Source: Methylomonas sp. EFPC3 (lineage in GTDB: Bacteria > Pseudomonadota > Gammaproteobacteria > Methylococcales > Methylomonadaceae). Taken from it: 64,000 bases of DNA. Each line of letters starts with the position of its first letter. The stretch's first letter is position 1. Of this stretch, positions 1-64,000 are shown piece by piece. A model generated the notes under the pieces. The model was not told where the DNA came from, did no database searches, and saw only the letters and a program-made list of their open reading frames with translations. The position numbers and the translations under genes were made by a program. The stretch covers positions 3,778,372-3,842,371 of the forward strand of contig NZ_CP116398.1 in assembly GCF_029643245.1 (NCBI RefSeq). Direction: 5' to 3'.

Positions 1-1356
1 GATATTGGCCTGCGCCTCTCCGCGCGACGGCGTGCGCGCGGCCCTGGATACCGAGGCCCACACCGAGTGTTTCGGGTCTGGCGTCCACATCAGTCGGGCG
101 TTGGGTTGCACCTGGGTGTTGCCGAAGTGGCTTTCTTCCAGTTTGGTACCCAAGGTCAAGCGTAAGGTGTCGTCGATCAGCGTGATGTCGTCCTGCACGA
201 AGGCGCTGCCGTTGTGGTAGCCCAGGCTGGTCGGGTTGAACGCGATTGCCGCGCTGCCGTTGGTTGCACTGTGAATGAAACGGTAGCTGGCGCCCCACAT
301 CAAGTCGTGATCGGGATTCGGATGCAGGCGATGCTGAAAGTCGATGTCGAACATGTCCTGACTGTCGGACAGGGCTGCCGCGCTGAAATTGACCCGGTCG
401 TAATAGCCTTGCAGCATAAACTCGGAACCGTCGCTGAGATTGCCTTCCCAGCGCGCCAACAAATTGGCGCCTTCGGCATGGTCGTCGGTATTGAATGGCG
501 AATTGAACGGCGGAGCGACCGTTTGCGCCGGCACCGTATTGCCGACATTCTTGCGGTAGACGTCGCCTTGTACGGTATAGCGATTGTCGTTGGAGATGCG
601 GTTGTCGATCCGGAAACCGCCCTGCACCGAGCGCCAGTCGTCATGCAGGCGTTCGCCGGTGTTGCTGACGAACGTATTGCGTTCGAAGGTTCTGGCGTAG
701 ACCCGGTAGTTGCCGTCGTCGCCGACCCGACCGCCGTGACGGTAGCCGGCGAATCCGGTTTCCTGGTTGCCGCCGCCGGCCACAAACAGGTTGCCTTGGG
801 TATCCTTGGCTTTTTTGGTGATGATGTTGATCACGCCGTTCACCGCGTTGGCACCCCACATGACGGCGCCGGGGCCGCGGATGACTTCGATGCGCTCGAT
901 GTCTTCCATCATTGTGTCCTGCAAGTCCCAGAACACGCCGGAGAACAGCGGGGTGTAAACCGAGCGGCCGTCCATCAATACCAGCAGTTTATTGGCATAG
1001 CGGCCGTTGAAACCGCGCGCGGTCACCGACCAGACGCTGGCGTTGATTTGTGCAACTTCGATGCCGGGTGCCAGTCGCAACGCATCGGGGATCGAGGTCG
1101 CGCCCGAGCGGCGAATGTCGTCCTGGCTGATGACAAATGCGGCGGCGGCCGTGTCCGACACGGTTTGGGTCTTGCGGGAGGCCGACGACACTTCCATTTG
1201 CATCAGGTCATTGATCGATAACTCCTCCAGCGTTGGCGGCGGCTCGTCGGCCGCTGCGACGCAACTCAGGCTCAAGGCCAAGCCGAAAAAAATGTTACGC
1301 GAACCGGACATTGCCGGTGCAAACGGGCAGGGAAACGGTAGTCGGTGCGGTTTCAT
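1..1356 (-). CDS. TonB-dependent outer-membrane receptor, C-terminus beyond window
   Basis: Reading leftward, the translation starts with a signal peptide and then a TonB-box/plug domain, with LMDGRSVYTPLF and the plug signature IERIEVIRGPGAVMWGANA followed by GVINIITK. About 450 residues are present, covering the plug and the first barrel strands; the rest lies left of base 1. The family imports siderophores, cobalamin or other large ligands using TonB energy; the ligand cannot be told from this part. The first ATG is at 1356, but an in-frame ATG at 1311 gives a more classical signal peptide (MSGSRNIFFGLALSLSC). Neither has a clear ribosome binding site. Confidence 0.9.
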   Translation of the reverse strand, partial: MKPHRLPFPCPFAPAMSGSRNIFFGLALSLSCVAAADEPPPTLEELSINDLMQMEVSSASRKTQTVSDTAAAAFVISQDDIRRSGATSIPDALRLAPGIEVAQINASVWSVTARGFNGRYANKLLVLMDGRSVYTPLFSGVFWDLQDTMMEDIERIEVIRGPGAVMWGANAVNGVINIITKKAKDTQGNLFVAGGGNQETGFAGYRHGGRVGDDGNYRVYARTFERNTFVSNTGERLHDDWRSVQGGFRIDNRISNDNRYTVQGDVYRKNVGNTVPAQTVAPPFNSPFNTDDHAEGANLLARWEGNLSDGSEFMLQGYYDRVNFSAAALSDSQDMFDIDFQHRLHPNPDHDLMWGASYRFIHSATNGSAAIAFNPTSLGYHNGSAFVQDDITLIDDTLRLTLGTKLEESHFGNTQVQPNARLMWTPDPKHSVWASVSRAARTPSRGEAQANI

Positions 1357-1667
1357 GGTGGGCGGCGGGTTAACGTGGCTAGCGGCAAATGAGCGTCGGT
1401 GTCGTCAAGGCAAAGGGTTGCTGCCTGTAAGGTCTTGGTAAAGGGCCAGGGGCGGTTTAAGTATGGCGGTAATTTTCAAAAAGCAAGGCTTAGGGCTTAG
1501 TTTTCTGCGAGTTATCGCCGGCTGCTTGCCGGGCTGCACCGGTTATTGCCGTTTCCCGTTGCCGGCGTCAGCCCTCTCGGCGCGAATAAACGTATGCCGG
1601 ACAAGTCTTCAGCGCCGCCTGTTGGTACAATGCGCCGTTTTTTCAGTCATTTATCCGGGAGTACTTC
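1357..1667. other. Divergent intergenic region, TonB receptor / aguA
   Basis: This 311-base gap separates two divergent genes and must hold both promoters. I see no convincing gene. On the minus strand, 1521-1560 contains a GGGAA...CCGG...GCAAGCAG string faintly like the core of a cobalamin riboswitch, but the 3' B12 box is missing, so no riboswitch is called. Confidence 0.5.
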
Positions 1668-2699
1668 ATGATTCGCTTTCCAGCCGAATGGGAACCACAA
1701 GCGGCGGTTATCATCGCCTGGCCGCACCACAGCGGCGATTTCAGCAATTTGTCCGCGGTCGAGGATTGCTACCATGCCGCCGCTACCGCGATCAGCCGGT
1801 TTCAGCCGTTGGTGGTGATCTGTAAGGACGGCGAACATCAACAACATATTCAGACGCAACTGCCGCACAATCCTCAGATTCATTACGTTCAAGCCGATTA
1901 CAACGACATCTGGCTGCGCGATACGGTATTTCTGACCCTGGAGTGGCAGCATCCGAAAGCCGCGGTGCAGATGCTGAATTTCCGTTTCAACGGTTGGGGC
2001 AACAAATATCCGCACGCCGCCGACGATGCGCTGAATCTGGCATTGTTCGCCCATCCGATTTTCAAGGGGCATCCGACCGCGACGCTGGATTTGGTGTTGG
2101 AAGGCGGCAGCATCGAATCCGACGGCCAAGGCACCTTGATGAGCACCAAGAACTGCTTGTTCAACCCGAACCGTAACCCCGGCCTGTCAGCGGAAGCGAT
2201 TACCGGCCAGTTGCAGAATTATCTGGGGGCGAAGCGGGTGCTGTGGGTCGAGCAAAGCAATCTGGCCGGCGACGATACCGATGCCCATATCGATACGCTG
2301 GCGCGGTTTTGCAGTGTCGATACCATCGCCTATACCGCTTGCGAGGATAGCGAAGATCCGCATTATGCCGGCTTGAAAAATATGGAGGCCCAGTTACAGG
2401 CTTTCCGCACTGAGGCTGGCGCGGCTTATAAACTGGTGGCGTTGCCGCTGCCGAAGCCGATCTTCGACGAACATGGACAGCGTTTGCCGGCCAACTACGC
2501 CAATTTTCTGATTATCAACGGTGCGCTGCTGGTGCCGGTCTACGACGATGCCAACGATGCCGTGGCAGTGGAACGTTTGGCGGCTTGCTTCCCGGAGCGC
2601 GAAATTGTCCCCGTGCCTTGCCGAGCGCTGGTGCACCAATACGGCAGCTTGCATTGCGCCAGCATGCAGGTGCCGGCCGTCGTCAAACTGAATTTTTAA
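1668..2699 (+). CDS. aguA: Agmatine deiminase
   Basis: The enzyme hydrolyses agmatine to N-carbamoylputrescine and ammonia in the arginine-decarboxylase route to putrescine. The 343-residue protein has the family length and motifs in order: NDIWLRD near residue 80, FNGWGNKY near 107, LEGGSIESDGQGT near 144, NPNRNPG, and the catalytic cysteine in GSLHCAS near residue 330. The ATG at 1668 follows a CGGGAG ribosome binding site. The next gene encodes the following step, so the two almost certainly form an operon. Confidence 0.95.
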   Translation: MIRFPAEWEPQAAVIIAWPHHSGDFSNLSAVEDCYHAAATAISRFQPLVVICKDGEHQQHIQTQLPHNPQIHYVQADYNDIWLRDTVFLTLEWQHPKAAVQMLNFRFNGWGNKYPHAADDALNLALFAHPIFKGHPTATLDLVLEGGSIESDGQGTLMSTKNCLFNPNRNPGLSAEAITGQLQNYLGAKRVLWVEQSNLAGDDTDAHIDTLARFCSVDTIAYTACEDSEDPHYAGLKNMEAQLQAFRTEAGAAYKLVALPLPKPIFDEHGQRLPANYANFLIINGALLVPVYDDANDAVAVERLAACFPEREIVPVPCRALVHQYGSLHCASMQVPAVVKLNF

Positions 2700-2768
2700 C
2701 ATTCCATTCCTTCAGCTCCTTCCGGCGCGGATTTTCGCGCCGTCAGACTATCGTTAACAGTTATAAGT

Positions 2769-3653
2769 ATGAAAAGAACCATTACCGCTTGTGCGGTCCA
2801 GCAACCGTGCAATCGCGGCCGGGAAACCAATCTGGCCTATTCCATTAATCAGATCGAAGCGGCTGCCAAGCGCAATGCCGATTTGGTCGTGCTGCCCGAG
2901 CTGCATCTGGACCATTATTTTTGCCAAAGCGAAGACACTGCCTGCTTCGACTTGGCGCAGCCGGTGCCGGGGCCGACCTGCGAGGTGCTGGCGCAAGTCG
3001 CGGCCGACAATAAAGTCGTGATCGTATCGACGATCTTCGAAAGGCGGGCGCCGGGGCTCTACCACAATACGGCCGTGGTGTTCGACAAAGACGGGAGCAT
3101 CGCCGGGACGTTCCGCAAGATGCATATTCCGGACGATCCGGGGTTTTACGAGAAATTTTATTTTACGCCGGGCGATCTCGGCTTTCGGCCGATTGAAACC
3201 TCGATCGGTAAACTGGGGGTATTGATCTGCTGGGACCAGTGGTACCCGGAGGCGGCGCGGCTAATGGCATTGGCCGGAGCCGAAGTGCTGATTTATCCGA
3301 CCGCCATCGGTTGGGATCCGAGCGACGACGCAGGCGAGCAAACGCGCCAGCGCGATGCCTGGGTGACCGTGCAGCGCGGGCATGCCGTCGCCAACGGTCT
3401 GCCGCTGATTTCCTGTAACCGTATCGGCTTCGAAGCGGCGCCGGACCAGGCGCAAGGCATCCAGTTTTGGGGAAACAGTTTTATCGCCGGCCCTCAGGGC
3501 GAAATCCTGGCCAGCGCCGACGATAAACAGGATTTGTTGTTGTTTGCCGAGATTGATGTGTGGCGTAGCGAAGATGTTAGGCGGATTTGGCCGTTTTTGC
3601 GTGACCGCCGCATTGAGGCGTACCAGGATTTGTTGCGGCGTTATATCGATTGA
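2769..3653 (+). CDS. aguB: N-carbamoylputrescine amidase
   Basis: This nitrilase-superfamily amidohydrolase converts N-carbamoylputrescine to putrescine, CO2 and ammonia. The catalytic triad is visible: Glu in PELH (about residue 45), Lys in RKMHIPD (about 117) and Cys in ICWDQWYPE (about 154). The 294-residue length fits AguB. It lies 69 bases after aguA on the same strand, so both enzymes needed to turn agmatine into putrescine are together. It ends just before a strong inverted repeat shared with the convergent rne gene. Confidence 0.95.
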   Translation: MKRTITACAVQQPCNRGRETNLAYSINQIEAAAKRNADLVVLPELHLDHYFCQSEDTACFDLAQPVPGPTCEVLAQVAADNKVVIVSTIFERRAPGLYHNTAVVFDKDGSIAGTFRKMHIPDDPGFYEKFYFTPGDLGFRPIETSIGKLGVLICWDQWYPEAARLMALAGAEVLIYPTAIGWDPSDDAGEQTRQRDAWVTVQRGHAVANGLPLISCNRIGFEAAPDQAQGIQFWGNSFIAGPQGEILASADDKQDLLLFAEIDVWRSEDVRRIWPFLRDRRIEAYQDLLRRYID

Positions 3654-3660
3654 GCCTCGG

Positions 3661-3695
3661 CTAGGCGGGCGCCGTGTTCGACGGCGCCCGCCTAG
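3661..3695. terminator. Perfect 14-bp hairpin between aguB and rne
   Basis: CTAGGCGGGCGCCG (3661-3674) and its exact complement (3682-3695) flank a 7-base loop. It lies just between the convergent aguB and rne stop codons, where a bidirectional terminator is expected. It lacks a clear U-tract, so it may instead act as a Rho-assisted or RNA-stabilising hairpin. Confidence 0.7.
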
Positions 3696-3698
3696 ACA

Positions 3699-5888
3699 TC
3701 AGTCTTCGGCCGCGGTGCGGACAGGTTCGTAATCGCGCGGGGTTTCTGCCGGGCGCGGACTCCGTTCCGCATGGTCGCTGTCGGCGCTACGGCTTGGGTT
3801 GCGGAATTCTCCGCGGTCGGCAGGCGCGGGTGGAGCGGATTCGGCGGTGTGTTGCTCGCCGTTTGCGCCGATACCATTCGGCTCGCTACGTTTTTCGGCG
3901 CCGTTGCGCGGTCCTCGGCGGCGACTACGGCTGCGGCGGCTGCGCTCCCGATCCGGCGTGCCTGAGGCTTTTTTCGCAGCGTTGTCTAGTCCCGAGTCTA
4001 GCTCGCCGGTCGCTGCCGGTCTGGCTTCGTCGCTTAGGTTTGCGACGGTGTCCTGGCCGGCTGTTGCCGCTGGAGCCGGGCGGCGATTGCCGTTACGGCG
4101 ATTGTTGTTGCGGCCGGCGCCACGTTCGCCGCGCTCACCACGGTCGCGGCGATTGTTGCGGCCGGGTTTGGCTTTATCTTCACCACTTTTTTCGGCGGCT
4201 TCGGCGTTTTCGACGGTTTTACCGGCGCCGATCAGGCGTTGCCAGAAACGCTGGATCAGGCTGGCCGAAGTTTTCTTACTTTGAACCGGGGCCGGTGAGT
4301 CAGGCAGAAATTCCTTGATTGCGGCTTTTTCGGTTTTCGGACCCAGTTGTTTGGCGAACTCCGGAACCGTGATGTCTTCTTCCTTGATCTGCAAATGGCT
4401 GGCCTTCTCTTCGCTGTCGCCGGTGGCTTTGATGCGCTCGATGTCGTAAGCCGGCGTTTCCAGGTGTTTGCTCGGCAACACGATGATGCCGACTTGCAGC
4501 CGGGACTCGATTTCCTGAATCGAGGCGCGTTTTTCGTTGAGCAGGAAGGTGGCGCAATCGATCGGCAAGTGAGCGATGACACGCTCGGTGCCTTTTTTCA
4601 TCGCTTCTTCTTCGATCAAGCGCAGTACGGCCAGCGTGACCGATTCGACGTTACGGATCGTGCCTTGGCCTTTGCAGCGGGGGCAGGTCAACTGGGTCGA
4701 GTCGCCCAAAGACGGCCGCAAGCGTTGGCGCGACATTTCCATCAAGCCGAAGCGGGAGATGCGGCCGGTCTGGATGCGGGCGCGGTCGATTTTCAGCGCG
4801 TCGCGCAGCCGGTTTTCCACCTCGCGCTGGTTTTTGTTGGACATCATGTCGATGAAGTCGATCACGAACAGGCCGCCCAAGTCGCGCAAACGCAGTTGGC
4901 GGGCGATTTCGTCGGCGGCTTCCAGGTTGGTATTGAGCGCGGTTTCTTCGATGTCGCTGCCTTTGGTGGCGCGGGCCGAGTTGATGTCGATCGAGGTCAA
5001 CGCTTCGGTGTGGTCGATGACGATCGAGCCGCCGGATGGCAGTGAAACTTCGCGTTTGTAGGCCATCTCGATCTGGGTTTCGATCTGGTAGCGGCTGAAT
5101 AGCGGCACGCTATCCTGGTACAGTTTGGCCTTGTGCAGGTTGTGCGGCATCACTTGTTTCAGGAAGTTATGCACCAGCTTGTAGGCGCCTTCCTGGTCGA
5201 TCAGGATTTCGTCGATGTCGCCGCGCAAATGATCGCGTAGCGCGCGGATGATGACGTTGCTTTCCTGGAAAATCAGGAATGGTGCCGTTTGTTCCTGGCT
5301 GGAGCGGTCTATCGCCTCCCATAGTTGCATCAGGTAGTTCAAATCCCACTGCAATTCTTCGACGTTTTTGTCGGAACCGGCGGTGCGGATGATCAGGCCC
5401 ATGCTGTCCGGGATTTCCAGCGCGGCCATGGTTTCGCGCAATTCGCTGCGGTTTTCGCCTTCGATGCGGCGGGAGATGCCGCCGGCTTTGGGGTTGTTCG
5501 GCATCAGCACCAGATAGGTGCCGGCCAGACTGATGTAGGTCGTTAGCGCCGCGCCTTTGTTGCCGCGTTCTTCTTTTTCGATTTGAACGACGATTTCCTG
5601 GCCTTCGCGGATATTGCTTTTGCTGGAGCTTTTACCTTCCTGACCGTCGCCGGTGCGGTATTCCGGGGCGATTTCCTTGAACGGCAGAAAGCCGTGTTTT
5701 TCGGCGCCGTAGTTGACGAAGGCGGCTTCGAGACTGGGTTCTACCCGGGTGATGATGCCTTTGTAAATATTGGATTTTTTTTGTTCTTTCGATGGAACTT
5801 CGATGTCGAAATCGTAAAGTTTCTGGCCATCTACCAATGCCACCCGCAGCTCTTCGGGCTGCGTGGCGTTGATAAGCATTCTTTTCAT
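3699..5888 (-). CDS. rne: Ribonuclease E, short scaffold form
   Basis: This endoribonuclease starts mRNA decay and processes rRNA and tRNA precursors. The N-terminal half has the S1 domain (about 38-120), the DNase I-like site with [12 protein letters not shown] and DFIDMM (metal-binding aspartates) and the zinc-link CPRCKGQG. After about residue 520 the chain is low in complexity and rich in Arg, Asn and Gly ([11 protein letters not shown]), resembling an RNA-binding arm. At 729 residues it is much shorter than the 1,061-residue E. coli enzyme, so the degradosome scaffold is reduced. The Zn-link and arm make RNase E more likely than RNase G. It is divergent from rluC, as in E. coli. Confidence 0.93.
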
Positions 5889-6307
5889 TTAATTATCCTT
5901 ATTGTTCTGTGTATCCTAACTAGAGCGTGAACAGGTTTGGTTGTCGCGGATAAAGGCGGCGTGTTTCCCAATATGACTTTTAGTTGAGCGGCCGGACTGA
6001 CTGAAAACTGCAATATCTTGTAGTTATTGTCGCAGTGGGTGTCGGCAATGCCGAGCGTGGCGCTTGAAAAGTGGGAGGTCTGTTGTACCGAACTCTACGC
6101 AAAGGATGCAGCTCGCTCATCATGGGTTGAGCGACAAAACCCGAGAAAATTCTTTATAAGTCTGGCGCGGCGGAACAGCGCTAAAACCATGGTTTTAAAT
6201 TTTTATAATTAAAGTCTATCCAAAGATAAACCAGCCTAATATAGCAATGTTTATTCGGACCAGCAATTTTAAACATGGCTCGTGCATATGTTGCTATCAT
6301 TTGCCGC
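5889..6307. other. rne / rluC divergent intergenic region
   Basis: This 419-base gap carries no credible gene. In E. coli the equivalent region holds the rluC promoter and a long rne leader that RNase E cleaves to control its own synthesis; a similar leader is likely but no conserved stem can be confirmed by eye. An AT-rich stretch with the palindrome AAAACCATGGTTTT lies at 6182-6195. Confidence 0.45.
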
Positions 6308-7267
6308 ATGAGTAGTGCATCAGACCCGACTAACCCGCAAGTCCAATGGCTGGAAATCACCGAGGCGAACAACGAACAACGGCTCGATAATTTTCTGATC
6401 TTTTATCTCAAAGGCGTACCGAAAACCCGAATTTACCGGATGGTCAGAAAGGGCGAAGTACGGGTCAACAAGGGTCGTACCGACGTCAGTTATAAACTGC
6501 AGATTGGCGACATCGTGCGCATCCCCCCAGTCAGGGTTGCGGACAAAAAAGACGAAGTCATCGTCCAGCCCACCTTGAAGTTCAGCCTGGAAAACCACAT
6601 TCTCTACGAAGACGACGGCTTTATCGTACTGAACAAGCCGGCCGGATTTGCCGTACACGGCGGCAGCGGCGTCAGTTCCGGCGTGATCGAGGGGTTGCGC
6701 CAAATTCGGCCGCAGCAGAAGTTTCTGGAGCTGGTGCATCGGCTGGATAAGGAGACTTCCGGCTGCTTGTTGATCGCGAAGAAGCGCTCGGTGCTAAAGG
6801 TGTTGCATGAACTTTTTCGCGGCGACGGCATTCAGAAGACCTATCTGGCTTTGCTGGTCGGGCAATTTCAGCGCAAAAAGCAGGTAGTAGACGTGCCGTT
6901 GTTGAAGAATGTCGCCCAAGGCGGCGAGCGAATGGTGGTTGTTAGCCAAGCGGGTAAGGCTGCGGAAACGTTGTTCACCCGGCTGAAGCAATACCAGGAT
7001 GCCACGCTGGTGCATGCAGCGCCGAAGACCGGCCGCACCCACCAGATTCGGGTGCATGCGGCGTGGTTGGGGCATCCGATAGTCGCCGACGACCGCTACG
7101 GGGAAGACGAGACTAACAAAATGTTTAAAAAACGCGGCTACAAACGGCTGTTTTTACATGCCGAACAACTGCAGTTTGCCCATCCTCTGACCGGTAAACC
7201 TTTACATTTCTTTGCGCCGCTGCCCAGCGATTTGCAGCAATTGATCGAACATGAAAAACCGCTTTGA
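6308..7267 (+). CDS. rluC: 23S rRNA pseudouridine synthase RluC
   Basis: The enzyme isomerises three uridines of 23S rRNA (955, 2504 and 2580 in E. coli). An N-terminal S4 RNA-binding domain (about 20-75, KGEVRVNKGRT) is followed by the catalytic domain with HRLDKETSG, whose Asp is the nucleophile, and GRTHQIRVH. The start is set at the ATG at 6308 because alignment with E. coli RluC begins there; an upstream ATG at 6275 would add 11 unmatched residues. Its end overlaps the next gene by 17 bases. Confidence 0.93.
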   Translation: MSSASDPTNPQVQWLEITEANNEQRLDNFLIFYLKGVPKTRIYRMVRKGEVRVNKGRTDVSYKLQIGDIVRIPPVRVADKKDEVIVQPTLKFSLENHILYEDDGFIVLNKPAGFAVHGGSGVSSGVIEGLRQIRPQQKFLELVHRLDKETSGCLLIAKKRSVLKVLHELFRGDGIQKTYLALLVGQFQRKKQVVDVPLLKNVAQGGERMVVVSQAGKAAETLFTRLKQYQDATLVHAAPKTGRTHQIRVHAAWLGHPIVADDRYGEDETNKMFKKRGYKRLFLHAEQLQFAHPLTGKPLHFFAPLPSDLQQLIEHEKPL

Positions 7268-7898
7268 TTTAATCATTTTCGATTGGGACGGGACATTGAT
7301 GGATTCGGTGGACTGGATAGTCCGCTGCATTCAACAGGCGGCTGAGACTTGCGGCTGCGACGTGCCGTCGGCGCCGGCCATCAAGGATATTATCGGTTTA
7401 AGCATCGATAACGCGACTCTGCAATTGTTTCCCGATGCGGATGCCGAAACAAGGCAACGGTTGGCCGCTGTTTACAGCGAGGCGTTTTTCTCGCGGCAGA
7501 TCGGTCCGGCGGATTTGTTTCCGGGCGTTGCGAACATGTTGCAACGCCTGCGTACCGATGGCTTGCGCTTGGCGGTGGCTACCGGCAAGAAACGCGCCGG
7601 CCTGGATCAATCCATGCGCGGCACCGGCGTAGCGGATTTGTTTTGCACTACCCGCAGCTCGGACCAGACCGCCTCGAAGCCCGACCCGTTGATGGTGACC
7701 GAAATTTTGGCGGAGCTTGGAATCGACAAACAGCGGGCCTTGCTGGTCGGCGATTCCGCGCACGACATGCAAATGGCGCTGAATGCCGGTGTCGCGGCGG
7801 CGGCCGTCACATGCGGTGCTCACTCCAGAGAAACACTGCGGCAATACAATCCGCTGGTTTGTCTGGATTACCCGACGGATTTGCTTGAATTACTTTAG
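7251..7898 (+). CDS. HAD-superfamily phosphatase, phosphoglycolate phosphatase-like
   Basis: The 215-residue protein has the HAD motifs: nucleophile DWDGT (residues 11-15), a Thr in VATGKK (motif II), Lys in SKPDP (motif III) and acidic GDSAHD (motif IV). Such proteins hydrolyse small phosphomonoesters. Genes next to rluC in other gammaproteobacteria are often annotated as phosphoglycolate phosphatase, but the substrate cannot be read from sequence. It overlaps rluC and is followed 9 bases later by the protease gene, so the three are probably co-transcribed. Confidence 0.85.
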   Translation: MKNRFDLIIFDWDGTLMDSVDWIVRCIQQAAETCGCDVPSAPAIKDIIGLSIDNATLQLFPDADAETRQRLAAVYSEAFFSRQIGPADLFPGVANMLQRLRTDGLRLAVATGKKRAGLDQSMRGTGVADLFCTTRSSDQTASKPDPLMVTEILAELGIDKQRALLVGDSAHDMQMALNAGVAAAAVTCGAHSRETLRQYNPLVCLDYPTDLLELL

Positions 7899-7907
7899 GA
7901 GGTCACG

Positions 7908-8882
7908 GTGGATACGAATCAACAGCATCCCGACAATTCAGACCAGAACGCTCCCGGCTGGGAAAAGGCGGTACTCGAGAAGCTGGCGTTCGCCGCAATT
8001 GCCGAGCAGAAAGCGGCGCGGCGCTGGGGTATTTTCTTCAAATTGCTGACTTTCGCCTATTTGTCGGTGGCGATGGGTGTGGCTTTGTACCCGCAACTGA
8101 AACAAGAGGTTGAGACCGGGTCGGCGCAGCACGTGGCGATCGTCGACGTGTTGGGCCAGATCGCCGAGGGCGAAGGTGCGGCGGCCGATACCATCATCGA
8201 AGGCCTGCGCGATGCGGCAAAGGATAAAAATACCAAAGGCATCATTCTGAATATCAATTCGCCGGGCGGCAGCGCCGTGCAATCGGCTTACGTCTATGAC
8301 GAAATCAGGCGTTTGAAAGCCCAGCATCCGCAATTGCCGATTTACTCCGTGGTTGGCGATATCTGCGCGTCGGGCGGGTATTACATTGCTTCCGCCAGCG
8401 ACAAGATTTATGTCAACCAATCCAGCTTGATCGGCTCAATCGGTGTCGTGATGAATGGTTTTGGTTTCAGTAATGTGTTGGAGAAATTGGGTGTGGAGCG
8501 GCGCTTATTGACTGCGGGGGAGCATAAAGCCATGCTCGATCCGTTCTCGCCGGTGAATGCGCAGGAAAGCAAGCACATGCAATCCCTGTTGAACCAAGTC
8601 CACCAGCAGTTTATCGAGGCAGTCAGAGCCGGACGCGGTGAGCGCTTAAAAGAGAGTCCGGAAATGTTTTCCGGATTGGTATGGTCCGGGCAGGAAGGCG
8701 TGAAATTGGGTTTGGCGGACGGCTTCGGCAGCATCGATTCGGTCGTGCGCGAGCAATTCGGCACTGAGGACACGGTCAATTTCACGCCGCACGAACGCTT
8801 GATCGATCGCTTGGCCGGCCGTTTCGGCGCCGCATTCGGTCACAGCATTGCTACTGCTCTGAACATTGGCGGTCTTCACTAA
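7908..8882 (+). CDS. sppA: Signal peptide peptidase SppA, short S49-family form
   Basis: This is a membrane serine protease of family S49 that cleaves leftover signal peptides. A single membrane segment (about 44-65) is followed by the protease domain, with the nucleophile Ser in CASGGYYIA (about residue 154) and general-base Lys in EHKAMLDPF (about 207). The 324-residue length matches the single-domain SppA type rather than the 618-residue E. coli form. The start is GTG at 7908, set by a strong AGGAGG at 7897-7902. Confidence 0.9.
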   Translation: MDTNQQHPDNSDQNAPGWEKAVLEKLAFAAIAEQKAARRWGIFFKLLTFAYLSVAMGVALYPQLKQEVETGSAQHVAIVDVLGQIAEGEGAAADTIIEGLRDAAKDKNTKGIILNINSPGGSAVQSAYVYDEIRRLKAQHPQLPIYSVVGDICASGGYYIASASDKIYVNQSSLIGSIGVVMNGFGFSNVLEKLGVERRLLTAGEHKAMLDPFSPVNAQESKHMQSLLNQVHQQFIEAVRAGRGERLKESPEMFSGLVWSGQEGVKLGLADGFGSIDSVVREQFGTEDTVNFTPHERLIDRLAGRFGAAFGHSIATALNIGGLH

Positions 8883-8968
8883 GGACAAAGTTTATGTTTC
8901 GCCGCTTGCCTAATCGCGGCGATTTAAGGATAATAGCCAGCTCTTCAGCCAGTCGCTGATGTTTTTAT

Positions 8969-9078
8969 GGTTACTGTGTCGGTCCTCTCGCAACGATACG
9001 CTGTAAACCCCGCCAGGTCCGGAAGGAAGCAACGGTAGCAGCGGATTCGTGTGCCGGGATGCGGCTGGCGCAGTAGCC
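8969..9078 (+). ncRNA. ffs: 4.5S signal recognition particle RNA
   Basis: The apical Ffh-binding domain is nearly identical to the bacterial consensus: CCAGGTCCGGAAGGAAGCA at 9013-9031, flanked by CTCTCGCAACG and GTGTGCCGGGAT. The ends pair as GGTTACTGTG with CGCAGTAGCC, giving a single hairpin of about 110 nucleotides. It lies just upstream of dnaX, a common gammaproteobacterial position. Confidence 0.95.
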
Positions 9079-9106
9079 GCCCAATCTCCTGCCGCTTCCG
9101 TTGCTA

Positions 9107-10738
9107 ATGGCTTATCAGGTTCTTGCCAGAAAATGGCGTCCCAGCAACTTCACTCAGCTCGTCGGCCAGGAGCACGTCAGCCAGTCTCTGATTCATGCGT
9201 TGCAACATCAGCGCTTGCATCATGCCTATCTGTTTACCGGCACCCGCGGCGTCGGCAAAACCACGGTCGCCAGAATCCTCGCCAAAGCGATCAACTGCGA
9301 AAATCTGCAAAACTTCAATCCTTGCGGCGCTTGCCCAGTCTGTCAGGCTTTTGAACAAGGCCGGTTTATGGACTTGGTCGAAGTCGATGCCGCTTCCCGT
9401 ACCAAGGTCGAAGATACCCGCGATCTGCTGGATAACGCCCAATACGCGCCGAACCAGGGCCGCTACAAGGTCTATCTGATCGACGAAGTGCACATGCTGT
9501 CCGGACACAGCTTCAATGCGTTGCTGAAAACGCTGGAAGAGCCGCCGCCGCACGTCAAGTTTCTGCTGGCGACCACCGATCCGCACAAGATTCCGATCAC
9601 CGTGTTATCGCGCTGCCTGCAGTTCAACTTGAAACGGCTAACCCCGGAGCAAATCGACCGGCAGATGCAATTCATCCTCGGCGAGGAAAATATTGGATTC
9701 GAAGCCCAGGCTCTGAAAATGCTGGCGCGAGCGGCCGACGGCAGTTTGCGCGACGCCTTGAGCCTGCTGGACCAGGCCATCGTCTACGGTAGCGGTACGG
9801 TAACCGGCGAGGCTGTGCTGGGCATGCTCGGTGCCGTCGCCCAGCAGCCGGTCGACGACATTCTATTGGCCTTGGCAGCCGGCGACGCCCGCCAAGTGTT
9901 GGCCAAGGTCGCCGACGTGGCGCAACTGACGCCGGACTTCGCCGAGATTTTGCAGCAAATGTTGCGGGTATTGCATCGCGTTGCCGTATTGCAACAAGTG
10001 CCCGGCTTCGTCGACCACGAATTCGACAAGCAGTTGCTGGACGAACTGGCGAACCGGTTAACCCCGGCGGACGTGCAGTTGTACTATCAGATCGGCTTGA
10101 CCGGCCAACGCGACTTAGTGTTGGCGCCTGATCCGCGCAGCGGTTTCGAAATGACGCTATTGCGAATGCTGGCTTTTCGCCCGGCGGCGATGGAAAAGCC
10201 GACGCCGGTAACGGCCGCGCCAGTTCAAGCTCCGGTCGCGCCGAAAACGGCGGCCAGCGCCGAATCTTCGGTTGCAAGGTCGGCGCCGGTAGTCGAAGCA
10301 GTCGCCGAGCCGGTCGCGGAGACAGCCCCGGCATCGCCGAAACCGGTTCCGGCCGCAGAGCCCGGCAGCAGCTGGCGCGATATTATCGCCGCGCTGAACC
10401 TGAATGGCCGCACCCGCGAGTTAGCCAATAATTGCGTGCTGGACAGCATCGACGACAGCAGTTGCCGTTTATTGCTGGATCCACGGTTTCATCAAGTCGG
10501 CAGCAGAGCCGAGGACAATCTGCGCTTGGCGTTGCAAAATTATTACGGTAAACCGTTGAAATTGGTTATCAGCCAGCAGGCGGCAACGCAGATGACGCCG
10601 GCTCTGGAAATGCAAAAAGCCCGGGAAGACCGGCAGCAGGCGGCGGTCGATACGATCAATGCCGACCCTAACGTGCAGGCTTTAAAAGAAACGTTCGGCG
10701 CCAGAATTGTGCCTGGCAGCATCGAACCTCTGAATTGA
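9107..10738 (+). CDS. dnaX: DNA polymerase III subunits tau/gamma
   Basis: This is the ATPase of the clamp loader that organises the replisome. It has Walker [10 protein letters not shown] (about 43-51), a four-cysteine zinc module (CGACPVC), Walker B LIDEVHML and the SRC motif (VLSRCLQF). An Ala/Pro-rich linker (about 360-420) leads to a tau-type C-terminal domain. The start is the ATG at 9107, giving the typical [12 protein letters not shown]; a TTG two codons upstream is less likely. I see no A-rich slippery site like the one that makes gamma in E. coli. Confidence 0.95.
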
Positions 10739-10754
10739 TAGGTTGGAGACGGAA

Positions 10755-11078
10755 ATGAAAAACGCACTCGCGGGCATCATGCAGCAAGCCCAAAAAATGC
10801 AGGAAAATTTGAAAAAGGCCCAGGAAGAATTGGAAGCCATGGAAGTTCAGGGCGAATCCGGCGGCGGCTTGGTGACGATCATCATGACCGGTAAGCGCGA
10901 GGTCCGTAAAGTCAGCATCGATCCGTCCCTGGTCGGCGACGATAAAGACATGCTGGAAGATCTGGTGGCTGCGGCGATCAACGACGCGGTGCACAAGGTC
11001 GGCAAAATGAAGAAAGAGAAAATGGCCGACGTCACGGCCGGGATTCCGATTCCGCCCGGTTTCCAAATGCCGTTTTAA
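10755..11078 (+). CDS. ybaB: Nucleoid-associated protein, YbaB/EbfC family
   Basis: A 107-residue protein with the N-terminal helix [19 protein letters not shown] and the compact domain of the YbaB family, which binds DNA as a dimer. It sits between dnaX and recR, the usual gene order. The ATG at 10755 follows TTGGAGACGG; a TTG at 10743 would add four residues. It ends 3 bases before recR, suggesting coupled translation. Confidence 0.92.
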
Positions 11079-11081
11079 AAC

Positions 11082-11678
11082 ATGCAGAACCAGGGCTTGC
11101 TGAAAGAGTTGATCCAAAGCCTGTGTTGCTTACCCGGCGTCGGGCCCAAATCGGCGCAACGGATGGCTTTCCATTTGTTGCAGCGTAACCGCGAAGGCGG
11201 TTTGCAACTCGGCCAGATTCTGGAACGGGCGATCAAGCAAATCGGCCATTGCCGCGAGTGCCGGACCTTGACCGAAGCCGAGTTGTGCGAAGTCTGCGCC
11301 AACCCGCTACGCGACGCCGAAACCTTATGCGTGGTCGAGAGCCCGGCCGACGTTTGGGTGGTGGATCAGGCGACCACGTTCAAGGGTAAATATTTCGTGT
11401 TGCACGGCCGCCTGTCGCCGCTGGACGGAATTGGCCCGGACCAGCTCGGTTTCGATCTGCTCGAACAGCGTATGGCGTCCGGCCAGATCAAGGAAATCAT
11501 TCTGGCGACCAATTCTACGGTGGAAGGCCAGGCTACCGCCCATTTCATTGCCGACGTCGCCGCCAAATTCGGCGTGCGGGCTACCCGCATCGCTCACGGC
11601 GTCCCGATGGGCGGCGAACTGGAGTTTATCGACAGCGGTACTTTGGCGCACGCGTTCAACGGCCGGCGCGAACTTTAA
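11082..11678 (+). CDS. recR: Recombination mediator protein RecR
   Basis: RecR works with RecO and RecF to load RecA at single-strand gaps. The 198-residue protein has the N-terminal helix-hairpin-helix ([17 protein letters not shown]), the four-cysteine zinc finger ([16 protein letters not shown]), a Toprim domain ([13 protein letters not shown]) and a C-terminal Walker-like segment ([15 protein letters not shown]). It follows ybaB by 3 bases in the dnaX-ybaB-recR operon. Confidence 0.96.
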
Positions 11679-11687
11679 GGAGCGACT

Positions 11688-12026
11688 ATGAGCGATTGTT
11701 TGTTTTGCAAAATGGTGGCCGGCGAAATCAAGCCGGATGTGGTTTTCGAAGACGATCGAGTTCTGGCGTTTCGCGACTTGCACCCGCAGGCGCCGCTGCA
11801 CGTGCTGGTCATTCCGAAGCGGCACATCGCCACGCTAAACGAACTGGACGATGCCGGACTGGGCGGCCACTTGCTGCAAACCGCCGCGCAGATCGCCAAA
11901 GACCTTGGTTACGCCGACAGCGGCTATCGGACCGTATTTAATTGCAACGCCGACGGCGGCCAGACCGTGTTTCACCTGCACCTGCACCTGCTGGCCGGCC
12001 GGCCGATGCATTGGCCGCCAGGCTAA
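11688..12026 (+). CDS. hinT: HIT-family nucleotide-binding hydrolase (HinT type)
   Basis: A 112-residue histidine-triad protein with N-terminal CLFCKMVAGEI and the triad HLHLHLL (about 98-104) near the C-terminus. HinT proteins hydrolyse purine nucleoside phosphoramidates. The ATG at 11688 follows an AAGGAG ribosome binding site 9 bases after recR, so it is probably the last gene of the dnaX operon. It converges with rsgA across 26 bases. Confidence 0.92.
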   Translation: MSDCLFCKMVAGEIKPDVVFEDDRVLAFRDLHPQAPLHVLVIPKRHIATLNELDDAGLGGHLLQTAAQIAKDLGYADSGYRTVFNCNADGGQTVFHLHLHLLAGRPMHWPPG

Positions 12027-12052
12027 TCGAGGTCATTCGGTTTCGAACAGGG

Positions 12053-12943
12053 TTAACTGCGGTTTCCTGGCGGCATTTTTTCCCGCAATTTCAAATAACG
12101 CTGGTAGCGGGTGGCGGATATTGCGCCGGATTCGACCGAGGCCCTGACGGCACAGTCTTTGTCGCCGGCATGGCGACAATCGTTGAATTTGCATTGACCA
12201 ATGTAGGGCTGGAATTCCCGGTAACCCCAGGCCAGCTGCGCTTCTGACAAGCCGGCCAAACCGAAGATGGCAACGCCTGGGCTGTCGATCAAATCGCCGC
12301 CGGCGGGCAGATGGTACAAAGTAGCCGCGGTCGTGGTGTGGCGGCCGTGGCGCGTCGTTGCCGACACGCTATTGGTCCGCAGCGTTCTATCCGGTATTAA
12401 AGCGTTGGTCAGGGAGGATTTGCCGACGCCGGATTGGCCGGCGAACATTGCAGTTTGGCCGCGCAATACCTGTTTCAGTTCGTCAAGCCCGGATTGCTGT
12501 TTGGCACTGACCCGATGCAGCCGGTAGCTCAACGCCTCATAAATTTTCAGCTCTTCCAGAATCGGCGCACTACAGGGAATGTCGACCTTGTTGAAGACCA
12601 GTGCGGCGTCGATATTGCAGTTTTCACAGATAGCCAGATATTGGTCCAACAACAAGAAATCGCACTCGGGTTCGGCGGCAAATACCACAAAAATGGTATC
12701 CAGATTGGCGGCCACCGGTCGAACCTGGTCGCCGCGGCTGGGGCGTTGCAATACCGAGCGGCGCGGCAGGATTTGCTCGATGCGGCCTTGTTCCGGGCCG
12801 GATAAGGACAGCAGGACTTGGTCGCCGACGACGACGGTGTCCAGTTTGCGCAGGGTCTGGCACAACACGGTCTGTTCCCCGACCTCGACGGCGATACCCT
12901 TGCCGAGGTGGGAAACGACCAAGCCTTGCTGCAGCTCGGTCAT
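12053..12943 (-). CDS. rsgA: Ribosome small-subunit-dependent GTPase A
   Basis: RsgA is a circularly permuted GTPase that checks the late 30S subunit. In order: an OB-fold (about 1-70), the G4 motif FNKVD, then G1 GQSGVGKSSL, G3 DSPG, and a C-terminal zinc-binding domain with CKFNDCRH and a further Cys in DKDC. The ATG at 12943 overlaps the stop of the M48 protease gene, so the two are translationally coupled. In E. coli rsgA is next to orn; here the protease gene lies between them. Confidence 0.94.
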   Translation of the reverse strand: MTELQQGLVVSHLGKGIAVEVGEQTVLCQTLRKLDTVVVGDQVLLSLSGPEQGRIEQILPRRSVLQRPSRGDQVRPVAANLDTIFVVFAAEPECDFLLLDQYLAICENCNIDAALVFNKVDIPCSAPILEELKIYEALSYRLHRVSAKQQSGLDELKQVLRGQTAMFAGQSGVGKSSLTNALIPDRTLRTNSVSATTRHGRHTTTAATLYHLPAGGDLIDSPGVAIFGLAGLSEAQLAWGYREFQPYIGQCKFNDCRHAGDKDCAVRASVESGAISATRYQRYLKLREKMPPGNRS

Positions 12944-14193
12944 CAAGCGGACTGCATTTTTTCTTCGATGTGGGCGATGCGGATCGCAGCCGGTGGATGG
13001 CTGTAATGAAAAGCCGAGTACAGTGGATCGGGCGTCAAGGTGCTGGCATTCTCTTCGTAAAGCTTGACCAAGCCACTGATCATCTTTTTACCTTGGGCGT
13101 TGCGGGTGGCGAAATCGTCGGCTTCGAATTCGAACTTGCGCTGGAAGTAGGCGCTGATCGGCTGCATGAAGGTGGTGAATACCGGCGACACCAGCATGAA
13201 CAATAACAAGGCCGCGGCGTTGGAATGGGTACTGACGCCCAAGCCGTCGAAGAACCAATCCTGGGTAATCAGCCAGCCCAACACCGCAAAACTGACCAGT
13301 GTCATGACCGACGAGGCCGCCAACATTTTGATGGTGTGCTTGCATTTGAAATGGCCCAGTTCGTGCGCCAAAACCGCCTCCAACTCTTCTTCGTCCAGCG
13401 AATTGACCAAGGTATCGAAAAAGACGATGCGCTTGTTGTTGCCCAAGCCGGTGAAATAGGCATTGCCGTGACCGGAACGGCGCGAACCGTCCATGATGAA
13501 AATGCCGTTACTGCTGAAGCCGCAACGTTCCAGCAAGCCTTGAATCCTTTGCTTTAACGAGCCTTCCTGCATCGGTTCGAATTTATTGAACAGCGGCGCG
13601 ATCAGGGTCGGAAACAGCCAGCTCATCAACAACGAAAAACTCATCAGAATCGCCCAGGCATACAGCCACCAGAGGCTGCCGATGCTGTCCATGACCCAGA
13701 GGATCAGCGCCAGGATCGGCAGGCCGATAATCAGCGTCAGGCCAAGGGACAATAGTTGGTCTTTGGCGAATTGCGCAATGGTGTTTTTGTTGAAACCGAA
13801 TTTTTCTTCGATGACGAAGGTTTGGTACAAACTGAACGGGATCTCGACCACCGTCATCAGTAAAAAGATGCTGGCCATCGCCGCCAAATCGGCGGCCAGC
13901 GGCGACAGTTCGAAGGTGGACCAGAAGTCGAACACCAGGCTGATGCCACCGCCCAGGGTCAAGGCCAGCAGAAATACCATGCCGACCACGCTGTCGACAT
14001 CGTGCAACTTGCCCTTTTCAATGGTGTAGTCGGCGGCTTTTTGATGGGCGGCTAGGGTTACACGATCCTGGAACGCTGCGGGAACTTGGTCCCGGTGTTG
14101 CAAGACGTGGTGTTTTTGGCGTCTGGCAAGCCAGAATTGGGTGCCGTAGGAAAGGACGAAAGCTGCTAAAAATATGCCGGTAAACGTGTTCAT
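12943..14193 (-). CDS. M48 (Ste24-type) membrane zinc metalloprotease
   Basis: A 416-residue multi-pass membrane protein with the zinc-binding motif HELGHFKCKH (about residue 280) and a downstream glutamate in FEFEADDFA, as in CAAX prenyl protease 1/Ste24 and related bacterial enzymes. About five to six hydrophobic helices precede and surround the active site. Bacteria lack prenylated CAAX proteins, so membrane protein quality control is the likelier role. The ATG at 14193 is preferred over a TTG one codon upstream. It is divergent from orn. Confidence 0.88.
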   Translation of the reverse strand: MNTFTGIFLAAFVLSYGTQFWLARRQKHHVLQHRDQVPAAFQDRVTLAAHQKAADYTIEKGKLHDVDSVVGMVFLLALTLGGGISLVFDFWSTFELSPLAADLAAMASIFLLMTVVEIPFSLYQTFVIEEKFGFNKNTIAQFAKDQLLSLGLTLIIGLPILALILWVMDSIGSLWWLYAWAILMSFSLLMSWLFPTLIAPLFNKFEPMQEGSLKQRIQGLLERCGFSSNGIFIMDGSRRSGHGNAYFTGLGNNKRIVFFDTLVNSLDEEELEAVLAHELGHFKCKHTIKMLAASSVMTLVSFAVLGWLITQDWFFDGLGVSTHSNAAALLLFMLVSPVFTTFMQPISAYFQRKFEFEADDFATRNAQGKKMISGLVKLYEENASTLTPDPLYSAFHYSHPPAAIRIAHIEEKMQSA

Positions 14194-14282
14194 CAAGCCA
14201 ATTGGGGTGGGGTTAACAATTAGCGGTACAGATTAGCTAATGCTACAATCCGCCGCAACATTATTAATAACATAGAAACGCA

Positions 14283-14828
14283 ATGACTCAAGATAAGGAC
14301 AATCTGATCTGGATCGATTTGGAAATGACCGGCTTGGATCCCGATAACGATTTGATCATTGAAATCGCCACCGTGGTCACCGACAAGAATCTGAATGTCC
14401 TGGCCGAAGGCCCGGTCATGGCGGTGCACCAGTCCGATGCGACGCTGGCGGCGATGGACGAATGGAACCAGCAGCACCACGGCCAGTCCGGTTTGATCCA
14501 GCGGGTCCAGAATTCCGATATCGACGCCGCCGAAGCCGAGCGACGTACGCTGGACTTCCTGCAGCAATGGCTGCCGGCCAGAACCTCGCCGATGTGCGGC
14601 AACAGCATTTGCCAGGACCGGCGGTTTTTGTACCGTTACATGCCCAAGCTGGAGGCGTTTTTCCACTACCGGAATCTGGACGTTTCCACTGTTAAGGAAC
14701 TGGCCGCGCGTTGGGCGCCGCAGATCAAGGACGGATTCAATAAGCAGGCTTCGCACAAGGCGCTTGAGGACATCATCGAGTCGATCGATGAACTGCGTTA
14801 CTACCGGGAAACCTTCTTCAAGTTCTGA
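14283..14828 (+). CDS. orn: Oligoribonuclease
   Basis: This 3'-5' exoribonuclease degrades 2-5 nucleotide RNAs, including pGpG from c-di-GMP turnover. The DEDDh residues are visible: [10 protein letters not shown] at the N-terminus, the Asp in [10 protein letters not shown], and [12 protein letters not shown] near the end. The 181-residue length is typical. Its TGA stop overlaps the ATG of the crcB-like gene by one base. Confidence 0.96.
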
Positions 14829-15535
14829 TGCTGCAACTATTTGCCGTCGCGTTGGGCGGCGCCATCGGTTCCTTGTTGCGTTATCTGGCGTCCAGCGGCG
14901 TTTACCTGTGGCTCGGCCGCGGATTTCCCTACGGCACGCTTACGGTCAATCTGATCGGGTCGTTTCTGATCGGCTTAATGTCGGAAGCTTTGATTCTGCA
15001 ACGCTTGGCCATTGCACTGGAATACCGCACGGCGATTTTGGCCGGCGTGATGGGCGGGTTAACCACGTTTTCCAGTTTTTCGTTGGAAACCTTCCACTTG
15101 CTCGAGCAAGGCCAAATCGGCAAGGCCGGATTGAATATCGCCGTCAGCGTCATCGGTTGCCTGCTGGCGGTCTGGGCCGGCCTGTCGTTGGGTAAGGGCT
15201 TATTTTTCTACGGCCAGGGTGCCGTGCGCATCGGCGATTGGCCTTATCCCTACGCGCTGACTGTGGTGAACGGCATCGGCGCCTTCCTGATCGGTATCGT
15301 CGCCACGATATTGCTGCATAAGCTCGAAATTTCCATCGAACACCGGGCTATTTTGGTAACGCTGCTGATCGGCGTATTCCTGACTCTGTCCGGTTTGTAT
15401 TTGATTTTGTATCTGCTGGAAAGCGGACATTCGTTCGAATCGCATATCGACGCCATGCTAACGGTATTTCTCGGCAACCTTGTGTTCTGCGGCGGCGCAT
15501 TGTGGTTCGGCTTGTGGCTGGGCAAGCAGGTATAA
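14828..15535 (+). CDS. crcB: Double-length CrcB/Fluc fluoride channel
   Basis: CrcB/Fluc proteins export fluoride as antiparallel dimers of four-helix subunits of about 125 residues. This 235-residue chain holds a full N-terminal unit (GAIGSLLRY; TLTVNLIGSF with the pore Asn; GGLTTFSSFSLET) and a second, partial unit from about residue 145 (TVVNGIGAFLIG) in which TTFSSF is replaced by LTLSGLYLI. I count four helices in the first unit and three in the second, the second lacking helix 1. That would place the second unit inverted, making an internal antiparallel dimer. No fluoride riboswitch is possible upstream because the start overlaps orn. Confidence 0.85.
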   Translation: MLQLFAVALGGAIGSLLRYLASSGVYLWLGRGFPYGTLTVNLIGSFLIGLMSEALILQRLAIALEYRTAILAGVMGGLTTFSSFSLETFHLLEQGQIGKAGLNIAVSVIGCLLAVWAGLSLGKGLFFYGQGAVRIGDWPYPYALTVVNGIGAFLIGIVATILLHKLEISIEHRAILVTLLIGVFLTLSGLYLILYLLESGHSFESHIDAMLTVFLGNLVFCGGALWFGLWLGKQV

Positions 15536-15558
15536 CCGCCGTTTTTTCTCATCATTAA

Positions 15559-16848
<1,290 letters not shown>

Positions 16849-16902
16849 CTTACGATTAGTCCGGTCTTTAAGGGCGGCAAAATAGTTTGGAGGCGAAACT
16901 AT

Positions 16903-16939
16903 CCTGGGTTATCATCCGCGCCGAGGTCGGTAACCCAGG
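16903..16939. repeat. Inverted repeat upstream of the haemoglobin gene
   Basis: CCTGGGTT (16903-16910) pairs exactly with AACCCAGG (16932-16939) across 21 bases. It lies in the 158-base gap between serS and the truncated haemoglobin gene, about 70 bases before the latter's start. It could be a serS terminator without U-tract or an operator; the sequence does not decide. Confidence 0.4.
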
Positions 16940-17006
16940 CAAAATCAAAGGCTTGCCGAGTTAGCTCCGGCCTCGATAACAATCATAAAATTGAGGAGGG
17001 GTAACC

Positions 17007-17396
17007 ATGAGCGAAGCAAACGAAGTGCAAGGGCCATCTTTGTACGAAAGAATCGGCGGCGAGGCAGCAGTCAATGCCGCAGTTGATCTGTTTTACGGAA
17101 AAGTGTTGGACGATTACCGCATCAACCGTTTTTTCGATAAGACCGACATGCCAAAACAGGTCGAACATTTGAAGGCCTTTATGACGGTGGCATTCGGCGG
17201 ACCCAACAATTACGCCGGCCGTTCCTTGCGCGACGGTCACGCCCGGCTGGTAAAAATGGGATTGAATGACTCGCACTATGATGCCGTCATGGAGCATCTG
17301 GGCGCGACGATGACCGAATTGAACGTTCCGCCGGAACTGATCGCCGAAGCGGCCGCCCTGGTGGAAAGTGTCAGAGGCGAAGTGCTGGGCAAATAA
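17007..17396 (+). CDS. glbN: Group 1 truncated haemoglobin
   Basis: A 129-residue globin of the two-over-two fold, beginning SLYERIGGEAAV, with the proximal histidine in RDGHARLV (about residue 78) and the usual FFDKTDM and LNDSHYD segments. Group 1 (HbN) proteins bind oxygen and often remove nitric oxide; the role here is not shown by neighbours. The ATG at 17007 follows a very strong GAGGAGGGG ribosome binding site, suggesting high expression. Confidence 0.92.
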   Translation: MSEANEVQGPSLYERIGGEAAVNAAVDLFYGKVLDDYRINRFFDKTDMPKQVEHLKAFMTVAFGGPNNYAGRSLRDGHARLVKMGLNDSHYDAVMEHLGATMTELNVPPELIAEAAALVESVRGEVLGK

Positions 17397-17412
17397 GCTG
17401 TTTGTCGCCATT

Positions 17413-17443
17413 GCCGCCACAAGGTTGTGGGTGGCGTGGCGGC
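17413..17443 (+). terminator. Possible hairpin terminator after glbN
   Basis: GCCGCCAC (17413-17420) pairs with GTGGCGGC (17436-17443) with a 15-base loop, 17 bases after the haemoglobin stop and just before the convergent DUF805-like gene. There is no U-tract, so intrinsic termination is uncertain. Confidence 0.4.
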
Positions 17444-17461
17444 GTCAATCCGAGTCTAAGT

Positions 17462-17878
17462 TCAGAAATACCCCGGCCATTGGCGTAGTACCAACACGGC
17501 TAACCACGGTATCAGCAACAAACCGCTTCCCAGCAGCCAAATTTTAGCGCTTGCGGCGGCGGGAGCCGGTTCCAGGCGATCTGCATCAGGATTGCTCGGG
17601 ACGAAGCACAACACGAGCCCGATCAGCAACATCAGCGGCGGAGCGAATAAAAACCCCAATAATATCCCCCACGCCGACGAGCCGATGTCGCGGGCGCGTT
17701 TGATCATCGCTGTGGCGCCGAAAAGTCCCGATACGGCTGCCAACAGCCAATAGCCGCATTCGGCCAGTCCCACCGGGAATTCCCCCAATTTCAGTTCCAA
17801 CCCGTAAATCATAAGTGCGGTATTAATCAGACAAGGCAGGCCCAGGGCAATGTATCGGGATCGGTCGTAGCGCAGCAT
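17462..17878 (-). CDS. DUF805-like membrane protein
   Basis: The 138-residue protein has four hydrophobic helices and the stretch IKRARDIGSSAWGILLG, which matches the R(A/C)(R/H)D.G.S.W signature of DUF805 inner-membrane proteins, whose function is unknown. An extra C-terminal helix (SAKIWLLGSGLLLIPWL) follows an Ala/Pro linker. It is a lone gene convergent with glbN. Confidence in its being a gene is good; the function remains open. Confidence 0.75.
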   Translation of the reverse strand: MLRYDRSRYIALGLPCLINTALMIYGLELKLGEFPVGLAECGYWLLAAVSGLFGATAMIKRARDIGSSAWGILLGFLFAPPLMLLIGLVLCFVPSNPDADRLEPAPAAASAKIWLLGSGLLLIPWLAVLVLRQWPGYF

Positions 17879-18133
17879 GTTCGATGTTTTTCGGGAATAT
17901 TCGCCAACAGACTCGCGATTTTAACGGAATCCGCTTCGTCCGGCCGAACCGAATCCGGTTTCCAGTGTCTTTCTGCCGTTGTTGCAGATGACGGGGAGGC
18001 TATTCAAAAAGACTATCGTCGATATAAAAACTATCGATTTTATTTATTTCTAGAGCTTGTTCAGAATGTTTCCAGGCCGGAAAGCTCAGCTTCGAGCAAA
18101 ACCGGCGATTCTAGTATTACCGGGAGAACAATC

Positions 18134-18403
18134 ATGAAAATCACACAAATCATCAAAATAATGGCGATCACAATAGGCTTGTTTTCTGGCGCGGCGTGGG
18201 CTCACGGCGACCGAGGAATAGGCTCCGGGCATATCAAATCTACGGCCGTGCAGGTCCTTTACGACGATCCTGCCTATAACCGCGGAATACACAGTTACCC
18301 TATGTTGGTGCCTTCGGTGCCGATCGCCGAGATAGACATGGTCTATGTCGATAAAGCCCATGGTCAAGCCATTTACAGCTATCCGACTAACTCGGATCGG
18401 TAG
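18134..18403 (+). CDS. Small secreted protein, unrecognised
   Basis: An 89-residue protein with a clear Sec signal peptide (about 1-23: a Lys-containing start, a hydrophobic core, then AAWA). The mature part of about 65 residues has two similar short segments, RGIHSYP and QAIYSYP, but no domain I recognise. The start follows CGGGAGAAC. It stands alone between unrelated small genes. Confidence 0.6.
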   Translation: MKITQIIKIMAITIGLFSGAAWAHGDRGIGSGHIKSTAVQVLYDDPAYNRGIHSYPMLVPSVPIAEIDMVYVDKAHGQAIYSYPTNSDR

Positions 18404-18571
18404 ATAAGGGGGTTGAGTTTCGTCTGCTTCGGCGCCAGCGGCAGTGCGTCGGCCGAGCCGGTTTTTGCGACCGCGTGCTTCAACCAAACCCCTAAAGGAA
18501 TAAGGATACTTTCCGGAAAACTGAGCGTACAATCCTGACGCTCTATGTTTATCAAAAACGGGGGGAGCGAC

Positions 18572-18949
18572 ATGAAAAAATATTGGGCAGTGCTTTTATT
18601 GGCGATGGCCGGCCAGAGTTATGCCGACGTGCCGCTGCAATCCGGCGACGAAATTCAGGGTAGCTGGAAACTGGAGTACACCAAGAAATCGGCCAGCGCT
18701 CAGGATACTCTCAAGCGGGAGGATACTTGGGCGTTCAACGCCGGCAAGGTCACGATCACCCACATTCCGCGCGACGGCACTTATTACGACCAAGCGCCGG
18801 TCAATTACGAAGTGGAAAACGGCAAGTTGAAAATTTCGCTATTGGGTAGGTCAGACAAATTCGACGTTTTTTCCTTGGTCGAAAAGGACGATAAAACGAT
18901 GACGTTGAAGGGCAAGTTTGGGGATATTTACCACTTTATCAAGAAGTAA
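18572..18949 (+). CDS. Secreted lipocalin-like protein, unrecognised
   Basis: A 125-residue protein with a signal peptide (MKKYWAVLLLAMAGQSYA, cleavage near residue 18) and a mature region of alternating beta-strand character, including IQGSWKLEY near the start and GKFGDIYHFIKK at the end. A GSW motif followed by strands resembles small lipocalin-like domains, but no family can be named. The ATG at 18572 is preferred because GGGGGAG lies 5 bases upstream; an ATG at 18545 would place 9 residues before the signal peptide. Confidence 0.65.
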   Translation: MKKYWAVLLLAMAGQSYADVPLQSGDEIQGSWKLEYTKKSASAQDTLKREDTWAFNAGKVTITHIPRDGTYYDQAPVNYEVENGKLKISLLGRSDKFDVFSLVEKDDKTMTLKGKFGDIYHFIKK

Positions 18950-19117
18950 GTTGTTGAATTGTTAGTGGCTTTGCACTGCGGAATCGCCAATCTATAAAAG
19001 GGATATGGTAGACGTCAGGATGTTCAGAATCCATCGTATGGCCTTTGGCGGAGCCAGGTAAACCGGTTCCGCCTTATGCGGGTTAAACACATCGGGCAAA
19101 TAGCGTTTTGATCGTGT

Positions 19118-19777
19118 TCATGTCATCCATAGATACACGGCTACCGCTGCTAAAACAGGCATCGTGGAAAATACACATAAGAGCACTAAGCACCCGCTAC
19201 CTCGCCCCACGCCATAGCTACGAATTGGGTGAGTAGGATTTTCCCGCAGCCAACGCTGGTGACAAGGATTGCAATACAGCTTCAAAAATCCGTTATTCCA
19301 GGCTTGAATAGTCCGCGCATCGAAATTGGCAACAGCCTTACATCTCGCACAACTAAACTGTTTCTCTTTCGGTGTTTTTTGTCGATTTAAAATTAAGAAG
19401 GCGACAACCGCTGCAATGGCAAAAGGGGCCATAGTTTCAGTCAATAGTTGCGTCTGATAAAAATCCCAGCTTATTTTTCCCAAACAGCCCAACAAGATCA
19501 GAATTAGAAAATAATCCAGTGCATTTTTTTGCGGCGGGGTTACCTGAATTTGCTGTGATTCTCGTTGCGTACTGGCTTGGATTATCACTACCGCCTTTGC
19601 TTGCAAACGCTGCTTGGCATCCACAGTTGATTCATAGACGACACTGTCGCCAACCTGAGGACGTCTGCTACTGGTTTTGAGGCTGGAAATATGAAAAAAC
19701 ACCTTTGTAGCGTCATCGTCGGAAACGATAAAGCCAAAACCTTTTTCATCATTCCACTGGTTGATTTTTCCTTTCAT
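19118..19777 (-). CDS. Cold-shock domain fused to membrane and zinc-ribbon parts
   Basis: The 219-residue chain begins with a cold-shock domain (residues 1-67; KGFGFI and the RNP-like VFFHISSL), then a linker, two adjacent membrane helices (about 88-130), a four-cysteine zinc-ribbon-like module (CARC ... CNPC, about 140-175) and a final membrane helix. Cold-shock domains joined to membrane segments occur in DUF1294 proteins, but the CxxC-CxxC module and the extra helix differ. The ATG at 19777 follows TGGGAG. Its role is unknown; a membrane-tethered nucleic-acid-binding protein is an inference. Confidence 0.75.
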   Translation of the reverse strand: MKGKINQWNDEKGFGFIVSDDDATKVFFHISSLKTSSRRPQVGDSVVYESTVDAKQRLQAKAVVIIQASTQRESQQIQVTPPQKNALDYFLILILLGCLGKISWDFYQTQLLTETMAPFAIAAVVAFLILNRQKTPKEKQFSCARCKAVANFDARTIQAWNNGFLKLYCNPCHQRWLRENPTHPIRSYGVGRGSGCLVLLCVFSTMPVLAAVAVYLWMT

Positions 19778-19887
19778 ATTAACTCCCATATTCCGGGCTA
19801 GGCAATGAACGTGCTTCCAATACTGATCTCTCTAAAAGCAAACACGGGGAGTTTTTGCTTAATCTGTACGTTTTTTGCACGTCAAAC

Positions 19888-20061
19888 CTAAGATTGAACG
19901 ATATTAAACAGGCGACGCTTCATTAACACTTCCGTCGCCCACTGATTCAGGCTTTTGCCTTTCGCTTTAGCGGCTAATAACGCTGCCGTATGGATTTCGG
20001 GTGGTATACGCAGCATCAGTTTGCGGCTAGCCGGTTTTTCCGGCGGTTTGCATGAGGTTGG
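19888..20061 (-). pseudogene. HicB-like antitoxin remnant
   Basis: Between mfd and the cold-shock gene, the minus strand reads an open stretch without an upstream start codon that contains RKLMLRIPPEIHTAALLAAKAKG followed by KSLNQWATEVL. This matches the ribbon-helix-helix end of HicB-family antitoxins (R.P..LH..L...A...G.SLNQ). The frame is stopped upstream by a TAA at 20062-20064, and no HicA toxin lies beside it. It is most likely a decayed fragment; translation from an internal ATG (about 42 residues) is possible. Confidence 0.55.
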
Positions 20062-20070
20062 TTATTCAGG

Positions 20071-23000
20071 TTACGCGGAGCTACCTTTTGTCCCCAGCCT
20101 CGCCAACAACTTCTCCAAAAACGCCACCTTATCCTCCATATCCTTAAAGGTCTGGGTAAACCTCAATTTATCCGCGCCGTCGAATTTATACACCTGCGAC
20201 TGGCTTTGGATCATCAAGATCAACTCGCCGGTATCGATTTGCGGCGTGGCGGTAAACACGATGCGGCCGCCGGTGGCGTGGGCTTCAATTTTGCGGATGC
20301 CCAGATGCGCAGCTTGTTGTTTCAGTTCGGTGACCGCGAACAAGGCTTTGACCTGATCCGGCAATAGGCCGAAGCGGTCGATCATTTCGATTTTTAACTT
20401 GCGCAAATCGTCTTCGGTTTCGGCGCTGGCGATGCGTTTGTACAAAACAAGGCGGGCGTGGATGTCCGGCAAATAGTCTTCCGGAATCAAGGCTGCTACT
20501 TGCAGATCGACTTCCGGGCCATAGTCCAAAGGCGCGTCCAGCTCCGGTTGTTTGCCGGATTTGAGGGCTTTAACGGCGCGCTCCAGCAACTCGGCGTACA
20601 GGGTAAAGCCGATTTCCTGAATCTGGCCGCTTTGTTCGTCGCCCAGCAACTCGCCGGCGCCACGGATTTCCATGTCGTGCGAGGACAACATGAAGCCGGC
20701 GCCCAGTTCGCCGGAGGTTTCGAAGGCCTCCAGACGCTTGATCGCGTCCTTGGTCATCAGGGTTTTCGGCGGCACGATGCAGTAGCAATAGGCGCGGTGG
20801 TGGGACCGGCCAACCCGGCCGCGTAACTGGTGCAACTGGGCCAGACCCAGCTTGTCGGCCCGGTTGATGACGATGGTATTCGCGCTGGGAATGTCGATGC
20901 CGCTTTCGATAATGGTGGTGGCGATTAGCACATTAAAACGCTGGTGATAAAAATCCAGCATGATTTGCTCCAGCTCGCGCTCGGCCATTTGGCCGTGGGC
21001 GATTTGAATCCGCGCTTCCGGCACCAGTTCGGCCAGTTCGCGCATCATTTTGTCCATGGTCTTGACGTCGTTGTGCAGGAAAAATACCTGGCCGCCGCGT
21101 TTGATTTCGCGCTGGCAGGCTTCCTGGACTTGGGAATCGATCCATTCGCTGACGAAGGTTTTGATCGCATGGCGGTTCGGCGGCGGCGTGGCGATGATGG
21201 AAATATCGCGCAGGCCGGCCATGGCCATGTTCAAGGTTCTCGGGATTGGCGTTGCGGTCAGTGTCAGCAAGTCCAGTTCGCTGCGCAGCTTTTTGAAATG
21301 CTCTTTTTGAGTGACGCCGAAGCGGTGTTCCTCGTCGATGATCACCAAGCCCAAGGCCTTGTATTTCATATCCTTGGACAGCAGTTTATGGGTGCCGATG
21401 ACGATGTCGACCTTGCCCTCGGCCAGATCGTCGGCGATGGCGGCTTGCTGTTTGGCGGTGACGAAACGGGAGGTGACTTCAATGCGCACCGGCCAGTCGG
21501 CAAAGCGGTCGCGGAAGTTTTGATAGTGTTGCTGCGCCAGCAGGGTGGTCGGCACCAGCACCGCCACCTGTTTGCCGCTTTGCACCGCCACAAAGGCCGC
21601 ACGCATCGCCACTTCGGTCTTGCCGAAGCCGACGTCGCCGCATACTACGCGGTCCATCGGTTGCGGCGCAGCCATGTCTTGCAAAATCGCTTCGATGGCG
21701 CTGAGCTGATCCGGAGTTTCCTCGAACGGGAAGCCGCCGGCAAAGGCGTTGTAGTCGCTATTGTCGACGCTAAAGGCAAAGCCGCCGCGCGCGGCGCGTT
21801 TGGCGTGTATGTCCAGCAATTCCGCGGCCACGTCGCGGGCCCGCTCCATGGCTTTTTGCTTGGCCTTGCTCCATTGCTCGGTGCCCAGTTTGTGCAAGGG
21901 GGCGTTTTCGGCGCTGACGCCGCTGTAACGGCCGATCAAATGTAGAGAGGCGACCGGCACGTAAATCTTGTCGCCGCCGGCATATTCCAGCATCAGAAAC
22001 TCGGCTTCGATGCCGCCGACGGTCAGAGTCTGCAGCCCCAGATAGCGGCCGACGCCGTGTTCCTGATGCACGACCGGCGAGCTTATCGTCAGCTCGTCGA
22101 GGTTGTTGAAGATGTTTTCCAGCGCCCGCGCCGCCGACTTCGCTCGGCGCCGGCGTTGCTGGACTTTTTCGCCGCTGAGCTGGCTTTCGGTGATGATGGC
22201 CAGCTTCGGTTGGTCGAGCAACAGCCCGTGATCCATCGGCGCGACGACGATGCACGGCGACTGTTCGCTTTGCAGAAATTCCGGCCAGTTTTGGACTTGC
22301 TTGGCGGCCAGTTTGACGCTTTTCAGTTTCTCGATCAGGCCCTCGCGGTGGCCGGCAGTCTCGGCAACGAACAGGATTTTGCCGGCAAAGCCTTCGATGA
22401 ACTGGCGCAGGCGCTGCGCCGGCTCTTTCAAGCGGCTATCGATGGCGACATCGGGCAGCGTTTGGCAATGCAGCGATTCGCCTTGTTCACCTTGATGGTT
22501 CAGCACGATGCGGCTGAACGCTTGGGTTTTGCCAACCAATTCGTCGGTGGCTAAAAACAGGCGCTGCGGCGGCAGTAGCGGCCTGTCGACGTCGTATTTG
22601 CGTTGCTGATAACGCTCTTCGGCCTCGGCGTAAAACTGGCCGGCACCGGTTTCAAATTCGGCCGGCAGCACGAATAGCGCGCTGCTCGGCAAGTAATCGA
22701 ACAGCGATTCGGTGCGCTCGACGAACAGCGGCAAATAGTATTCGATACCGGCCGGGGCGATTTGCTTGGAGACGTCGACGTACAAATTGTTTTTCGGCGA
22801 GGCGTCTGGAAATTGCTCGCGAAAGGCTTGGCGAAAGCGTTTGATCGCGTCGTCGGTAAATGGAAATTCGCGGGCCGGGAACAATTCGACTTTTTGCATT
22901 TTGTCCTGCGACATCTGCGTGTCGGGGTCGAAGCTGCGGATCGACTCGACGTCGTCGTCGAACAGTTCGATCCGGTAGGGCTGCTTGGAGCCCATCGGGA

Positions 23001-23526
23001 ACAGATCCAGAATCGAGCCGCGTACCGCGAATTCGCCGTGCTGATACACCTGCGATACGCACTGGTAACCCACCGCTTCCAATTTGGCGCGGGTCAGGTC
23101 CAGGCTCAAGGTGCCGCCGACTTCAATGGCAAAACTGTGGGCCAGGATATGTTCGCGCGGCGCCAGCCGGTGCATCAGGGTCGAGATCGGAACGATCAGC
23201 GCGCCGCGCTTGGTTTCCGGGAGCAGGGCCAGCGTACGCAAGCGTTCGGAAATGATTTCCGGCAACGGCGAGAACACATCGTAGGGCAGGGTTTCCCAGT
23301 CCGGAAATTGCAATATCGGATAGGCGCTGTCCAGAAAAAAGGCCATTTCGTGCTCCAGGCGCAACGCGGTTTGCGTGTCCGGTGTGACGATGACGGCCAA
23401 GCGTTTTTCGCTGGCGATCGCGGTGGCGAGCGCCAGCGCATCGCCGCAGCCGGCTAAGTCGCGCCAGACATGAGCTTGGGTGGACTGTTTCGGTAATTCG
23501 GGAAGTTGTAGCGGAGACGCGTTCAT
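20071..23526 (-). CDS. mfd: Transcription-repair coupling factor Mfd
   Basis: Mfd removes RNA polymerase stalled at lesions and recruits UvrA. The 1,151-residue protein has the UvrB-homology region (about 20-330), the polymerase-interacting domain (about 480-550, HQEHGVGRYLGLQ), the RecG-like motor with Walker A GDVGFGKTEVAMRA and DEEH box DEEHRFG, motif VI QLRGRVGRS, and the C-terminal autoinhibitory domain. The length matches the family. It is transcribed alone. Confidence 0.97.
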   Translation of the reverse strand: MNASPLQLPELPKQSTQAHVWRDLAGCGDALALATAIASEKRLAVIVTPDTQTALRLEHEMAFFLDSAYPILQFPDWETLPYDVFSPLPEIISERLRTLALLPETKRGALIVPISTLMHRLAPREHILAHSFAIEVGGTLSLDLTRAKLEAVGYQCVSQVYQHGEFAVRGSILDLFPMGSKQPYRIELFDDDVESIRSFDPDTQMSQDKMQKVELFPAREFPFTDDAIKRFRQAFREQFPDASPKNNLYVDVSKQIAPAGIEYYLPLFVERTESLFDYLPSSALFVLPAEFETGAGQFYAEAEERYQQRKYDVDRPLLPPQRLFLATDELVGKTQAFSRIVLNHQGEQGESLHCQTLPDVAIDSRLKEPAQRLRQFIEGFAGKILFVAETAGHREGLIEKLKSVKLAAKQVQNWPEFLQSEQSPCIVVAPMDHGLLLDQPKLAIITESQLSGEKVQQRRRRAKSAARALENIFNNLDELTISSPVVHQEHGVGRYLGLQTLTVGGIEAEFLMLEYAGGDKIYVPVASLHLIGRYSGVSAENAPLHKLGTEQWSKAKQKAMERARDVAAELLDIHAKRAARGGFAFSVDNSDYNAFAGGFPFEETPDQLSAIEAILQDMAAPQPMDRVVCGDVGFGKTEVAMRAAFVAVQSGKQVAVLVPTTLLAQQHYQNFRDRFADWPVRIEVTSRFVTAKQQAAIADDLAEGKVDIVIGTHKLLSKDMKYKALGLVIIDEEHRFGVTQKEHFKKLRSELDLLTLTATPIPRTLNMAMAGLRDISIIATPPPNRHAIKTFVSEWIDSQVQEACQREIKRGGQVFFLHNDVKTMDKMMRELAELVPEARIQIAHGQMAERELEQIMLDFYHQRFNVLIATTIIESGIDIPSANTIVINRADKLGLAQLHQLRGRVGRSHHRAYCYCIVPPKTLMTKDAIKRLEAFETSGELGAGFMLSSHDMEIRGAGELLGDEQSGQIQEIGFTLYAELLERAVKALKSGKQPELDAPLDYGPEVDLQVAALIPEDYLPDIHARLVLYKRIASAETEDDLRKLKIEMIDRFGLLPDQVKALFAVTELKQQAAHLGIRKIEAHATGGRIVFTATPQIDTGELILMIQSQSQVYKFDGADKLRFTQTFKDMEDKVAFLEKLLARLGTKGSSA

Positions 23527-23635
23527 GGCAATTTGAATGGGTATAGCGGGAACGACAGTGAGGCCAGGCTAACTGGCAAACGGAGTGGCTGTAGGTCTTG
23601 TCTGGAGGAAGGCCGCGTGCCAGCGTTTTTTAGGA

Positions 23636-24397
23636 TCAAGCCAAATTTTTTTGTTGGATTTCGATATCCTGCATGTAGCGTTGAATATTGGTTTCGAACG
23701 CCGGCGGAATGTCGGTGAAACGACAGCCGACTCGCTGCTGAGTACCGGTCACGGTGGCGCGTACTCGGGTTATTTCTTTGATTTCGAAGCTGATTTTGGC
23801 TTGTCCGCCGTCGTGCAGATACATCATGCAGCCTTCATGCTTGTCTTCCGGATTCAGATATTTGTCGAATTGCGAATCCGGATTCAGAAACGCAAACCCG
23901 GAAAAGCTCAGATCGACCAACCTAAATGAGGCTTTTAGCACCGTGGGTTCTGTATTCTCGATGTCGTCAGGATCCTGGGGCGGGGTAAACATCATTACGC
24001 ACAGGCTGTTGGTGTGCGAAAGCGGTACTTTAATCCGGTAGAACTGGCGGCGCTGCATCCAGAAAATCGCGTCCGGAATCGGCATTGCAAGTACCGGGTG
24101 GCCGTCACTTTGCGATTTCTTGATCGATTTGCCGCGGAAGGAGACCTTGATCCCTTCGTATTCTGTGCGGAACAGCACTTTGGGCGAATTCAGCAACTGT
24201 TTGTTCAACAACTCGGTGGGCGCGACATCGAGTGCCAACAGGTTGGCTTTCTGGTCGAGATCGATAATCGTGGTCAAAAACGATTGGTTGTGTTCGCCAA
24301 AGTGCGCAGAAATGATGCACTTTTTCTTTACCAGATCGGTCAGGTGGCCAAAAACCAGTTTGGAGCCTCTAACAAGATAGTCGGATTCTTTTTCCAT
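23636..24397 (-). CDS. PilZ-domain c-di-GMP effector (YcgR type)
   Basis: The 253-residue protein has an N-terminal YcgR-like beta domain (about 1-110) and a C-terminal PilZ domain starting with the c-di-GMP-binding arginines in RRQFYR (about 118-123) and the second motif DLSFSG (about 165). YcgR proteins slow flagellar rotation when c-di-GMP is high. No flagellar genes lie in the window, so the target is inferred. The gene stands alone, divergent from the SMR gene. Confidence 0.85.
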   Translation of the reverse strand: MEKESDYLVRGSKLVFGHLTDLVKKKCIISAHFGEHNQSFLTTIIDLDQKANLLALDVAPTELLNKQLLNSPKVLFRTEYEGIKVSFRGKSIKKSQSDGHPVLAMPIPDAIFWMQRRQFYRIKVPLSHTNSLCVMMFTPPQDPDDIENTEPTVLKASFRLVDLSFSGFAFLNPDSQFDKYLNPEDKHEGCMMYLHDGGQAKISFEIKEITRVRATVTGTQQRVGCRFTDIPPAFETNIQRYMQDIEIQQKNLA

Positions 24398-24476
24398 TAA
24401 AGTTGCTAAATATTGCGGTGTGCGGAAAGGGCTATTGTAAAATAAGCAGGATTATAGTGTATAGGCAGGAGTTTTG

Positions 24477-24797
24477 ATGGGTTGGTTGCTGTTGTTGGTG
24501 GCGGGGTGTTCGGAAATCGTGTTTGCAGTAAGTCTGAAATATAACGATGGCTTCACCAAGCTATGGCCTAGCGTGGTAACCGGCGTCTCCGGTATTGCCA
24601 GCTTTTATTTGCTGATGTTGGCTATCCGTACTTTGCCGTTGGGAACCGCCTATGCGGTTTGGACCGGCATGGGGGCGGTCGGCGTTGCCGTTATCGGTGT
24701 CCTCTGGTTTAAGGAGCCGGCCGACTGGGTGCGGCTGGCGTCGATTATGTTTATTGTCGTCGGTATCGTCGGCCTGAAACTTACCCACGCCGAGTGA
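24477..24797 (+). CDS. sugE: SMR-family exporter, SugE/Gdx type
   Basis: A 106-residue, four-helix membrane protein of the small multidrug resistance family. It has the membrane glutamate in GCSEIVFA (helix 1) and the GTAYAVWTGMGAVG stretch of helix 3 that marks SugE/Gdx proteins, many of which export guanidinium. The start is the ATG at 24477 after GGCAGGAG. No guanidine riboswitch is visible in the short upstream gap. Its stop overlaps the next start by one base. Confidence 0.88.
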   Translation: MGWLLLLVAGCSEIVFAVSLKYNDGFTKLWPSVVTGVSGIASFYLLMLAIRTLPLGTAYAVWTGMGAVGVAVIGVLWFKEPADWVRLASIMFIVVGIVGLKLTHAE

Positions 24798-25090
24798 TGT
24801 TGCATTTGTTGTCGCAATTGCCGTTGCAGGCCGAGGTGTTTGCGAGAATGGCGCCCGGCGACGATATCGTGTTGCTGGATGCCACGGTCTGCGGCGCGTT
24901 ACGCGGCCATCAAGATAACCGGCTGTTGCAGCAGGTCATGGCGCGAGCCTGCCAAGTCTATGCGATGCGGGACATGGTCGAGGCGTATGGCTTACAAGCG
25001 GGGCGGCTGTTGTCCGGTGTGGAACCCATAGATTACGCCGGGCTGGTCGAGCTGACCGTTAAACACCCCGTGATCCATTCCTGGTGTTGA
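24797..25090 (+). CDS. tusB: TusB/DsrH-family sulfur relay protein
   Basis: The 97-residue protein starts MLHLLSQLPL and contains APGDDIVLLDATVCGAL and DYAGLVELTVKHPVIHSW, matching DsrH/TusB. TusB is part of the TusBCD complex that passes sulfur for 2-thiouridine in tRNA; DsrH is its counterpart in sulfur-oxidising bacteria. The usual partner genes tusC/tusD (dsrF/dsrE) are not adjacent. The stop overlaps the next start, so it is co-translated with the DsrC-like gene. Confidence 0.8.
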   Translation: MLHLLSQLPLQAEVFARMAPGDDIVLLDATVCGALRGHQDNRLLQQVMARACQVYAMRDMVEAYGLQAGRLLSGVEPIDYAGLVELTVKHPVIHSWC

Positions 25091-25413
25091 TTTACGACGG
25101 CGTGGTTTTGGACACCACGGCAGACGGTTTCTTGCGCGACGCAGCGCAATGGAACCGACGCGTCGCCGAGGTGTTAGCACAGGCAGAAGCGTTGGAACTG
25201 GAGGATGCGCATTGGGAAATCCTGTATTTCATCCGCGACTACTACGCCCGCTTTAAACACCTGCCCAATGCCCGGATGTTTGTCGCCGCAGTGCGCAAGC
25301 AATTTGGCGAAGACAAAGGCAATAGCCGCTATCTGCAAAAACTATTTCCCAAAGGGCCGCTGAAATACGCTTGCAAGATAGCCGGCTTGCCGAAACCGCC
25401 CACTTGTTTATAA
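25084..25413 (+). CDS. tusE: DsrC/TusE-family protein with both C-terminal cysteines
   Basis: The 109-residue protein has the family core (HWEILYFIRDYYARF; ARMFVAAVRKQFGEDKG; LFPKGPLKYACKIAGLPKPP) and ends in TCL. It keeps the penultimate cysteine and the second cysteine 11 residues earlier, which marks redox-active DsrC; E. coli TusE has only the penultimate one. The family carries sulfur as a persulfide. GTG at 25084 or TTG at 25087 is the start, overlapping tusB. With tusB upstream and no dsrAB, a tRNA-thiolation role is likelier than sulfur respiration. Confidence 0.85.
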   Translation: MLIYDGVVLDTTADGFLRDAAQWNRRVAEVLAQAEALELEDAHWEILYFIRDYYARFKHLPNARMFVAAVRKQFGEDKGNSRYLQKLFPKGPLKYACKIAGLPKPPTCL

Positions 25414-25431
25414 CGATTTCGAGAGAATTTA

Positions 25432-26742
25432 ATGACTAATCCGCGTGTTGGTTTTATCAGTTTGGGTTGCCCGAAAGCGCTGGTCGATAGCGAGCAGATT
25501 TTGACCCGCTTGCGGACCGAGGGCTACCAAGTTTCGCCGAATTACAAGGATTCCGATCTGGTTATCGTCAATACTTGCGGCTTTATCGATGCCGCGGTGG
25601 AAGAGTCGCTGGACAGCATCGGCGAAGCTTTGGCCGAAAACGGCAGGGTGATCGTCACCGGTTGTCTGGGGGCGCGGCAGGACGAGATTCTGGCCCGCCA
25701 TCCGCAAGTGCTGAAAATTACCGGCGCCCATGCCACCGACGAGGTGCTGGACGCGGTACACGAACACTTGCCGCCGGCGCACAATCCCTTCCTGGAGCTG
25801 TTACCGCCGCAAGGCATCAAATTGACGCCCAAGCATTACGCCTACTTGAAGATTTCGGAAGGCTGCAACCACCGCTGTACCTTTTGTATCATTCCGTCGA
25901 TGCGTGGCGACCTGGTCAGCCGGCCGATCGACGACGTTATGGCCGAGGCGGAACGCCTGGCTGCCGCCGGCGTAAAAGAGCTGTTGATCGTATCGCAGGA
26001 TACCAGCGCTTATGGCCTGGATTTACACTACCAAAGCCGGGCTTGGCGCGGCCGCGACTACCAAACCCGTTTCAAGGATTTGGCGGCGGCATTGGGCGAG
26101 CTGGGAATTTGGGTGCGGATGCATTACGTCTATCCCTATCCGCACGTTGACGATGTGGTGCCGCTGATGGCCGACGGGAAAATTTTGCCGTATCTGGATA
26201 TTCCGTTTCAACATGCCAGCAGCCGAATTTTGAAGCTGATGAAGCGGCCGGCTGCGGCGGAAAACAATCTGGAGCGTATCCTTGCCTGGCGCAACATTTG
26301 TCCTGATTTAACCATTCGTAGCACCTTCATCGTCGGTTTCCCCGGTGAAACCGAGCAGGAGTTCGAAGAGCTGTTGCAGTTTTTGAGCGAAGCGCAAATG
26401 GATCGGGTCGGTTGTTTTGCCTATTCGCCGGTTAAGGGCGCGGCGGCAAACGCGCTGCCGGATGCGGTGCCGGAACAGGTCAAGCAGGAGCGGTTGGCGC
26501 GGTTTATGGAGCATCAGGCTGCGATCAGCGCCGAACGCTTACAGCGACGGATAGGATGCCGTGAGACCGTCTTGATCGACGAGGTCGTCGAAGAAGGGGC
26601 AGTGGCGCGCAGCAGAAGCGATGCCCCCGAAATTGACGGCCAAGTCTTCATCGACGGCGCAAGCCACCTGCAGGTTGGAAGCTTCGTCGACGTCGAAATC
26701 GAAGACGCCGACGACTACGACCTGTGGGCCAAACTGGTCTAA
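25432..26742 (+). CDS. rimO: Ribosomal protein S12 methylthiotransferase RimO
   Basis: RimO adds a methylthio group to the conserved aspartate of ribosomal protein S12. The N-terminal UPF0004 domain carries the three auxiliary-cluster cysteines ([22 protein letters not shown]), the radical-SAM domain has CNHRCTFC (about 145-152), and a TRAM domain closes the 436-residue chain. [10 protein letters not shown] favours RimO over MiaB. It ends at an intrinsic terminator shared with cspA. Confidence 0.95.
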
Positions 26743-26743
26743 C

Positions 26744-26772
26744 AAAAAAGCCGCTGGTGAGGCGGCTTTTTT
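26744..26772. terminator. Bidirectional intrinsic terminator, rimO / cspA
   Basis: AAAAAAGCCGC (26744-26754) pairs with GCGGCTTTTTT (26762-26772) around a 7-base loop. A-tract, GC stem and U-tract give an intrinsic terminator on both strands, placed between the convergent rimO and cspA stops. Confidence 0.92.
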
Positions 26773-26779
26773 ATCGGGC

Positions 26780-26989
26780 TTATAACGGAGTAACGTTTTC
26801 CGCTTGTGGGCCTTTTTGGCCGTTGGTCACTTCCATCGTGACTTTTTGGCCTTCTTTCAAAGTTCTGCGGCCGCTGCCGTTGATTGCGCTGAAATGCACA
26901 AACACATCTTTGCCGCCCTCTTGTTCGATGAAGCCGAAACCTTTTTCATCGTTGAACCATTTAACTTTGCCTTCTACTTGAACTGACAT
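26780..26989 (-). CDS. cspA: Cold-shock protein, CspA family
   Basis: A 69-residue single cold-shock domain with RNP-1 KGFGFIEQ and RNP-2 VFVHFSAI, typical of CspA/CspC-type RNA chaperones that melt RNA structure. Which paralogue it is cannot be told. It is preceded by a long non-coding stretch, as expected for cold-shock genes with structured leaders, and ends at a strong terminator. Confidence 0.94.
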
Positions 26990-27417
26990 AAATTTCTCTT
27001 GCTTTAAAAAGTGCTATTCGCTGGTTTGGAACTAGGGTTTGTGACTAAAGCGGGTAAGCGGAAAACAAAGTTTGTTGATCCTATTGCGAGCTTGAAAAGC
27101 GACAACGATACCGAGCTAAATCGGCTTCATTATACATGCCTCGTCGCGGCTATCCACAAAAAGTAAAGCGATTTTTGCTCCTAACGACCCGGCTTTGCAC
27201 GGTAGTGTCTGCGGCGAATGCAAGCGGATATGTGTGTCGGCAAAAGGGATTTTAGTCAAGTTATTGAAATTAATGGTGCTTTTTTGATGGGGCTATGGCC
27301 GGCTTCAGGGTTCCGGTTGGCGCTGGCAAACCGATAATATTTTGCTGAAGGCGATACAAATTTGGTATTTTTGGCAATTGGCCAAACGGGCAGCGCTCCG
27401 TCGCCGCCGAGACCACG
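26990..27417 (-). promoter_or_regulatory. Long cspA upstream region, probable leader
   Basis: This 428-base region upstream of cspA holds no credible gene. Cold-shock genes usually have 5' leaders of 100-200 nucleotides that refold with temperature, and the part next to 26989 is the expected place. No specific structure or promoter box can be confirmed by eye. The far end lies just downstream of the nhaD stop. Confidence 0.35.
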
Positions 27418-28854
27418 TTAGAAATAATGGCCGTTTAGCAAAAAATGGGTGGCAATGCTGCCGAAGAAACCCAGCAAAATCACCGGCATCCATTTCAAAT
27501 GGGCGCTAAAGGTGTAAACACCCTTCATTTGCCCCATCAGACCGACGCCGGCCGCCGAGCCGATTGCCAACAGGCTGCCGCCTACACCGGCAGTCAGCGT
27601 CACTAACAGCCATTGGCCTTGCGAGATATCCGGGTGCATGGTCAGCACAGCGAACATGATTGTGCCGTTGTCGATGAAGGCGGAAAAAATGCCGACCAGA
27701 ATGTTGGCAATGGTCGGGTCCATGCCGATGTACAACACGTTGGAGGCCATCGTCAGGTAGCCGATGAAACTCAAACCGCCAACGCTCATCATTACGCCGT
27801 AGAAAAACAGCAAGGTGTCCCACTCCAGATGGGCGACGCTTTTGAATACGTCGAACTTCTGATCTTGGCGACTAGCTGGCAGCTCCACTTGGAATAATTT
27901 GTAAACGTGGGCAAAGTCGCTGCCCTTGGCTCTGCCTTCTGTTTTTTGCAGGTAATAACCGAGAAACTTGAGATAGGTCAAACCGGCCAGCATGCCGGCG
28001 GCGGGCGGCAGTTTCAAAAAGTTCTCGAAGCAGACCGCGGTAATGATGGTCAACAAAAACAGGATAATCATCGCTAATGCACCGCGCTTCATAATTGGCG
28101 CTCGACCGACCGCCCCCGGAAATTCCCTAGGAATCCAGAAATGCATGACGATTGCCGGCAGCGCAAAGTTGACGATAGCTGGAATGAACAGCGAGAAGAA
28201 ATCGGCGAACGGCACCACTCCACTTTGCCAGACCAATAGCGTGGTGATATCGCCGAATGGACTGAACGAACCGCCGGCGTTAGTGGCTACGACCACATTG
28301 ATAGCCGCCAGTGTCACGAAGCGAGGGTTGTCCTTGCCCATGGCTGTAATTACCGCGCCCATCAATAACGCAGTGGTCAGATTGTTGCAAACCGAGGACA
28401 TGAAAAACGACATGCAGCCGGTTATCCAGAACAATTTGCGGTAGCTGAAGCCCTTGCTCAGTAGCCAGACCCGCAAATTATCGAACACGCCGCGATTTTC
28501 CATTGCGTTCAAATAGGCCATAGACACCATGATGAACAAAAACAGCTCCGCATATCCGATCAGCGCGGCCCGGAAGGCTTGCCCGGCTTCCTCGCGCATG
28601 CCGCCGTGTACGTAGACGCCGGCGATAAAAGCCCAGATCAAACTCGCCGCCAAGACCATGGGTTTGGATTTGTTCAGTTCCGTGACTTCCTCGGTCATGG
28701 CCAAGGTATAGGCCAGCGAGAAGATGCAAATGGCCAAGTAGCCTACCCAATGATGGGTCAGGTCGAGAACGTGGGCGGTGGCGGGGTCTGCGCTGGCCCA
28801 AGCCAGGATTGGCGAGCAAGCACATAGCAGAAACAGCGAAATACGTAGTAACAC
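27418..28854 (-). CDS. nhaD: Na+/H+ antiporter, NhaD family
   Basis: The 478-residue protein has an N-terminal signal-like helix and about eleven further membrane helices. NhaD hallmarks include SSVCNNLTTALLMGAV, NAGGSFSPFGDITTLLVWQ and SAFIDNGTIMFAVL, regions that hold the ion-coupling acidic residues. NhaD proteins expel sodium in exchange for protons at high pH. The start codon is GTG at 28854 with AAAGGAG upstream. It follows the large oxidoreductase gene on the same strand. Confidence 0.9.
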   Translation of the reverse strand: MLLRISLFLLCACSPILAWASADPATAHVLDLTHHWVGYLAICIFSLAYTLAMTEEVTELNKSKPMVLAASLIWAFIAGVYVHGGMREEAGQAFRAALIGYAELFLFIMVSMAYLNAMENRGVFDNLRVWLLSKGFSYRKLFWITGCMSFFMSSVCNNLTTALLMGAVITAMGKDNPRFVTLAAINVVVATNAGGSFSPFGDITTLLVWQSGVVPFADFFSLFIPAIVNFALPAIVMHFWIPREFPGAVGRAPIMKRGALAMIILFLLTIITAVCFENFLKLPPAAGMLAGLTYLKFLGYYLQKTEGRAKGSDFAHVYKLFQVELPASRQDQKFDVFKSVAHLEWDTLLFFYGVMMSVGGLSFIGYLTMASNVLYIGMDPTIANILVGIFSAFIDNGTIMFAVLTMHPDISQGQWLLVTLTAGVGGSLLAIGSAAGVGLMGQMKGVYTFSAHLKWMPVILLGFFGSIATHFLLNGHYF

Positions 28855-28973
28855 GAGCGAACTCCTTTCAAAATTTGAAGCCCAGACTGTCGCGGCGGTA
28901 TCGAGTTCCTTGGCCGCGAAAGCAGCCCGCGTTTCCAGCCGAAACCGGAAATGCGGGTGGATGTTGTGAAGGT

Positions 28974-31900
28974 TTAATTACCCGCTGTTTCCAGCAGATA
29001 CGTCAACCACAACGACGAGAGTTTTTCCTGCACGGTATTTTGCCGCAAGCGGGCGTTCAAATTCGGAAAGTCCACGTAATCCAAGGCTTGGTCCTGGTTG
29101 TAGCAGGAGTACATGAAGCTTTCCTCGCCGGTTTCCGGATCGACATGCTTGCATAAGCATTGCGCGCAGACCCCTTTCATCATGCACTGCATGGGCGAGT
29201 TGATCGAGCCGACCGCTTCGTGGCCGGCCTTCAAATACGGTTTCAGCGCCGCGAAGCGGGCTGCCTTAACCGCTGCCATCATCCGGTCGGAGCCGATTAC
29301 GATCAGATGGTCCACGTCCTGCAATTTCAGCGTGGTCTCGCCCAGGTGGCCCTCGGCGTAGGCGACCATCGCTTCGACGATGTTGCCGACGAAGGTTTTA
29401 TCCTGCGGCCTTGTGACCGGGATGGCGTCGTTGCCGGGTATGTTGTCGACGGCCCAGACGATGACGTCGGAGGCTTCCTCGATTTCCGGTACCTTGAACA
29501 AGTCGATCCGGTTGCGGTAGCCGGCGAAATACAACACTTTGTTGCCGGCGGCGCGCATGGCTTTGCCGATCGAGAACAATACCGCGTTGCCCAAGCCGCC
29601 GCCCAACAGCAACACGGTCTTGCCGGTCGGGATTTCGGTCGGGGCGCCGGTGACGCCCATCAATACCAGCGGATCGCCGGGCTTCCAGGTCGCGCACAGG
29701 CGGCTGGAGCTGCCCATTTCCAATGCGATTAAGGATACCAGGCCTTTTTCCTTGTCAACCCAGGCGCCGGTCAATGCCAGGCCTTCGGCGGCGAGCGAAG
29801 TGCCTTCGATCACGGGGGCCAGCGATTCGTAATTTTGCACCCGGTAGAACTGGCCGGGTTCGAAATGTTTGGATGCCGCCGGGGCTTTGATCACGACCTC
29901 GATAATCGTTGGGGTCAGGCGGTTGACTTCGACGACGCGGGCGATGAACAACTCGTCCAATTTATCCTGCAAACCGTGCAGTTGCGCATCGCGTTGGCTT
30001 TGTTGGGCCGGATCGAGTGCAGCCAGTTCGTTGGCGAACAGCTTGACGATATAGGGGTAACCGTCTTTCGCGCTGGCCATCGCTTTAACCACGTTGCCGG
30101 CGTAAACCGGGTGGTTGTCGCCGTAGAAGGTGATGTAGCGGCCTTCGCTTTGGTAAGAGGTAAACGGCGCCGGTTTGCCGACCTTGACTTGAGCTTCGTC
30201 GGCCATCGGTGCCAGTTGAACTTTGCTGTCCAGCCAGTCAGGTTCGTGACGTTTGTAGAATTTGCCTTCCATTGCGAAGGTGCGCGGATGCTCGGACTGG
30301 TAGATCGTGTTCGGCGCAGTGCCGGCGGCAATGAACAGGCCGCGCAAGCTCACTTCGACTTCGTCGGTCTTCTTCCAACGGCCTTCCTGCTCGGTTAGTT
30401 TCTCGAAGCGAACGGCTTTTAAGTGGCCGTATTGGTCTTCGATCGCTTCCAGTGGGCTCATGCCTTCTGCCAAATAAATGCCTTCGGACAAGGCTTCGTG
30501 AATTTCTTCATGGTTTTGCCGGTAGGCTGGCGAGTCCTTGATGCCTTTGCGGTAGAACAGCGTGACGCCGCCCCATTGTTTCAGGAAAGGCAGGAAATTC
30601 GGCGTTTCGCCGGCTGCGGCAGCGCGCTCGCGTTCTTGTTCGATTACTCGGCCGTGGGCCAGGAATTCTTCCAGAATTTCCAGTTCCTCGGCGTCGTAAC
30701 GGCGGCGGACTTCGGCTTCGCCGTATTTCGCCACCAGTTTCTCGTAACGGTGCAGGATTTTGCTGACCTGACCGGGGTAATACGCCAGCAGTTCGGTTGC
30801 GGTATCGATCGCGGTCAAGCCGCCGCCGATCACGCCGGCCGGCAACCGCACTTGCAGATTGGCCAGCGAGGATTCCTTGGCGGCGCCGGTCAATTGCAAG
30901 CCCATCAAAAAGTCGGAGGCCTTGCGGATGCCGCGGGTCATGTTGTTTTTCAGGTCGATGATGGTCGGCTTGCCGGCGCCGCTGGCGATCGCAATATGGT
31001 CGAAACCCAGTTCCCAGGCTTCTTCAATCGTAATGGTGCCGCCGAAGCGAATGCCGCCATAGCATTTGAAAGCGTTGCGGCGCAGCAGGGTCAGGTAAAT
31101 CACTTTTAGGAAGTTTTTATCCCAGCGCACGGTAATGCCATATTCGGCGACGCCGCCGAAACCGAGCATGACCCGCTTGTCCAGGTCTTCGTACAAATCC
31201 TTGAAATCGATGATCGGCATGGGCGGATTGTTACGGTCGCCGGTCAAATGCAGCGGCAACGGCTCGATTTTCAATGCATCGATACCGACGACGCCGAAGC
31301 CTTCGTTCAACAGGTAATGTGCCAGGGTGTAACCGGCCGGGCCCATGCCGGCGACCAGCACGTTTTTGCCGTTATAGGGCAATGCCACAGAACGTTTGAC
31401 GTTGAGCGGGTTCCAGCGGGTCAGCAGACTGTAAATCTCGAAGCCCCAAGGCATGAACAGCACGTCGGTCAGCACGTTGGTTTCGATCTGCGGAATGTTG
31501 ACCGACTCGGTTTTTTGATAAATACAGCCGCGCATGCAGTCGTTGCAAATCCGGTGGCCGGTGCCGGGGCACATCGGATTGTCGATGATGATCATCGCCA
31601 GCGCGCCGATGTTGTCGCCTTGGCGTTTGACCACGTGCATTTCGGAAATCTTTTCTTCCAGCGGGCAGCCGGTCATCAGTGCGTTCAAATGGTTGGTTTT
31701 GAACGTGCCGTCTTTTTTGTTCTTGATGCCTTTCGAGCAGGAATCGTTGTCGCGGTCGTGGCAGTAAATGCAGTGGTCGACCTCGTACAAGGTCTGGCGC
31801 TGGTTGAAGCGCTTGTCGGTCAAAGCGAAACCGTCGCGGCGGCGATGGTGATGGTCGTCGCAAGCCCAAACGCCATAGCCATTTTGATCGACCGTTTCGT

Positions 31901-32573
31901 GGTCGACCAGATTTTCCAGGTTGGTTTTTGCCGGGACTTTAAAGCTCAACCATTTCGCGACCAGGCTTTGCAATTCCGGAACCTGCTTGGCAGCAAAGCT
32001 CCAGCGGCAAACCGTGTCGTAACCGGCCAGCGTTTCCGCACTGGCGTTTTCCTGTTGCGCTGCCCGCCACAGGTCGGCGCCGAGTTCGCTGACGGCCAGT
32101 TCCGGGTCGGTGTTGAACAAATCCTGTTTGCCGGCGGCGGCCAATAAAGCGTCCATTTCCGCGCGCAATGCGGCGATATCCCAGCCGTCGATGGTTTGTC
32201 CTTTGAACGATTTGGCCAGATTGCCGACAATCTCGGTGCGGTAGGTAAATACGCTGTCGAACTCGCCACGGATGTGGCTGATTTGCTTGTCGCGCACGTC
32301 TTGCACGTTGAACAGCTTGGCGACGAAGGTGCCGACCAGCGGCGCCGTTCTGACCAGTAACTCGGATATTTCTTCCGGCTTCATGCCGTCGCCGCCGCAG
32401 GCGCGGTAGGCGGCGATTTCGTCGAACAGAGCCGAGTCGTGATGCTTGACCGATTGGTCGAACACGGTCAGCAAATCGGCCAGGCGCTTGCTGTCGTAAA
32501 GGTCTTTGTATTCGAAGCCGGGGATGCCGAGTGTCAATTGGGTCAGTTCGCGAGTATTTAGCTGTTGGGTCAT
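28974..32573 (-). CDS. NfnAB-like fused iron-sulfur flavoprotein oxidoreductase
   Basis: A 1,199-residue chain. After about 260 unrecognised residues comes a GltD/NfnB-like part: cysteine motifs CIYC...C and CPGTGHRICNDCMRGC (about 268-345), FAD fold VAGMGPAGY (about 408) and NAD(P) fold GGGLTAIDTATE (about 583). The C-terminal 320 residues resemble PyrK/NfnA: HFEPGQFYRV, LLLGGGLGNAV (about 990) and a [2Fe-2S] set CMMKGVCAQCLC...C (about 1129-1158). NfnAB, two subunits in anaerobes, couples NADH, ferredoxin and NADPH by electron bifurcation. Here both are on one chain, and the reaction is not known. The ATG at 32573 is preferred over a TTG just upstream. Confidence 0.85.
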   Translation of the reverse strand: MTQQLNTRELTQLTLGIPGFEYKDLYDSKRLADLLTVFDQSVKHHDSALFDEIAAYRACGGDGMKPEEISELLVRTAPLVGTFVAKLFNVQDVRDKQISHIRGEFDSVFTYRTEIVGNLAKSFKGQTIDGWDIAALRAEMDALLAAAGKQDLFNTDPELAVSELGADLWRAAQQENASAETLAGYDTVCRWSFAAKQVPELQSLVAKWLSFKVPAKTNLENLVDHETVDQNGYGVWACDDHHHRRRDGFALTDKRFNQRQTLYEVDHCIYCHDRDNDSCSKGIKNKKDGTFKTNHLNALMTGCPLEEKISEMHVVKRQGDNIGALAMIIIDNPMCPGTGHRICNDCMRGCIYQKTESVNIPQIETNVLTDVLFMPWGFEIYSLLTRWNPLNVKRSVALPYNGKNVLVAGMGPAGYTLAHYLLNEGFGVVGIDALKIEPLPLHLTGDRNNPPMPIIDFKDLYEDLDKRVMLGFGGVAEYGITVRWDKNFLKVIYLTLLRRNAFKCYGGIRFGGTITIEEAWELGFDHIAIASGAGKPTIIDLKNNMTRGIRKASDFLMGLQLTGAAKESSLANLQVRLPAGVIGGGLTAIDTATELLAYYPGQVSKILHRYEKLVAKYGEAEVRRRYDAEELEILEEFLAHGRVIEQERERAAAAGETPNFLPFLKQWGGVTLFYRKGIKDSPAYRQNHEEIHEALSEGIYLAEGMSPLEAIEDQYGHLKAVRFEKLTEQEGRWKKTDEVEVSLRGLFIAAGTAPNTIYQSEHPRTFAMEGKFYKRHEPDWLDSKVQLAPMADEAQVKVGKPAPFTSYQSEGRYITFYGDNHPVYAGNVVKAMASAKDGYPYIVKLFANELAALDPAQQSQRDAQLHGLQDKLDELFIARVVEVNRLTPTIIEVVIKAPAASKHFEPGQFYRVQNYESLAPVIEGTSLAAEGLALTGAWVDKEKGLVSLIALEMGSSSRLCATWKPGDPLVLMGVTGAPTEIPTGKTVLLLGGGLGNAVLFSIGKAMRAAGNKVLYFAGYRNRIDLFKVPEIEEASDVIVWAVDNIPGNDAIPVTRPQDKTFVGNIVEAMVAYAEGHLGETTLKLQDVDHLIVIGSDRMMAAVKAARFAALKPYLKAGHEAVGSINSPMQCMMKGVCAQCLCKHVDPETGEESFMYSCYNQDQALDYVDFPNLNARLRQNTVQEKLSSLWLTYLLETAGN

Positions 32574-32627
32574 CAAGTTATTCCGGATATGTACGCTTGA
32601 AGTTGGAAATCAGAATTTGGCGGCCGA

Positions 32628-33557
32628 TTAAGGCAGGTCGTCGACGACGTTGTCCTTGGCCGGCGGCATCAAGTCTTCGCGGGTCAGGCCGAGGCTCAAC
32701 GCCAGCGAGCTGGCGATATAAATCGACGAATAAGTGCCCTTGACCACGCCGATCAGCATCGCGATGGCAAAGCCGTGGATGGTTTTGCCGCCCAGAAACG
32801 CCAGCGCCAGCAAGGTCAGGAATACGGTCAAAGAGGTCAGGATGGTCCGGCTCAGCGTATCGTTCAGCGCAGTGTTGACGATGTCGTGGATCGAATCTTT
32901 GATCCGGCTGGTGCGGACGGTTTCCCGGATCCGGTCGTAGACGACGATGGTATCGTTGATTGAGTAGCCGATCAGGGCCAGAATCGCCGACAGCACGGTC
33001 ATGTCGAATTCCCAGCCGAATACCGAGAAAAAGCCCATCGTGATGATGGTGTCGTGGAACAGCGCGGCGATCGCGCTCAACGACAGTTTCCACTCGAAGC
33101 GGATGCTGACGTAGACCATGATGCCGATAAAGGCGAACAGCAGCGCCAAACCGCCGTCGTTGATCAGGTCTTCGCCGACCTGCGGACCGACGAACTCGAC
33201 GCGGCGCAATTCGCCGGGCTGGGCTTGGCTGCTATTGGCGACTTTCAGGACTTTTTCGCTAAGTTCCTTTTGGCTGATGCTTTCCACCGGTTTCAGCCGG
33301 ATCAGTACGTCCGCCGCACTGCCGAAATGCTGCAGATTGGCGTCGGCAAAGCCTTCCTGCTCCAGCGTGGCGCGCATTTTGTCCAGATCCGCGGCTTGGT
33401 TGTAATGCATTTCGTAGACGCTGCCGCCGGTGAAATCGATGCCCAGATCCAGGCCCTTGGCGAAAAACGAAATGATCGAAATCAGTAGCAGGCTGCCGGA
33501 AAAGAAAAAGGCTATTTTTCTTTTGCTGAGAAAGTCGATGTGTCGCGCGGAAGTCAT
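32628..33557 (-). CDS. secF: Protein-export membrane protein SecF
   Basis: SecF pairs with SecD to pull exported proteins out of the Sec channel using the proton gradient. The 309-residue protein has six membrane helices, the N-terminal signature GLDLGIDFTGGSV, a periplasmic P1 domain (about 40-130), and GYSINDTIVVYDRIRE. The usual upstream secD and yajC are absent: trkH lies 102 bases upstream and the large oxidoreductase downstream. Confidence 0.95.
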   Translation of the reverse strand: MTSARHIDFLSKRKIAFFFSGSLLLISIISFFAKGLDLGIDFTGGSVYEMHYNQAADLDKMRATLEQEGFADANLQHFGSAADVLIRLKPVESISQKELSEKVLKVANSSQAQPGELRRVEFVGPQVGEDLINDGGLALLFAFIGIMVYVSIRFEWKLSLSAIAALFHDTIITMGFFSVFGWEFDMTVLSAILALIGYSINDTIVVYDRIRETVRTSRIKDSIHDIVNTALNDTLSRTILTSLTVFLTLLALAFLGGKTIHGFAIAMLIGVVKGTYSSIYIASSLALSLGLTREDLMPPAKDNVVDDLP

Positions 33558-33658
33558 GTCGAATGTTCCTGATTTTAGAATTGATGGGTTTTTGCCGGCG
33601 GCCGGAATCGCTTGGGCGCAGTTAGTGGGGCCGAAGCGGAATTAGTCGGCGAATTGTA

Positions 33659-35116
33659 CTATTTTCTCCAGAACGTGGGTGTAAAAAGCACGATCAGCGT
33701 GAATACTTCCAGTCGTCCCAGCAGCATCGCGATCGAACAAATCCAGGTTTGAAAATCGCTGAGTACGCCGTAATTTTGGGCCGGGCCGATCACGTTCAAA
33801 CCCGGTCCGGCGTTGTTGATGCAGGCAATGATGCCGCTAAGCGCCGAAATCGGGTCCAGCCCGGAAAAGATCAGCGAAAAGGTCAGTACCACGATCGAGA
33901 TGAAGTACAAAAAGATGAACGCCAAAACCGCGAAAATGATCTTGTTCGCAATCGGGGTATCGCCGATCCGAATCGGATTAACCGCCCGCGGATGCAGGAT
34001 GCTGAACATTTCCCGGCCGGCCTGCTTCCAGAGTAGCAATGTGCGGAACATTTTGATGCCGCCGCCGGTAGAGCCGGTGCAGGCGGTGATGCAACTCAGA
34101 TACAACATCCACCACGGCACGAACGGCGGCCAGCGGTCGTAGTCTGCGCTCATGAAGCCGCAGTCGGTCGCAATCGAGACCAGATTGAACGCGACATGGC
34201 GCAGGCTTTCGAACATGTCCGGATAAGTACCGAAATGCCACAAGTAGCCGGCGCACAGCAGAATGCTGCCGGAGACCACGCCCAGCATCGGAATCGCTTC
34301 CGGATCGAGCAGGTAAGGTTTCAGGCTGAATTGGTGTATGACTGTGTAATGCGTGGCGAAATTGATGGCTGAAATCAGCATAAACACGATCAACACAAAT
34401 TCGATCGCCGGGGAATCGTAATAACTGATGCTGGCGTCGTGGGTCGAGAATCCCCCCAGGCCCAGTGTCGAGAACGCGTGGCAGAGCGAATCGAACCAGC
34501 CCATGCCGGCCAGTTTCAGGCTCAACGTGCATAACACCGTGGCGCCGGCATACACCAGCCACAGCAAACGGGCGGTTTCGGTGATGCGCGGCGTGATTTT
34601 GCTGTCCTTGACCGGGCCGGCGATTTCGGCCTTGTACAACTGCATGCCCCCAACGCCCAGCAGCGGCAGAATCGCCACGGCCAACACGATGATGCCCAGG
34701 CCGCCGATCCAGTTCAATTCATGCCGCCACAGGTTCAATGACGGCGCCAACTGATCCAGACCCACCAGCACGGTGGCGCCGGTCGTGGTGAAGCCGGAGA
34801 CGCATTCGAAAAATGCATCGGTAAACGACAATCCGGGAATGCCCCAGATCAACGGCAAGGTTGCCGCCGAAGACATCAAAATCCAGAACGAAGCCACCAG
34901 CAGATAGCCGTCGCGGGTTTTGACGTCGCCGCGAAAGCGCATGGTCAGGCCCGAGAGCAGGCTGCCGACGCCAATATTCAAAGACATGCCGTTGACGAAA
35001 TGTTCGGCCATGCCGTCGTCGAAATATAAAGACGTCGCAATCGGCAAGATATAAGTCAAACCGAATACCATCAGAATCAGGCCGAGCACAAAGCCAAGGG
35101 TGCAAAAACGTCGCAT
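33659..35116 (-). CDS. trkH: Potassium uptake protein TrkH
   Basis: TrkH forms the potassium channel of the Trk system. The 485-residue protein has four filter-type repeats: FTTTGATVL, STLGLGGFSTHD, ATDCGFMSAD and NNAGPGLN, each at the tip of a pore loop. The start is set at the ATG at 35116 (MRRFCTLGFVLG), which gives the family length; upstream in-frame sequence to 35389 has no membrane-protein character. The partner trkA is not in the window. Confidence 0.93.
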   Translation of the reverse strand: MRRFCTLGFVLGLILMVFGLTYILPIATSLYFDDGMAEHFVNGMSLNIGVGSLLSGLTMRFRGDVKTRDGYLLVASFWILMSSAATLPLIWGIPGLSFTDAFFECVSGFTTTGATVLVGLDQLAPSLNLWRHELNWIGGLGIIVLAVAILPLLGVGGMQLYKAEIAGPVKDSKITPRITETARLLWLVYAGATVLCTLSLKLAGMGWFDSLCHAFSTLGLGGFSTHDASISYYDSPAIEFVLIVFMLISAINFATHYTVIHQFSLKPYLLDPEAIPMLGVVSGSILLCAGYLWHFGTYPDMFESLRHVAFNLVSIATDCGFMSADYDRWPPFVPWWMLYLSCITACTGSTGGGIKMFRTLLLWKQAGREMFSILHPRAVNPIRIGDTPIANKIIFAVLAFIFLYFISIVVLTFSLIFSGLDPISALSGIIACINNAGPGLNVIGPAQNYGVLSDFQTWICSIAMLLGRLEVFTLIVLFTPTFWRK

Positions 35117-35405
35117 GTTTGTCGTCTGAATCGATCCGAGAGGAGGGTTGCCGTAAAGGGAACGCGCGGGCCGGGAGCTCAGGGCCTGCCGCCAGGTGAG
35201 TCGGGCGCGCCGCAGCCGGCAATTGTAACAAACAATCCGGAATTTGGCCTTGTCACAAAACCTTAAACAAAGCGTCATCCGCTTGTCACAAAGCGCCCCT
35301 AATCTGGCCGTGCAGTCAAGGATTGTTGAAGGTAAGGAAAATCCAAGATTTTGAGTTTGCGCGACAGTCGCGGCCGACGCGCGCAACAAACGGGAGGGCT
35401 AAGCC
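35117..35405. other. trkH / PAP2 divergent intergenic region
   Basis: These 289 bases hold the divergent promoters of trkH and the PAP2 gene. The minus-strand frame is open but encodes a Cys/Arg-rich stretch with no homology I recognise. GGGAGG at 35390-35395 lies 11 bases before the PAP2 start. Confidence 0.4.
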
Positions 35406-35930
35406 ATGAAGCTAATTTATTCCATCCACAAATACGACGTGACGATGTTCACCTGGGTTAACGGCGTGGCGATTCGGGCCAGTCTAATGCCGGCTTGCCG
35501 GGGTATTTCCCGTACCGCCGACGGCTTGCTGTATGTGCTGGCGGCCGCTTGGCTGTATTGGGATCGCGGCGGCCAGGACGGGTTGTTGCAAGCCATGGTT
35601 TTGGCGTTTTTGATCGAAAGACCGGTGTATTTCGCGCTGAAGAAAGGTTTCAAACGTAACCGTCCGCAGCAAGCGCTGAGCAATTTTACTAGTGCGATCA
35701 AGCCGGCCGACCAGTTCAGCTTTCCGTCCGGCCACACTTCGGCGGCGTTCATGGTGGCAACCCTGTTCGGCTATTGCCTGCCGGCGTTGGCGACGGTTTT
35801 GTATTGCTGGGCGGCGGCGGTCGGCTTTTCCAGAGTCGTGCTGGGGGTGCATTTTCCGACCGACACGCTGATGGGGATGGTGCTGGGTGTCGGCATCGCA
35901 ATTTTTAGTCTCAACTACGTTCTATCATGA
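35406..35930 (+). CDS. PAP2-family membrane phosphatase
   Basis: The 174-residue protein has about five membrane helices and all three PAP2 motifs: KKGFKRNRP, PSGH and SRVVLGVHFPTD, carrying the catalytic histidines. Such enzymes dephosphorylate lipid phosphates such as undecaprenyl pyrophosphate or phosphatidate. It overlaps the next gene, a glycosyltransferase, by 4 bases, which suggests a joint role in making or recycling a lipid-linked sugar (inference). Confidence 0.88.
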   Translation: MKLIYSIHKYDVTMFTWVNGVAIRASLMPACRGISRTADGLLYVLAAAWLYWDRGGQDGLLQAMVLAFLIERPVYFALKKGFKRNRPQQALSNFTSAIKPADQFSFPSGHTSAAFMVATLFGYCLPALATVLYCWAAAVGFSRVVLGVHFPTDTLMGMVLGVGIAIFSLNYVLS

Positions 35931-36967
35931 AAATTTTTTACGGTGTGCAGGGCACGGGTAACGGCCACATTACCCGGGCGCGGGTAATGGCGAAGGAATT
36001 ATACGCGGCCGGTTGCGAAGTGGACTTTCAGTTCAGCGGTCGCCCGGCGGACAAGTATTTCGACATGGAGGTCTTTAACGGTTACCAAGTCAAAACCGGG
36101 TTGACCTTCAACACCCACAAAGGTCAGGTCAGCTACTTTAAAACCGCATTGGAGGCCAGTCCGATCCGGTTCGTGCGGGATATCGGCAGCCTGGACTTGA
36201 GCGCTTATGATCTGGTGATCAGTGATTTCGAACCGGTCACGGCCTGGGCCGCGAAACGGCAGCAGAAACAAGTGTTAGGCATCGGTCATCAATATGCATT
36301 CGGTCACAAGATTCCGCGTGCCGGCGGCGATCCGATCGCCGAGCGGGTCATGAAATATTTCGCGCCGGCCGATATTGGTATCGGCCTGCATTGGCATCAT
36401 TTCGGCCAGCCGATTCTGCCGCCAATCATCGAGACGCCGGAGTTGCCGCCGCAGGTTCAGGTCAACAAAATCGTGGTGTATCTGCCGTTCGAAGACGGCG
36501 AGGAAGTGGTCAGATTGTTGTGTCCGTTCGAAAATTTCGAGTTCCACGTCTATTCGCCGCAACCGGTGGCGTCCAAATACTCGCACGTGCAATGCAAACC
36601 GCTGTCGCGCGACGGCTTTCAGCGTGACTTGTACGATTGTGCCGGTATTATCAGCAACGCCGGTTTCGAACTGGCCAGCGAGTCATTGCAGTTGGGCAAG
36701 AAAATTCTGGTCAAGCCGTTACACGCGCAGATGGAACAAATCTCCAATGCCGAGGCACTGAAACAACTGGGTTACGGCCACACCATGTTCGACCTGGATC
36801 CGCAAGCGATTGAGGATTGGCTGCACAACCCGCATAGCGTGCGGGTGACTTACCCCAACGTGGCCAAGAGCATCGTGCAATGGATCACCTGCGGCATGCC
36901 GCAGATCGATACCGAGTTCGTCGAGCGGGTCTGGGAATCGGTTGAAGTATTACAGATCAAGCATTAG
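35927..36967 (+). CDS. GT-B glycosyltransferase-like protein (MJ1255 type)
   Basis: The 346-residue protein begins YGVQGTGNGHITRARVMAKE and has a C-terminal donor-binding segment SNAGFELASESLQLGKKILV, the arrangement of GT-B enzymes of the MJ1255/MurG-like group. Conserved proteins of this type are often labelled hypothetical. Donor and acceptor are unknown. Its ATG overlaps the PAP2 gene (ATGA), so the pair is translationally coupled. Confidence 0.8.
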   Translation: MKIFYGVQGTGNGHITRARVMAKELYAAGCEVDFQFSGRPADKYFDMEVFNGYQVKTGLTFNTHKGQVSYFKTALEASPIRFVRDIGSLDLSAYDLVISDFEPVTAWAAKRQQKQVLGIGHQYAFGHKIPRAGGDPIAERVMKYFAPADIGIGLHWHHFGQPILPPIIETPELPPQVQVNKIVVYLPFEDGEEVVRLLCPFENFEFHVYSPQPVASKYSHVQCKPLSRDGFQRDLYDCAGIISNAGFELASESLQLGKKILVKPLHAQMEQISNAEALKQLGYGHTMFDLDPQAIEDWLHNPHSVRVTYPNVAKSIVQWITCGMPQIDTEFVERVWESVEVLQIKH

Positions 36968-36982
36968 GTCGGCGCTCGGCCG

Positions 36983-38005
36983 CTAATCGTTATCCTCTTC
37001 CGGAATCTGCGCTTTCAGCATTTGCGACAACAGCGTTTGCGCGCCGCTGGTGACGATTTCTTCGCCCGGATGTAAACCTTCGGCGACGAAATAATGTCCG
37101 CCGTTGACGGAATAGGTGGCCAGTGGCCGGCGGTTGAAATGGGTCGCATCGGTTTTGACGAATACCCAGGCTTGACCCGTGTGCCAAACCACTGCCGATT
37201 GCGGCAGGTCTACGCCGGTTTCGCCGGCCGGACCGCTGGGCAACCAGGCCGTGACGTGGGTGCCCAACGGCCAGCGGCATTGGCCGCACTTGAAAAAATA
37301 GCGCTGACCCAGCGTAACCGGATCGGCTAACGGCGCGGCCGAGACCAGCTCGGCACTGAGCGCGGACTGGCGTTGTCCGGCCGGATCGACTTGAATCCGG
37401 ACCACGCCGGGTTCCAGACGGCTGCCGGCCGGCAGTGTGATTTGCAGCAGTTGCGCCCGGTGTTCGAGCAGTTCGGCGGCGACTTTGTGCTGCGGGTGGG
37501 TGAACCACTCGGTCAGTGTGTCGCCCCAAGTCAAACGACTGTTGGCGGCGATTAGTTGCTGTTGGTAACTGTTGGCGGTCAGATTGGCTTGGTCGGCATC
37601 GCGTATCGCCTGCTGCTCCTGCAGGCGGCGAGTGGAAACGATGTCCTGGCGGTGCAGGTCGCGGGTGCGGTTTAAATTGTGTTCGGCTTCGCTGAAGCGG
37701 GAACGGGCTCCGGCCTGCTGGGCGCTCGCCGCCAGAAATTGCTGGCGCACCGCCAATAACGGTTCCGGGTTCAACACGGTGCCGTAGGCGGTGGATTCGG
37801 GTTGTCGGCGTACCGCCTGCAACGGTTGGCTGCGAATACCGGCCAGGTTTTGGGCGGTCGCATCCAGGGTCAGCGTTTCCGCCTGTACCGAGACTGTCGC
37901 CGGGGCTGTGGCGGGAGCTGCCGGCGCATCGTCGTCATCGCTCGCGGCGGCGGCCAATATGGAAAAACAGCCTAATAAGCCGGCCAGGGCATAAGCGCTA
38001 AGCAT
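36983..38005 (-). CDS. Periplasmic efflux adaptor (HlyD/RND type) without a pump gene
   Basis: The 340-residue protein has a signal peptide (about 1-21), an acidic Ala/Pro linker, a helical hairpin region (about 75-150) and a C-terminal beta domain ending GLHPGEEIVTSGAQTLLSQM, as in membrane-fusion proteins of metal or drug efflux pumps. It also has a CGQC pair near residue 235, unusual for the family. No RND or ABC pump or outer-membrane channel is adjacent, so the partner is unknown. Confidence 0.78.
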   Translation of the reverse strand: MLSAYALAGLLGCFSILAAAASDDDDAPAAPATAPATVSVQAETLTLDATAQNLAGIRSQPLQAVRRQPESTAYGTVLNPEPLLAVRQQFLAASAQQAGARSRFSEAEHNLNRTRDLHRQDIVSTRRLQEQQAIRDADQANLTANSYQQQLIAANSRLTWGDTLTEWFTHPQHKVAAELLEHRAQLLQITLPAGSRLEPGVVRIQVDPAGQRQSALSAELVSAAPLADPVTLGQRYFFKCGQCRWPLGTHVTAWLPSGPAGETGVDLPQSAVVWHTGQAWVFVKTDATHFNRRPLATYSVNGGHYFVAEGLHPGEEIVTSGAQTLLSQMLKAQIPEEDND

Positions 38006-38179
38006 GAACTCGGTCGAAGGGTTGGGTGAACAAATCCGGCCGTCGGCGTTGGCTGCCGGCCGGGAGCGGAGTCGGCGCAGATTATAAAGTTCGCGGCGGC
38101 GGGGCCGACATTTTTTTGTTGTGTTAAAAAATTAGCCGGTTATGCTGTTTCGGATTGATTACGGCTAGAGGGACACCCC

Positions 38180-38563
38180 ATGACAGAAGCACCAGAAAAT
38201 TTGAAATACGCGCAAACCCACGAATGGGCCAAGTTGGAAGACGACAGCATTGTGCGTGTCGGTATTACCGATTTTGCCCAGTCCGAATTGGGCGATATCG
38301 TCTTCATCGGTTTGCCGGAGGTCGGTCGCGTGGTCAAAGCGCAAGAGCAATTGGCTGTGGTCGAGTCGGTCAAGACCGCATCCGATTTGTTCAGCCCGGT
38401 CGGCGGCAGTGTCGTCGCGGTCAACGAGGCGGTGCAGGACGCACCGGAACTGGTCAATGAAAATGCATACCAAACCTGGCTGTTTTGCATCCGGGCCGAC
38501 GATCCTGCCGAACTGGACCAGTTGTTGGACGCGCAGGGTTACCAAGATTTTATAGAGGCATAA
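38180..38563 (+). CDS. gcvH: Glycine cleavage system H protein
   Basis: GcvH carries the methylamine intermediate of glycine cleavage on a lipoyl arm. The lipoylated lysine is in VESVKTASD (about residue 63), with the flanking GDIVFIGLPEVG and FSPVGGSVVAVNE. The 127-residue length is typical. The gcvT and gcvP genes are not adjacent. The start lies 10 bases after AGAGGG. Confidence 0.95.
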   Translation: MTEAPENLKYAQTHEWAKLEDDSIVRVGITDFAQSELGDIVFIGLPEVGRVVKAQEQLAVVESVKTASDLFSPVGGSVVAVNEAVQDAPELVNENAYQTWLFCIRADDPAELDQLLDAQGYQDFIEA

Positions 38564-38572
38564 GAACCACCG

Positions 38573-38932
38573 ATGGCTAACCAAAACGCAAAGGGTTTGC
38601 GGCGCTTGATCAACGCCTGTTTTTTTTCGATTGCCGGCTTCAAGGCCACTTGGCAGCATGAGGAGGCGTTTCGCCAGGAAGTGGCGTTGTTCGTTGTGAC
38701 CACGCCGCTGGCCTTGTGGCTGGGGCAAACCGCGATAGAAAAGGTGTTGCTGATCGGTAGCGTAGTGTTGGTGCTGCTGGTGGAATTGTTGAATTCCGCG
38801 GTCGAAGCCGTTGTCGATCGGGTCGGTTTCGAACACCACGAATTGTCGGGCCGGGCCAAGGACATCGGTTCGGCGGCGGTGATGCTGTCTTTGATCTGGG
38901 CGGCGGCGACCTGGGGCATGATACTGCTGTAG
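38573..38932 (+). CDS. dgkA: Diacylglycerol kinase
   Basis: DgkA phosphorylates diacylglycerol released by membrane-derived oligosaccharide or lipid A modification. The 119-residue, three-helix protein has the catalytic stretch VELLNSAVEAVVDR and EEAFRQE near the N-terminus, as in the 122-residue E. coli enzyme. It follows gcvH by 9 bases, so the two share a transcript although their functions differ. Confidence 0.93.
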   Translation: MANQNAKGLRRLINACFFSIAGFKATWQHEEAFRQEVALFVVTTPLALWLGQTAIEKVLLIGSVVLVLLVELLNSAVEAVVDRVGFEHHELSGRAKDIGSAAVMLSLIWAAATWGMILL

Positions 38933-39032
38933 GCGACAGGCGGTTTGGGTTGTTTCGCCTGCTATCTTGTACCCGTCAGCAACATCCGTTACCTTAGGGC
39001 CGCTAAAGTTTAGTCAAACCCAAAGGAAAACA

Positions 39033-39965
39033 ATGAGTGCATTGATCTGTGGCTCCATGGCCTACGACACCATCATGGTGTTTCACGACAAATTCAAAAA
39101 CCACATCCTGCCGGAAAAAGTCCATATCCTGAACGTGTCGTTTCTGGTGCCGGCGATGCGGCGCGAATACGGCGGTTGCGCCGGCAATATCGCCTACAAT
39201 CTGAAATTGTTGCAGGAAGAGCCCTGGATCATGGCGACCGTGGGCCACGATTTCGAGCCCTATGCGCAATGGCTCAGCCAATGCGGCATCAGCAGCCGTT
39301 ACATCAAGGTGCTGGACGACCATTACACCGGTCAGGCCTATATCACTACCGACCAGGACGATAACCAGATCACCGCATTCCATCCGGGAGCGATGAATTT
39401 CTCGCATTTCAACAGCGTGCCGCTGGACGCGGAAATCACGATCGGCATCGTCTCGCCGGACGGCAAGCAAGGCATGCAGGAGCACGCCGCCCAGTTCGTC
39501 GAACAGGGCATCCCGTTCATTTTCGATCCGGGCCAAGGCATGCCGATGTTCGACGGCGCGGAACTCTTGCAGTTTTTGGAACAGGCTAATTACGCCACCT
39601 TCAACGATTACGAATTCGAACTGCTGCAACAGCGTACCGGTCTGACGCCGGAACAAATCGCCGAAAAGGTCGACGCCTTGATCGTGACCTTGGGCAGTCA
39701 GGGCTCCAAAGTCTATACCCGCGGCGAGGTCATCGACATTCCGCCGGCCAATCCCAAACAAATTCTCGACCCGACCGGGTGCGGCGACGCTTACCGCGCC
39801 GGTTTGTTGTTCGGTTTGAGCAACGATTACGACTGGGATGTCACCGGCCGCATCGCCTCGCTGCTGGGCGCGATCAAGATCGAGCACAACGGCACCCAGA
39901 ACCATACCTTCACGATGGCGGAATTCAAAAAACGCTATCAGGAAACCTTCGGTTCCACGTTTTGA
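39033..39965 (+). CDS. PfkB-family kinase, adenosine kinase-like
   Basis: The 310-residue ribokinase-fold protein has YGGCAGNIAYNL near residue 48 (sugar-binding GG motif) and DPTGCGDAYRAG (about 248), whose final Asp is the catalytic base. The GCAGN and DPTGCGD variants resemble bacterial adenosine kinases, but other nucleoside or sugar substrates are possible. The ATG at 39033 follows CAAAGGAAA. Its stop overlaps the TTG start of mazG, suggesting a link to nucleotide housekeeping. Confidence 0.85.
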   Translation: MSALICGSMAYDTIMVFHDKFKNHILPEKVHILNVSFLVPAMRREYGGCAGNIAYNLKLLQEEPWIMATVGHDFEPYAQWLSQCGISSRYIKVLDDHYTGQAYITTDQDDNQITAFHPGAMNFSHFNSVPLDAEITIGIVSPDGKQGMQEHAAQFVEQGIPFIFDPGQGMPMFDGAELLQFLEQANYATFNDYEFELLQQRTGLTPEQIAEKVDALIVTLGSQGSKVYTRGEVIDIPPANPKQILDPTGCGDAYRAGLLFGLSNDYDWDVTGRIASLLGAIKIEHNGTQNHTFTMAEFKKRYQETFGSTF

Positions 39966-40777
39966 GTCTAAGCAAAACTCAGGAATTGCTGGGCTTGATG
40001 TCCCGCTTGCGCGATCCGGAAACGGGTTGCGCCTGGGATTTGAAGCAGGATTTCCATAGCCTGATTCCGTATACCATCGAAGAAGCCTACGAGGTCGCCG
40101 ACGCGATTGAGCGCAATGACTTCGAGGATTTGCGCGGCGAGCTGGGTGATCTGTTGTTGCAGGTCGTGTTTCATTCGCAAATTGCGCAGGAGCGCGGCCT
40201 GTTCGATTTCGAACAAGTCGCCGCCGCGATCGGCGAAAAACTGGTTTCCCGCCATCCGCACGTCTTCGCCGGCGTCAAATTCGACAGCGACGCGCAACGC
40301 CAGCAGGCCTGGGACGAAGCCAAAGCCGAGGAACGCAAACAAAAGCAGCCGCAACAGTCAGCCGAAAGCGTGCTGGCCGGCGTTGCCCACAGTCTGCCGG
40401 CTCTGGTGCAATGCGAGAAAATCCAGAACAGGGCGGCCAGTCACGGCTTCGACTGGCCGGATACCGAGCCGGTGTTCGAAAAAGTGCGGGAGGAATTGCG
40501 GGAGGTTCACGAAGCCTGGCAGTCCGGCGATCAGACCCATATTCACGAGGAAGTCGGCGACCTGTTGCTGGTGGCGGTCAATCTGGCCCGGCATTTGAAA
40601 GTCAATCCGGAGATTGCCTTGCGCGATGCCACCAAAAAATTTACCCGCCGTTTCAATTACATCGAAGAGGAAGTCGCAGCCTCCGGCCGGCAATTGCGCG
40701 ACTGCGAGCTGGCCGAACTGGACGATTTATGGAACCAGGCCAAGCGCACCCTGAAAAAATCGCAAAGCCATGTTTGA
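39962..40777 (+). CDS. mazG: Nucleoside triphosphate pyrophosphohydrolase MazG
   Basis: MazG hydrolyses nucleoside triphosphates to monophosphates and pyrophosphate. The 271-residue protein has two MazG repeats: LRDPETGCAWDLKQ and EEAYEVADAIE...LRGELGDLLLQVV, then EKVREELREV...HEEVGDLLLVAVNL. The TTG at 39962 is taken as the start because it overlaps the upstream stop (TTGA) and gives the correct N-terminal alignment; no ATG lies between it and the conserved region except an internal one. Confidence 0.92.
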   Translation: MSLSKTQELLGLMSRLRDPETGCAWDLKQDFHSLIPYTIEEAYEVADAIERNDFEDLRGELGDLLLQVVFHSQIAQERGLFDFEQVAAAIGEKLVSRHPHVFAGVKFDSDAQRQQAWDEAKAEERKQKQPQQSAESVLAGVAHSLPALVQCEKIQNRAASHGFDWPDTEPVFEKVREELREVHEAWQSGDQTHIHEEVGDLLLVAVNLARHLKVNPEIALRDATKKFTRRFNYIEEEVAASGRQLRDCELAELDDLWNQAKRTLKKSQSHV

Positions 40778-41363
40778 TTCGCGCCGATTCGAATTAATTA
40801 GCCTGGCTCGTAGACACTCTGTGGCCGTCATTCCCTCGAAAGCGGGAATCCAGCGCGGAGGCTGGGCTCCAGCTTTCACGGGAACCAAGATATTTAAGGG
40901 GCCGGTTAATAGTCGCTTTACGTTGCTTGCTTGTTACTTGAGTCTCCTGATCGGTTTGTCGGTCGTTAGCGGTTTGGCCCGTGCCGAATTGCTGGGCAGC
41001 ATCTCCGACGACACCGCGCCGAAAGCGCAGCCGGAACTTGCGCCAGCCGGCAAAAACGACGGCCGCCGCATCGTTTATCGGGTGATCTGCTCGCCGGAAG
41101 ATCAGGACTTGCCTGACTGCGACCGTGCCGCAGTCGACGAGCCCGGCAATGGGGACAGCGCGGCAAGCTTGCCGACGCCCGACCTGCCGCCGGACCGCGA
41201 CGATCTGGCCGAGGCTGCCGTGCCGACCAATGCCGAGCCGGCCGCGCCGCCGTTGCCGAGCGAGACCGGTGCGCATTCCAAAAAGCGTGCGCATAGTAAA
41301 TCGGCCAAAAAAGCGCAGGCTGCCTCGAAAAAAACGGCCGCCAAAACCCGGCCGCATCGATAG
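40770..41363 (+). CDS. Secreted Ala/Pro/Lys-rich protein with repeat-derived N-terminus
   Basis: The open frame starts with an ATG overlapping the mazG stop and codes for 197 residues. Residues 52-73 form a signal peptide (LLACYLSLLIGLSVVSGLARA) and the mature part is Pro/Ala-rich, has two cysteines (RVICSPEDQDLPDCD) and ends in a Lys/Ala tail (KKRAHSKSAKKAQ). The 50 residues before the signal peptide are encoded partly by a dispersed palindromic repeat (VIPSKAGIQ), so the working start may be the TTG at 40923. No family is recognised. Confidence 0.5.
   Translation: MFDSRRFELISLARRHSVAVIPSKAGIQRGGWAPAFTGTKIFKGPVNSRFTLLACYLSLLIGLSVVSGLARAELLGSISDDTAPKAQPELAPAGKNDGRRIVYRVICSPEDQDLPDCDRAAVDEPGNGDSAASLPTPDLPPDRDDLAEAAVPTNAEPAAPPLPSETGAHSKKRAHSKSAKKAQAASKKTAAKTRPHR
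40827..40890. repeat. Dispersed palindromic repeat (GTCATTCC...GGGAATCCAG type)
   Basis: GTCATTCCCTCGAAAGCGGG and the following AATCCAG, then CTGGGCTCCAGCTTTCACGGGAA, match a palindromic repeat scattered in many proteobacterial genomes. The ATTCCC/GGGAAT arms fold into a hairpin. Here it lies in the open frame downstream of mazG. Confidence 0.7.
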
Positions 41364-41471
41364 TGCCTTTTCCGCCTTTGGCGATTTGGGTGCCATTCCC
41401 GAAAATCCTCACGTTAACTGGGTCTTTGCGCTAGGCTTACTGAATCAGCCCGCACGCAAAAGGATACGCAG

Positions 41472-41990
41472 ATGCAGCCCCTCAGACCGAATGTACTTGA
41501 TTTCGAAGCTTCCGGCTTCGGCAACGACAGTTACCCGATTGAGGTCGGTGTGGTATTGGGCTCCGGGCAAAAGTACTGCGCCTTGATCCGGCCGGCCGGC
41601 AATTGGGTGTATTGGGACGACCAGGCCGAACAGGTGCACGGCCTGAGCCGGGACACGTTGCTGAACTATGGTAAACCGATACGGCAAGTGGCCGCCGAAC
41701 TCAATGAGTTTTTAGCCGGCAGAACCGTGTATTGCGACGGTTGGGTAGTCGACAAACCCTGGCTGTCCCGCCTGTTTTACCAGTCCGGTCTGCAGCCGAG
41801 TTTTTACCTCAGCGCTCTGGAAATGATTCTGAGAGAAACCCAAATGGAAATCTGGAGCCATACCAAACGCCAAGTCATTCAGGAGTTCGCGTTGCATCGG
41901 CATCGGGCCAGCACTGACGCATTAATCATTCAGGAAACTTATGCCCGCACCCGGCAACTAAGCGATGCCGGCGGCTATGCCCCGGCCTGA
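41472..41990 (+). CDS. DEDD-type 3'-5' exonuclease-like protein
   Basis: The 172-residue protein starts with VLDFEASGFG...YPIEVGVVLG, matching Exo I of DnaQ-fold exonucleases (DxE), has VDKPWLSRLFYQ as a probable Exo II and HRASTDALIIQE as Exo III with His and Asp. It is a single-domain protein. Substrate unknown; it may act on RNA or DNA ends. It lies 48 bases before the phosphoketolase gene. Confidence 0.75.
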   Translation: MQPLRPNVLDFEASGFGNDSYPIEVGVVLGSGQKYCALIRPAGNWVYWDDQAEQVHGLSRDTLLNYGKPIRQVAAELNEFLAGRTVYCDGWVVDKPWLSRLFYQSGLQPSFYLSALEMILRETQMEIWSHTKRQVIQEFALHRHRASTDALIIQETYARTRQLSDAGGYAPA

Positions 41991-42038
41991 CCGCGACAGC
42001 GATTTGCGGCGGATTTTTAACCCAACGGTGAGGCCGCG

Positions 42039-44405
42039 ATGAATAAGACCACTCCAGTTTCCGAGCACGAATTGCAACAGATAGACGCCTACTGGCGGGC
42101 CTGTAATTACCTGGCCGCCGGCATGATTTACCTGCGCGACAATCCGTTGCTGCGCGAACCCTTGCAGCCCGAACACATCAAACGCCGTCTGCTCGGCCAT
42201 TGGGGCTCCAGCCCCGGTCTGAGTTTTGCCTATGTGCATTTGAATCGGATCATCAAACAATACGACCAGAGCGTATTGTTCATCGCCGGTCCAGGCCACG
42301 GCGCGCCCGGCGTATTGGCGCCGGCCTATCTGGAAGGCAGCTACAGCGAGATCTACCCGAATAAGGGCGAGGACGAAGAGGGCATGCGCCAGTTCTTCAA
42401 AGAGTTCTCGTTTCCGGGCGGCATTGGCAGCCATTGCACGCCGGAAACGCCGGGTTCGATCCATGAGGGCGGCGAGCTGGGTTACAGCATTTCCCACGCC
42501 TTCGGCGCAGCCTTCGACAATCCGGATTTGCTGGTCGCGGCGGTAGTCGGCGACGGCGAGGCCGAGACCGCCGCGCTGGCGACGTCCTGGCATTCCAACA
42601 AATATCTGAATCCGGCCCGCGACGGTGCGGTGTTGCCGATCCTGCATCTGAACGGTTACAAGATCAACAATCCGACCCTGTTGTCGCGTATCTCCCATCA
42701 AGAGCTGGAGGATTTGTTCAAAGGCTACGGCTGGACGCCGTATTTCGTCGAAGGCGACGAGCCGCTGGCGATGCACCGGAAAATGGCCGAGACGCTGGAC
42801 GCTTGTTTACTGGAAATCCGCAAGATACAGCAGGCGGCTCGCAACGGCGACGACGTGACGCGGCCGCGCTGGCCGATGATCGTGCTGCGTTCGCCGAAAG
42901 GCTGGACTGGGCCCAAGTTCGTCGATGGTCGTAAAGTCGAAGGTTTCTGGCGCGCCCACCAGGTGCCGATGGCCTCGGTCCGGGAAAATTCGGCGCAGTT
43001 ACAACAACTGGAAGACTGGCTGCGCAGCTACAAACCGGAAGAATTGTTCGACGCCGACGGCCGCTTGCTTCCCGAGCTGAAAGCCCTGGCCCCGCAAGGC
43101 CAGCGCCGGATGAGCGCGACGCCCCACGCCAACGGTGGCGTGTTGCGCCGGGAACTGCGGATGCCGGATTTTCGCGATTACGCCGCGGTCTTGCCCGGTC
43201 CCGGCAAAATCAGCGCCGAAAACACCCGGCCGCTCGGCCAGTTCCTGCGCGACATCATGGCCGACAATATGGCCAACTTCCGCGTGTTCGGCCCGGACGA
43301 GAATAGCTCCAACAAACTGGATGCGATTTACGCCGCCAGCAAGAAAACCTGGCTGGCCGACTTCCTGCCGGAAGATGCCGACGGTGGCGAGCTGTCTGTC
43401 GATGGCCGGGTCATGGAAATGCTGTCGGAACACACGCTGGAAGGCTGGCTGGAAGGCTATCTTTTAACCGGCCGCCACGGTTTTTTCTCGACTTACGAAG
43501 CTTTCGTCCACGTCATCGATTCGATGTTCAATCAGCACGCCAAATGGCTGGCGATGATGCAAGCGGTCTCCTGGCGGGCGCCGGTGTCGTCGTTGAATTT
43601 GTTGATCACCTCGACGGTCTGGCGCCAGGACCACAACGGTTTTACCCACCAGGATCCCGGTTTTCTGGACGTGGTGGTCAACAAAAGCCCGGCGGTCACC
43701 CGCATTTACTTGCCGCCGGACGTCAACTGCCTGTTGGCCGTCGCCGACCATTGCCTGCGTAGCAGCAACTACGTCAACGTCATCGTTTCCGACAAACAAA
43801 AGCACCTGCAATATCTCGATATCGAGGCGGCAATCAAACACTGCACCAAAGGCATCGGCATTTGGGACTGGGCCAGCAACGATGCCGGCGCCGAGCCGGA
43901 TTTGGTGATGGCCAGCGCCGGCGACATCCCGACCAAGGAAGCACTGGCCGCGACCGTGATCCTGCGCGAACACTTTCCAGAACTGAAAGTCCGCTTCGTC
44001 AACGTCGTCGATTTGTACAAACTGACGCCGACCAGCGAGCATCCGCACGGTTTGAGCGATAAGGATTTTGACAGCCTGTTCACGCTGGACAAACCGATTC
44101 TGTTCAACTTCCACGGTTACCCGTGGCTGATCCACCGCTTGGCCTACCGCCGCACCAACCATAAAAATCTGCACGTGCGCGGCTACAAGGAAAAAGGCAG
44201 CATCAACACGCCGCTGGAGTTGGCGATTCAAAACGAAATCGACCGTTTCAGTCTGGTGATCGATGCGATCGACCGCTTGCCCGGCTTGAAAGTCGCCGGC
44301 GCCCACGTCAAGGAGAAGATGCGCGACAAGCAGATCGAATGCCGGCATTACGCCTACGAGCATGGTGTGGATTTGCCGGAGGCCGACGATTGGCTTTGGC
44401 CCTAA
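42039..44405 (+). CDS. xfp: Xylulose-5-phosphate/fructose-6-phosphate phosphoketolase
   Basis: This thiamine-diphosphate enzyme splits xylulose 5-phosphate (and often fructose 6-phosphate) with phosphate into acetyl phosphate plus glyceraldehyde 3-phosphate or erythrose 4-phosphate. Of 788 residues, key sites include GPGHGAPG, the cofactor motif [18 protein letters not shown] (about 168-185) and [25 protein letters not shown] (pyrimidine domain). In methanotrophs it links the ribulose monophosphate cycle to acetyl units without carbon loss. It ends at an intrinsic terminator. Confidence 0.96.
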
Positions 44406-44483
44406 GGTTTCAGGACTGTAGCGAAGCATCTGCGCGTAAGCACCGAGTCTGCTTGGGTATAACCCTAAACCGAATTGCGTTGG

Positions 44484-44512
44484 CCCGGAGTGTGGACTAC
44501 ACTCCGGGTTTT
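44484..44512 (+). terminator. Intrinsic terminator after xfp
   Basis: CCCGGAGTGT (44484-44493) and ACACTCCGGG (44499-44508) form a perfect 10-bp stem with a 5-base loop, followed by TTTTAAT. It lies 79 bases after the xfp stop and 17 bases before the start of the antitoxin gene, so it separates the two units. Confidence 0.88.
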
Positions 44513-44528
44513 AATCGGGAGTAGCGCC

Positions 44529-44864
44529 GTGTACGCCACCAATGTCAGGAATTTGAAAAAAAATCCGTCGGAAGCTTTGCGCCATGCCGAGCAGGAGCCG
44601 GTGTTGATTTTGAAAGGTAATCAGCCGAATGCGTTACTCTTTAATTTAAAAACGTCGCTGGGCGATATTAACGAACAGCTCAAACCCGCTTTGGCGGCGA
44701 GTTTGTTCAAGGACCGGGTGTTGTCCTTGGGCGCCGCCGCGCAAGTCAGCGGCTTGAGTTTGTCCGAGTTTATCGAGCATCTGACTCAGTTGGATATCGA
44801 TTTGGTGGAGGCCGATCAGCAAACCGGCAAGGAAATGCAGACCCTGGATTCGTGGCTGTCGTAA
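44529..44864 (+). CDS. UPF0175-type antitoxin with Phd-like N-terminus
   Basis: The 111-residue protein starts at a GTG (44529) with GGGAG 7 bases upstream. The N-terminus (YATNVRNLKKNPSEALRHAEQEPVLI) looks like a Phd/YefM antitoxin start; the C-terminal half (LSLGAAAQVSGLSLSEFIEHL) has the helix-turn-helix-like UPF0175 signature. It overlaps the next gene, a DUF3368 PIN-like protein, by 13 bases. UPF0175/DUF3368 pairs are known toxin-antitoxin modules. Confidence 0.78.
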   Translation: MYATNVRNLKKNPSEALRHAEQEPVLILKGNQPNALLFNLKTSLGDINEQLKPALAASLFKDRVLSLGAAAQVSGLSLSEFIEHLTQLDIDLVEADQQTGKEMQTLDSWLS

Positions 44865-45334
44865 TCGCCGATGCCGGCCCGTTGATCGCGCTGGCCAAGA
44901 TCGGCCAATTGCCGCTACTGCCGGCGTTGTTCCACCAAATCACCGTCACGCAAGCGGTGGCCGACGAATGCCTTTGCAATCTTACCCGGGATGGCCTGCT
45001 GATTCGGCAGGCATTGGCCACGGCTTGGGTGCAATGTGTCGCCAACCCGGAACCTAAACACAAATTATCCAAAAGCCTGGGACCGGGCGAACAGTCCAGT
45101 ATCGAGTTGGCTTTACAGCGGTCGGGCAAATCACTGCTGATTTTGGATGACGGTCTGGCGCGCAAGCAGGCTTTACGCATGCATTTGGACATCGTTGGCA
45201 CCGCGGCTGTATTGTTTGCGGGACAGCGTAAAGGCTTGCTCGATAACGCCGAGGCAGCGGTTACCCAGCTCAATCAAGCCGGTTACCGGATTTCCGCCAG
45301 CGTGGTTGCTGAATTAAAAAAGGGGCTGCCGTGA
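44852..45334 (+). CDS. DUF3368 PIN-like toxin
   Basis: The 160-residue protein has the acidic start VIADAGPLIALAKIG, the family pattern PGEQSSIELAL and ILDDGLARKQAL, matching DUF3368 proteins, which are VapC-like PIN-domain RNases. The start is GTG at 44852, inside the antitoxin gene, so translation is coupled. RNA cleavage as the toxic action is inferred from the PIN fold. Confidence 0.82.
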   Translation: MAVVIADAGPLIALAKIGQLPLLPALFHQITVTQAVADECLCNLTRDGLLIRQALATAWVQCVANPEPKHKLSKSLGPGEQSSIELALQRSGKSLLILDDGLARKQALRMHLDIVGTAAVLFAGQRKGLLDNAEAAVTQLNQAGYRISASVVAELKKGLP

Positions 45335-45438
45335 TCGAGAGGGTTCGCTGGCCGTTTGCAGGACGTACCAGCTTTTAACTGCACTTCGCCCGGCTTTAAA
45401 TCAGCATCTGCCAAGTTTTCTTTGGGATCGCCATTACC

Positions 45439-47032
45439 TTGTACCAACAATACTTCAACTTCAGCGAAGCGCCGTTTTCGATCTCGCCCGATCCGCATTT
45501 CATGTATATGAGCGAGCGGCATCAGGAGGGCTTGGCGCATCTGCTGTACGGCATCGACCGCGGCGGCGGCTTCGTCGCGTTGACCGGCGAGGTCGGCACC
45601 GGCAAGACCACGTTGTGCCATTGCCTGCTGCAACAATTGCCGGAAAAATATCGATATCGCCTTGATCTTGAATCCCAAGTTGAACGCCATCGAACTGTTG
45701 GCGACGATTTGCGACGAATTGGGCATAGCCCACGAGGCGATGACGGCGAAAAGCCTGATCGATGCGATTAACCGCTATCTGCTGGCGGCCTACGCCAAAG
45801 GCCGCCGCACCGTGTTGTTGATCGACGAAGCCCAAAATCTGAGCCTGGAAGTGTTGGAGCAGATTCGGCTGCTGACCAATCTGGAAACCAGCAAGGCCAA
45901 ATTGCTGCAAATCATTCTGGTCGGCCAGCCGGAGCTGAACGCGATGCTGGCGCGCTGTGAGTTACGCCAGCTCAACCAGCGCATCACCGCCCGCTACCAT
46001 CTGTTGCCGCTGTCGTTCGACGAAACCAAAGCTTATATTCAACACCGGTTGCGGGTTTGCCACGGCAGCCACCGCCTGTTCAGCGCCGCCGCGATTCGTC
46101 TGATCTACCGCTATTCGGCCGGCGTGCCGCGGCTGATCAATATCTTGTGCGATAGAGCCTTGCTCGGCGCCTATGCTACCAACACCGGGCGGATTACGCC
46201 GGCCATCGTTAACCGCTCGGCGCGGGAAACGCTGGGGGTAGGGCGTTGGCTGTCGCGACTTTCTGTGTCGATTGCGGCCAGCCTCGTTTTGCTGGCCGGT
46301 ATGGCGGGGTTTTATGCCTGGCGTCACGGCTTGCCGGCGATACCGCCGGTAAAACCGTTAGCTATTCCAGCAGCGGCTGCGCCGCAACCGCTTGCCGCCC
46401 AACCGGAAAGTCCGGCATTTCGCGATTGGCTGGAGCACTCGGCACCGGCGTTCGAGGCCGCACTGGGCGAATTGTTGCGAGTTTGGGGCGTGCCTCTGCC
46501 GGCCGAGGGGTTGACTGACTGCCATCAGCTGGTGGCCGTATCAGGGCTGCATTGCCTGGCCGGCAAAGGCAATTGGAAGGATGTCCTCGGTCTGGATCGG
46601 CCGGTACTGCTGGAGTTTGTCGACAGCCAGGGCCGCAAGCGTTTCTTGCCGATTCAAGGTGTCGAGCAAGACCAGGCCTTGGTCCAGTCCGGCGCTACGA
46701 TGCATTTTCCATTGGCGGATGTGCTGGCGGCTTGGGGCGGGAATTATCTGTTATTGTGGCGTTCGCCGCGCCTTGGCGCCGCCGATATTGGCGTGGGGCA
46801 GAAGTCGGCCGAGGTATTGTGGTTGCGGGAGAAGTTGGGGCAAGTCATGGTTTTGCCGCCGGCCGAGACCGCGCCCGATTCTTTCGATGTGACGCTAAAA
46901 CAGCAGGTGATCCAATTTCAGCGCCGACAGGGTTTGGCTGCCGACGGTGTCGCCGGCGCCAAAACTTTGATCGAACTCGATAATTTAACCGGCGCCGCCG
47001 ATTCGCCACATTTGCAGGCCGGCCGGCACTAG
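45439..47032 (+). pseudogene. gspA: GspA/ExeA-type ATPase, split by a one-base frameshift
   Basis: GspA with GspB inserts the type II secretion secretin through peptidoglycan. From the TTG at 45439 the frame gives MYQQYFNFSEAPFSISPDP and Walker A GEVGTGKTT, then leaves the family frame at the five-A run 45644-45648. One base fewer would give ENIDIALILNPKLNAIELL and continue into Walker B LLIDEAQNL, a membrane helix (about 275) and a C-terminal peptidoglycan-binding repeat (QFQRRQGLAADGVAGAKTL). The restored protein would be 530 residues. The second part is open on its own from about 45662 but lacks Walker A. Confidence 0.88.
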
Positions 47033-47042
47033 GGTTTTAGAC

Positions 47043-47828
47043 ATGTCTTACATCCTGAACGCATTGCGCAAATCGGAACGGGAGCGGCAAGCCAGCCAAC
47101 CGGATACGGTGGCCAGCCGAATCGTGCTGCAACAGGCGCCGGAGCGGCAAGCGGCGGCCAAAATCATCGCGGCATTATTGGCCGTAAATGCGGCAATTCT
47201 GGCCTATTTTCTCGGCATCGCACCGCGGATGGCCGCGCACGACACCCCGCCGCCGGTCGCGTCGATTCAGATGCCGCCGCAGCCGCTCGCGGAATCGAAC
47301 CGGCCCGACCCGGCCGACCGGCTGCCGTTGCCGGCGAAGCCTACGCCCAAGGCCAAGCCGGAGCCGGCCCATGTTGCCGCTACGGCTGCGGTTGCGGCCG
47401 TTAAACCGGTCGAGGCCAAGAAGCCGCCGCTCGAGCCGGTCAAACCGGCTGCAGTTCAGCCGCCGCCCGATCCGGTCGTTGCCGCCAAGCCGTTGCCGGA
47501 GCCTGGCGTCCCCAGCCCTGCCGCCCAGGCCGCCCCGCCAATCCGCGAGACAGTTACCGAGCCGGTCCCAGCGGCGGCCCCGCTGCCGGCTAAACCCGCG
47601 TTGCAGGCGCTGGAAGACCTGCCGGCGGACGTACGCCAGTCCTTGCCCGCCTTGCCGATCAACGTCTACAGTTATTCGCCGGTCCCGGCCGAACGCTTCG
47701 TCATGATCGATATGGTCAAATACGTGCCGGGCCAGATGATCAAAGACCGGCTGGAGTTGAAACAGATCATGGAAGACGGCATCGTCGTCAACTACGACGG
47801 CCACCTGTTTAAAATCAAGCGGCAGTGA
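47043..47828 (+). CDS. gspB: General secretion pathway protein B
   Basis: GspB partners GspA in secretin assembly. The 261-residue protein has the conserved start SYILNALRKSERERQ, a single membrane helix (about 38-58), a long Pro/Ala-rich periplasmic linker, and the C-terminal GspB domain (INVYSYSPVPAERFVMID ... LKQIMEDGIVVNYDGHLF). It lies 10 bases after gspA. The rest of the type II secretion operon is not in the window. Confidence 0.9.
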   Translation: MSYILNALRKSERERQASQPDTVASRIVLQQAPERQAAAKIIAALLAVNAAILAYFLGIAPRMAAHDTPPPVASIQMPPQPLAESNRPDPADRLPLPAKPTPKAKPEPAHVAATAAVAAVKPVEAKKPPLEPVKPAAVQPPPDPVVAAKPLPEPGVPSPAAQAAPPIRETVTEPVPAAAPLPAKPALQALEDLPADVRQSLPALPINVYSYSPVPAERFVMIDMVKYVPGQMIKDRLELKQIMEDGIVVNYDGHLFKIKRQ

Positions 47829-47950
47829 TTGCTAAGCGGCGGTGGCCTTGATAGCCTATGCCGGCCGAGCCGTGACGGAACGGGCCGGCGGATTCTAGCC
47901 AGGAGTGGCGCTTAGATAACTATAACAATACCGATACCAGAGCCCTCCGT

Positions 47951-48280
47951 ATGAAACTGGAAACCCAATTTAGCAAAGCTCAACTGCAACGCATCAACGT
48001 CCAATCCATCCTGTATTTGTGTTCCTGCCCGTCCCAGGTCGGCGTACAGATCGACAGTTTGCGTCACCTGTTCGATTACCAGGCCAATTGCGCCGACCGC
48101 AGTCGGAGCGAGGTGCAAACCAAGGTCCACGCCCGCATCGCCGAAGCCAGCGAGCAAGCGCACCGGATCATGGAGCAGTGCCTGAAAGACGTCTTGGAAC
48201 TGGAAGGCTGGGACATGGAGACCCTGGAAATGCCGGCCGGCCTGCGGACCTTATTGGAGCAGGAAATCGACGGCGAATAG
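47951..48280 (+). CDS. Small helical protein, unrecognised
   Basis: A 109-residue, probably all-helical soluble protein with three cysteines near the N-terminus and centre (LYLCSCPSQVG, QANCADR) and one in EQCLKDV. Codon use resembles neighbouring genes. No family is recognised and no signal peptide is seen. It is a lone gene after gspB. Confidence 0.6.
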   Translation: MKLETQFSKAQLQRINVQSILYLCSCPSQVGVQIDSLRHLFDYQANCADRSRSEVQTKVHARIAEASEQAHRIMEQCLKDVLELEGWDMETLEMPAGLRTLLEQEIDGE

Positions 48281-48340
48281 CTGTCGCACTGCAAGGCTGC
48301 GGCGCCGCAATATTGGCAGCGCCGGTTGACGCTCCGCGTT

Positions 48341-48766
48341 TTATTGGCCGTATTTTTTCTCCAGCTCTCGTGCCAGCGCTTCGGCTTCGGCCTCGGACAT
48401 GTTTTCCAATTCCTGCAAGGTTTTACCGGTGATTTGCTTCACCGCCGCGGCGCCCTGACCGCTACTCAATAGCGCGCGGGTTTCCGCCGATAATCGTTCC
48501 GTTTCTTCTTGGTTTTGCCGGATTTGGGCTTGGTAGAGCCGGTCGACTTCGGCGTCTGTCTTGCCCTGCGCCGCCACGCCAAACGCCTTGCGTTTGTCGT
48601 CCATCACCTCCGGCTCCGCCTTGGCGGCATCCGGCATTTTTTGCGCTTGCTGTTGTCTGGCTTGCTCGGCGGCTGCTTTGGCCTCCAATTCCGGGTCCCA
48701 GTCGGCCCATCCCGTCTGGCTGCCGCTCAAGGCGATGAAGGTCAGTATCAAAATCCGCGTCGTCAT
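48341..48766 (-). CDS. Secreted glutamine/alanine-rich helical protein
   Basis: The 141-residue protein has a signal peptide (MTTRILILTFIALSGSQTGWA, cleavage near residue 21) followed by a charged helical region with heptad-like repeats (EAKAAAEQARQQQAQK; AEVDRLYQAQIRQNQEETERL), probably a coiled coil. No family is named. The ATG at 48766 follows CAGGAGAG. It is divergent from the hydrogenase operon. Confidence 0.65.
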   Translation of the reverse strand: MTTRILILTFIALSGSQTGWADWDPELEAKAAAEQARQQQAQKMPDAAKAEPEVMDDKRKAFGVAAQGKTDAEVDRLYQAQIRQNQEETERLSAETRALLSSGQGAAAVKQITGKTLQELENMSEAEAEALARELEKKYGQ

Positions 48767-49073
48767 AAAACTCTCCTGTCCGGTTCGGCCGATTTATCCG
48801 CCAGCGGGTCGCGGTCGGTATTGTTTGCTTTGCGGCAAATCGTTGTGGTTATTGTCGAGTTTGTAACATAGCCGACACGCATAAGGCGCGTCCGCGGCAT
48901 ATTTTCTTACGATTCACAGGGTTTTGGCCGGGCCGATGCGTCGGCATGGATGTTGCTCTTTCTCTGCGGGCCGAGGCGGCGCTGCCGTCTCCATAATAAT
49001 AAACTGAGTAACGGCATAAACACGCGCGACTGGGCCGCACATGACTCCGGGCTGCGCCGTGCCGGGAGTGTCC
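48767..49073. other. Hydrogenase operon control region
   Basis: This 307-base gap precedes hupS and contains a good sigma-54 type promoter (48941-48957). The stretch left of it (48790-48930) is where an NtrC-type activator would bind; I see AT-rich patches but no clear inverted repeat. GGGAG lies at 49063-49067, just before the hupS start. Confidence 0.55.
48941..48957 (+). promoter_or_regulatory. Candidate sigma-54 (-24/-12) promoter of the hup operon
   Basis: TCGGCATGGATGTTGCT fits the consensus TGGCAC-N5-TTGC with GG at 48943-48944 and GC at 48955-48956, exactly 12 bases apart, and only two mismatches in the conserved blocks. It would give a transcript start near 48968 and a leader of about 106 bases. 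Several uptake hydrogenase operons are driven by sigma-54 with HoxA/HupR-type activators. Confidence 0.65.
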
Positions 49074-50159
49074 ATGATCGAAACCTTTTACGATGTGATG
49101 CGCCGGCAGGGCATCACCCGCCGCAGCTTCTTGAAGTTTTGCAGCCTGACCGCCGCCTCGCTGGGTTTGAGCCCGGCCTTCGCGCCGAAAATCGCCCATG
49201 CGATGGAAACCAAGCCGCGGATTCCGGTGTTGTGGCTGCATGGTCTGGAGTGTACCTGTTGCTCGGAATCCTTCATCCGTTCCGGCCATCCGCTGGCTAA
49301 AGACGTGATTCTGTCGATGCTATCCCTGGACTACGACGACACCATCATGGCATCCGCCGGCCATCAGGCCGAGGCCATCGTCGATGAAATCGTCGAAAAA
49401 TACAAAGGCAATTACATCCTGGCCGTGGAAGGTAATCCGCCGCTGGCCGAGGACGGCATGTACTGCATCATCGGCGGCAAGCCGTTTGTCGAGCAACTCA
49501 AGTACGCCGCCGAAAGCTGTAAAGCCATCATTTCCTGGGGCTCCTGCGCCTCCTGGGGTTGCGTGCAGGCTGCCAAACCCAATCCAACCCGCGCCACACC
49601 CGTACACAAAGTGCCGGGCTTGGCAGACAAGCCCATCATCAAAGTCCCTGGCTGCCCGCCGATTGCGGAAGTGATGACGGCGGTGGTGGCGTATTTGCTG
49701 ACTTTCGACAAATTGCCGACCCTGGACAAACAAGGCCGGCCGCAGATGTTTTATAGCCAGCGCATCCACGACAAATGCTATAGAAGGCCGCATTTCGACG
49801 CCGGCCAGTTCGTCGAGCAATGGGACGACGAGGCGGCGCGGATGGGTCACTGTCTGTACAAAATGGGCTGCAAGGGGCCGACCACTTACAACGCCTGCTC
49901 CACGGTGAAATGGAACGAAGGCACCTCGTTTCCGATCCAGTCCGGCCACGGCTGTATCGGCTGCTCCGAGGACGGTTTCTGGGATAAGGGCAGTTTTTAC
50001 GACCGCCTGACCGGCATCAACCAGTTCGGTATCGAAGCCAATGCCGACATGGTCGGCGGCACCGCCGCCGGCATCGTCACCGCCGGCGTCGCCGCCCATG
50101 CCGGTCTGACCGCCTTGAACCGCGCCAAACAAGCCGATAAACAACCCGGAGCCGAATAA
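49074..50159 (+). CDS. hupS: [NiFe] hydrogenase small subunit, oxygen-tolerant group 1d type
   Basis: The subunit carries three iron-sulfur clusters that pass electrons from the active site to cytochrome b. The 361-residue protein has a Tat signal (TRRSFLKF, residues 13-20) and C-terminal hydrophobic anchor (about 320-345). The proximal-cluster region reads [11 protein letters not shown], with an extra Cys, and [11 protein letters not shown] supplies the second extra one, as in E. coli HyaA; this six-cysteine set marks oxygen-tolerant enzymes. The ATG at 49074 follows GGGAG. Medial and distal cluster cysteines (HDKCYRR, MGCKGP, GCIGCSE) are present. Confidence 0.96.
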
Positions 50160-50161
50160 TC

Positions 50162-51958
50162 ATGACCGTCACTGCTACCCCCAACGGTTTTCATCTGAAC
50201 GACGCCGGCCGCCGCGTGGTGGTCGATCCAGTGACCCGGATCGAAGGCCATATGCGTTGCGAAGTCAATATCGACGAGGAAAACATCATCCGCAACGCGG
50301 TGTCCAGCGGCACCATGTGGCGCGGCCTGGAAGTGATTTTGAAAGGCCGCGACCCGCGCGACGCCTGGGCCTTCGTCCAGCGCATCTGCGGCGTTTGCAC
50401 CGGTACCCACGCCTTGACCTCTGTGCGCGCGGTCGAGGATGCGTTGAAAATCAAAATCCCGGAAAACGCCAACTCGATCCGCAACATCATGCAATTGAGT
50501 TTGCAGGCCCACGATCACTTGGTGCACTTCTATCATCTGCACGCGCTGGATTGGGTCAACCCGGTCAACGCTTTGAAAGCCGATCCGGTCGCGGTCTCGG
50601 CGTTGCAGCAACAGATTTCGCCGAGCAATCCCAAATCCTCGCCCGGCTATTTCCGCGACACCCAAAACCGGCTGAAAAAATTCGTCGAATCCGGCCAGCT
50701 CGGCCCATTTAAAAACGGCTACTGGAGTAACCCGGCCTATTTGTTGCCGCCGGAAGCCGATTTGCTGGCGGTGACCCACTATCTGGAAGCGCTGGATTTT
50801 CAAAAAGACATCATGAAAATCCGCACCATCTTCGGCGGCAAGGACCCGCATCCGAACTGGCTGGTCGGCGGCGTGCCGTGCGCGATCAATATCGACGGCG
50901 TCGGCGCGGTCGGCGCGGTCAACATGGAACGCTTGAACCTGATTTCGTCGATCATCGACCGCACCATCACCTTTATCGACCAAGTCTACATTCCGGACTT
51001 GCTGGCCATCGCCCAGTTCTACAAGGGCTGGCTCTACGGCGGCGGCTTGGCCGGCGCCAGCATGCTCTCCTACGGCGACATTCCGGATAAGGCCAACGAC
51101 TACTCGGCCGCCAATCTGCTGATGCCGCGCGGCGCGATCATCAACGGCGACCTGAGCAAGGTCCACGCAGTCGATCTGACCGATCCCAAGCAGATTCAGG
51201 AATTCGTGCCGCACTCCTGGTACAAGTACGCCGACGAAGCGGTTGGCCTGCATCCCTGGGACGGCGTCACCGAACCGAACTACAAAATCGGCGCTAAAAC
51301 CAAAGGCGATCGCACCCACATCCAGGAGCTGGACGAATCGGCCAAATATTCCTGGATCAAGGCACCGCGCTGGAACGGCCATGCGATGGAAGTCGGCCCG
51401 CTGGCCCGCTATGTGATCGGCTACGCCCAAGGCAATAAGGAGATCACCGAGCAAATCAATTTTGTCTTGAAAACGTTGGACGTGCCGGTCAGCGCGCTGT
51501 TCTCGACGCTGGGCCGCACCGCGGCCCGTGGTCTGGAAGCGCAATGGGCCGCCGGCAAGATGCGTTACTTCATGGATAAGCTGATCGCCAACGTCAAAGC
51601 CGGCGACCTGGCCACCGCCAACGTCGAGCGCTGGGACCCGGATACTTGGCCGAGCAGCGTCAAGGGCGTCGGTTTTACCGAAGCCCCGCGCGGCGCGTTG
51701 GGCCATTGGCTGAAAATCGAAAACACCAAGATCGCCAACTACCAATGCGTGGTACCGACCACCTGGAACGGCTCGCCACGCGACGAGCAAGGCAATATCG
51801 GCGCGTTCGAGGCTTCGTTGATGAATACCAAGGTCGAGCGTCCGGAAGAACCGGTCGAGATTTTGCGCACCTTGCACAGCTTCGATCCATGTCTGGCCTG
51901 TTCGACCCACGTCATGAGTCCGGACGGCCAGGAACTGACGCGCGTCAAAGTACGCTAG
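50162..51958 (+). CDS. hupL: [NiFe] hydrogenase large subunit
   Basis: This subunit holds the Ni-Fe(CN)2CO site that splits hydrogen. The 598-residue protein has the L1 motif [11 protein letters not shown] (about 76-86) and the L2 motif DPCLACSTH near the C-terminus. Fifteen residues ([15 protein letters not shown]) follow the L2 histidine and should be removed by the HupD protease after nickel insertion. It starts 2 bases after hupS; the two are exported together by the small subunit Tat signal. Confidence 0.97.
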
Positions 51959-52013
51959 ACCTACTATTTCCCGGCGGCTCCGTATCCCGGTGCCGCCCAG
52001 TACGGAGAATACG

Positions 52014-52217
52014 ATGAACAAATTTCTGTTAGCGATGGTTTTGAGCTCGGTGGTAAGCGCGGCCCAAGCCCATAACCGGCCCGATCTGGATAGCGTCTCG
52101 CATCGGCTCGAACACTTGGCGATGGACAGCGCCAGCCAGCCCTATTTGTATGCGCTGGGATTGACGGTGATTGCCGGACTGGCCCTGTTCGCCCGTCGCG
52201 GAGGGCGGCCGCAATGA
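52014..52217 (+). CDS. Small membrane protein between hupL and hupC
   Basis: A 67-residue protein with a signal peptide (about 1-20, SSVVSAAQA), a short periplasmic stretch with several His (HNRPDLDSVSHRLEHLAM) and a C-terminal membrane helix (about 42-60) ending in Arg-rich FARRGGRPQ. The ATG at 52014 follows CGGAGAA, and the stop overlaps the hupC start by 4 bases, so it is a real operon member. Its place matches hupE in the hupSLECD order reported for Methylococcus capsulatus, but it is far shorter than the HupE nickel permease (about 190 residues). Function unknown. Confidence 0.75.
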   Translation: MNKFLLAMVLSSVVSAAQAHNRPDLDSVSHRLEHLAMDSASQPYLYALGLTVIAGLALFARRGGRPQ

Positions 52218-52906
52218 GCGCACCGGCCTCTGCGGTCTACGTTTACGAACTGCCGGTCAGACTCTGGCATGGGATTAATGCACTGGCTATCGTGGTCCTG
52301 GCATTGACCGGTTACCTGATCGCCGAGCCGTTGGCCTCGCCGACCGGCGAAGCATCGGCACACTTCTTGATGGGCTATATCCGTTTCGCCCATTTCGCTG
52401 CCGGTTATATCCTGGCGGTCGGCTTTGTCGGCCGGATTTATTGGGCCTACGCCGGCAACGAACATGCCCGGCAAATCTTCATGCCGCCGGTCTGGAAAGC
52501 CCATTTCTGGGACGGGGTCTGGCACGAGCTGCGCTGGTACGCTTTCATAGCCAAAGCCCCGCGCCACTATATCGGCCATAACCCGCTGGCGATTCTGGCC
52601 ATGCATCTGTTCGTCTGGGGTTTGCTGTTCATGATCGTAACCGGCTTGGCCCTGTACGGCGAAGGCGCCGGCCAACAGAGCTGGCAATTTACCTGGTTCA
52701 GCAGTTGGGTGCTGGCGGCGTTCGGCGACAGTCAAACCGTGCATACCTGGCACCATTTGGTGATGTGGTTCATCGTCTGTTTCGTGCTGATTCACGTCTA
52801 CGTCGCCGTGCGCGAAGAAAAACTGTCCGGGCAAAGCATGCTGTCGACGATAGCGACCGGCTGGCGCACGTTCAAAGACAACGACCCGATTGACGACGCA
52901 GAATGA
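52214..52906 (+). CDS. hupC: Hydrogenase b-type cytochrome subunit
   Basis: This membrane dihaem cytochrome b anchors the hydrogenase and sends electrons to quinone. The 230-residue protein has four membrane helices and the conserved start VYVYELPVRLWHGINALAI, with haem-ligand histidines in WHGIN, FAHFAAGY and HTWHHLVMW. It overlaps hupD by 4 bases. Confidence 0.94.
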   Translation: MSAPASAVYVYELPVRLWHGINALAIVVLALTGYLIAEPLASPTGEASAHFLMGYIRFAHFAAGYILAVGFVGRIYWAYAGNEHARQIFMPPVWKAHFWDGVWHELRWYAFIAKAPRHYIGHNPLAILAMHLFVWGLLFMIVTGLALYGEGAGQQSWQFTWFSSWVLAAFGDSQTVHTWHHLVMWFIVCFVLIHVYVAVREEKLSGQSMLSTIATGWRTFKDNDPIDDAE

Positions 52907-53589
52907 GCGGTGCGGAACGAAAACGTATTCTGCTGCTCGGCATCGGCAACCTGCTCTGGGCCGACGAGGGCTTTGGCGTGCGGGTGGTGGAGCATTTGCA
53001 AAAACATTACCGTTTCCCGGATCAGGTGCAGGTTGTCGACGGCGGTACTCAGGGCGTCTATCTGATCGAACACGTGCAAAACGCCGAGGTGCTGGTGGTG
53101 TTCGATGCGGTCGATTACGGTTTGGCGCCGGGTACGTTGAAGCGGGTCGAAGACGAAGACGTGCCTAACTTTCTTGGCGCCAAAAAAATGAGCCTGCACC
53201 AGACCGGTTTTCAGGAGGTGCTGGCGATGGCGCAAATGCTCGGTGCTTATCCGGAAAGTCTGTTGCTGATCGGCGTCCAGCCGGAAGAGCTCGAGGACTA
53301 CGGTGGCAGTTTGACGTCCAAGGTCAAAGCACAAATCCAGCCGGCCATCGAACTGGCGTTGGCTTATCTGGCCGATTGCGGCGTGACGGCCGAACCGCTG
53401 GCAACCGAAGTCGAGCTGGCCGATCCGATCCTGAACATCGGCCGTTACGAAACCGAACGCCCCGACGCCGACAGCGCTTGCCGGTTGGGAGACGAGCGCG
53501 TGGTCCGCTCGGCCGCGTTCGAGGTCCGACCGCCGCAACCGCTGACTGACGCGCTACCTATCGATGTCGATTACCGGGGGAAATACTGA
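52903..53589 (+). CDS. hupD: Hydrogenase maturation protease
   Basis: This endopeptidase trims the large subunit C-terminus after the Ni-Fe site is built. Nickel-sensing residues are visible: Glu in WADEGFG, Asp in FDAVDYG and His in SLHQTG. At 228 residues it exceeds the roughly 200 usual for HyaD/HupD because of a C-terminal extension after about residue 190. It overlaps both neighbours. Confidence 0.94.
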   Translation: MSGAERKRILLLGIGNLLWADEGFGVRVVEHLQKHYRFPDQVQVVDGGTQGVYLIEHVQNAEVLVVFDAVDYGLAPGTLKRVEDEDVPNFLGAKKMSLHQTGFQEVLAMAQMLGAYPESLLLIGVQPEELEDYGGSLTSKVKAQIQPAIELALAYLADCGVTAEPLATEVELADPILNIGRYETERPDADSACRLGDERVVRSAAFEVRPPQPLTDALPIDVDYRGKY

Positions 53590-53885
53590 TGTGTATCGGC
53601 ATACCGATGCGGGTGGTCGAGGCTGGCGCCGAGTCGGCCTTGTGCGAATACCGCGGCCAACTCAGCCGTATCGACACCATGCTGGTTGGCGAACAACAAC
53701 CCGGCGCCTGGTTACTGGTGTTTCTGGACACCGCCCGGGAAGTCATCAGCGCCGACAAAGCCCGGCAAATCGACGACGCTCTGGAAGCGATGCGGCTGGC
53801 GATGCAGGGCCACACCAACTTCGACCACCTGTTCGCCGACCTGGTCGAGCGCGAACCCGAATTGCCGGAGTTTTTACGGTCATGA
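53589..53885 (+). CDS. hupF: HypC-family chaperone HupF
   Basis: The 98-residue protein starts MCIGIPMRV, the HypC/HupF signature with essential Cys2. Its position inside the structural operon, before hupG, marks it as HupF, which in Rhizobium assists the large subunit under oxygen. It is distinct from the second family member at 61070 (hypC). Its start overlaps hupD by one base and its end overlaps hupG by 4. Confidence 0.9.
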   Translation: MCIGIPMRVVEAGAESALCEYRGQLSRIDTMLVGEQQPGAWLLVFLDTAREVISADKARQIDDALEAMRLAMQGHTNFDHLFADLVEREPELPEFLRS

Positions 53886-54298
53886 GTGGATTGATCGCCC
53901 AACTGCACAGCCGCCACGGCCTGCCGCTTCTGACCGCCGACAATTACGACAACTTCGTTTACGGCAACGCCGATGTGGTGTTGTGCTTTGCCGGCGATCC
54001 GGCGGCGTTCCCGGAAAGCGCCGATCTGGCCGTGATTCTGCCCGAATTGCTGAAAGCTTTTCGCGGCTTGCTGCAAGGCGCGCTGGTCGACCGCAGCATC
54101 GAACGCGAACTGCAAGCCCGCTACCGCTTCACCGGCTGGCCGACTCTGGTCTTTCTGCGTCACGGCGAATACCTGGGCGCCATCACCGGCCTGCGCGACT
54201 GGCCGGAATACGGTCGGGACATTGCCCGGATTTTAGCCGCCGAGACCAGCCAACCGCCGGGGTTTGATTTGGATAAGGTTTGCGGTGGGCATGCCTGA
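53882..54298 (+). CDS. hupG: HyaE/HupG-family hydrogenase expression protein
   Basis: The 138-residue protein has a thioredoxin-like fold without the CxxC pair: ADVVLCFAGDPAAFPES and FTGWPTLVFLRHGEYLG. HyaE/HupG proteins bind the Tat signal of the small subunit before export. It is followed by a 2.3-kb break in the hup gene order. Confidence 0.88.
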   Translation: MSGLIAQLHSRHGLPLLTADNYDNFVYGNADVVLCFAGDPAAFPESADLAVILPELLKAFRGLLQGALVDRSIERELQARYRFTGWPTLVFLRHGEYLGAITGLRDWPEYGRDIARILAAETSQPPGFDLDKVCGGHA

Positions 54299-54522
54299 TT
54301 TAAAAATGTGTCGGTTGGGTTTGCCCTGGGGCATAAAAGCTCTTTAGAGCGTAACCCAACATTTCGAAGCCTGCAGGTCGGAATAAGCCCAGCGTTTCCG
54401 GCACTAGGCTTCAGCTCTTTAACAATTTGGTGTCGCTATCGCGACGGGGTGGTGCTTGGACGTATACTAATAAAGCTGCGCCGATACGGGGTGGCATGTT
54501 GTTATTTTTCGGGAGTATCGAA
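54299..54522. other. Repeat-rich intergenic segment after hupG
   Basis: The segment contains GTTGGGT (54314-54320) paired with ACCCAAC (54354-54360), enclosing the hairpin GCTCTTTAGAGC (54339-54350), and at 54431-54449 TGTCGCTATCGCGACGGGG, which matches the outer part of the repeats at 54825 and 56503. GGGAG at 54511-54515 serves the next gene. Confidence 0.55.
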
Positions 54523-54747
54523 ATGAATCTCGCACAACTGGAAGCCGAAATATTTTCCTTACCGCTTCAAGACCGGGCCGCTTTGGCGCAGCGTTTGTTA
54601 TTGAGCCTTGAGGAAGTTTCTGAGGCTGATTTTGAGCGGTTATGGGGCGAGGAGTCGGCGCGGCGCGTGGCTGATTTCGACTCGGGCAAAGTGCAATCTA
54701 TTCCCGGCAAAGTAGTTGCCGAGAAAGCCCGTGCCTTGTTGATTTGA
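54523..54747 (+). CDS. Addiction-module antitoxin-like protein, no toxin beside it
   Basis: The 74-residue protein (LAQLEAEIFSLPLQDRAALA ... RLLLSLEE) matches the unstable antitoxin family whose members usually precede a RelE/ParE toxin. Here no toxin gene follows; a hairpin repeat starts 9 bases after the stop. It resembles in kind the antitoxin at 60546. It lies in the block that separates hupG from hupH. Confidence 0.75.
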   Translation: MNLAQLEAEIFSLPLQDRAALAQRLLLSLEEVSEADFERLWGEESARRVADFDSGKVQSIPGKVVAEKARALLI

Positions 54748-54756
54748 ATTTTTCTA

Positions 54757-54780
54757 GTTCCCAACCTCCAGGTTGGGAAC
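54757..54780. repeat. Perfect 10-bp hairpin, REP-like
   Basis: GTTCCCAACC (54757-54766) and GGTTGGGAAC (54771-54780) flank TCCA. Palindromes of this GTTCCCA...TGGGAAC type recur in many genomes. It starts 9 bases after the antitoxin stop after a short T-run, so it might also terminate that transcript. Confidence 0.65.
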
Positions 54781-54824
54781 CGTTGTCTTGGAAGCTCTAG
54801 CTTCAGCGTTTTGTTGAGTAAATG

Positions 54825-54959
54825 TGTCGCTGTCGCGACGGGTGTTTTAAAGTCGGGTCTCGGCCCGACGGCCGAAATACTTTCGCTACGAAAACCATCC
54901 CTGGTTTTCGCCCTTCGGGCCAGCCTATCGGCTGTTCAAATTTGCTCCAGGCAAATTTG
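54825..54959 (+). repeat. Inverted repeat copy A with serial hairpins
   Basis: The core folds as four consecutive hairpins: CGAAAACCA-TCCC-TGGTTTTCG (54889-54910), CCCTTCGGG (54911-54919), AGCCTATCGGCT (54922-54933) and CAAATTTGC-TCCAG-GCAAATTTG (54937-54959). Copy B at 56395-56503 lies in the opposite direction; both point inward to the gene at 55259. An outer TGTCGCTGTCGCGACGGG (54825-54842) is also shared. Confidence 0.85.
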
Positions 54960-55258
54960 TCGCTTTTGGCGAGAGTTTTCGGAAGTGCCATCTCTAGCCC
55001 TCCGAAAACGAGCGGCATGCCCGAAAAAGCGGGGCAGGCTCTCCCTGCCGCTCCCCTGCGGGCTATTCTCACCAAATACCCACGGGGCACAAGAGCTGCG
55101 ATGCTCGGGGCGGAATAACGGGAATAGCCCACTCCAACGGTTATTGTGTGTAGCAAAGGTTTTTTGGTAGGCTGGGTTGGAACGACAGTGTAAACCCAGC
55201 TTTGGCCTATATTGTTGGTTTTCGCTTTGCTCTCCCCAGCCTAAGAACTCAAAAGGAA

Positions 55259-56221
55259 ATGGAATCAGTTATTCAATTTCTGGTAATCCTAGCAACATTG
55301 GCCGGCATGATTGTTCTGGCTTTATTGGCGAAATCAACGGACGAAGCTAATACTAACGCTAGTGTCGTCTATGGTGTTCTTGCCATATCGGTCGTCGCTG
55401 CATTGGTGCTGTTATTTCGTTGGGATAAGAAACGTATTCAAGACGAAGAACTCAAATTGCGGCAACGTGTAGACGCAAGAATCAAGGCAGCGTTGAATTA
55501 CAAGCACCCCGTCGAATTCTATGCAAAACCGACTCAATTTGTATTCTTGGCATTTTTGTTGATCTTGAGCTCGGGTGCGATCTATTTTGGCGCTCATTTA
55601 CTTACTAATGTACCAGTAACAAATTGGTTCGCCGGTTCAAGTTTTCTGTCTGGCGGCATACTATTTAGTATCGCATCAATTGCATCGGGAAAACGATTGA
55701 TCCGCCGTCCGGTTATTCGCCTGGATATACGCGGCCTGGCGCATTTTCGGTTTGGCTTCATTCCTTGGAGTGATGTGAATGAAATTTTTCTCCAGACTGT
55801 AACAATAAAAGGAAATGAGGCGTTCTTTCTGAAAATTGGAACGATGAATAAAGCGTTTTATCAGACTCGGCTTCCTCGTTGGTTACGAGTATTTCATAAA
55901 ATCGAACCAGGTGGACTGTCACTGGCTTTGCCACTTTCAAAACAGGACGCTCATTTAGTTGAAGGAGTTGCAAAAGGTTATGCGGACTATGCCGATGCGC
56001 CAACTTTCGAAAAAAACGTTTCAAGAAAATTAGTCGAGGAACTATCAGCACTACAAACACCGCAACAAAGAATGCAGCGATTGCAAGAACTCATGGTGGA
56101 AAGCTCCGAGGAGTTTATAAAACGGCGTCAGGCTATTTCCAGAGCTTATGTTGTTTCCGCCATGATCTTGATATTAGGCGTTGTCGGCATTTGCGTTGGA
56201 GCGTGGATCACAAGCAAATGA
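55259..56221 (+). CDS. Unrecognised membrane protein within the repeat block
   Basis: The 320-residue protein has two N-terminal helices (about 5-22 and 38-54), a second pair (about 92-112 and 120-140), a soluble beta-rich part (about 145-235) with IPWSDVNEIFLQTV, a charged helical stretch and a final membrane helix (about 298-317). The layout recalls small proteins with a PH-like domain between membrane helices, but no family is named. Its base composition is clearly more AT-rich than the hydrogenase genes, and it is flanked by inverted repeats, so recent acquisition is likely. The ATG at 55259 follows AAAGGA. Confidence 0.7.
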   Translation: MESVIQFLVILATLAGMIVLALLAKSTDEANTNASVVYGVLAISVVAALVLLFRWDKKRIQDEELKLRQRVDARIKAALNYKHPVEFYAKPTQFVFLAFLLILSSGAIYFGAHLLTNVPVTNWFAGSSFLSGGILFSIASIASGKRLIRRPVIRLDIRGLAHFRFGFIPWSDVNEIFLQTVTIKGNEAFFLKIGTMNKAFYQTRLPRWLRVFHKIEPGGLSLALPLSKQDAHLVEGVAKGYADYADAPTFEKNVSRKLVEELSALQTPQQRMQRLQELMVESSEEFIKRRQAISRAYVVSAMILILGVVGICVGAWITSK

Positions 56222-56581
56222 GCCTGGGTCAATGGTGGGCACGAAAAGCATGTGCCCACCCTACAATTTTCGAGATTCGTTTTTAATTTCGGGATGGTTT
56301 TGAGTCCGTTGCCGACCGTCGACAAAAGCCAGGAGCGCAGGAAATAAGAGCGTCCGGGGGGGCTCTTCTTTGAATAATTTCTTTGGGCTACGCACAAATT
56401 CGTCTGGAACGAATTTGAACAGCCGATAGGCTGGCCCGAAGGGCGAAAAACAGGGATGTTTTTCGTGAAACCGACATCTAAAACCATCTTCGCGATAGCG
56501 ACTCCAAATAAACCAATAACTCAATGCCGGATGCATTTCACTTATCCAGCCTACAACTTTAATTCAACAAACCACCGAAAC
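56222..56581. other. Intergenic region with repeat copy B
   Basis: No gene is seen in these 360 bases. They contain copy B (56395-56503) and, next to it, sequence rich in short palindromes. The hupH start follows at 56582 without a strong ribosome binding site (CACCGAAAC), and any promoter restarting the interrupted operon should lie here. Confidence 0.5.
56395..56503 (-). repeat. Inverted repeat copy B with serial hairpins
   Basis: On the minus strand it gives the same series as copy A: CGAAAAACA-TCCC-TGTTTTTCG (56465-56444), the GCCCTTCGGGC and AGCCTATCGGCT hairpins unchanged, and CAAATTCGT-TCCAG-ACGAATTTG (56417-56395). Three base pairs differ from copy A, each on both sides of its stem. 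Confidence 0.85.
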
Positions 56582-57424
56582 ATGACCAGCATACCCCTCC
56601 CAATTTTCGGCCAAGGCTCCCAACCCGCCGAGGCAGACGGCGCCGAGCTGGATTATTTGACGATGCCGGAAGAAATGGCGACCTATCGGATGCCGCAGCT
56701 TTCGGCCAATTTGACTAGCCCGGTGCTGGCCGCCGCCAAAGCGGTAGCGGACCAATTGCTGCACGACCTGCAACATTTCCCACAGACCGGTCGGCCTATT
56801 GATTTGATCGGACTGGACGATGCCAACCGTCGCTTTATCGACGAATTGCTCGGCGAGGGCGAAGTCAGCGCACTGGGCGAAGATGGCTGGCGGGTACAGG
56901 AATCGGTGCTGGCCGGCGTTTGGCGGGAGCAGCGTCTGGACGGACAAAACCGTTTGATCGCCGATGCGCTGGAGGTCGGCGTGATGCCGAAGGCGCTAAC
57001 CGACAACGCTTTCGCCGGTGCTGCGGACCGCATCGATACGGTCATCCACGATTTGCCGGAAGGGGTGATGAATGCGCTGCCGCTGTTGGCCGAATTGAAT
57101 GCCAAGATTGCCGAATACCGGCCCGGCGTCGAGCCGCACGTGATCAACTTGAGCTTGTTGCCGCAAACCGAGCAGGACTTGGCGCTGCTGGAGCAACGCC
57201 TGGGCAGAGGCCCCACGACGATTTTGTCGCGCGGTTACGGCAACTGCCGGATCGGCGCCACGGCGACGCGGAGCGTCTGGTGGGTGCAGTATTTCAATTC
57301 GCAGGACACGTTGATTTTAAATACGCTGGAAGTCAGCGACATCCCCAGCGTGGCCTGCGCTTCGGCGGAAGACATTGCCGACAGTGCGCAACGCTTGCAG
57401 GAAATATTGGCGGTCTACGCATGA
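56582..57424 (+). CDS. hupH: Hydrogenase expression protein HupH/HyaF
   Basis: The 280-residue protein has [26 protein letters not shown] near residue 95 and the C-terminal segment [22 protein letters not shown] typical of HupH/HyaF, which are needed for small-subunit maturation and oxygen protection. The ATG at 56582 is chosen because conserved sequence begins soon after it. Its end overlaps the rubredoxin gene by 4 bases. Confidence 0.9.
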
Positions 57425-57642
57425 GCGAGGGCTTTTTTGCCGGCGCTTACGGCGGCGACGCGTCGCGCTTGCCGGCCGACGCTAAATTGGAATGCAAGAT
57501 TTGCTGGCATGTGTACGACCCGGTTGCCGGTGATCCATCGAGCCAAATTCCGCCGACAACGCCGTTTGCCGCCTTGCCGGATTATTGGTGTTGCCCGGAA
57601 TGCGGCGCGCCGAAGCAAGGTTTTCTATTGCTTGAGGACTGA
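57421..57642 (+). CDS. hupI: Rubredoxin of the hydrogenase operon
   Basis: The 73-residue protein has the rubredoxin iron site [10 protein letters not shown] and CCPECGAPK, the two CxxC pairs 36 residues apart. HupI/HoxR rubredoxins are tied to hydrogenases working in oxygen, probably supporting iron-sulfur cluster assembly in the small subunit. It begins inside hupH (ATGA overlap) and ends 2 bases before hupJ. Confidence 0.94.
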
Positions 57643-57644
57643 GC

Positions 57645-58106
57645 GTGCACTGGCGCACTGGCAACGAGATCCAACAGGGATTGGAACAGGCGTTCAATGC
57701 GATCCTGGCGGATCGGATGCAGGATGTACCGCTGCTGAATTCGGCGTTGTCGGTGCAGGCGCTGCCGTTTCGTGGTGCCGGCGACGACTGGCTTGGGGTC
57801 TTGGTGACGCCGTGGTCGATGAATTTAATGGTGTTTCCGGGGCCGAACAGCGCATGGCAGCAATTGCCGCTGGGAGCCAAGTTCTCGCGCGAGCTGCCCT
57901 ACGGCAGTTTCGAATTTACGCTGGCGGCGGAACCGGCTTTGGGGCGCTACGGCCAATGTTCGCTGTTTTCGCCGATGTTGGAGTTTGCCGACCAAGCCGC
58001 GGCGATTGCCGCGGCGGAAGCGGCCCTGAACCGCGTCTTGGCCGTGCCGGCGCCGCGTAACGTTAGCCGCCGCGATTTGTTGCGCGGCAATTTGCGAGGC
58101 ACTTGA
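57645..58106 (+). CDS. hupJ: Hydrogenase assembly chaperone HupJ (HybE/HoxT family)
   Basis: The 153-residue protein starts at a GTG (57645). It contains LVTPWSMNLMVFPG and LPYGSFEFTLAAE, typical of HybE/HoxT, chaperones that bind the small-subunit precursor. The C-terminus ends VSRRDLLRGNLRG, which resembles a Tat twin-arginine motif although it cannot be a signal there. Its stop overlaps the TTG start of hupK. Confidence 0.88.
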   Translation: MHWRTGNEIQQGLEQAFNAILADRMQDVPLLNSALSVQALPFRGAGDDWLGVLVTPWSMNLMVFPGPNSAWQQLPLGAKFSRELPYGSFEFTLAAEPALGRYGQCSLFSPMLEFADQAAAIAAAEAALNRVLAVPAPRNVSRRDLLRGNLRGT

Positions 58107-59258
58107 TTGACGCTGGCCGGCGAGTTGCTTATCGAACTAGGCGCCAGCCGGCCGCCGCGCATCGTTTCGACCCGGCCGGACGCGGCAAAAGTGTTGTTGG
58201 GGAAAACCGCCGAAGAAGTGCTGGCGACCGTGCCGCTGGTTTTTACCCTCTGCGGCAATGCCCAGAGCTTGGCGGCCTCTTTGGCTTGCCGGGCGGCGCT
58301 GGGCCTTGGCGGCGAAACCGAGGCGGACGCCGGCCTGCGCATGTCGGTCGTGCTGGAGAGTCTGCGCGAGCATTGTTGGCGCATCTTGCTGGACTGGCCG
58401 GCTTTGGTCGGCCGACCGCCGGATAAAGCCGCGTTGGCGGCGCTGATGGGGTTGGACCGACAATATAAGTCTGCTTTGCTTGACGACGCTGAAGCGGTGA
58501 ATGCCGCAAGCGGGTTGCCGGGCAATCGGTTCGCTGTCGACCGCATTCGCGCCGAACTGCTCGCTTTGCTGGACCACGCCGTTTTCGGCGAGAATCTGAC
58601 CGGCTGGCGCCAGCTTGCCAGCGAAGCGGATTTGCTGGCTTGGCTGGTCGGGCAAAATTGCATAGCCGCCGCCGTGATCGGCGCGTTGTATCGCTGGGAC
58701 TGGCTTGTGCTGGGGCGCACCGAGCCGGCCTGGCTACCGGAGCTGGCCAGCGGCGAGTGGTTCGAGTATTTGGCGGCGCGCGATTTGGATCGGTTCGGCC
58801 GGGAGCCGGATTGGCAGGGTGTCTGTTGCGAATCGACGCCGTTAAGCCGGCAACGCCGTCATCCGCTACTGGCCGAATTGCTGGCTCGCTACGGTAACGG
58901 CTTGTTGGCACGCTTCGTTGCGGTGTTAACGGAAGTGGCGAAATTAGTGGATTATGTTGCCGTGGGCGAGCCGCCGCCACGGATGGCCGATGCCTTCGGC
59001 GCGGACGCTGGCGGGTTGGCCCGAGTCGAAGCCGCTCGCGGTTTATTGATGCATTGGGTCGAATTTGCGGCCGGCCGGGTGGTCGACTATCGGGTGATCG
59101 CCCCGACCGAATGGAATTGCCGGCCCGGCGCGGTGTTGGCGCAGGGTTTGCGAGCACTGACGGCGCTGGACCCGGAGAGTTTGCGGCGGCAGACGGCATG
59201 GTGGCTACAGGCGATCGACCCCTGCGTGCCGTATCGTTTGGCATTGGACGAAACTTAA
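58107..59258 (+). CDS. hupK: Hydrogenase maturation protein HupK (HoxV)
   Basis: HupK/HoxV resembles the large subunit and is thought to act as a scaffold for the Fe(CN)2CO unit. The 383-residue protein has a large-subunit-like TLCGNAQSLAASLACRAAL in place of L1 and ends with IDPCVPYRLAL in place of the L2 motif, so one Cys per motif is kept. The start is TTG at 58107 directly at the hupJ stop. A 40-base gap then leads to hypA. Confidence 0.88.
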   Translation: MTLAGELLIELGASRPPRIVSTRPDAAKVLLGKTAEEVLATVPLVFTLCGNAQSLAASLACRAALGLGGETEADAGLRMSVVLESLREHCWRILLDWPALVGRPPDKAALAALMGLDRQYKSALLDDAEAVNAASGLPGNRFAVDRIRAELLALLDHAVFGENLTGWRQLASEADLLAWLVGQNCIAAAVIGALYRWDWLVLGRTEPAWLPELASGEWFEYLAARDLDRFGREPDWQGVCCESTPLSRQRRHPLLAELLARYGNGLLARFVAVLTEVAKLVDYVAVGEPPPRMADAFGADAGGLARVEAARGLLMHWVEFAAGRVVDYRVIAPTEWNCRPGAVLAQGLRALTALDPESLRRQTAWWLQAIDPCVPYRLALDET

Positions 59259-59298
59259 CGGCCTGAAACGGCTCCGAAACAGGACGGATGGAAACCCC

Positions 59299-59640
59299 AT
59301 GCATGAAATGTCGTTGTGCGAAGGCGTTTTGCACATCATCGAACGCGAAGCCCGGACCCAGGGCTTCGGCCGGGTGAAAACGGTCTGGTTGGAAATCGGT
59401 GCCTTGGCCGGCGTCGAGCCGGAGGCAATGCGGTTTTGCTTCGATGCGGTGATGCGCGGTTCGTTGGCGGACGGCGCCCGCTTGGAGATCATTGCCTTGC
59501 CCGGCCTGGCCTGGTGTTTGCCGTGCGGGGAAAATGTCGGCGTTAGCCAGTTGTACGATGTGTGTCCGCGCTGCGGCAGCCATCAACTGCAAATCGTCGG
59601 CGGCGACCAAATGCGAATCAAAGAACTGGAGGTAGAGTAA
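59299..59640 (+). CDS. hypA: Hydrogenase nickel chaperone HypA
   Basis: HypA delivers nickel to the large subunit together with HypB. The 113-residue protein has the nickel-binding start MHEMSLCEG and the zinc site CLPCG...CPRCGS. Its stop overlaps the hypB start by one base (TAATG). Confidence 0.95.
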
Positions 59641-60482
59641 TGTGCGGCGTCTGCGGCTGCGGCGAGGGCCTGAAACACTCGCATGAACACGATCATCAAC
59701 ATGGCGACGGGCATGAACATCACCATGGGCATGCCCACAGCCATAGCCAGCACCACCATCACCACGAACACCGCCATGGCCCGGAACACGCACATGCGCC
59801 CGGCCTGACGCCGGCGCGGATGGTGCAGATCGAACAGGATATTTTGTCCGCCAATAACCGTTATGCCGCCGACAACCGGCGCTATTTTGGCGAGCGCGGC
59901 ATCCTGGCCTTAAACCTGGTGTCCAGTCCGGGCTCCGGCAAAACCACGCTGCTGGTGGAAACCGTCAAGCGCTTGCAGGGCGAATTGGCGATCGCCGTGA
60001 TCGAAGGCGACCAGCAAACCGCCCGCGACGCCGACCGCATCCGCGCCACCGGCGTGCCGGCCGTGCAGATCAATACCGGCAAGGGCTGCCATCTGGACGC
60101 GCACCGGGTCGGCCACGCCCTGGAAAGCCTGAACCTGCCGGAAAGAAGCCTGCTGTTCATCGAAAACGTCGGCAACCTGGTCTGCCCGTCGGCCTTTGAC
60201 TTGGGCGAGGCGCACAAGGTGGTGATCCTGTCGGTCACCGAAGGCGAGGACAAGCCGATCAAATACCCGGACATGTTCCATGCCGCCGATTTGATGATTT
60301 TGAACAAAACCGACCTGCTGCCGCATCTGGATTTCGACGTCGAGCAATGCCTCCGCTACGCCAAGCAGGTCAATCCCAAAATCCGGGTGCTGCAACTGTC
60401 GGCCAAAACCGGCGAAGGCATGGACCATTGGCTGCAATGGCTGCGGGCGGAGCTGGCGTTGCAGGGGATTGGCTATGCGTAG
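59640..60482 (+). CDS. hypB: Hydrogenase nickel-insertion GTPase HypB, His-rich
   Basis: HypB is a GTPase that drives nickel insertion. The 280-residue protein begins [10 protein letters not shown] (high-affinity nickel motif), followed by a tract with about 21 histidines in residues 13-53, then the G domain with Walker [19 protein letters not shown] and NKTDLL. The His tract suggests nickel storage as in HypB of rhizobia. The ATG at 59640 is preferred over upstream in-frame codons inside hypA. Confidence 0.95.
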
Positions 60483-60545
60483 TTTGCGTTGCCTGCAGTC
60501 AAGCGCATACGATAGCTGTCATCGCTGATTTATTGGAGCTGTTAA

Positions 60546-60758
60546 ATGTCGACGACTCAAGAAATTTATCAACAACTTAGTCAACTGATGCCACTAGAAA
60601 AACTGCAACTGGCGGAAATGTTACTGGCAGATCTGGATACGCCCGATCCCCAAATCGATGCGGTTTGGCGCGATGAAGCCCAAAAAAGATGGCAAGCGTA
60701 TAAAGACGGCAAAATGTCTAGCGTCAGCTATGACTCGATCATGCAAAAATATAAATGA
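60546..60758 (+). CDS. Addiction-module antitoxin
   Basis: The 70-residue protein (LSQLMPLEKLQLAEMLLADL ... IDAVWRDEAQKRWQAY) belongs to the addiction-module component family that neutralises ParE/RelE toxins. It overlaps the following toxin gene by 4 bases (ATGA). The ATG at 60546 follows TGGAGC. The pair lies between hypB and hypC. Confidence 0.88.
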   Translation: MSTTQEIYQQLSQLMPLEKLQLAEMLLADLDTPDPQIDAVWRDEAQKRWQAYKDGKMSSVSYDSIMQKYK

Positions 60759-61048
60759 ACGTCGAGTTTCTCGCCGCCGCCGAAACTGAACTGGACCAGG
60801 CATATCAGTGGTACGAGCAGCAACAATCCGGATTGGGAAAACAATATTTGTCTGAATTCGATGCAGCGATTCGCCGTATCACAGCCTTCCCTAAATCATA
60901 CGTTTTAATCGATACCGAAATTCGCCGCTGCCTGATAAAACGTTTTCCTTATGGTGTTTTGTACGGCATCGACCGTCAATCGATTATCGTTGTTGCCGTA
61001 GCTCATTTGCATCGAAAACCGGATTATTGGCTAGCACGGATTGGCTAA
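60755..61048 (+). CDS. ParE/RelE-superfamily toxin
   Basis: The 97-residue protein has the family pattern: FLAAAETELDQAYQWYEQQ, GLGKQYLSEFDAAIRRI, RRCLIKRFPYGVLYGI and VVAVAHLHRKPDYW. ParE members poison gyrase, RelE members cut mRNA on ribosomes; which applies cannot be told. It ends 21 bases before hypC, so transcripts of the hyp genes probably run through it. Confidence 0.88.
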   Translation: MNVEFLAAAETELDQAYQWYEQQQSGLGKQYLSEFDAAIRRITAFPKSYVLIDTEIRRCLIKRFPYGVLYGIDRQSIIVVAVAHLHRKPDYWLARIG

Positions 61049-61069
61049 AATAAATATTAGGAATGTTCT

Positions 61070-61297
61070 ATGTGCCTAGCCCTCCCTGCCCAAATTGTTG
61101 AAATCGCAGCCGCCGGCGACATGGCCACCGTATCGGTTGACGGCGTGCAAGTCGAGGTATCGCTGGCGTTGGTCGACGATGTGCACGTCGGCGACTATGT
61201 GTTGGTCCACGTCGGTTATGCCTTGAACAAAATCGATGAAGACGAAGCCTTGAAGACCCTGGCTTTGTTTGCCGAAGCCGGTTTGATTGCCTCATGA
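61070..61297 (+). CDS. hypC: Hydrogenase maturation chaperone HypC
   Basis: HypC holds the iron with HypD while cyanide and CO ligands are added, then passes it to the large subunit. The 75-residue protein has the essential Cys2 (MCLALPAQIV) and GDYVLVHVGYAL. It follows the toxin gene by 21 bases and overlaps hypD by 4. Confidence 0.94.
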   Translation: MCLALPAQIVEIAAAGDMATVSVDGVQVEVSLALVDDVHVGDYVLVHVGYALNKIDEDEALKTLALFAEAGLIAS

Positions 61298-62403
61298 AAT
61301 ACATCGACGAATTCCGTCAGCGCGACCTCGCCCAACAACTGGCCGGCGCGATTGCGCACAGCGTCGATCCTGACCACCATTATCGGCTGATGGAGTTCTG
61401 CGGCGGCCATACCCACGCCATTTTCCGTTACGGCGTGCAGGATCTGATGCCGGCCAACGTCGAATTCATCCACGGCCCCGGTTGCCCGGTGTGCGTGCTG
61501 CCGACCGGACGCATCGACAACGCGATCCAACTGGTCGAACAGCATGATGTCATTCTCTGCACCTACGCAGATTTGATGCGGGTTCCCGCGACTGGCCGCA
61601 ACAGCCTGATTAAAGCCAAGGCGGCCGGCGGCGACATCCGCATGGTTTACTCGACTCAAGATGCGCTGAATATCGCCCGCGCCAACCCCGACCGCCAAGT
61701 GGTGTTTTTCGCGATCGGTTTCGAGACTACCACCCCGCCGACCGCGGTCGCGATCAAACAAGCCCAGGTCGAAGGCCTGAAAAACTTCAGCGTATTCTGC
61801 AACCACGTGCTGACCCCGGCGGCGATGCAAGCCATTTTGGATGCGCCGGAACCGGTGCAAATCGACGGCTTTCTCGGCCCGTCCCACGTCAGCAGCGTGA
61901 TCGGTAGCCGGCCTTACGAAACCTTCGCCGAGCAGTACGGCAAACCCATCGTCATCGCCGGCTTCGAACCACTGGACGTGATGCAATCGGCACTGATGCT
62001 GATCCGTCAACTCAATGCAGGCCGGCACCAGGTCGAAAACGAATACAGCCGCGCCGTCACCCGCGACGGCAATTTAAAAGCTCAAGCCTTGGTCGACGAG
62101 GTGTTGGAATTGCGCCCCCAGTTCGAATGGCGCGGCCTCGGCTTGATCGCCAATAGCGCATTGCGCATCAAACCGGACTATGCCGAATTCGACGCCGAAC
62201 GCCGCTTCGCGCTGCCGGCCATCAAAGCCAGCGACGTCAAAGGCTGCGAATGTCCGGCCATCCTGCGCGGCGCCAAAAAGCCGCAGGATTGCAAATTATT
62301 GGGAACCGTCTGCACCCCGGAAAACCCGATGGGCTCGTGCATGGTGTCGTCGGAAGGTGCTTGCGCGGCGTATTGGAGTTATGGCCGGGTCAGAAACGGC
62401 TGA
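61294..62403 (+). CDS. hypD: Hydrogenase Fe-ligand assembly protein HypD
   Basis: HypD, with a [4Fe-4S] cluster, builds the Fe(CN)2CO moiety with HypC and HypE. The 369-residue protein has MEFCGGHTHAIFRYG, GPGCPVCVLP, GFETTTPPTA and the cluster cysteines in GCECPAILRG...DCKLLGTVCTPENPMGSCMVSSEGAC. hypE would normally follow, but the next gene is a LysR regulator on the other strand. Confidence 0.96.
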   Translation: MKYIDEFRQRDLAQQLAGAIAHSVDPDHHYRLMEFCGGHTHAIFRYGVQDLMPANVEFIHGPGCPVCVLPTGRIDNAIQLVEQHDVILCTYADLMRVPATGRNSLIKAKAAGGDIRMVYSTQDALNIARANPDRQVVFFAIGFETTTPPTAVAIKQAQVEGLKNFSVFCNHVLTPAAMQAILDAPEPVQIDGFLGPSHVSSVIGSRPYETFAEQYGKPIVIAGFEPLDVMQSALMLIRQLNAGRHQVENEYSRAVTRDGNLKAQALVDEVLELRPQFEWRGLGLIANSALRIKPDYAEFDAERRFALPAIKASDVKGCECPAILRGAKKPQDCKLLGTVCTPENPMGSCMVSSEGACAAYWSYGRVRNG

Positions 62404-62469
62404 GCCCGGCAAGAGCGGCGAATGACGTTCGGCCGATGCTGCCCTGGCCTCGGGCGCAGCGGTTAGGGT

Positions 62470-63348
62470 TCAGGCCGAATTCGTCAACAACTCTTTCAAC
62501 AATGCATTCGGAAATTGCCGGCTGGGCGTAATCGCGTAAAAGCGTTCGCGAATGTCGGCGATCCGGTAATGTTCCACCAACAGGCCCTGGCGCAACTCGT
62601 CCAGCACCACCACCGGCGGTACCAGCGTCAAGTGGCCGGATTCGCGCGCCAGCAAGCGCAACATCGCCATATCGTCCACCTCCGCCACCACGATAGGCCG
62701 CACCCCGGCTTGCTCCAGCAAAAAATCGAAGGCGCCGCGAATCTCGCTTTCGATGCTGGGCAACAGCAGCGGCCTGCCGTTCAAATCCTCCGGAAAGCGA
62801 AACGGCGCGGCCTCCGCATCGGGTTTGCCGACCAGGCTCACCGGTTGTTCGTCCAGCAGATGGCAGTGCCAGTTGGCCTGGGCGTCGCGCGGTGCCGGCC
62901 GGTTGGACAGCACCAGATCCAGCGTGTGCGCATGCATTTGCAGCAGCAATTCGCGCAGGTTGCCGGAATGCAGCACCAGTTCGACATCGCTGCGTTGCAC
63001 CCAGCTGCGCACCAGTTCCAACTGGAAATTACGCGACAGGGTCGATACCGCACCGATCCGCAACAGTTGGCGTTCGCCGGCGGAGCGGCCGTGCATCAGG
63101 CTGATCAACTCGTCGCCGGCCCGGAAAATCGAGTTGGCATAATCCAGCGCGATCCGGCCGGCTTCGGTCAATTGCAGGCGCTTGCCTTCCCGTTCGAATA
63201 GTTTTTGCCCCAGCGATTCCTCAAGTTGTCGCAACTGGATGCTCAGCGCCGACTGCGACACATGCAGCCGTTCGGCGGCGCGGGTCAGGTTGCTTTCGTT
63301 AGCGATCATCCAGAAATAACGCAAGTGGTGATAATTCAGCGCAGCCAT
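62470..63348 (-). CDS. LysR-family regulator (NhaR/Lcr-like)
   Basis: The 292-residue protein has an N-terminal winged helix-turn-helix (NYHHLRYFWMIANE...AAERLHVSQSALSIQLRQLEESLG) and a LysR effector domain. The NYHHLxYFW start places it in the NhaR-like branch found next to NuoL-like/DabB genes. The ATG at 63348 is chosen because the conserved domain starts there. It diverges from the NuoL-like gene across 188 bases, the classic layout for a LysR regulator and its target. Confidence 0.9.
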   Translation of the reverse strand: MAALNYHHLRYFWMIANESNLTRAAERLHVSQSALSIQLRQLEESLGQKLFEREGKRLQLTEAGRIALDYANSIFRAGDELISLMHGRSAGERQLLRIGAVSTLSRNFQLELVRSWVQRSDVELVLHSGNLRELLLQMHAHTLDLVLSNRPAPRDAQANWHCHLLDEQPVSLVGKPDAEAAPFRFPEDLNGRPLLLPSIESEIRGAFDFLLEQAGVRPIVVAEVDDMAMLRLLARESGHLTLVPPVVVLDELRQGLLVEHYRIADIRERFYAITPSRQFPNALLKELLTNSA

Positions 63349-63373
63349 TTTTTCATTAATAAAAGAGAACGTT

Positions 63374-63386
63374 TGTATTAAATACA
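63374..63386. promoter_or_regulatory. Candidate LysR operator
   Basis: TGTATT-A-AATACA is a perfect 6-bp dyad with the T-N11-A form of LysR sites, 25 bases upstream of the lysR start in an AT-rich part of the divergent gap. It may serve autoregulation as well as the gene at 63537. Confidence 0.45.
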
Positions 63387-63536
63387 TATATTGGATGAAT
63401 TGATGGCCGATTGCTAGCATGGTCGCGCACTTACCCTTGCTCAGGAGATCGTCATGCATACCGTCATCCGCAATAGAAACCGTGTCCAAGCCACTTTCCT
63501 AACCTGCGGCCGTGCCGTTGCGGCAGGGGGGCGGCC

Positions 63537-64000
63537 ATGACCGCCTGGATTTCCTATGCCGCAATTGCTGCTCCGGCGCAACTGGTGTGCGCCGGACTCG
63601 CCGCTTCCGTGCTGGTTCCGGTCAGGGCCAGAACCAGCGCGGTGGTTTGCGCCGTGCTGGCCGGCGGCGCGGTCCTCGCCGCGCTGCTCTGCGCGGTCGC
63701 TATCTTCGTCGGCGGCAAATTTCAGGGCGATGTCGCCGGCATTCCGCTCTACATCGACCGGCTGTCCGCCATCATGCTCAGTTTGGTAGGGTTGATCGGC
63801 GCGATCGTGATCCGCTATTCCGGCAATTATCTGGACGGCGATCCGGGCCAGCGCCGGTTTCTGCAGTGGCTGTCCTGGACCGTCGCGGCGGTATTGATGC
63901 TGGTGATTTCCGGGCATTTTGTCGGGTTCGTGCTGGCCTGGATCGCTACCAGCCTGAGCCTGCACCGCTTGTTGCTGTTTTACCCGGAGCGGCCGGGCGC
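63537..64000 (+). CDS. dabB: NuoL-like proton-transport protein, probable DabB, partial
   Basis: The first 154 residues are present and the gene continues past the window. Helices at about 8-30, 38-60, 76-98 and 110-145 fit the NuoL/NdhF antiporter-like fold. IPLYIDRLSAIML, IRYSGNYLDGDPGQRRFLQW and LAWIATSLSLHRLLLFY match the DabB branch, whose partner DabA (DUF2309) makes a proton-driven inorganic-carbon pump. The ATG at 63537 follows a GGGGGG run. The divergent LysR gene supports the DAB assignment, but DabA is out of view. Confidence 0.75.
   Translation, partial: MTAWISYAAIAAPAQLVCAGLAASVLVPVRARTSAVVCAVLAGGAVLAALLCAVAIFVGGKFQGDVAGIPLYIDRLSAIMLSLVGLIGAIVIRYSGNYLDGDPGQRRFLQWLSWTVAAVLMLVISGHFVGFVLAWIATSLSLHRLLLFYPERPG

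What the first reader, a model, noticed from the sequence alone, without database searches (positions are those of the whole stretch)
54825..56503. Inward-facing structured repeats with compensatory base changes around an unknown gene
Copies A and B share four consecutive hairpins. Stem 1 is CGAAAACCA/TGGTTTTCG in A and CGAAAAACA/TGTTTTTCG in B; the last stem is CAAATTTGC/GCAAATTTG in A and CAAATTCGT/ACGAATTTG in B, with loops TCCC and TCCAG unchanged. Three base pairs changed on both sides. Inverted, structure-conserving copies flanking an AT-rich unrecognised gene could be the ends of a mobile unit, or a family of structured RNAs or REP elements. A third partial copy lies at 54431.
Basis: seen in the sequence. 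Interest (0 to 1): 0.75.

Follow-up and report, generated by a model that had tools for sequence, protein, structure and literature searches.

The report
Folded-DNA arms bracketing swappable genes
The two repeats are the arms of one member of a large family of gene cassettes in methane-eating bacteria: two mirror-image DNA arms, predicted to fold intricately, around an interchangeable gene, probably moved by a single-strand transposase supplied from elsewhere in the genome.

Summary
The 73-nt repeats lie inside longer arms (about 250 nt in plain form) whose predicted fold has ten helices, two of them pseudoknots. In 94 plain arms 95.6% of paired cells form standard pairs and 44 of 76 pairs show double changes. 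In three Methylomonas genomes neighbouring arms are 40 inward, 4 outward, 11 same-way; about 1.4, 1.3 and 2.7 expected. An inward pair brackets a short spacer, unrelated genes, or a RAYT-like Y1 transposase gene. Arms occur in 30 of 369 genomes of the class. At one site seven genomes carry an inward pair with no shared cargo ORF and nine are uninterrupted. At the window's own site, homology to the relative G012 stops 9 and 13 nt from the two ends of the gene. RAYT genes lie within 1 kb of an arm in 10 of 25 cases, 0.49 expected. G·T cells are no commoner than A·C cells, so the fold looks kept as DNA. Best reading: TIRtron-like, non-autonomous units whose cargo is exchanged between conserved arms. 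Movement was not observed.

The parts
54430..54447 (+). Lone terminal hairpin (third partial copy), left outer edge of the region; inverted partner of the outer end of arm B
   Evidence: D2, I3; R1 match 54431-54558, E 9e-6
54824..55122 (+). Arm A, inward-facing; hybrid form with one 70-nt module joining the P4 site to the P7 site
   Evidence: (82 bits)
54890..54959 (+).
55123..55249 (+). Inner left margin, part of the block 54753-55249 that is 93.6% identical to G012; homology to G012 stops at its right end
55259..56221 (+). Cargo gene, 320 aa from the ATG, helix-rich and probably membrane-bound by its sequence (my reading); no Pfam family above cut-off; homologues in 3 of 40 other genomes
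56235..56314 (+). Inner right margin, 97.5% identical to G012 in one block; begins with a GTGGGCAC/GTGCCCAC palindrome
56306..56504 (-). Arm B, inward-facing, shortened and partly decayed
56395..56464 (-). 70-nt module in arm B

Best explanation
The feature is a composite cargo unit. Two inward-facing arms (about 250 nt in the plain form), ending in a G-TGTCGC(N4)GCGAC hairpin and predicted to fold as single-stranded DNA into helices and two pseudoknots, act as terminal structures. Inferred: a RAYT-like Y1 (HUH) transposase, which some units carry between their own arms, recognises the folded ends on single-stranded DNA and moves units in trans. Once a unit sits at a site, its central gene is exchanged by recombination between the conserved arms and inner palindromes of different units or of incoming DNA. 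Shown: the family, the conserved pairing, the inward-pair unit, changing cargo at fixed sites, sites with and without a unit, and proximity of part of the RAYT genes. Inferred: the mobilising enzyme, the single-stranded route, gain rather than loss at the polymorphic site (not polarised), and the exchange mechanism.
For: Structure: 94 plain arms, 76 pairs, 95.6% paired (83.7 shuffled), 797 double-change cells (235 shuffled), 0/500; both pseudoknots covary; an independent RNAalifold fold keeps 62 pairs, 34 with double changes. DNA rather than RNA: G-T 48, A-C 149 of 7,135 cells; in well-kept pairs 34 and 66. Unit: 40 inward, 4 outward, 11 same-way neighbours in three genomes; inward pairs also in distant genera. 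Cargo turnover: site T, 7 genomes with no ORF of 100 aa or more shared between genomes; site H, 13 genomes, only G000 and G013 share cargo apart from RAYT and a toxin-like ORF; G000 against G012 differ at 55250-56234. Site T: an inward pair in each of six fetched relatives and G000, no arm in nine relatives with joined flanks. Same gene elsewhere: in G008 (60% identity) between two inward arms at another place of the hydrogenase cluster. RAYT: 10 of 25 within 1 kb, null mean 0.49, maximum 4 in 2,000; RAYT ORFs inside inward pairs in several loci. No TSD, as expected of HUH enzymes.
Against: 15 of the 25 RAYT genes are not within 1 kb of an arm. The two arms of a unit are hardly more alike (0.827) than arms of other units in the same genome (0.806; 11 units), so joint recent transposition is not visible. 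Empty sites come from relatives only 69-81% identical there, so no exact junction can be read, and loss of a unit is not excluded. No identical recent copies at two sites were seen in what I fetched. A plain Methylomonas-type arm finds only 4 short hits in 72,556 plasmid records and none in 50,697 phage records, and an exact inner pattern finds nothing in the viral collection. The structure was drawn from these same sequences, which favours it over slid controls.
Confidence: 0.6

Rival explanations
1. Immobile recombination anchors. The arms are old repeats that spread by some extinct process; genes between them are now exchanged only by homologous recombination after DNA uptake, as in the minimal mobile elements of Neisseria.
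For: Cargo switch inside conserved margins between G000 and G012; same site, different cargo; 15 of 25 RAYT genes not near arms; GTGGGCA palindromes denser inside units (0.74/kb) than in flanks (0.27/kb).
Against: Sites with and without a unit within the genus, though loss is possible; inward geometry far above chance; RAYT enrichment near arms; the same cargo gene with an inward pair at another position in G008.
Confidence: 0.27
2. A structured RNA family (3' UTR element, attenuator or large non-coding RNA) encoded near gene ends.
For: Strong conserved pairing with pseudoknots; T-rich outer flanks.
Against: G-T cells are fewer than A-C cells (48 and 149; 34 and 66 in well-kept pairs; read on the other strand this is about 2:1 for G-U, weak for an RNA), and transversion-type double changes (480) exceed transition-type (313); in the 70-nt module alone some helices do show G-U cells. 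No Rfam family at gathering score in the window except SRP RNA elsewhere, two sub-threshold hits in five loci, one of them inside an arm. Inward pairing around genes is not explained.
Confidence: 0.07
3. Classical terminal-inverted-repeat transposon or MITE of a DDE transposase, or integron cassettes.
For: Inverted ends, presence and absence at a site.
Against: No target-site duplication above shuffles (60 units, 51 of 200 shuffles as high); among the 25 of 65 Pfam families shown, IS110- and rve-type transposase families match one cargo ORF each, Y1_Tnp 6 of 87; strict attC scan 0 of 64 units.
Confidence: 0.06

Closest known systems
TIRtrons / TIRYTs (Di Nocera et al. 2013, PMC3733652; section 16 and search passages read)
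   Same: RAYT-like gene between long inverted repeats unrelated to GTAG REPs; such repeats also dispersed in the genome, many as dimers
   Different: Arms here are about 250 nt with two pseudoknots and in most units scanned bracket ORFs that are not transposases; the word 'cargo' does not occur in that paper's main text; its GGGGWSAS motif is absent from 94 of 94 arms
REP / REPIN / REPtron systems of TnpA-REP (PMC8266576: abstract, outline and first part of the discussion read; PMC3116915: listing only)
   Same: Hairpins near Y1 HUH enzymes; inverted dimers; no TSD here
   Different: No GTAG tag at most ends (5 of 160 have one nearby); about tenfold longer; genes inside
Minimal mobile elements of Neisseria (search listing; concept recalled)
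   Same: Different genes between the same conserved neighbours in related genomes
   Different: Here the borders include a dispersed, folded repeat family and inner palindromes, not only core genes
Integron gene cassettes (recalled; single-stranded attC mentioned in PMC8266576)
   Same: Small gene units, folded single-stranded recombination sites
   Different: No attC in 64 units under a strict scan; pairs of inward arms; a Y1 enzyme rather than a tyrosine recombinase nearby

Membership tests
TIRtron (RAYT-like gene between long TIRs) | Y1/HUH transposase gene between inverted repeats | tested here: met
   Met for RAYT-bearing units only, e.g. L025, L036, L146, with an arm on both sides and conserved H-x-H and DYxHxNP motifs. 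Not met by the window unit itself: its gene is no transposase.
TIRtron (RAYT-like gene between long TIRs) | The same repeats form a dispersed family, often dimers | tested here: met
   37, 51 and 55 arm matches in three genomes; 40 inward neighbours
TIRtron (RAYT-like gene between long TIRs) | GGGGWSAS motif (described for some TIRs only) | tested here: not met
   0 of 94 arms
GTAG REP / REPtron | GTAG tetranucleotide next to the hairpin | tested here: not met
   Present near 5 of 160 arm starts; base -1 is G in 99% of 137 arm starts, T-rich before it
CGTC REP (PMC3733652) | Stem of 8-9 bp with terminal CGTC and no transposase association | tested here: not met
   Terminal stem is 5 bp and RAYT genes are enriched near arms
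IS200/IS605 | Encodes TnpA between its subterminal hairpins, no TSD | tested here: inconclusive
   No TSD; Y1_Tnp in only 6 of 87 cargo ORFs at E 0.001
Integron cassette | attC site | tested here: not met
   0 of 64 units under a strict scan that may miss degenerate sites
DDE transposon / MITE | Target-site duplication | tested here: not met
   60 units, mean best direct repeat 1.48 against 1.35 shuffled, 51 of 200 shuffles as high
Rfam RNA family | Match at gathering score | tested here: not met
   Only SRP RNA in the window, elsewhere at 8977-9073
TIRtron / REPtron | Transposase binds and cuts the folded end | not testable with these tools
   Needs biochemistry

The most novel reading that the evidence does not exclude
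A gene-cassette system independent of integrons: pseudoknotted single-stranded-DNA arms serve as portable docking ends for single orphan genes, with a Y1 transposase acting in trans, and arm-to-arm exchange reloads fixed genomic sites with new genes across methanotrophs and other gammaproteobacteria.
Probability: 0.35. Interest if true: 0.88.

Novelty: new variant of a known kind. Interest (0 to 1): 0.72.

Why it matters
It would explain how small orphan genes turn over at fixed places in these genomes, extend RAYT/TIR biology from tiny palindromes to cargo-carrying units, and give a rare case of a large DNA fold with two pseudoknots kept by compensatory change. It is directly testable with one purified enzyme and synthetic single strands.

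Tried and rejected
RNA reading: Rfam at gathering score and at E up to 1 in five loci (two sub-threshold hits: RsmW in L009 at 4456-4539, inside an arm, E 0.65; Thr_leader in L029, E 0.82). Integron reading: strict attC scan, 0 of 64, although some inner sequences looked attC-like by eye. TSD search: none. Defence-gene enrichment: PADLOC hits at E 1e-5 in 6 of 30 sampled cargo ORFs and 2 of 30 neighbouring control ORFs (sampled from 47 such pairs, where control ORFs average 394 aa and cargo 276 aa; at least one control, in the window, is an unlikely reading frame), not a clear difference, so no enrichment is claimed; the 73 PADLOC families at E 0.001 have no control. Structure of the cargo protein: mean pLDDT 46.6 from 3 sequences, too poor to search. 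Concerted evolution of the two arms of a unit: not seen. Repeats in L180 are long duplications, not clean transpositions. Literature: (Methylomonas or methanotroph with repeat or transposase terms) 0 papers; (RAYT with REPIN) 18 papers, of which one was searched and read in part (PMC3733652) and one in part (PMC8266576); (TIRtron) 1 paper; (REPtron with cargo) 0; (four of five cargo, palindrome and cassette-exchange terms) 0; one search gave 9 papers that did not bear on this by their listing. The library holds open-licence papers only.

Rows dropped: one search used 25 of the 36 RAYT matches (11 fragments left out, one of them, G018 4510957-4511106, inside a unit). A4 used 94 of the 102 plain arms (eight dropped by hand); these were themselves picked by regular expressions from 235 arms, 93 of which had a non-plain 5' part, so its percentages describe plain arms. 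A6 used 72 modules: 71 of the 73 references listed (left out: L012, same sequence as window copy A, and L048), plus window copy A. Unit lists from fetched loci (80 units) are biased because loci were chosen for having repeats; distant pairs fetched were picked by eye as inward pairs. The orientation test and the RAYT test are genome-wide in three genomes.

Full report
WHAT IS THERE. The window lies in G000, a 4.44-Mb genome. The region sits between hydrogenase maturation genes (gene names here are my own reading, not from a family search).

THE ARM. Aligning copies from relatives showed that the 70-nt core is only a module inside a longer repeat. The plain arm is nearly constant in length: of 142 arms with a plain 5' part, 100 fall in the 240-259-nt class. 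Its outer end is a hairpin, TGTCGC-N4-GCGAC, preceded by G in 99% of 137 ends. I wrote down a structure of ten helices by eye and counted it on 94 arms (the tool counts 11): 95.6% of 7,135 cells pair (83.7% in shuffles), 44 of 76 pairs have a double change (28.8), 797 cells have one (235), covariation 0.299 (0.095), none of 500 shuffles as high; slid controls fall to 41-44% paired. The shuffles do not keep relatedness and the structure was drawn from these sequences, but RNAalifold, on its own, found 62 pairs, 34 with double changes. Two helices are pseudoknots: a hairpin loop pairing just downstream (P3; U-A in 67 rows, G-C in 23 at one pair) and the loop of the long P4 hairpin pairing with a downstream strand (P5; G-C 60, U-A 33 at one pair). 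One pair of P5 fails in 46 of 94 rows. On 98 sequences of the 5' part alone 97.2% of cells pair and 82 cells have double changes (25 in shuffles, 0/500), but the counts of pairs and of pair types are not above shuffles (203 and 235 of 500).

DNA OR RNA. If selection acted on RNA, G-U pairs should be the common intermediate. Over the 76 pairs there are 48 G-T and 149 A-C cells; in well-kept pairs 34 and 66; transversion-type double changes (480) exceed transition-type (313). On the opposite strand the ratio would be about 2:1 for G-U, weak for a structured RNA. This favours folding as single-stranded or cruciform DNA, or copying of one hairpin strand from the other; it does not prove it. In the 70-nt module, helix 2 does vary mostly through G-U (14 cells).

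THE MODULE. The 70-nt module sits at two exact places in the arm, the P4 loop (54 of 85 copies) or the P7 strand (15 of 85); 4 of 85, including window arm A, join the left side of the first to the right side of the second, as a deletion between two modules would give; 12 of 85 fit no class fully. Its own pairing covaries.

THE UNIT. With the 62-position model R1, genome-wide searches found 37, 51 and 55 matches in G000, G018 and G023. Neighbours within 3.5 kb are 40 inward, 4 outward and 11 same-way; about 1.4, 1.3 and 2.7 expected. So the inward pair is the unit. Outer spans of the inward neighbours run from 497 to 2,743 bp. Units of 900 bp and more in fetched loci hold one to three ORFs of 75 aa or more, L017 excepted under the strict core limits (some ORFs may be spurious); shorter units were not scanned and leave little room. 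R1 matched 11 of 11 genus genomes searched, 3 to 66 times each. Class-wide, 30 of 369 genomes and 27 of 272 genera match at E 1e-4, the window's own included. Of 14 inward pairs that I picked from other families, ten are compact (580-695 bp, read) and four span 1.2-2.0 kb. An exact 41-base pattern taken from Methylomonas arms matched 78 stretches of genome contigs, all titled as methanotrophs.

CARGO. 87 cargo ORFs of 90 aa or more were scanned. Pfam matched 65 families, 25 shown: Y1_Tnp in 6 ORFs, the others shown in one or two. Of 20 scanned one by one, 8 match nothing at E 0.01; others are KAP NTPase, SIR2-like, T5orf172, Mrr/M78, HNH, DUF4357 or Y1_Tnp. PADLOC matched 6 of 30 sampled cargo ORFs and 2 of 30 controls, so a defence role is suggested for single genes, not shown for the class. 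The window gene has no family above cut-off; homologues occur in 3 of 40 other genomes: G013 at the same site, G008 between two inward arms elsewhere in the hydrogenase cluster, and G017, with one stop inside and no detected arm, at the edge of a contig.

CARGO DIFFERS AT FIXED SITES. R1 finds one inward pair in each of the six and no arm in the nine. In the seven occupied genomes no cargo ORF of 100 aa or more has a homologue in another (BLASTP E 1e-4); G011 has only one such ORF, of 104 aa. Site H (the window's site): of 13 genomes examined, inward pairs were seen by BLAST in 10 (one side weak in G017). G000 and G013 share cargo; G007, G014, G016 and G017 carry a RAYT there; a toxin-like ORF is shared by G008, G016 and G017; the other cargos have no match in each other. 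Between G000 and G012, homology of 93.6% runs to 55249 and resumes at 56235 with 97.5%; the gene is 55259-56221. So the gene differs while arm A and both inner margins are kept. Arm B aligns only in part (84% over 89 nt), and G012 has about 690 nt more outside arm A.

THE LIKELY ENZYME. RAYT ORFs occur inside inward pairs in several loci (biased loci). Unbiased: 10 of 25 RAYT genes in three genomes lie within 1 kb of an arm, null mean 0.49, maximum 4 in 2,000 draws. The terminal hairpin is rarely free: of 30 exact hairpin matches in G000, 25 lie in model-detected arms. No TSD was found. These facts fit a Y1 enzyme working on folded single strands in trans, but 15 of 25 RAYT genes stand apart, and no excision was seen.

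WHAT IT RESEMBLES. The nearest published idea found is the TIRtron (PMC3733652, section 16 read): RAYT-like genes between long inverted repeats that also form dispersed families; 'cargo' does not occur in its text. GTAG tags are absent from most ends and the GGGGWSAS motif from all 94 arms. The exchange of genes between fixed neighbours recalls Neisseria minimal mobile elements (listing only). I file it as a new variant of the TIRtron kind, not as a proven member.

LIMITS. Empty sites are from diverged relatives and gain was not told from loss; arms of one unit are not clearly more alike than others; one Methylomonas arm and one exact pattern found almost nothing in plasmid, phage and viral collections, so how cargo enters is open.

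Noticed in passing
window 54890-54959 and 85 module copies: The 70-nt module occupies one of two exact positions in the arm in 69 of 85 copies; window arm A, L012, L030 and L070 are hybrids that look like deletions between two modules.
   Followed up: yes
cores of 64 units, e.g. window 56234-56260: GTGGGCA/TGCCCAC palindromes lie near cargo margins: 65 in the unit cores (0.74/kb) against 38 in flanks (0.27/kb), in 25 of 64 units; they may be exchange borders.
   Followed up: partly
L009, L020, L029, L151 arms: Other hairpin modules with changed stems but the same ATCCNT loop followed by CCCTTCGGG recur at several places in arms (read by eye).
   Followed up: no
L011, L015, L042, L067, L165: Arms sit beside the same short flank in five loci, another apparent hot spot.
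   Followed up: no
window 54524-54747 and 60755-61048: Small ORFs that look like an addiction-module component and a ParE-like toxin (my reading, no family search) near the unit and between hydrogenase genes.
   Followed up: no
L113 4618-5304, L119 1321-1866: RAYT genes in the hydrogenase gap bracketed only by short terminal hairpins (read by eye); no arm match there.
   Followed up: partly
L180 (G288): Arm-containing stretches of 1.2-1.5 kb repeated in the same orientation at 99% identity.
   Followed up: no
NC_014633.1:230370-230423 (Ilyobacter) and three Pasteurella records of the plasmid collection: Short 86-90% matches to the middle of the 5' half of an arm outside the expected hosts.
   Followed up: no
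window 8977-9073: Bacterial small SRP RNA.
   Followed up: no
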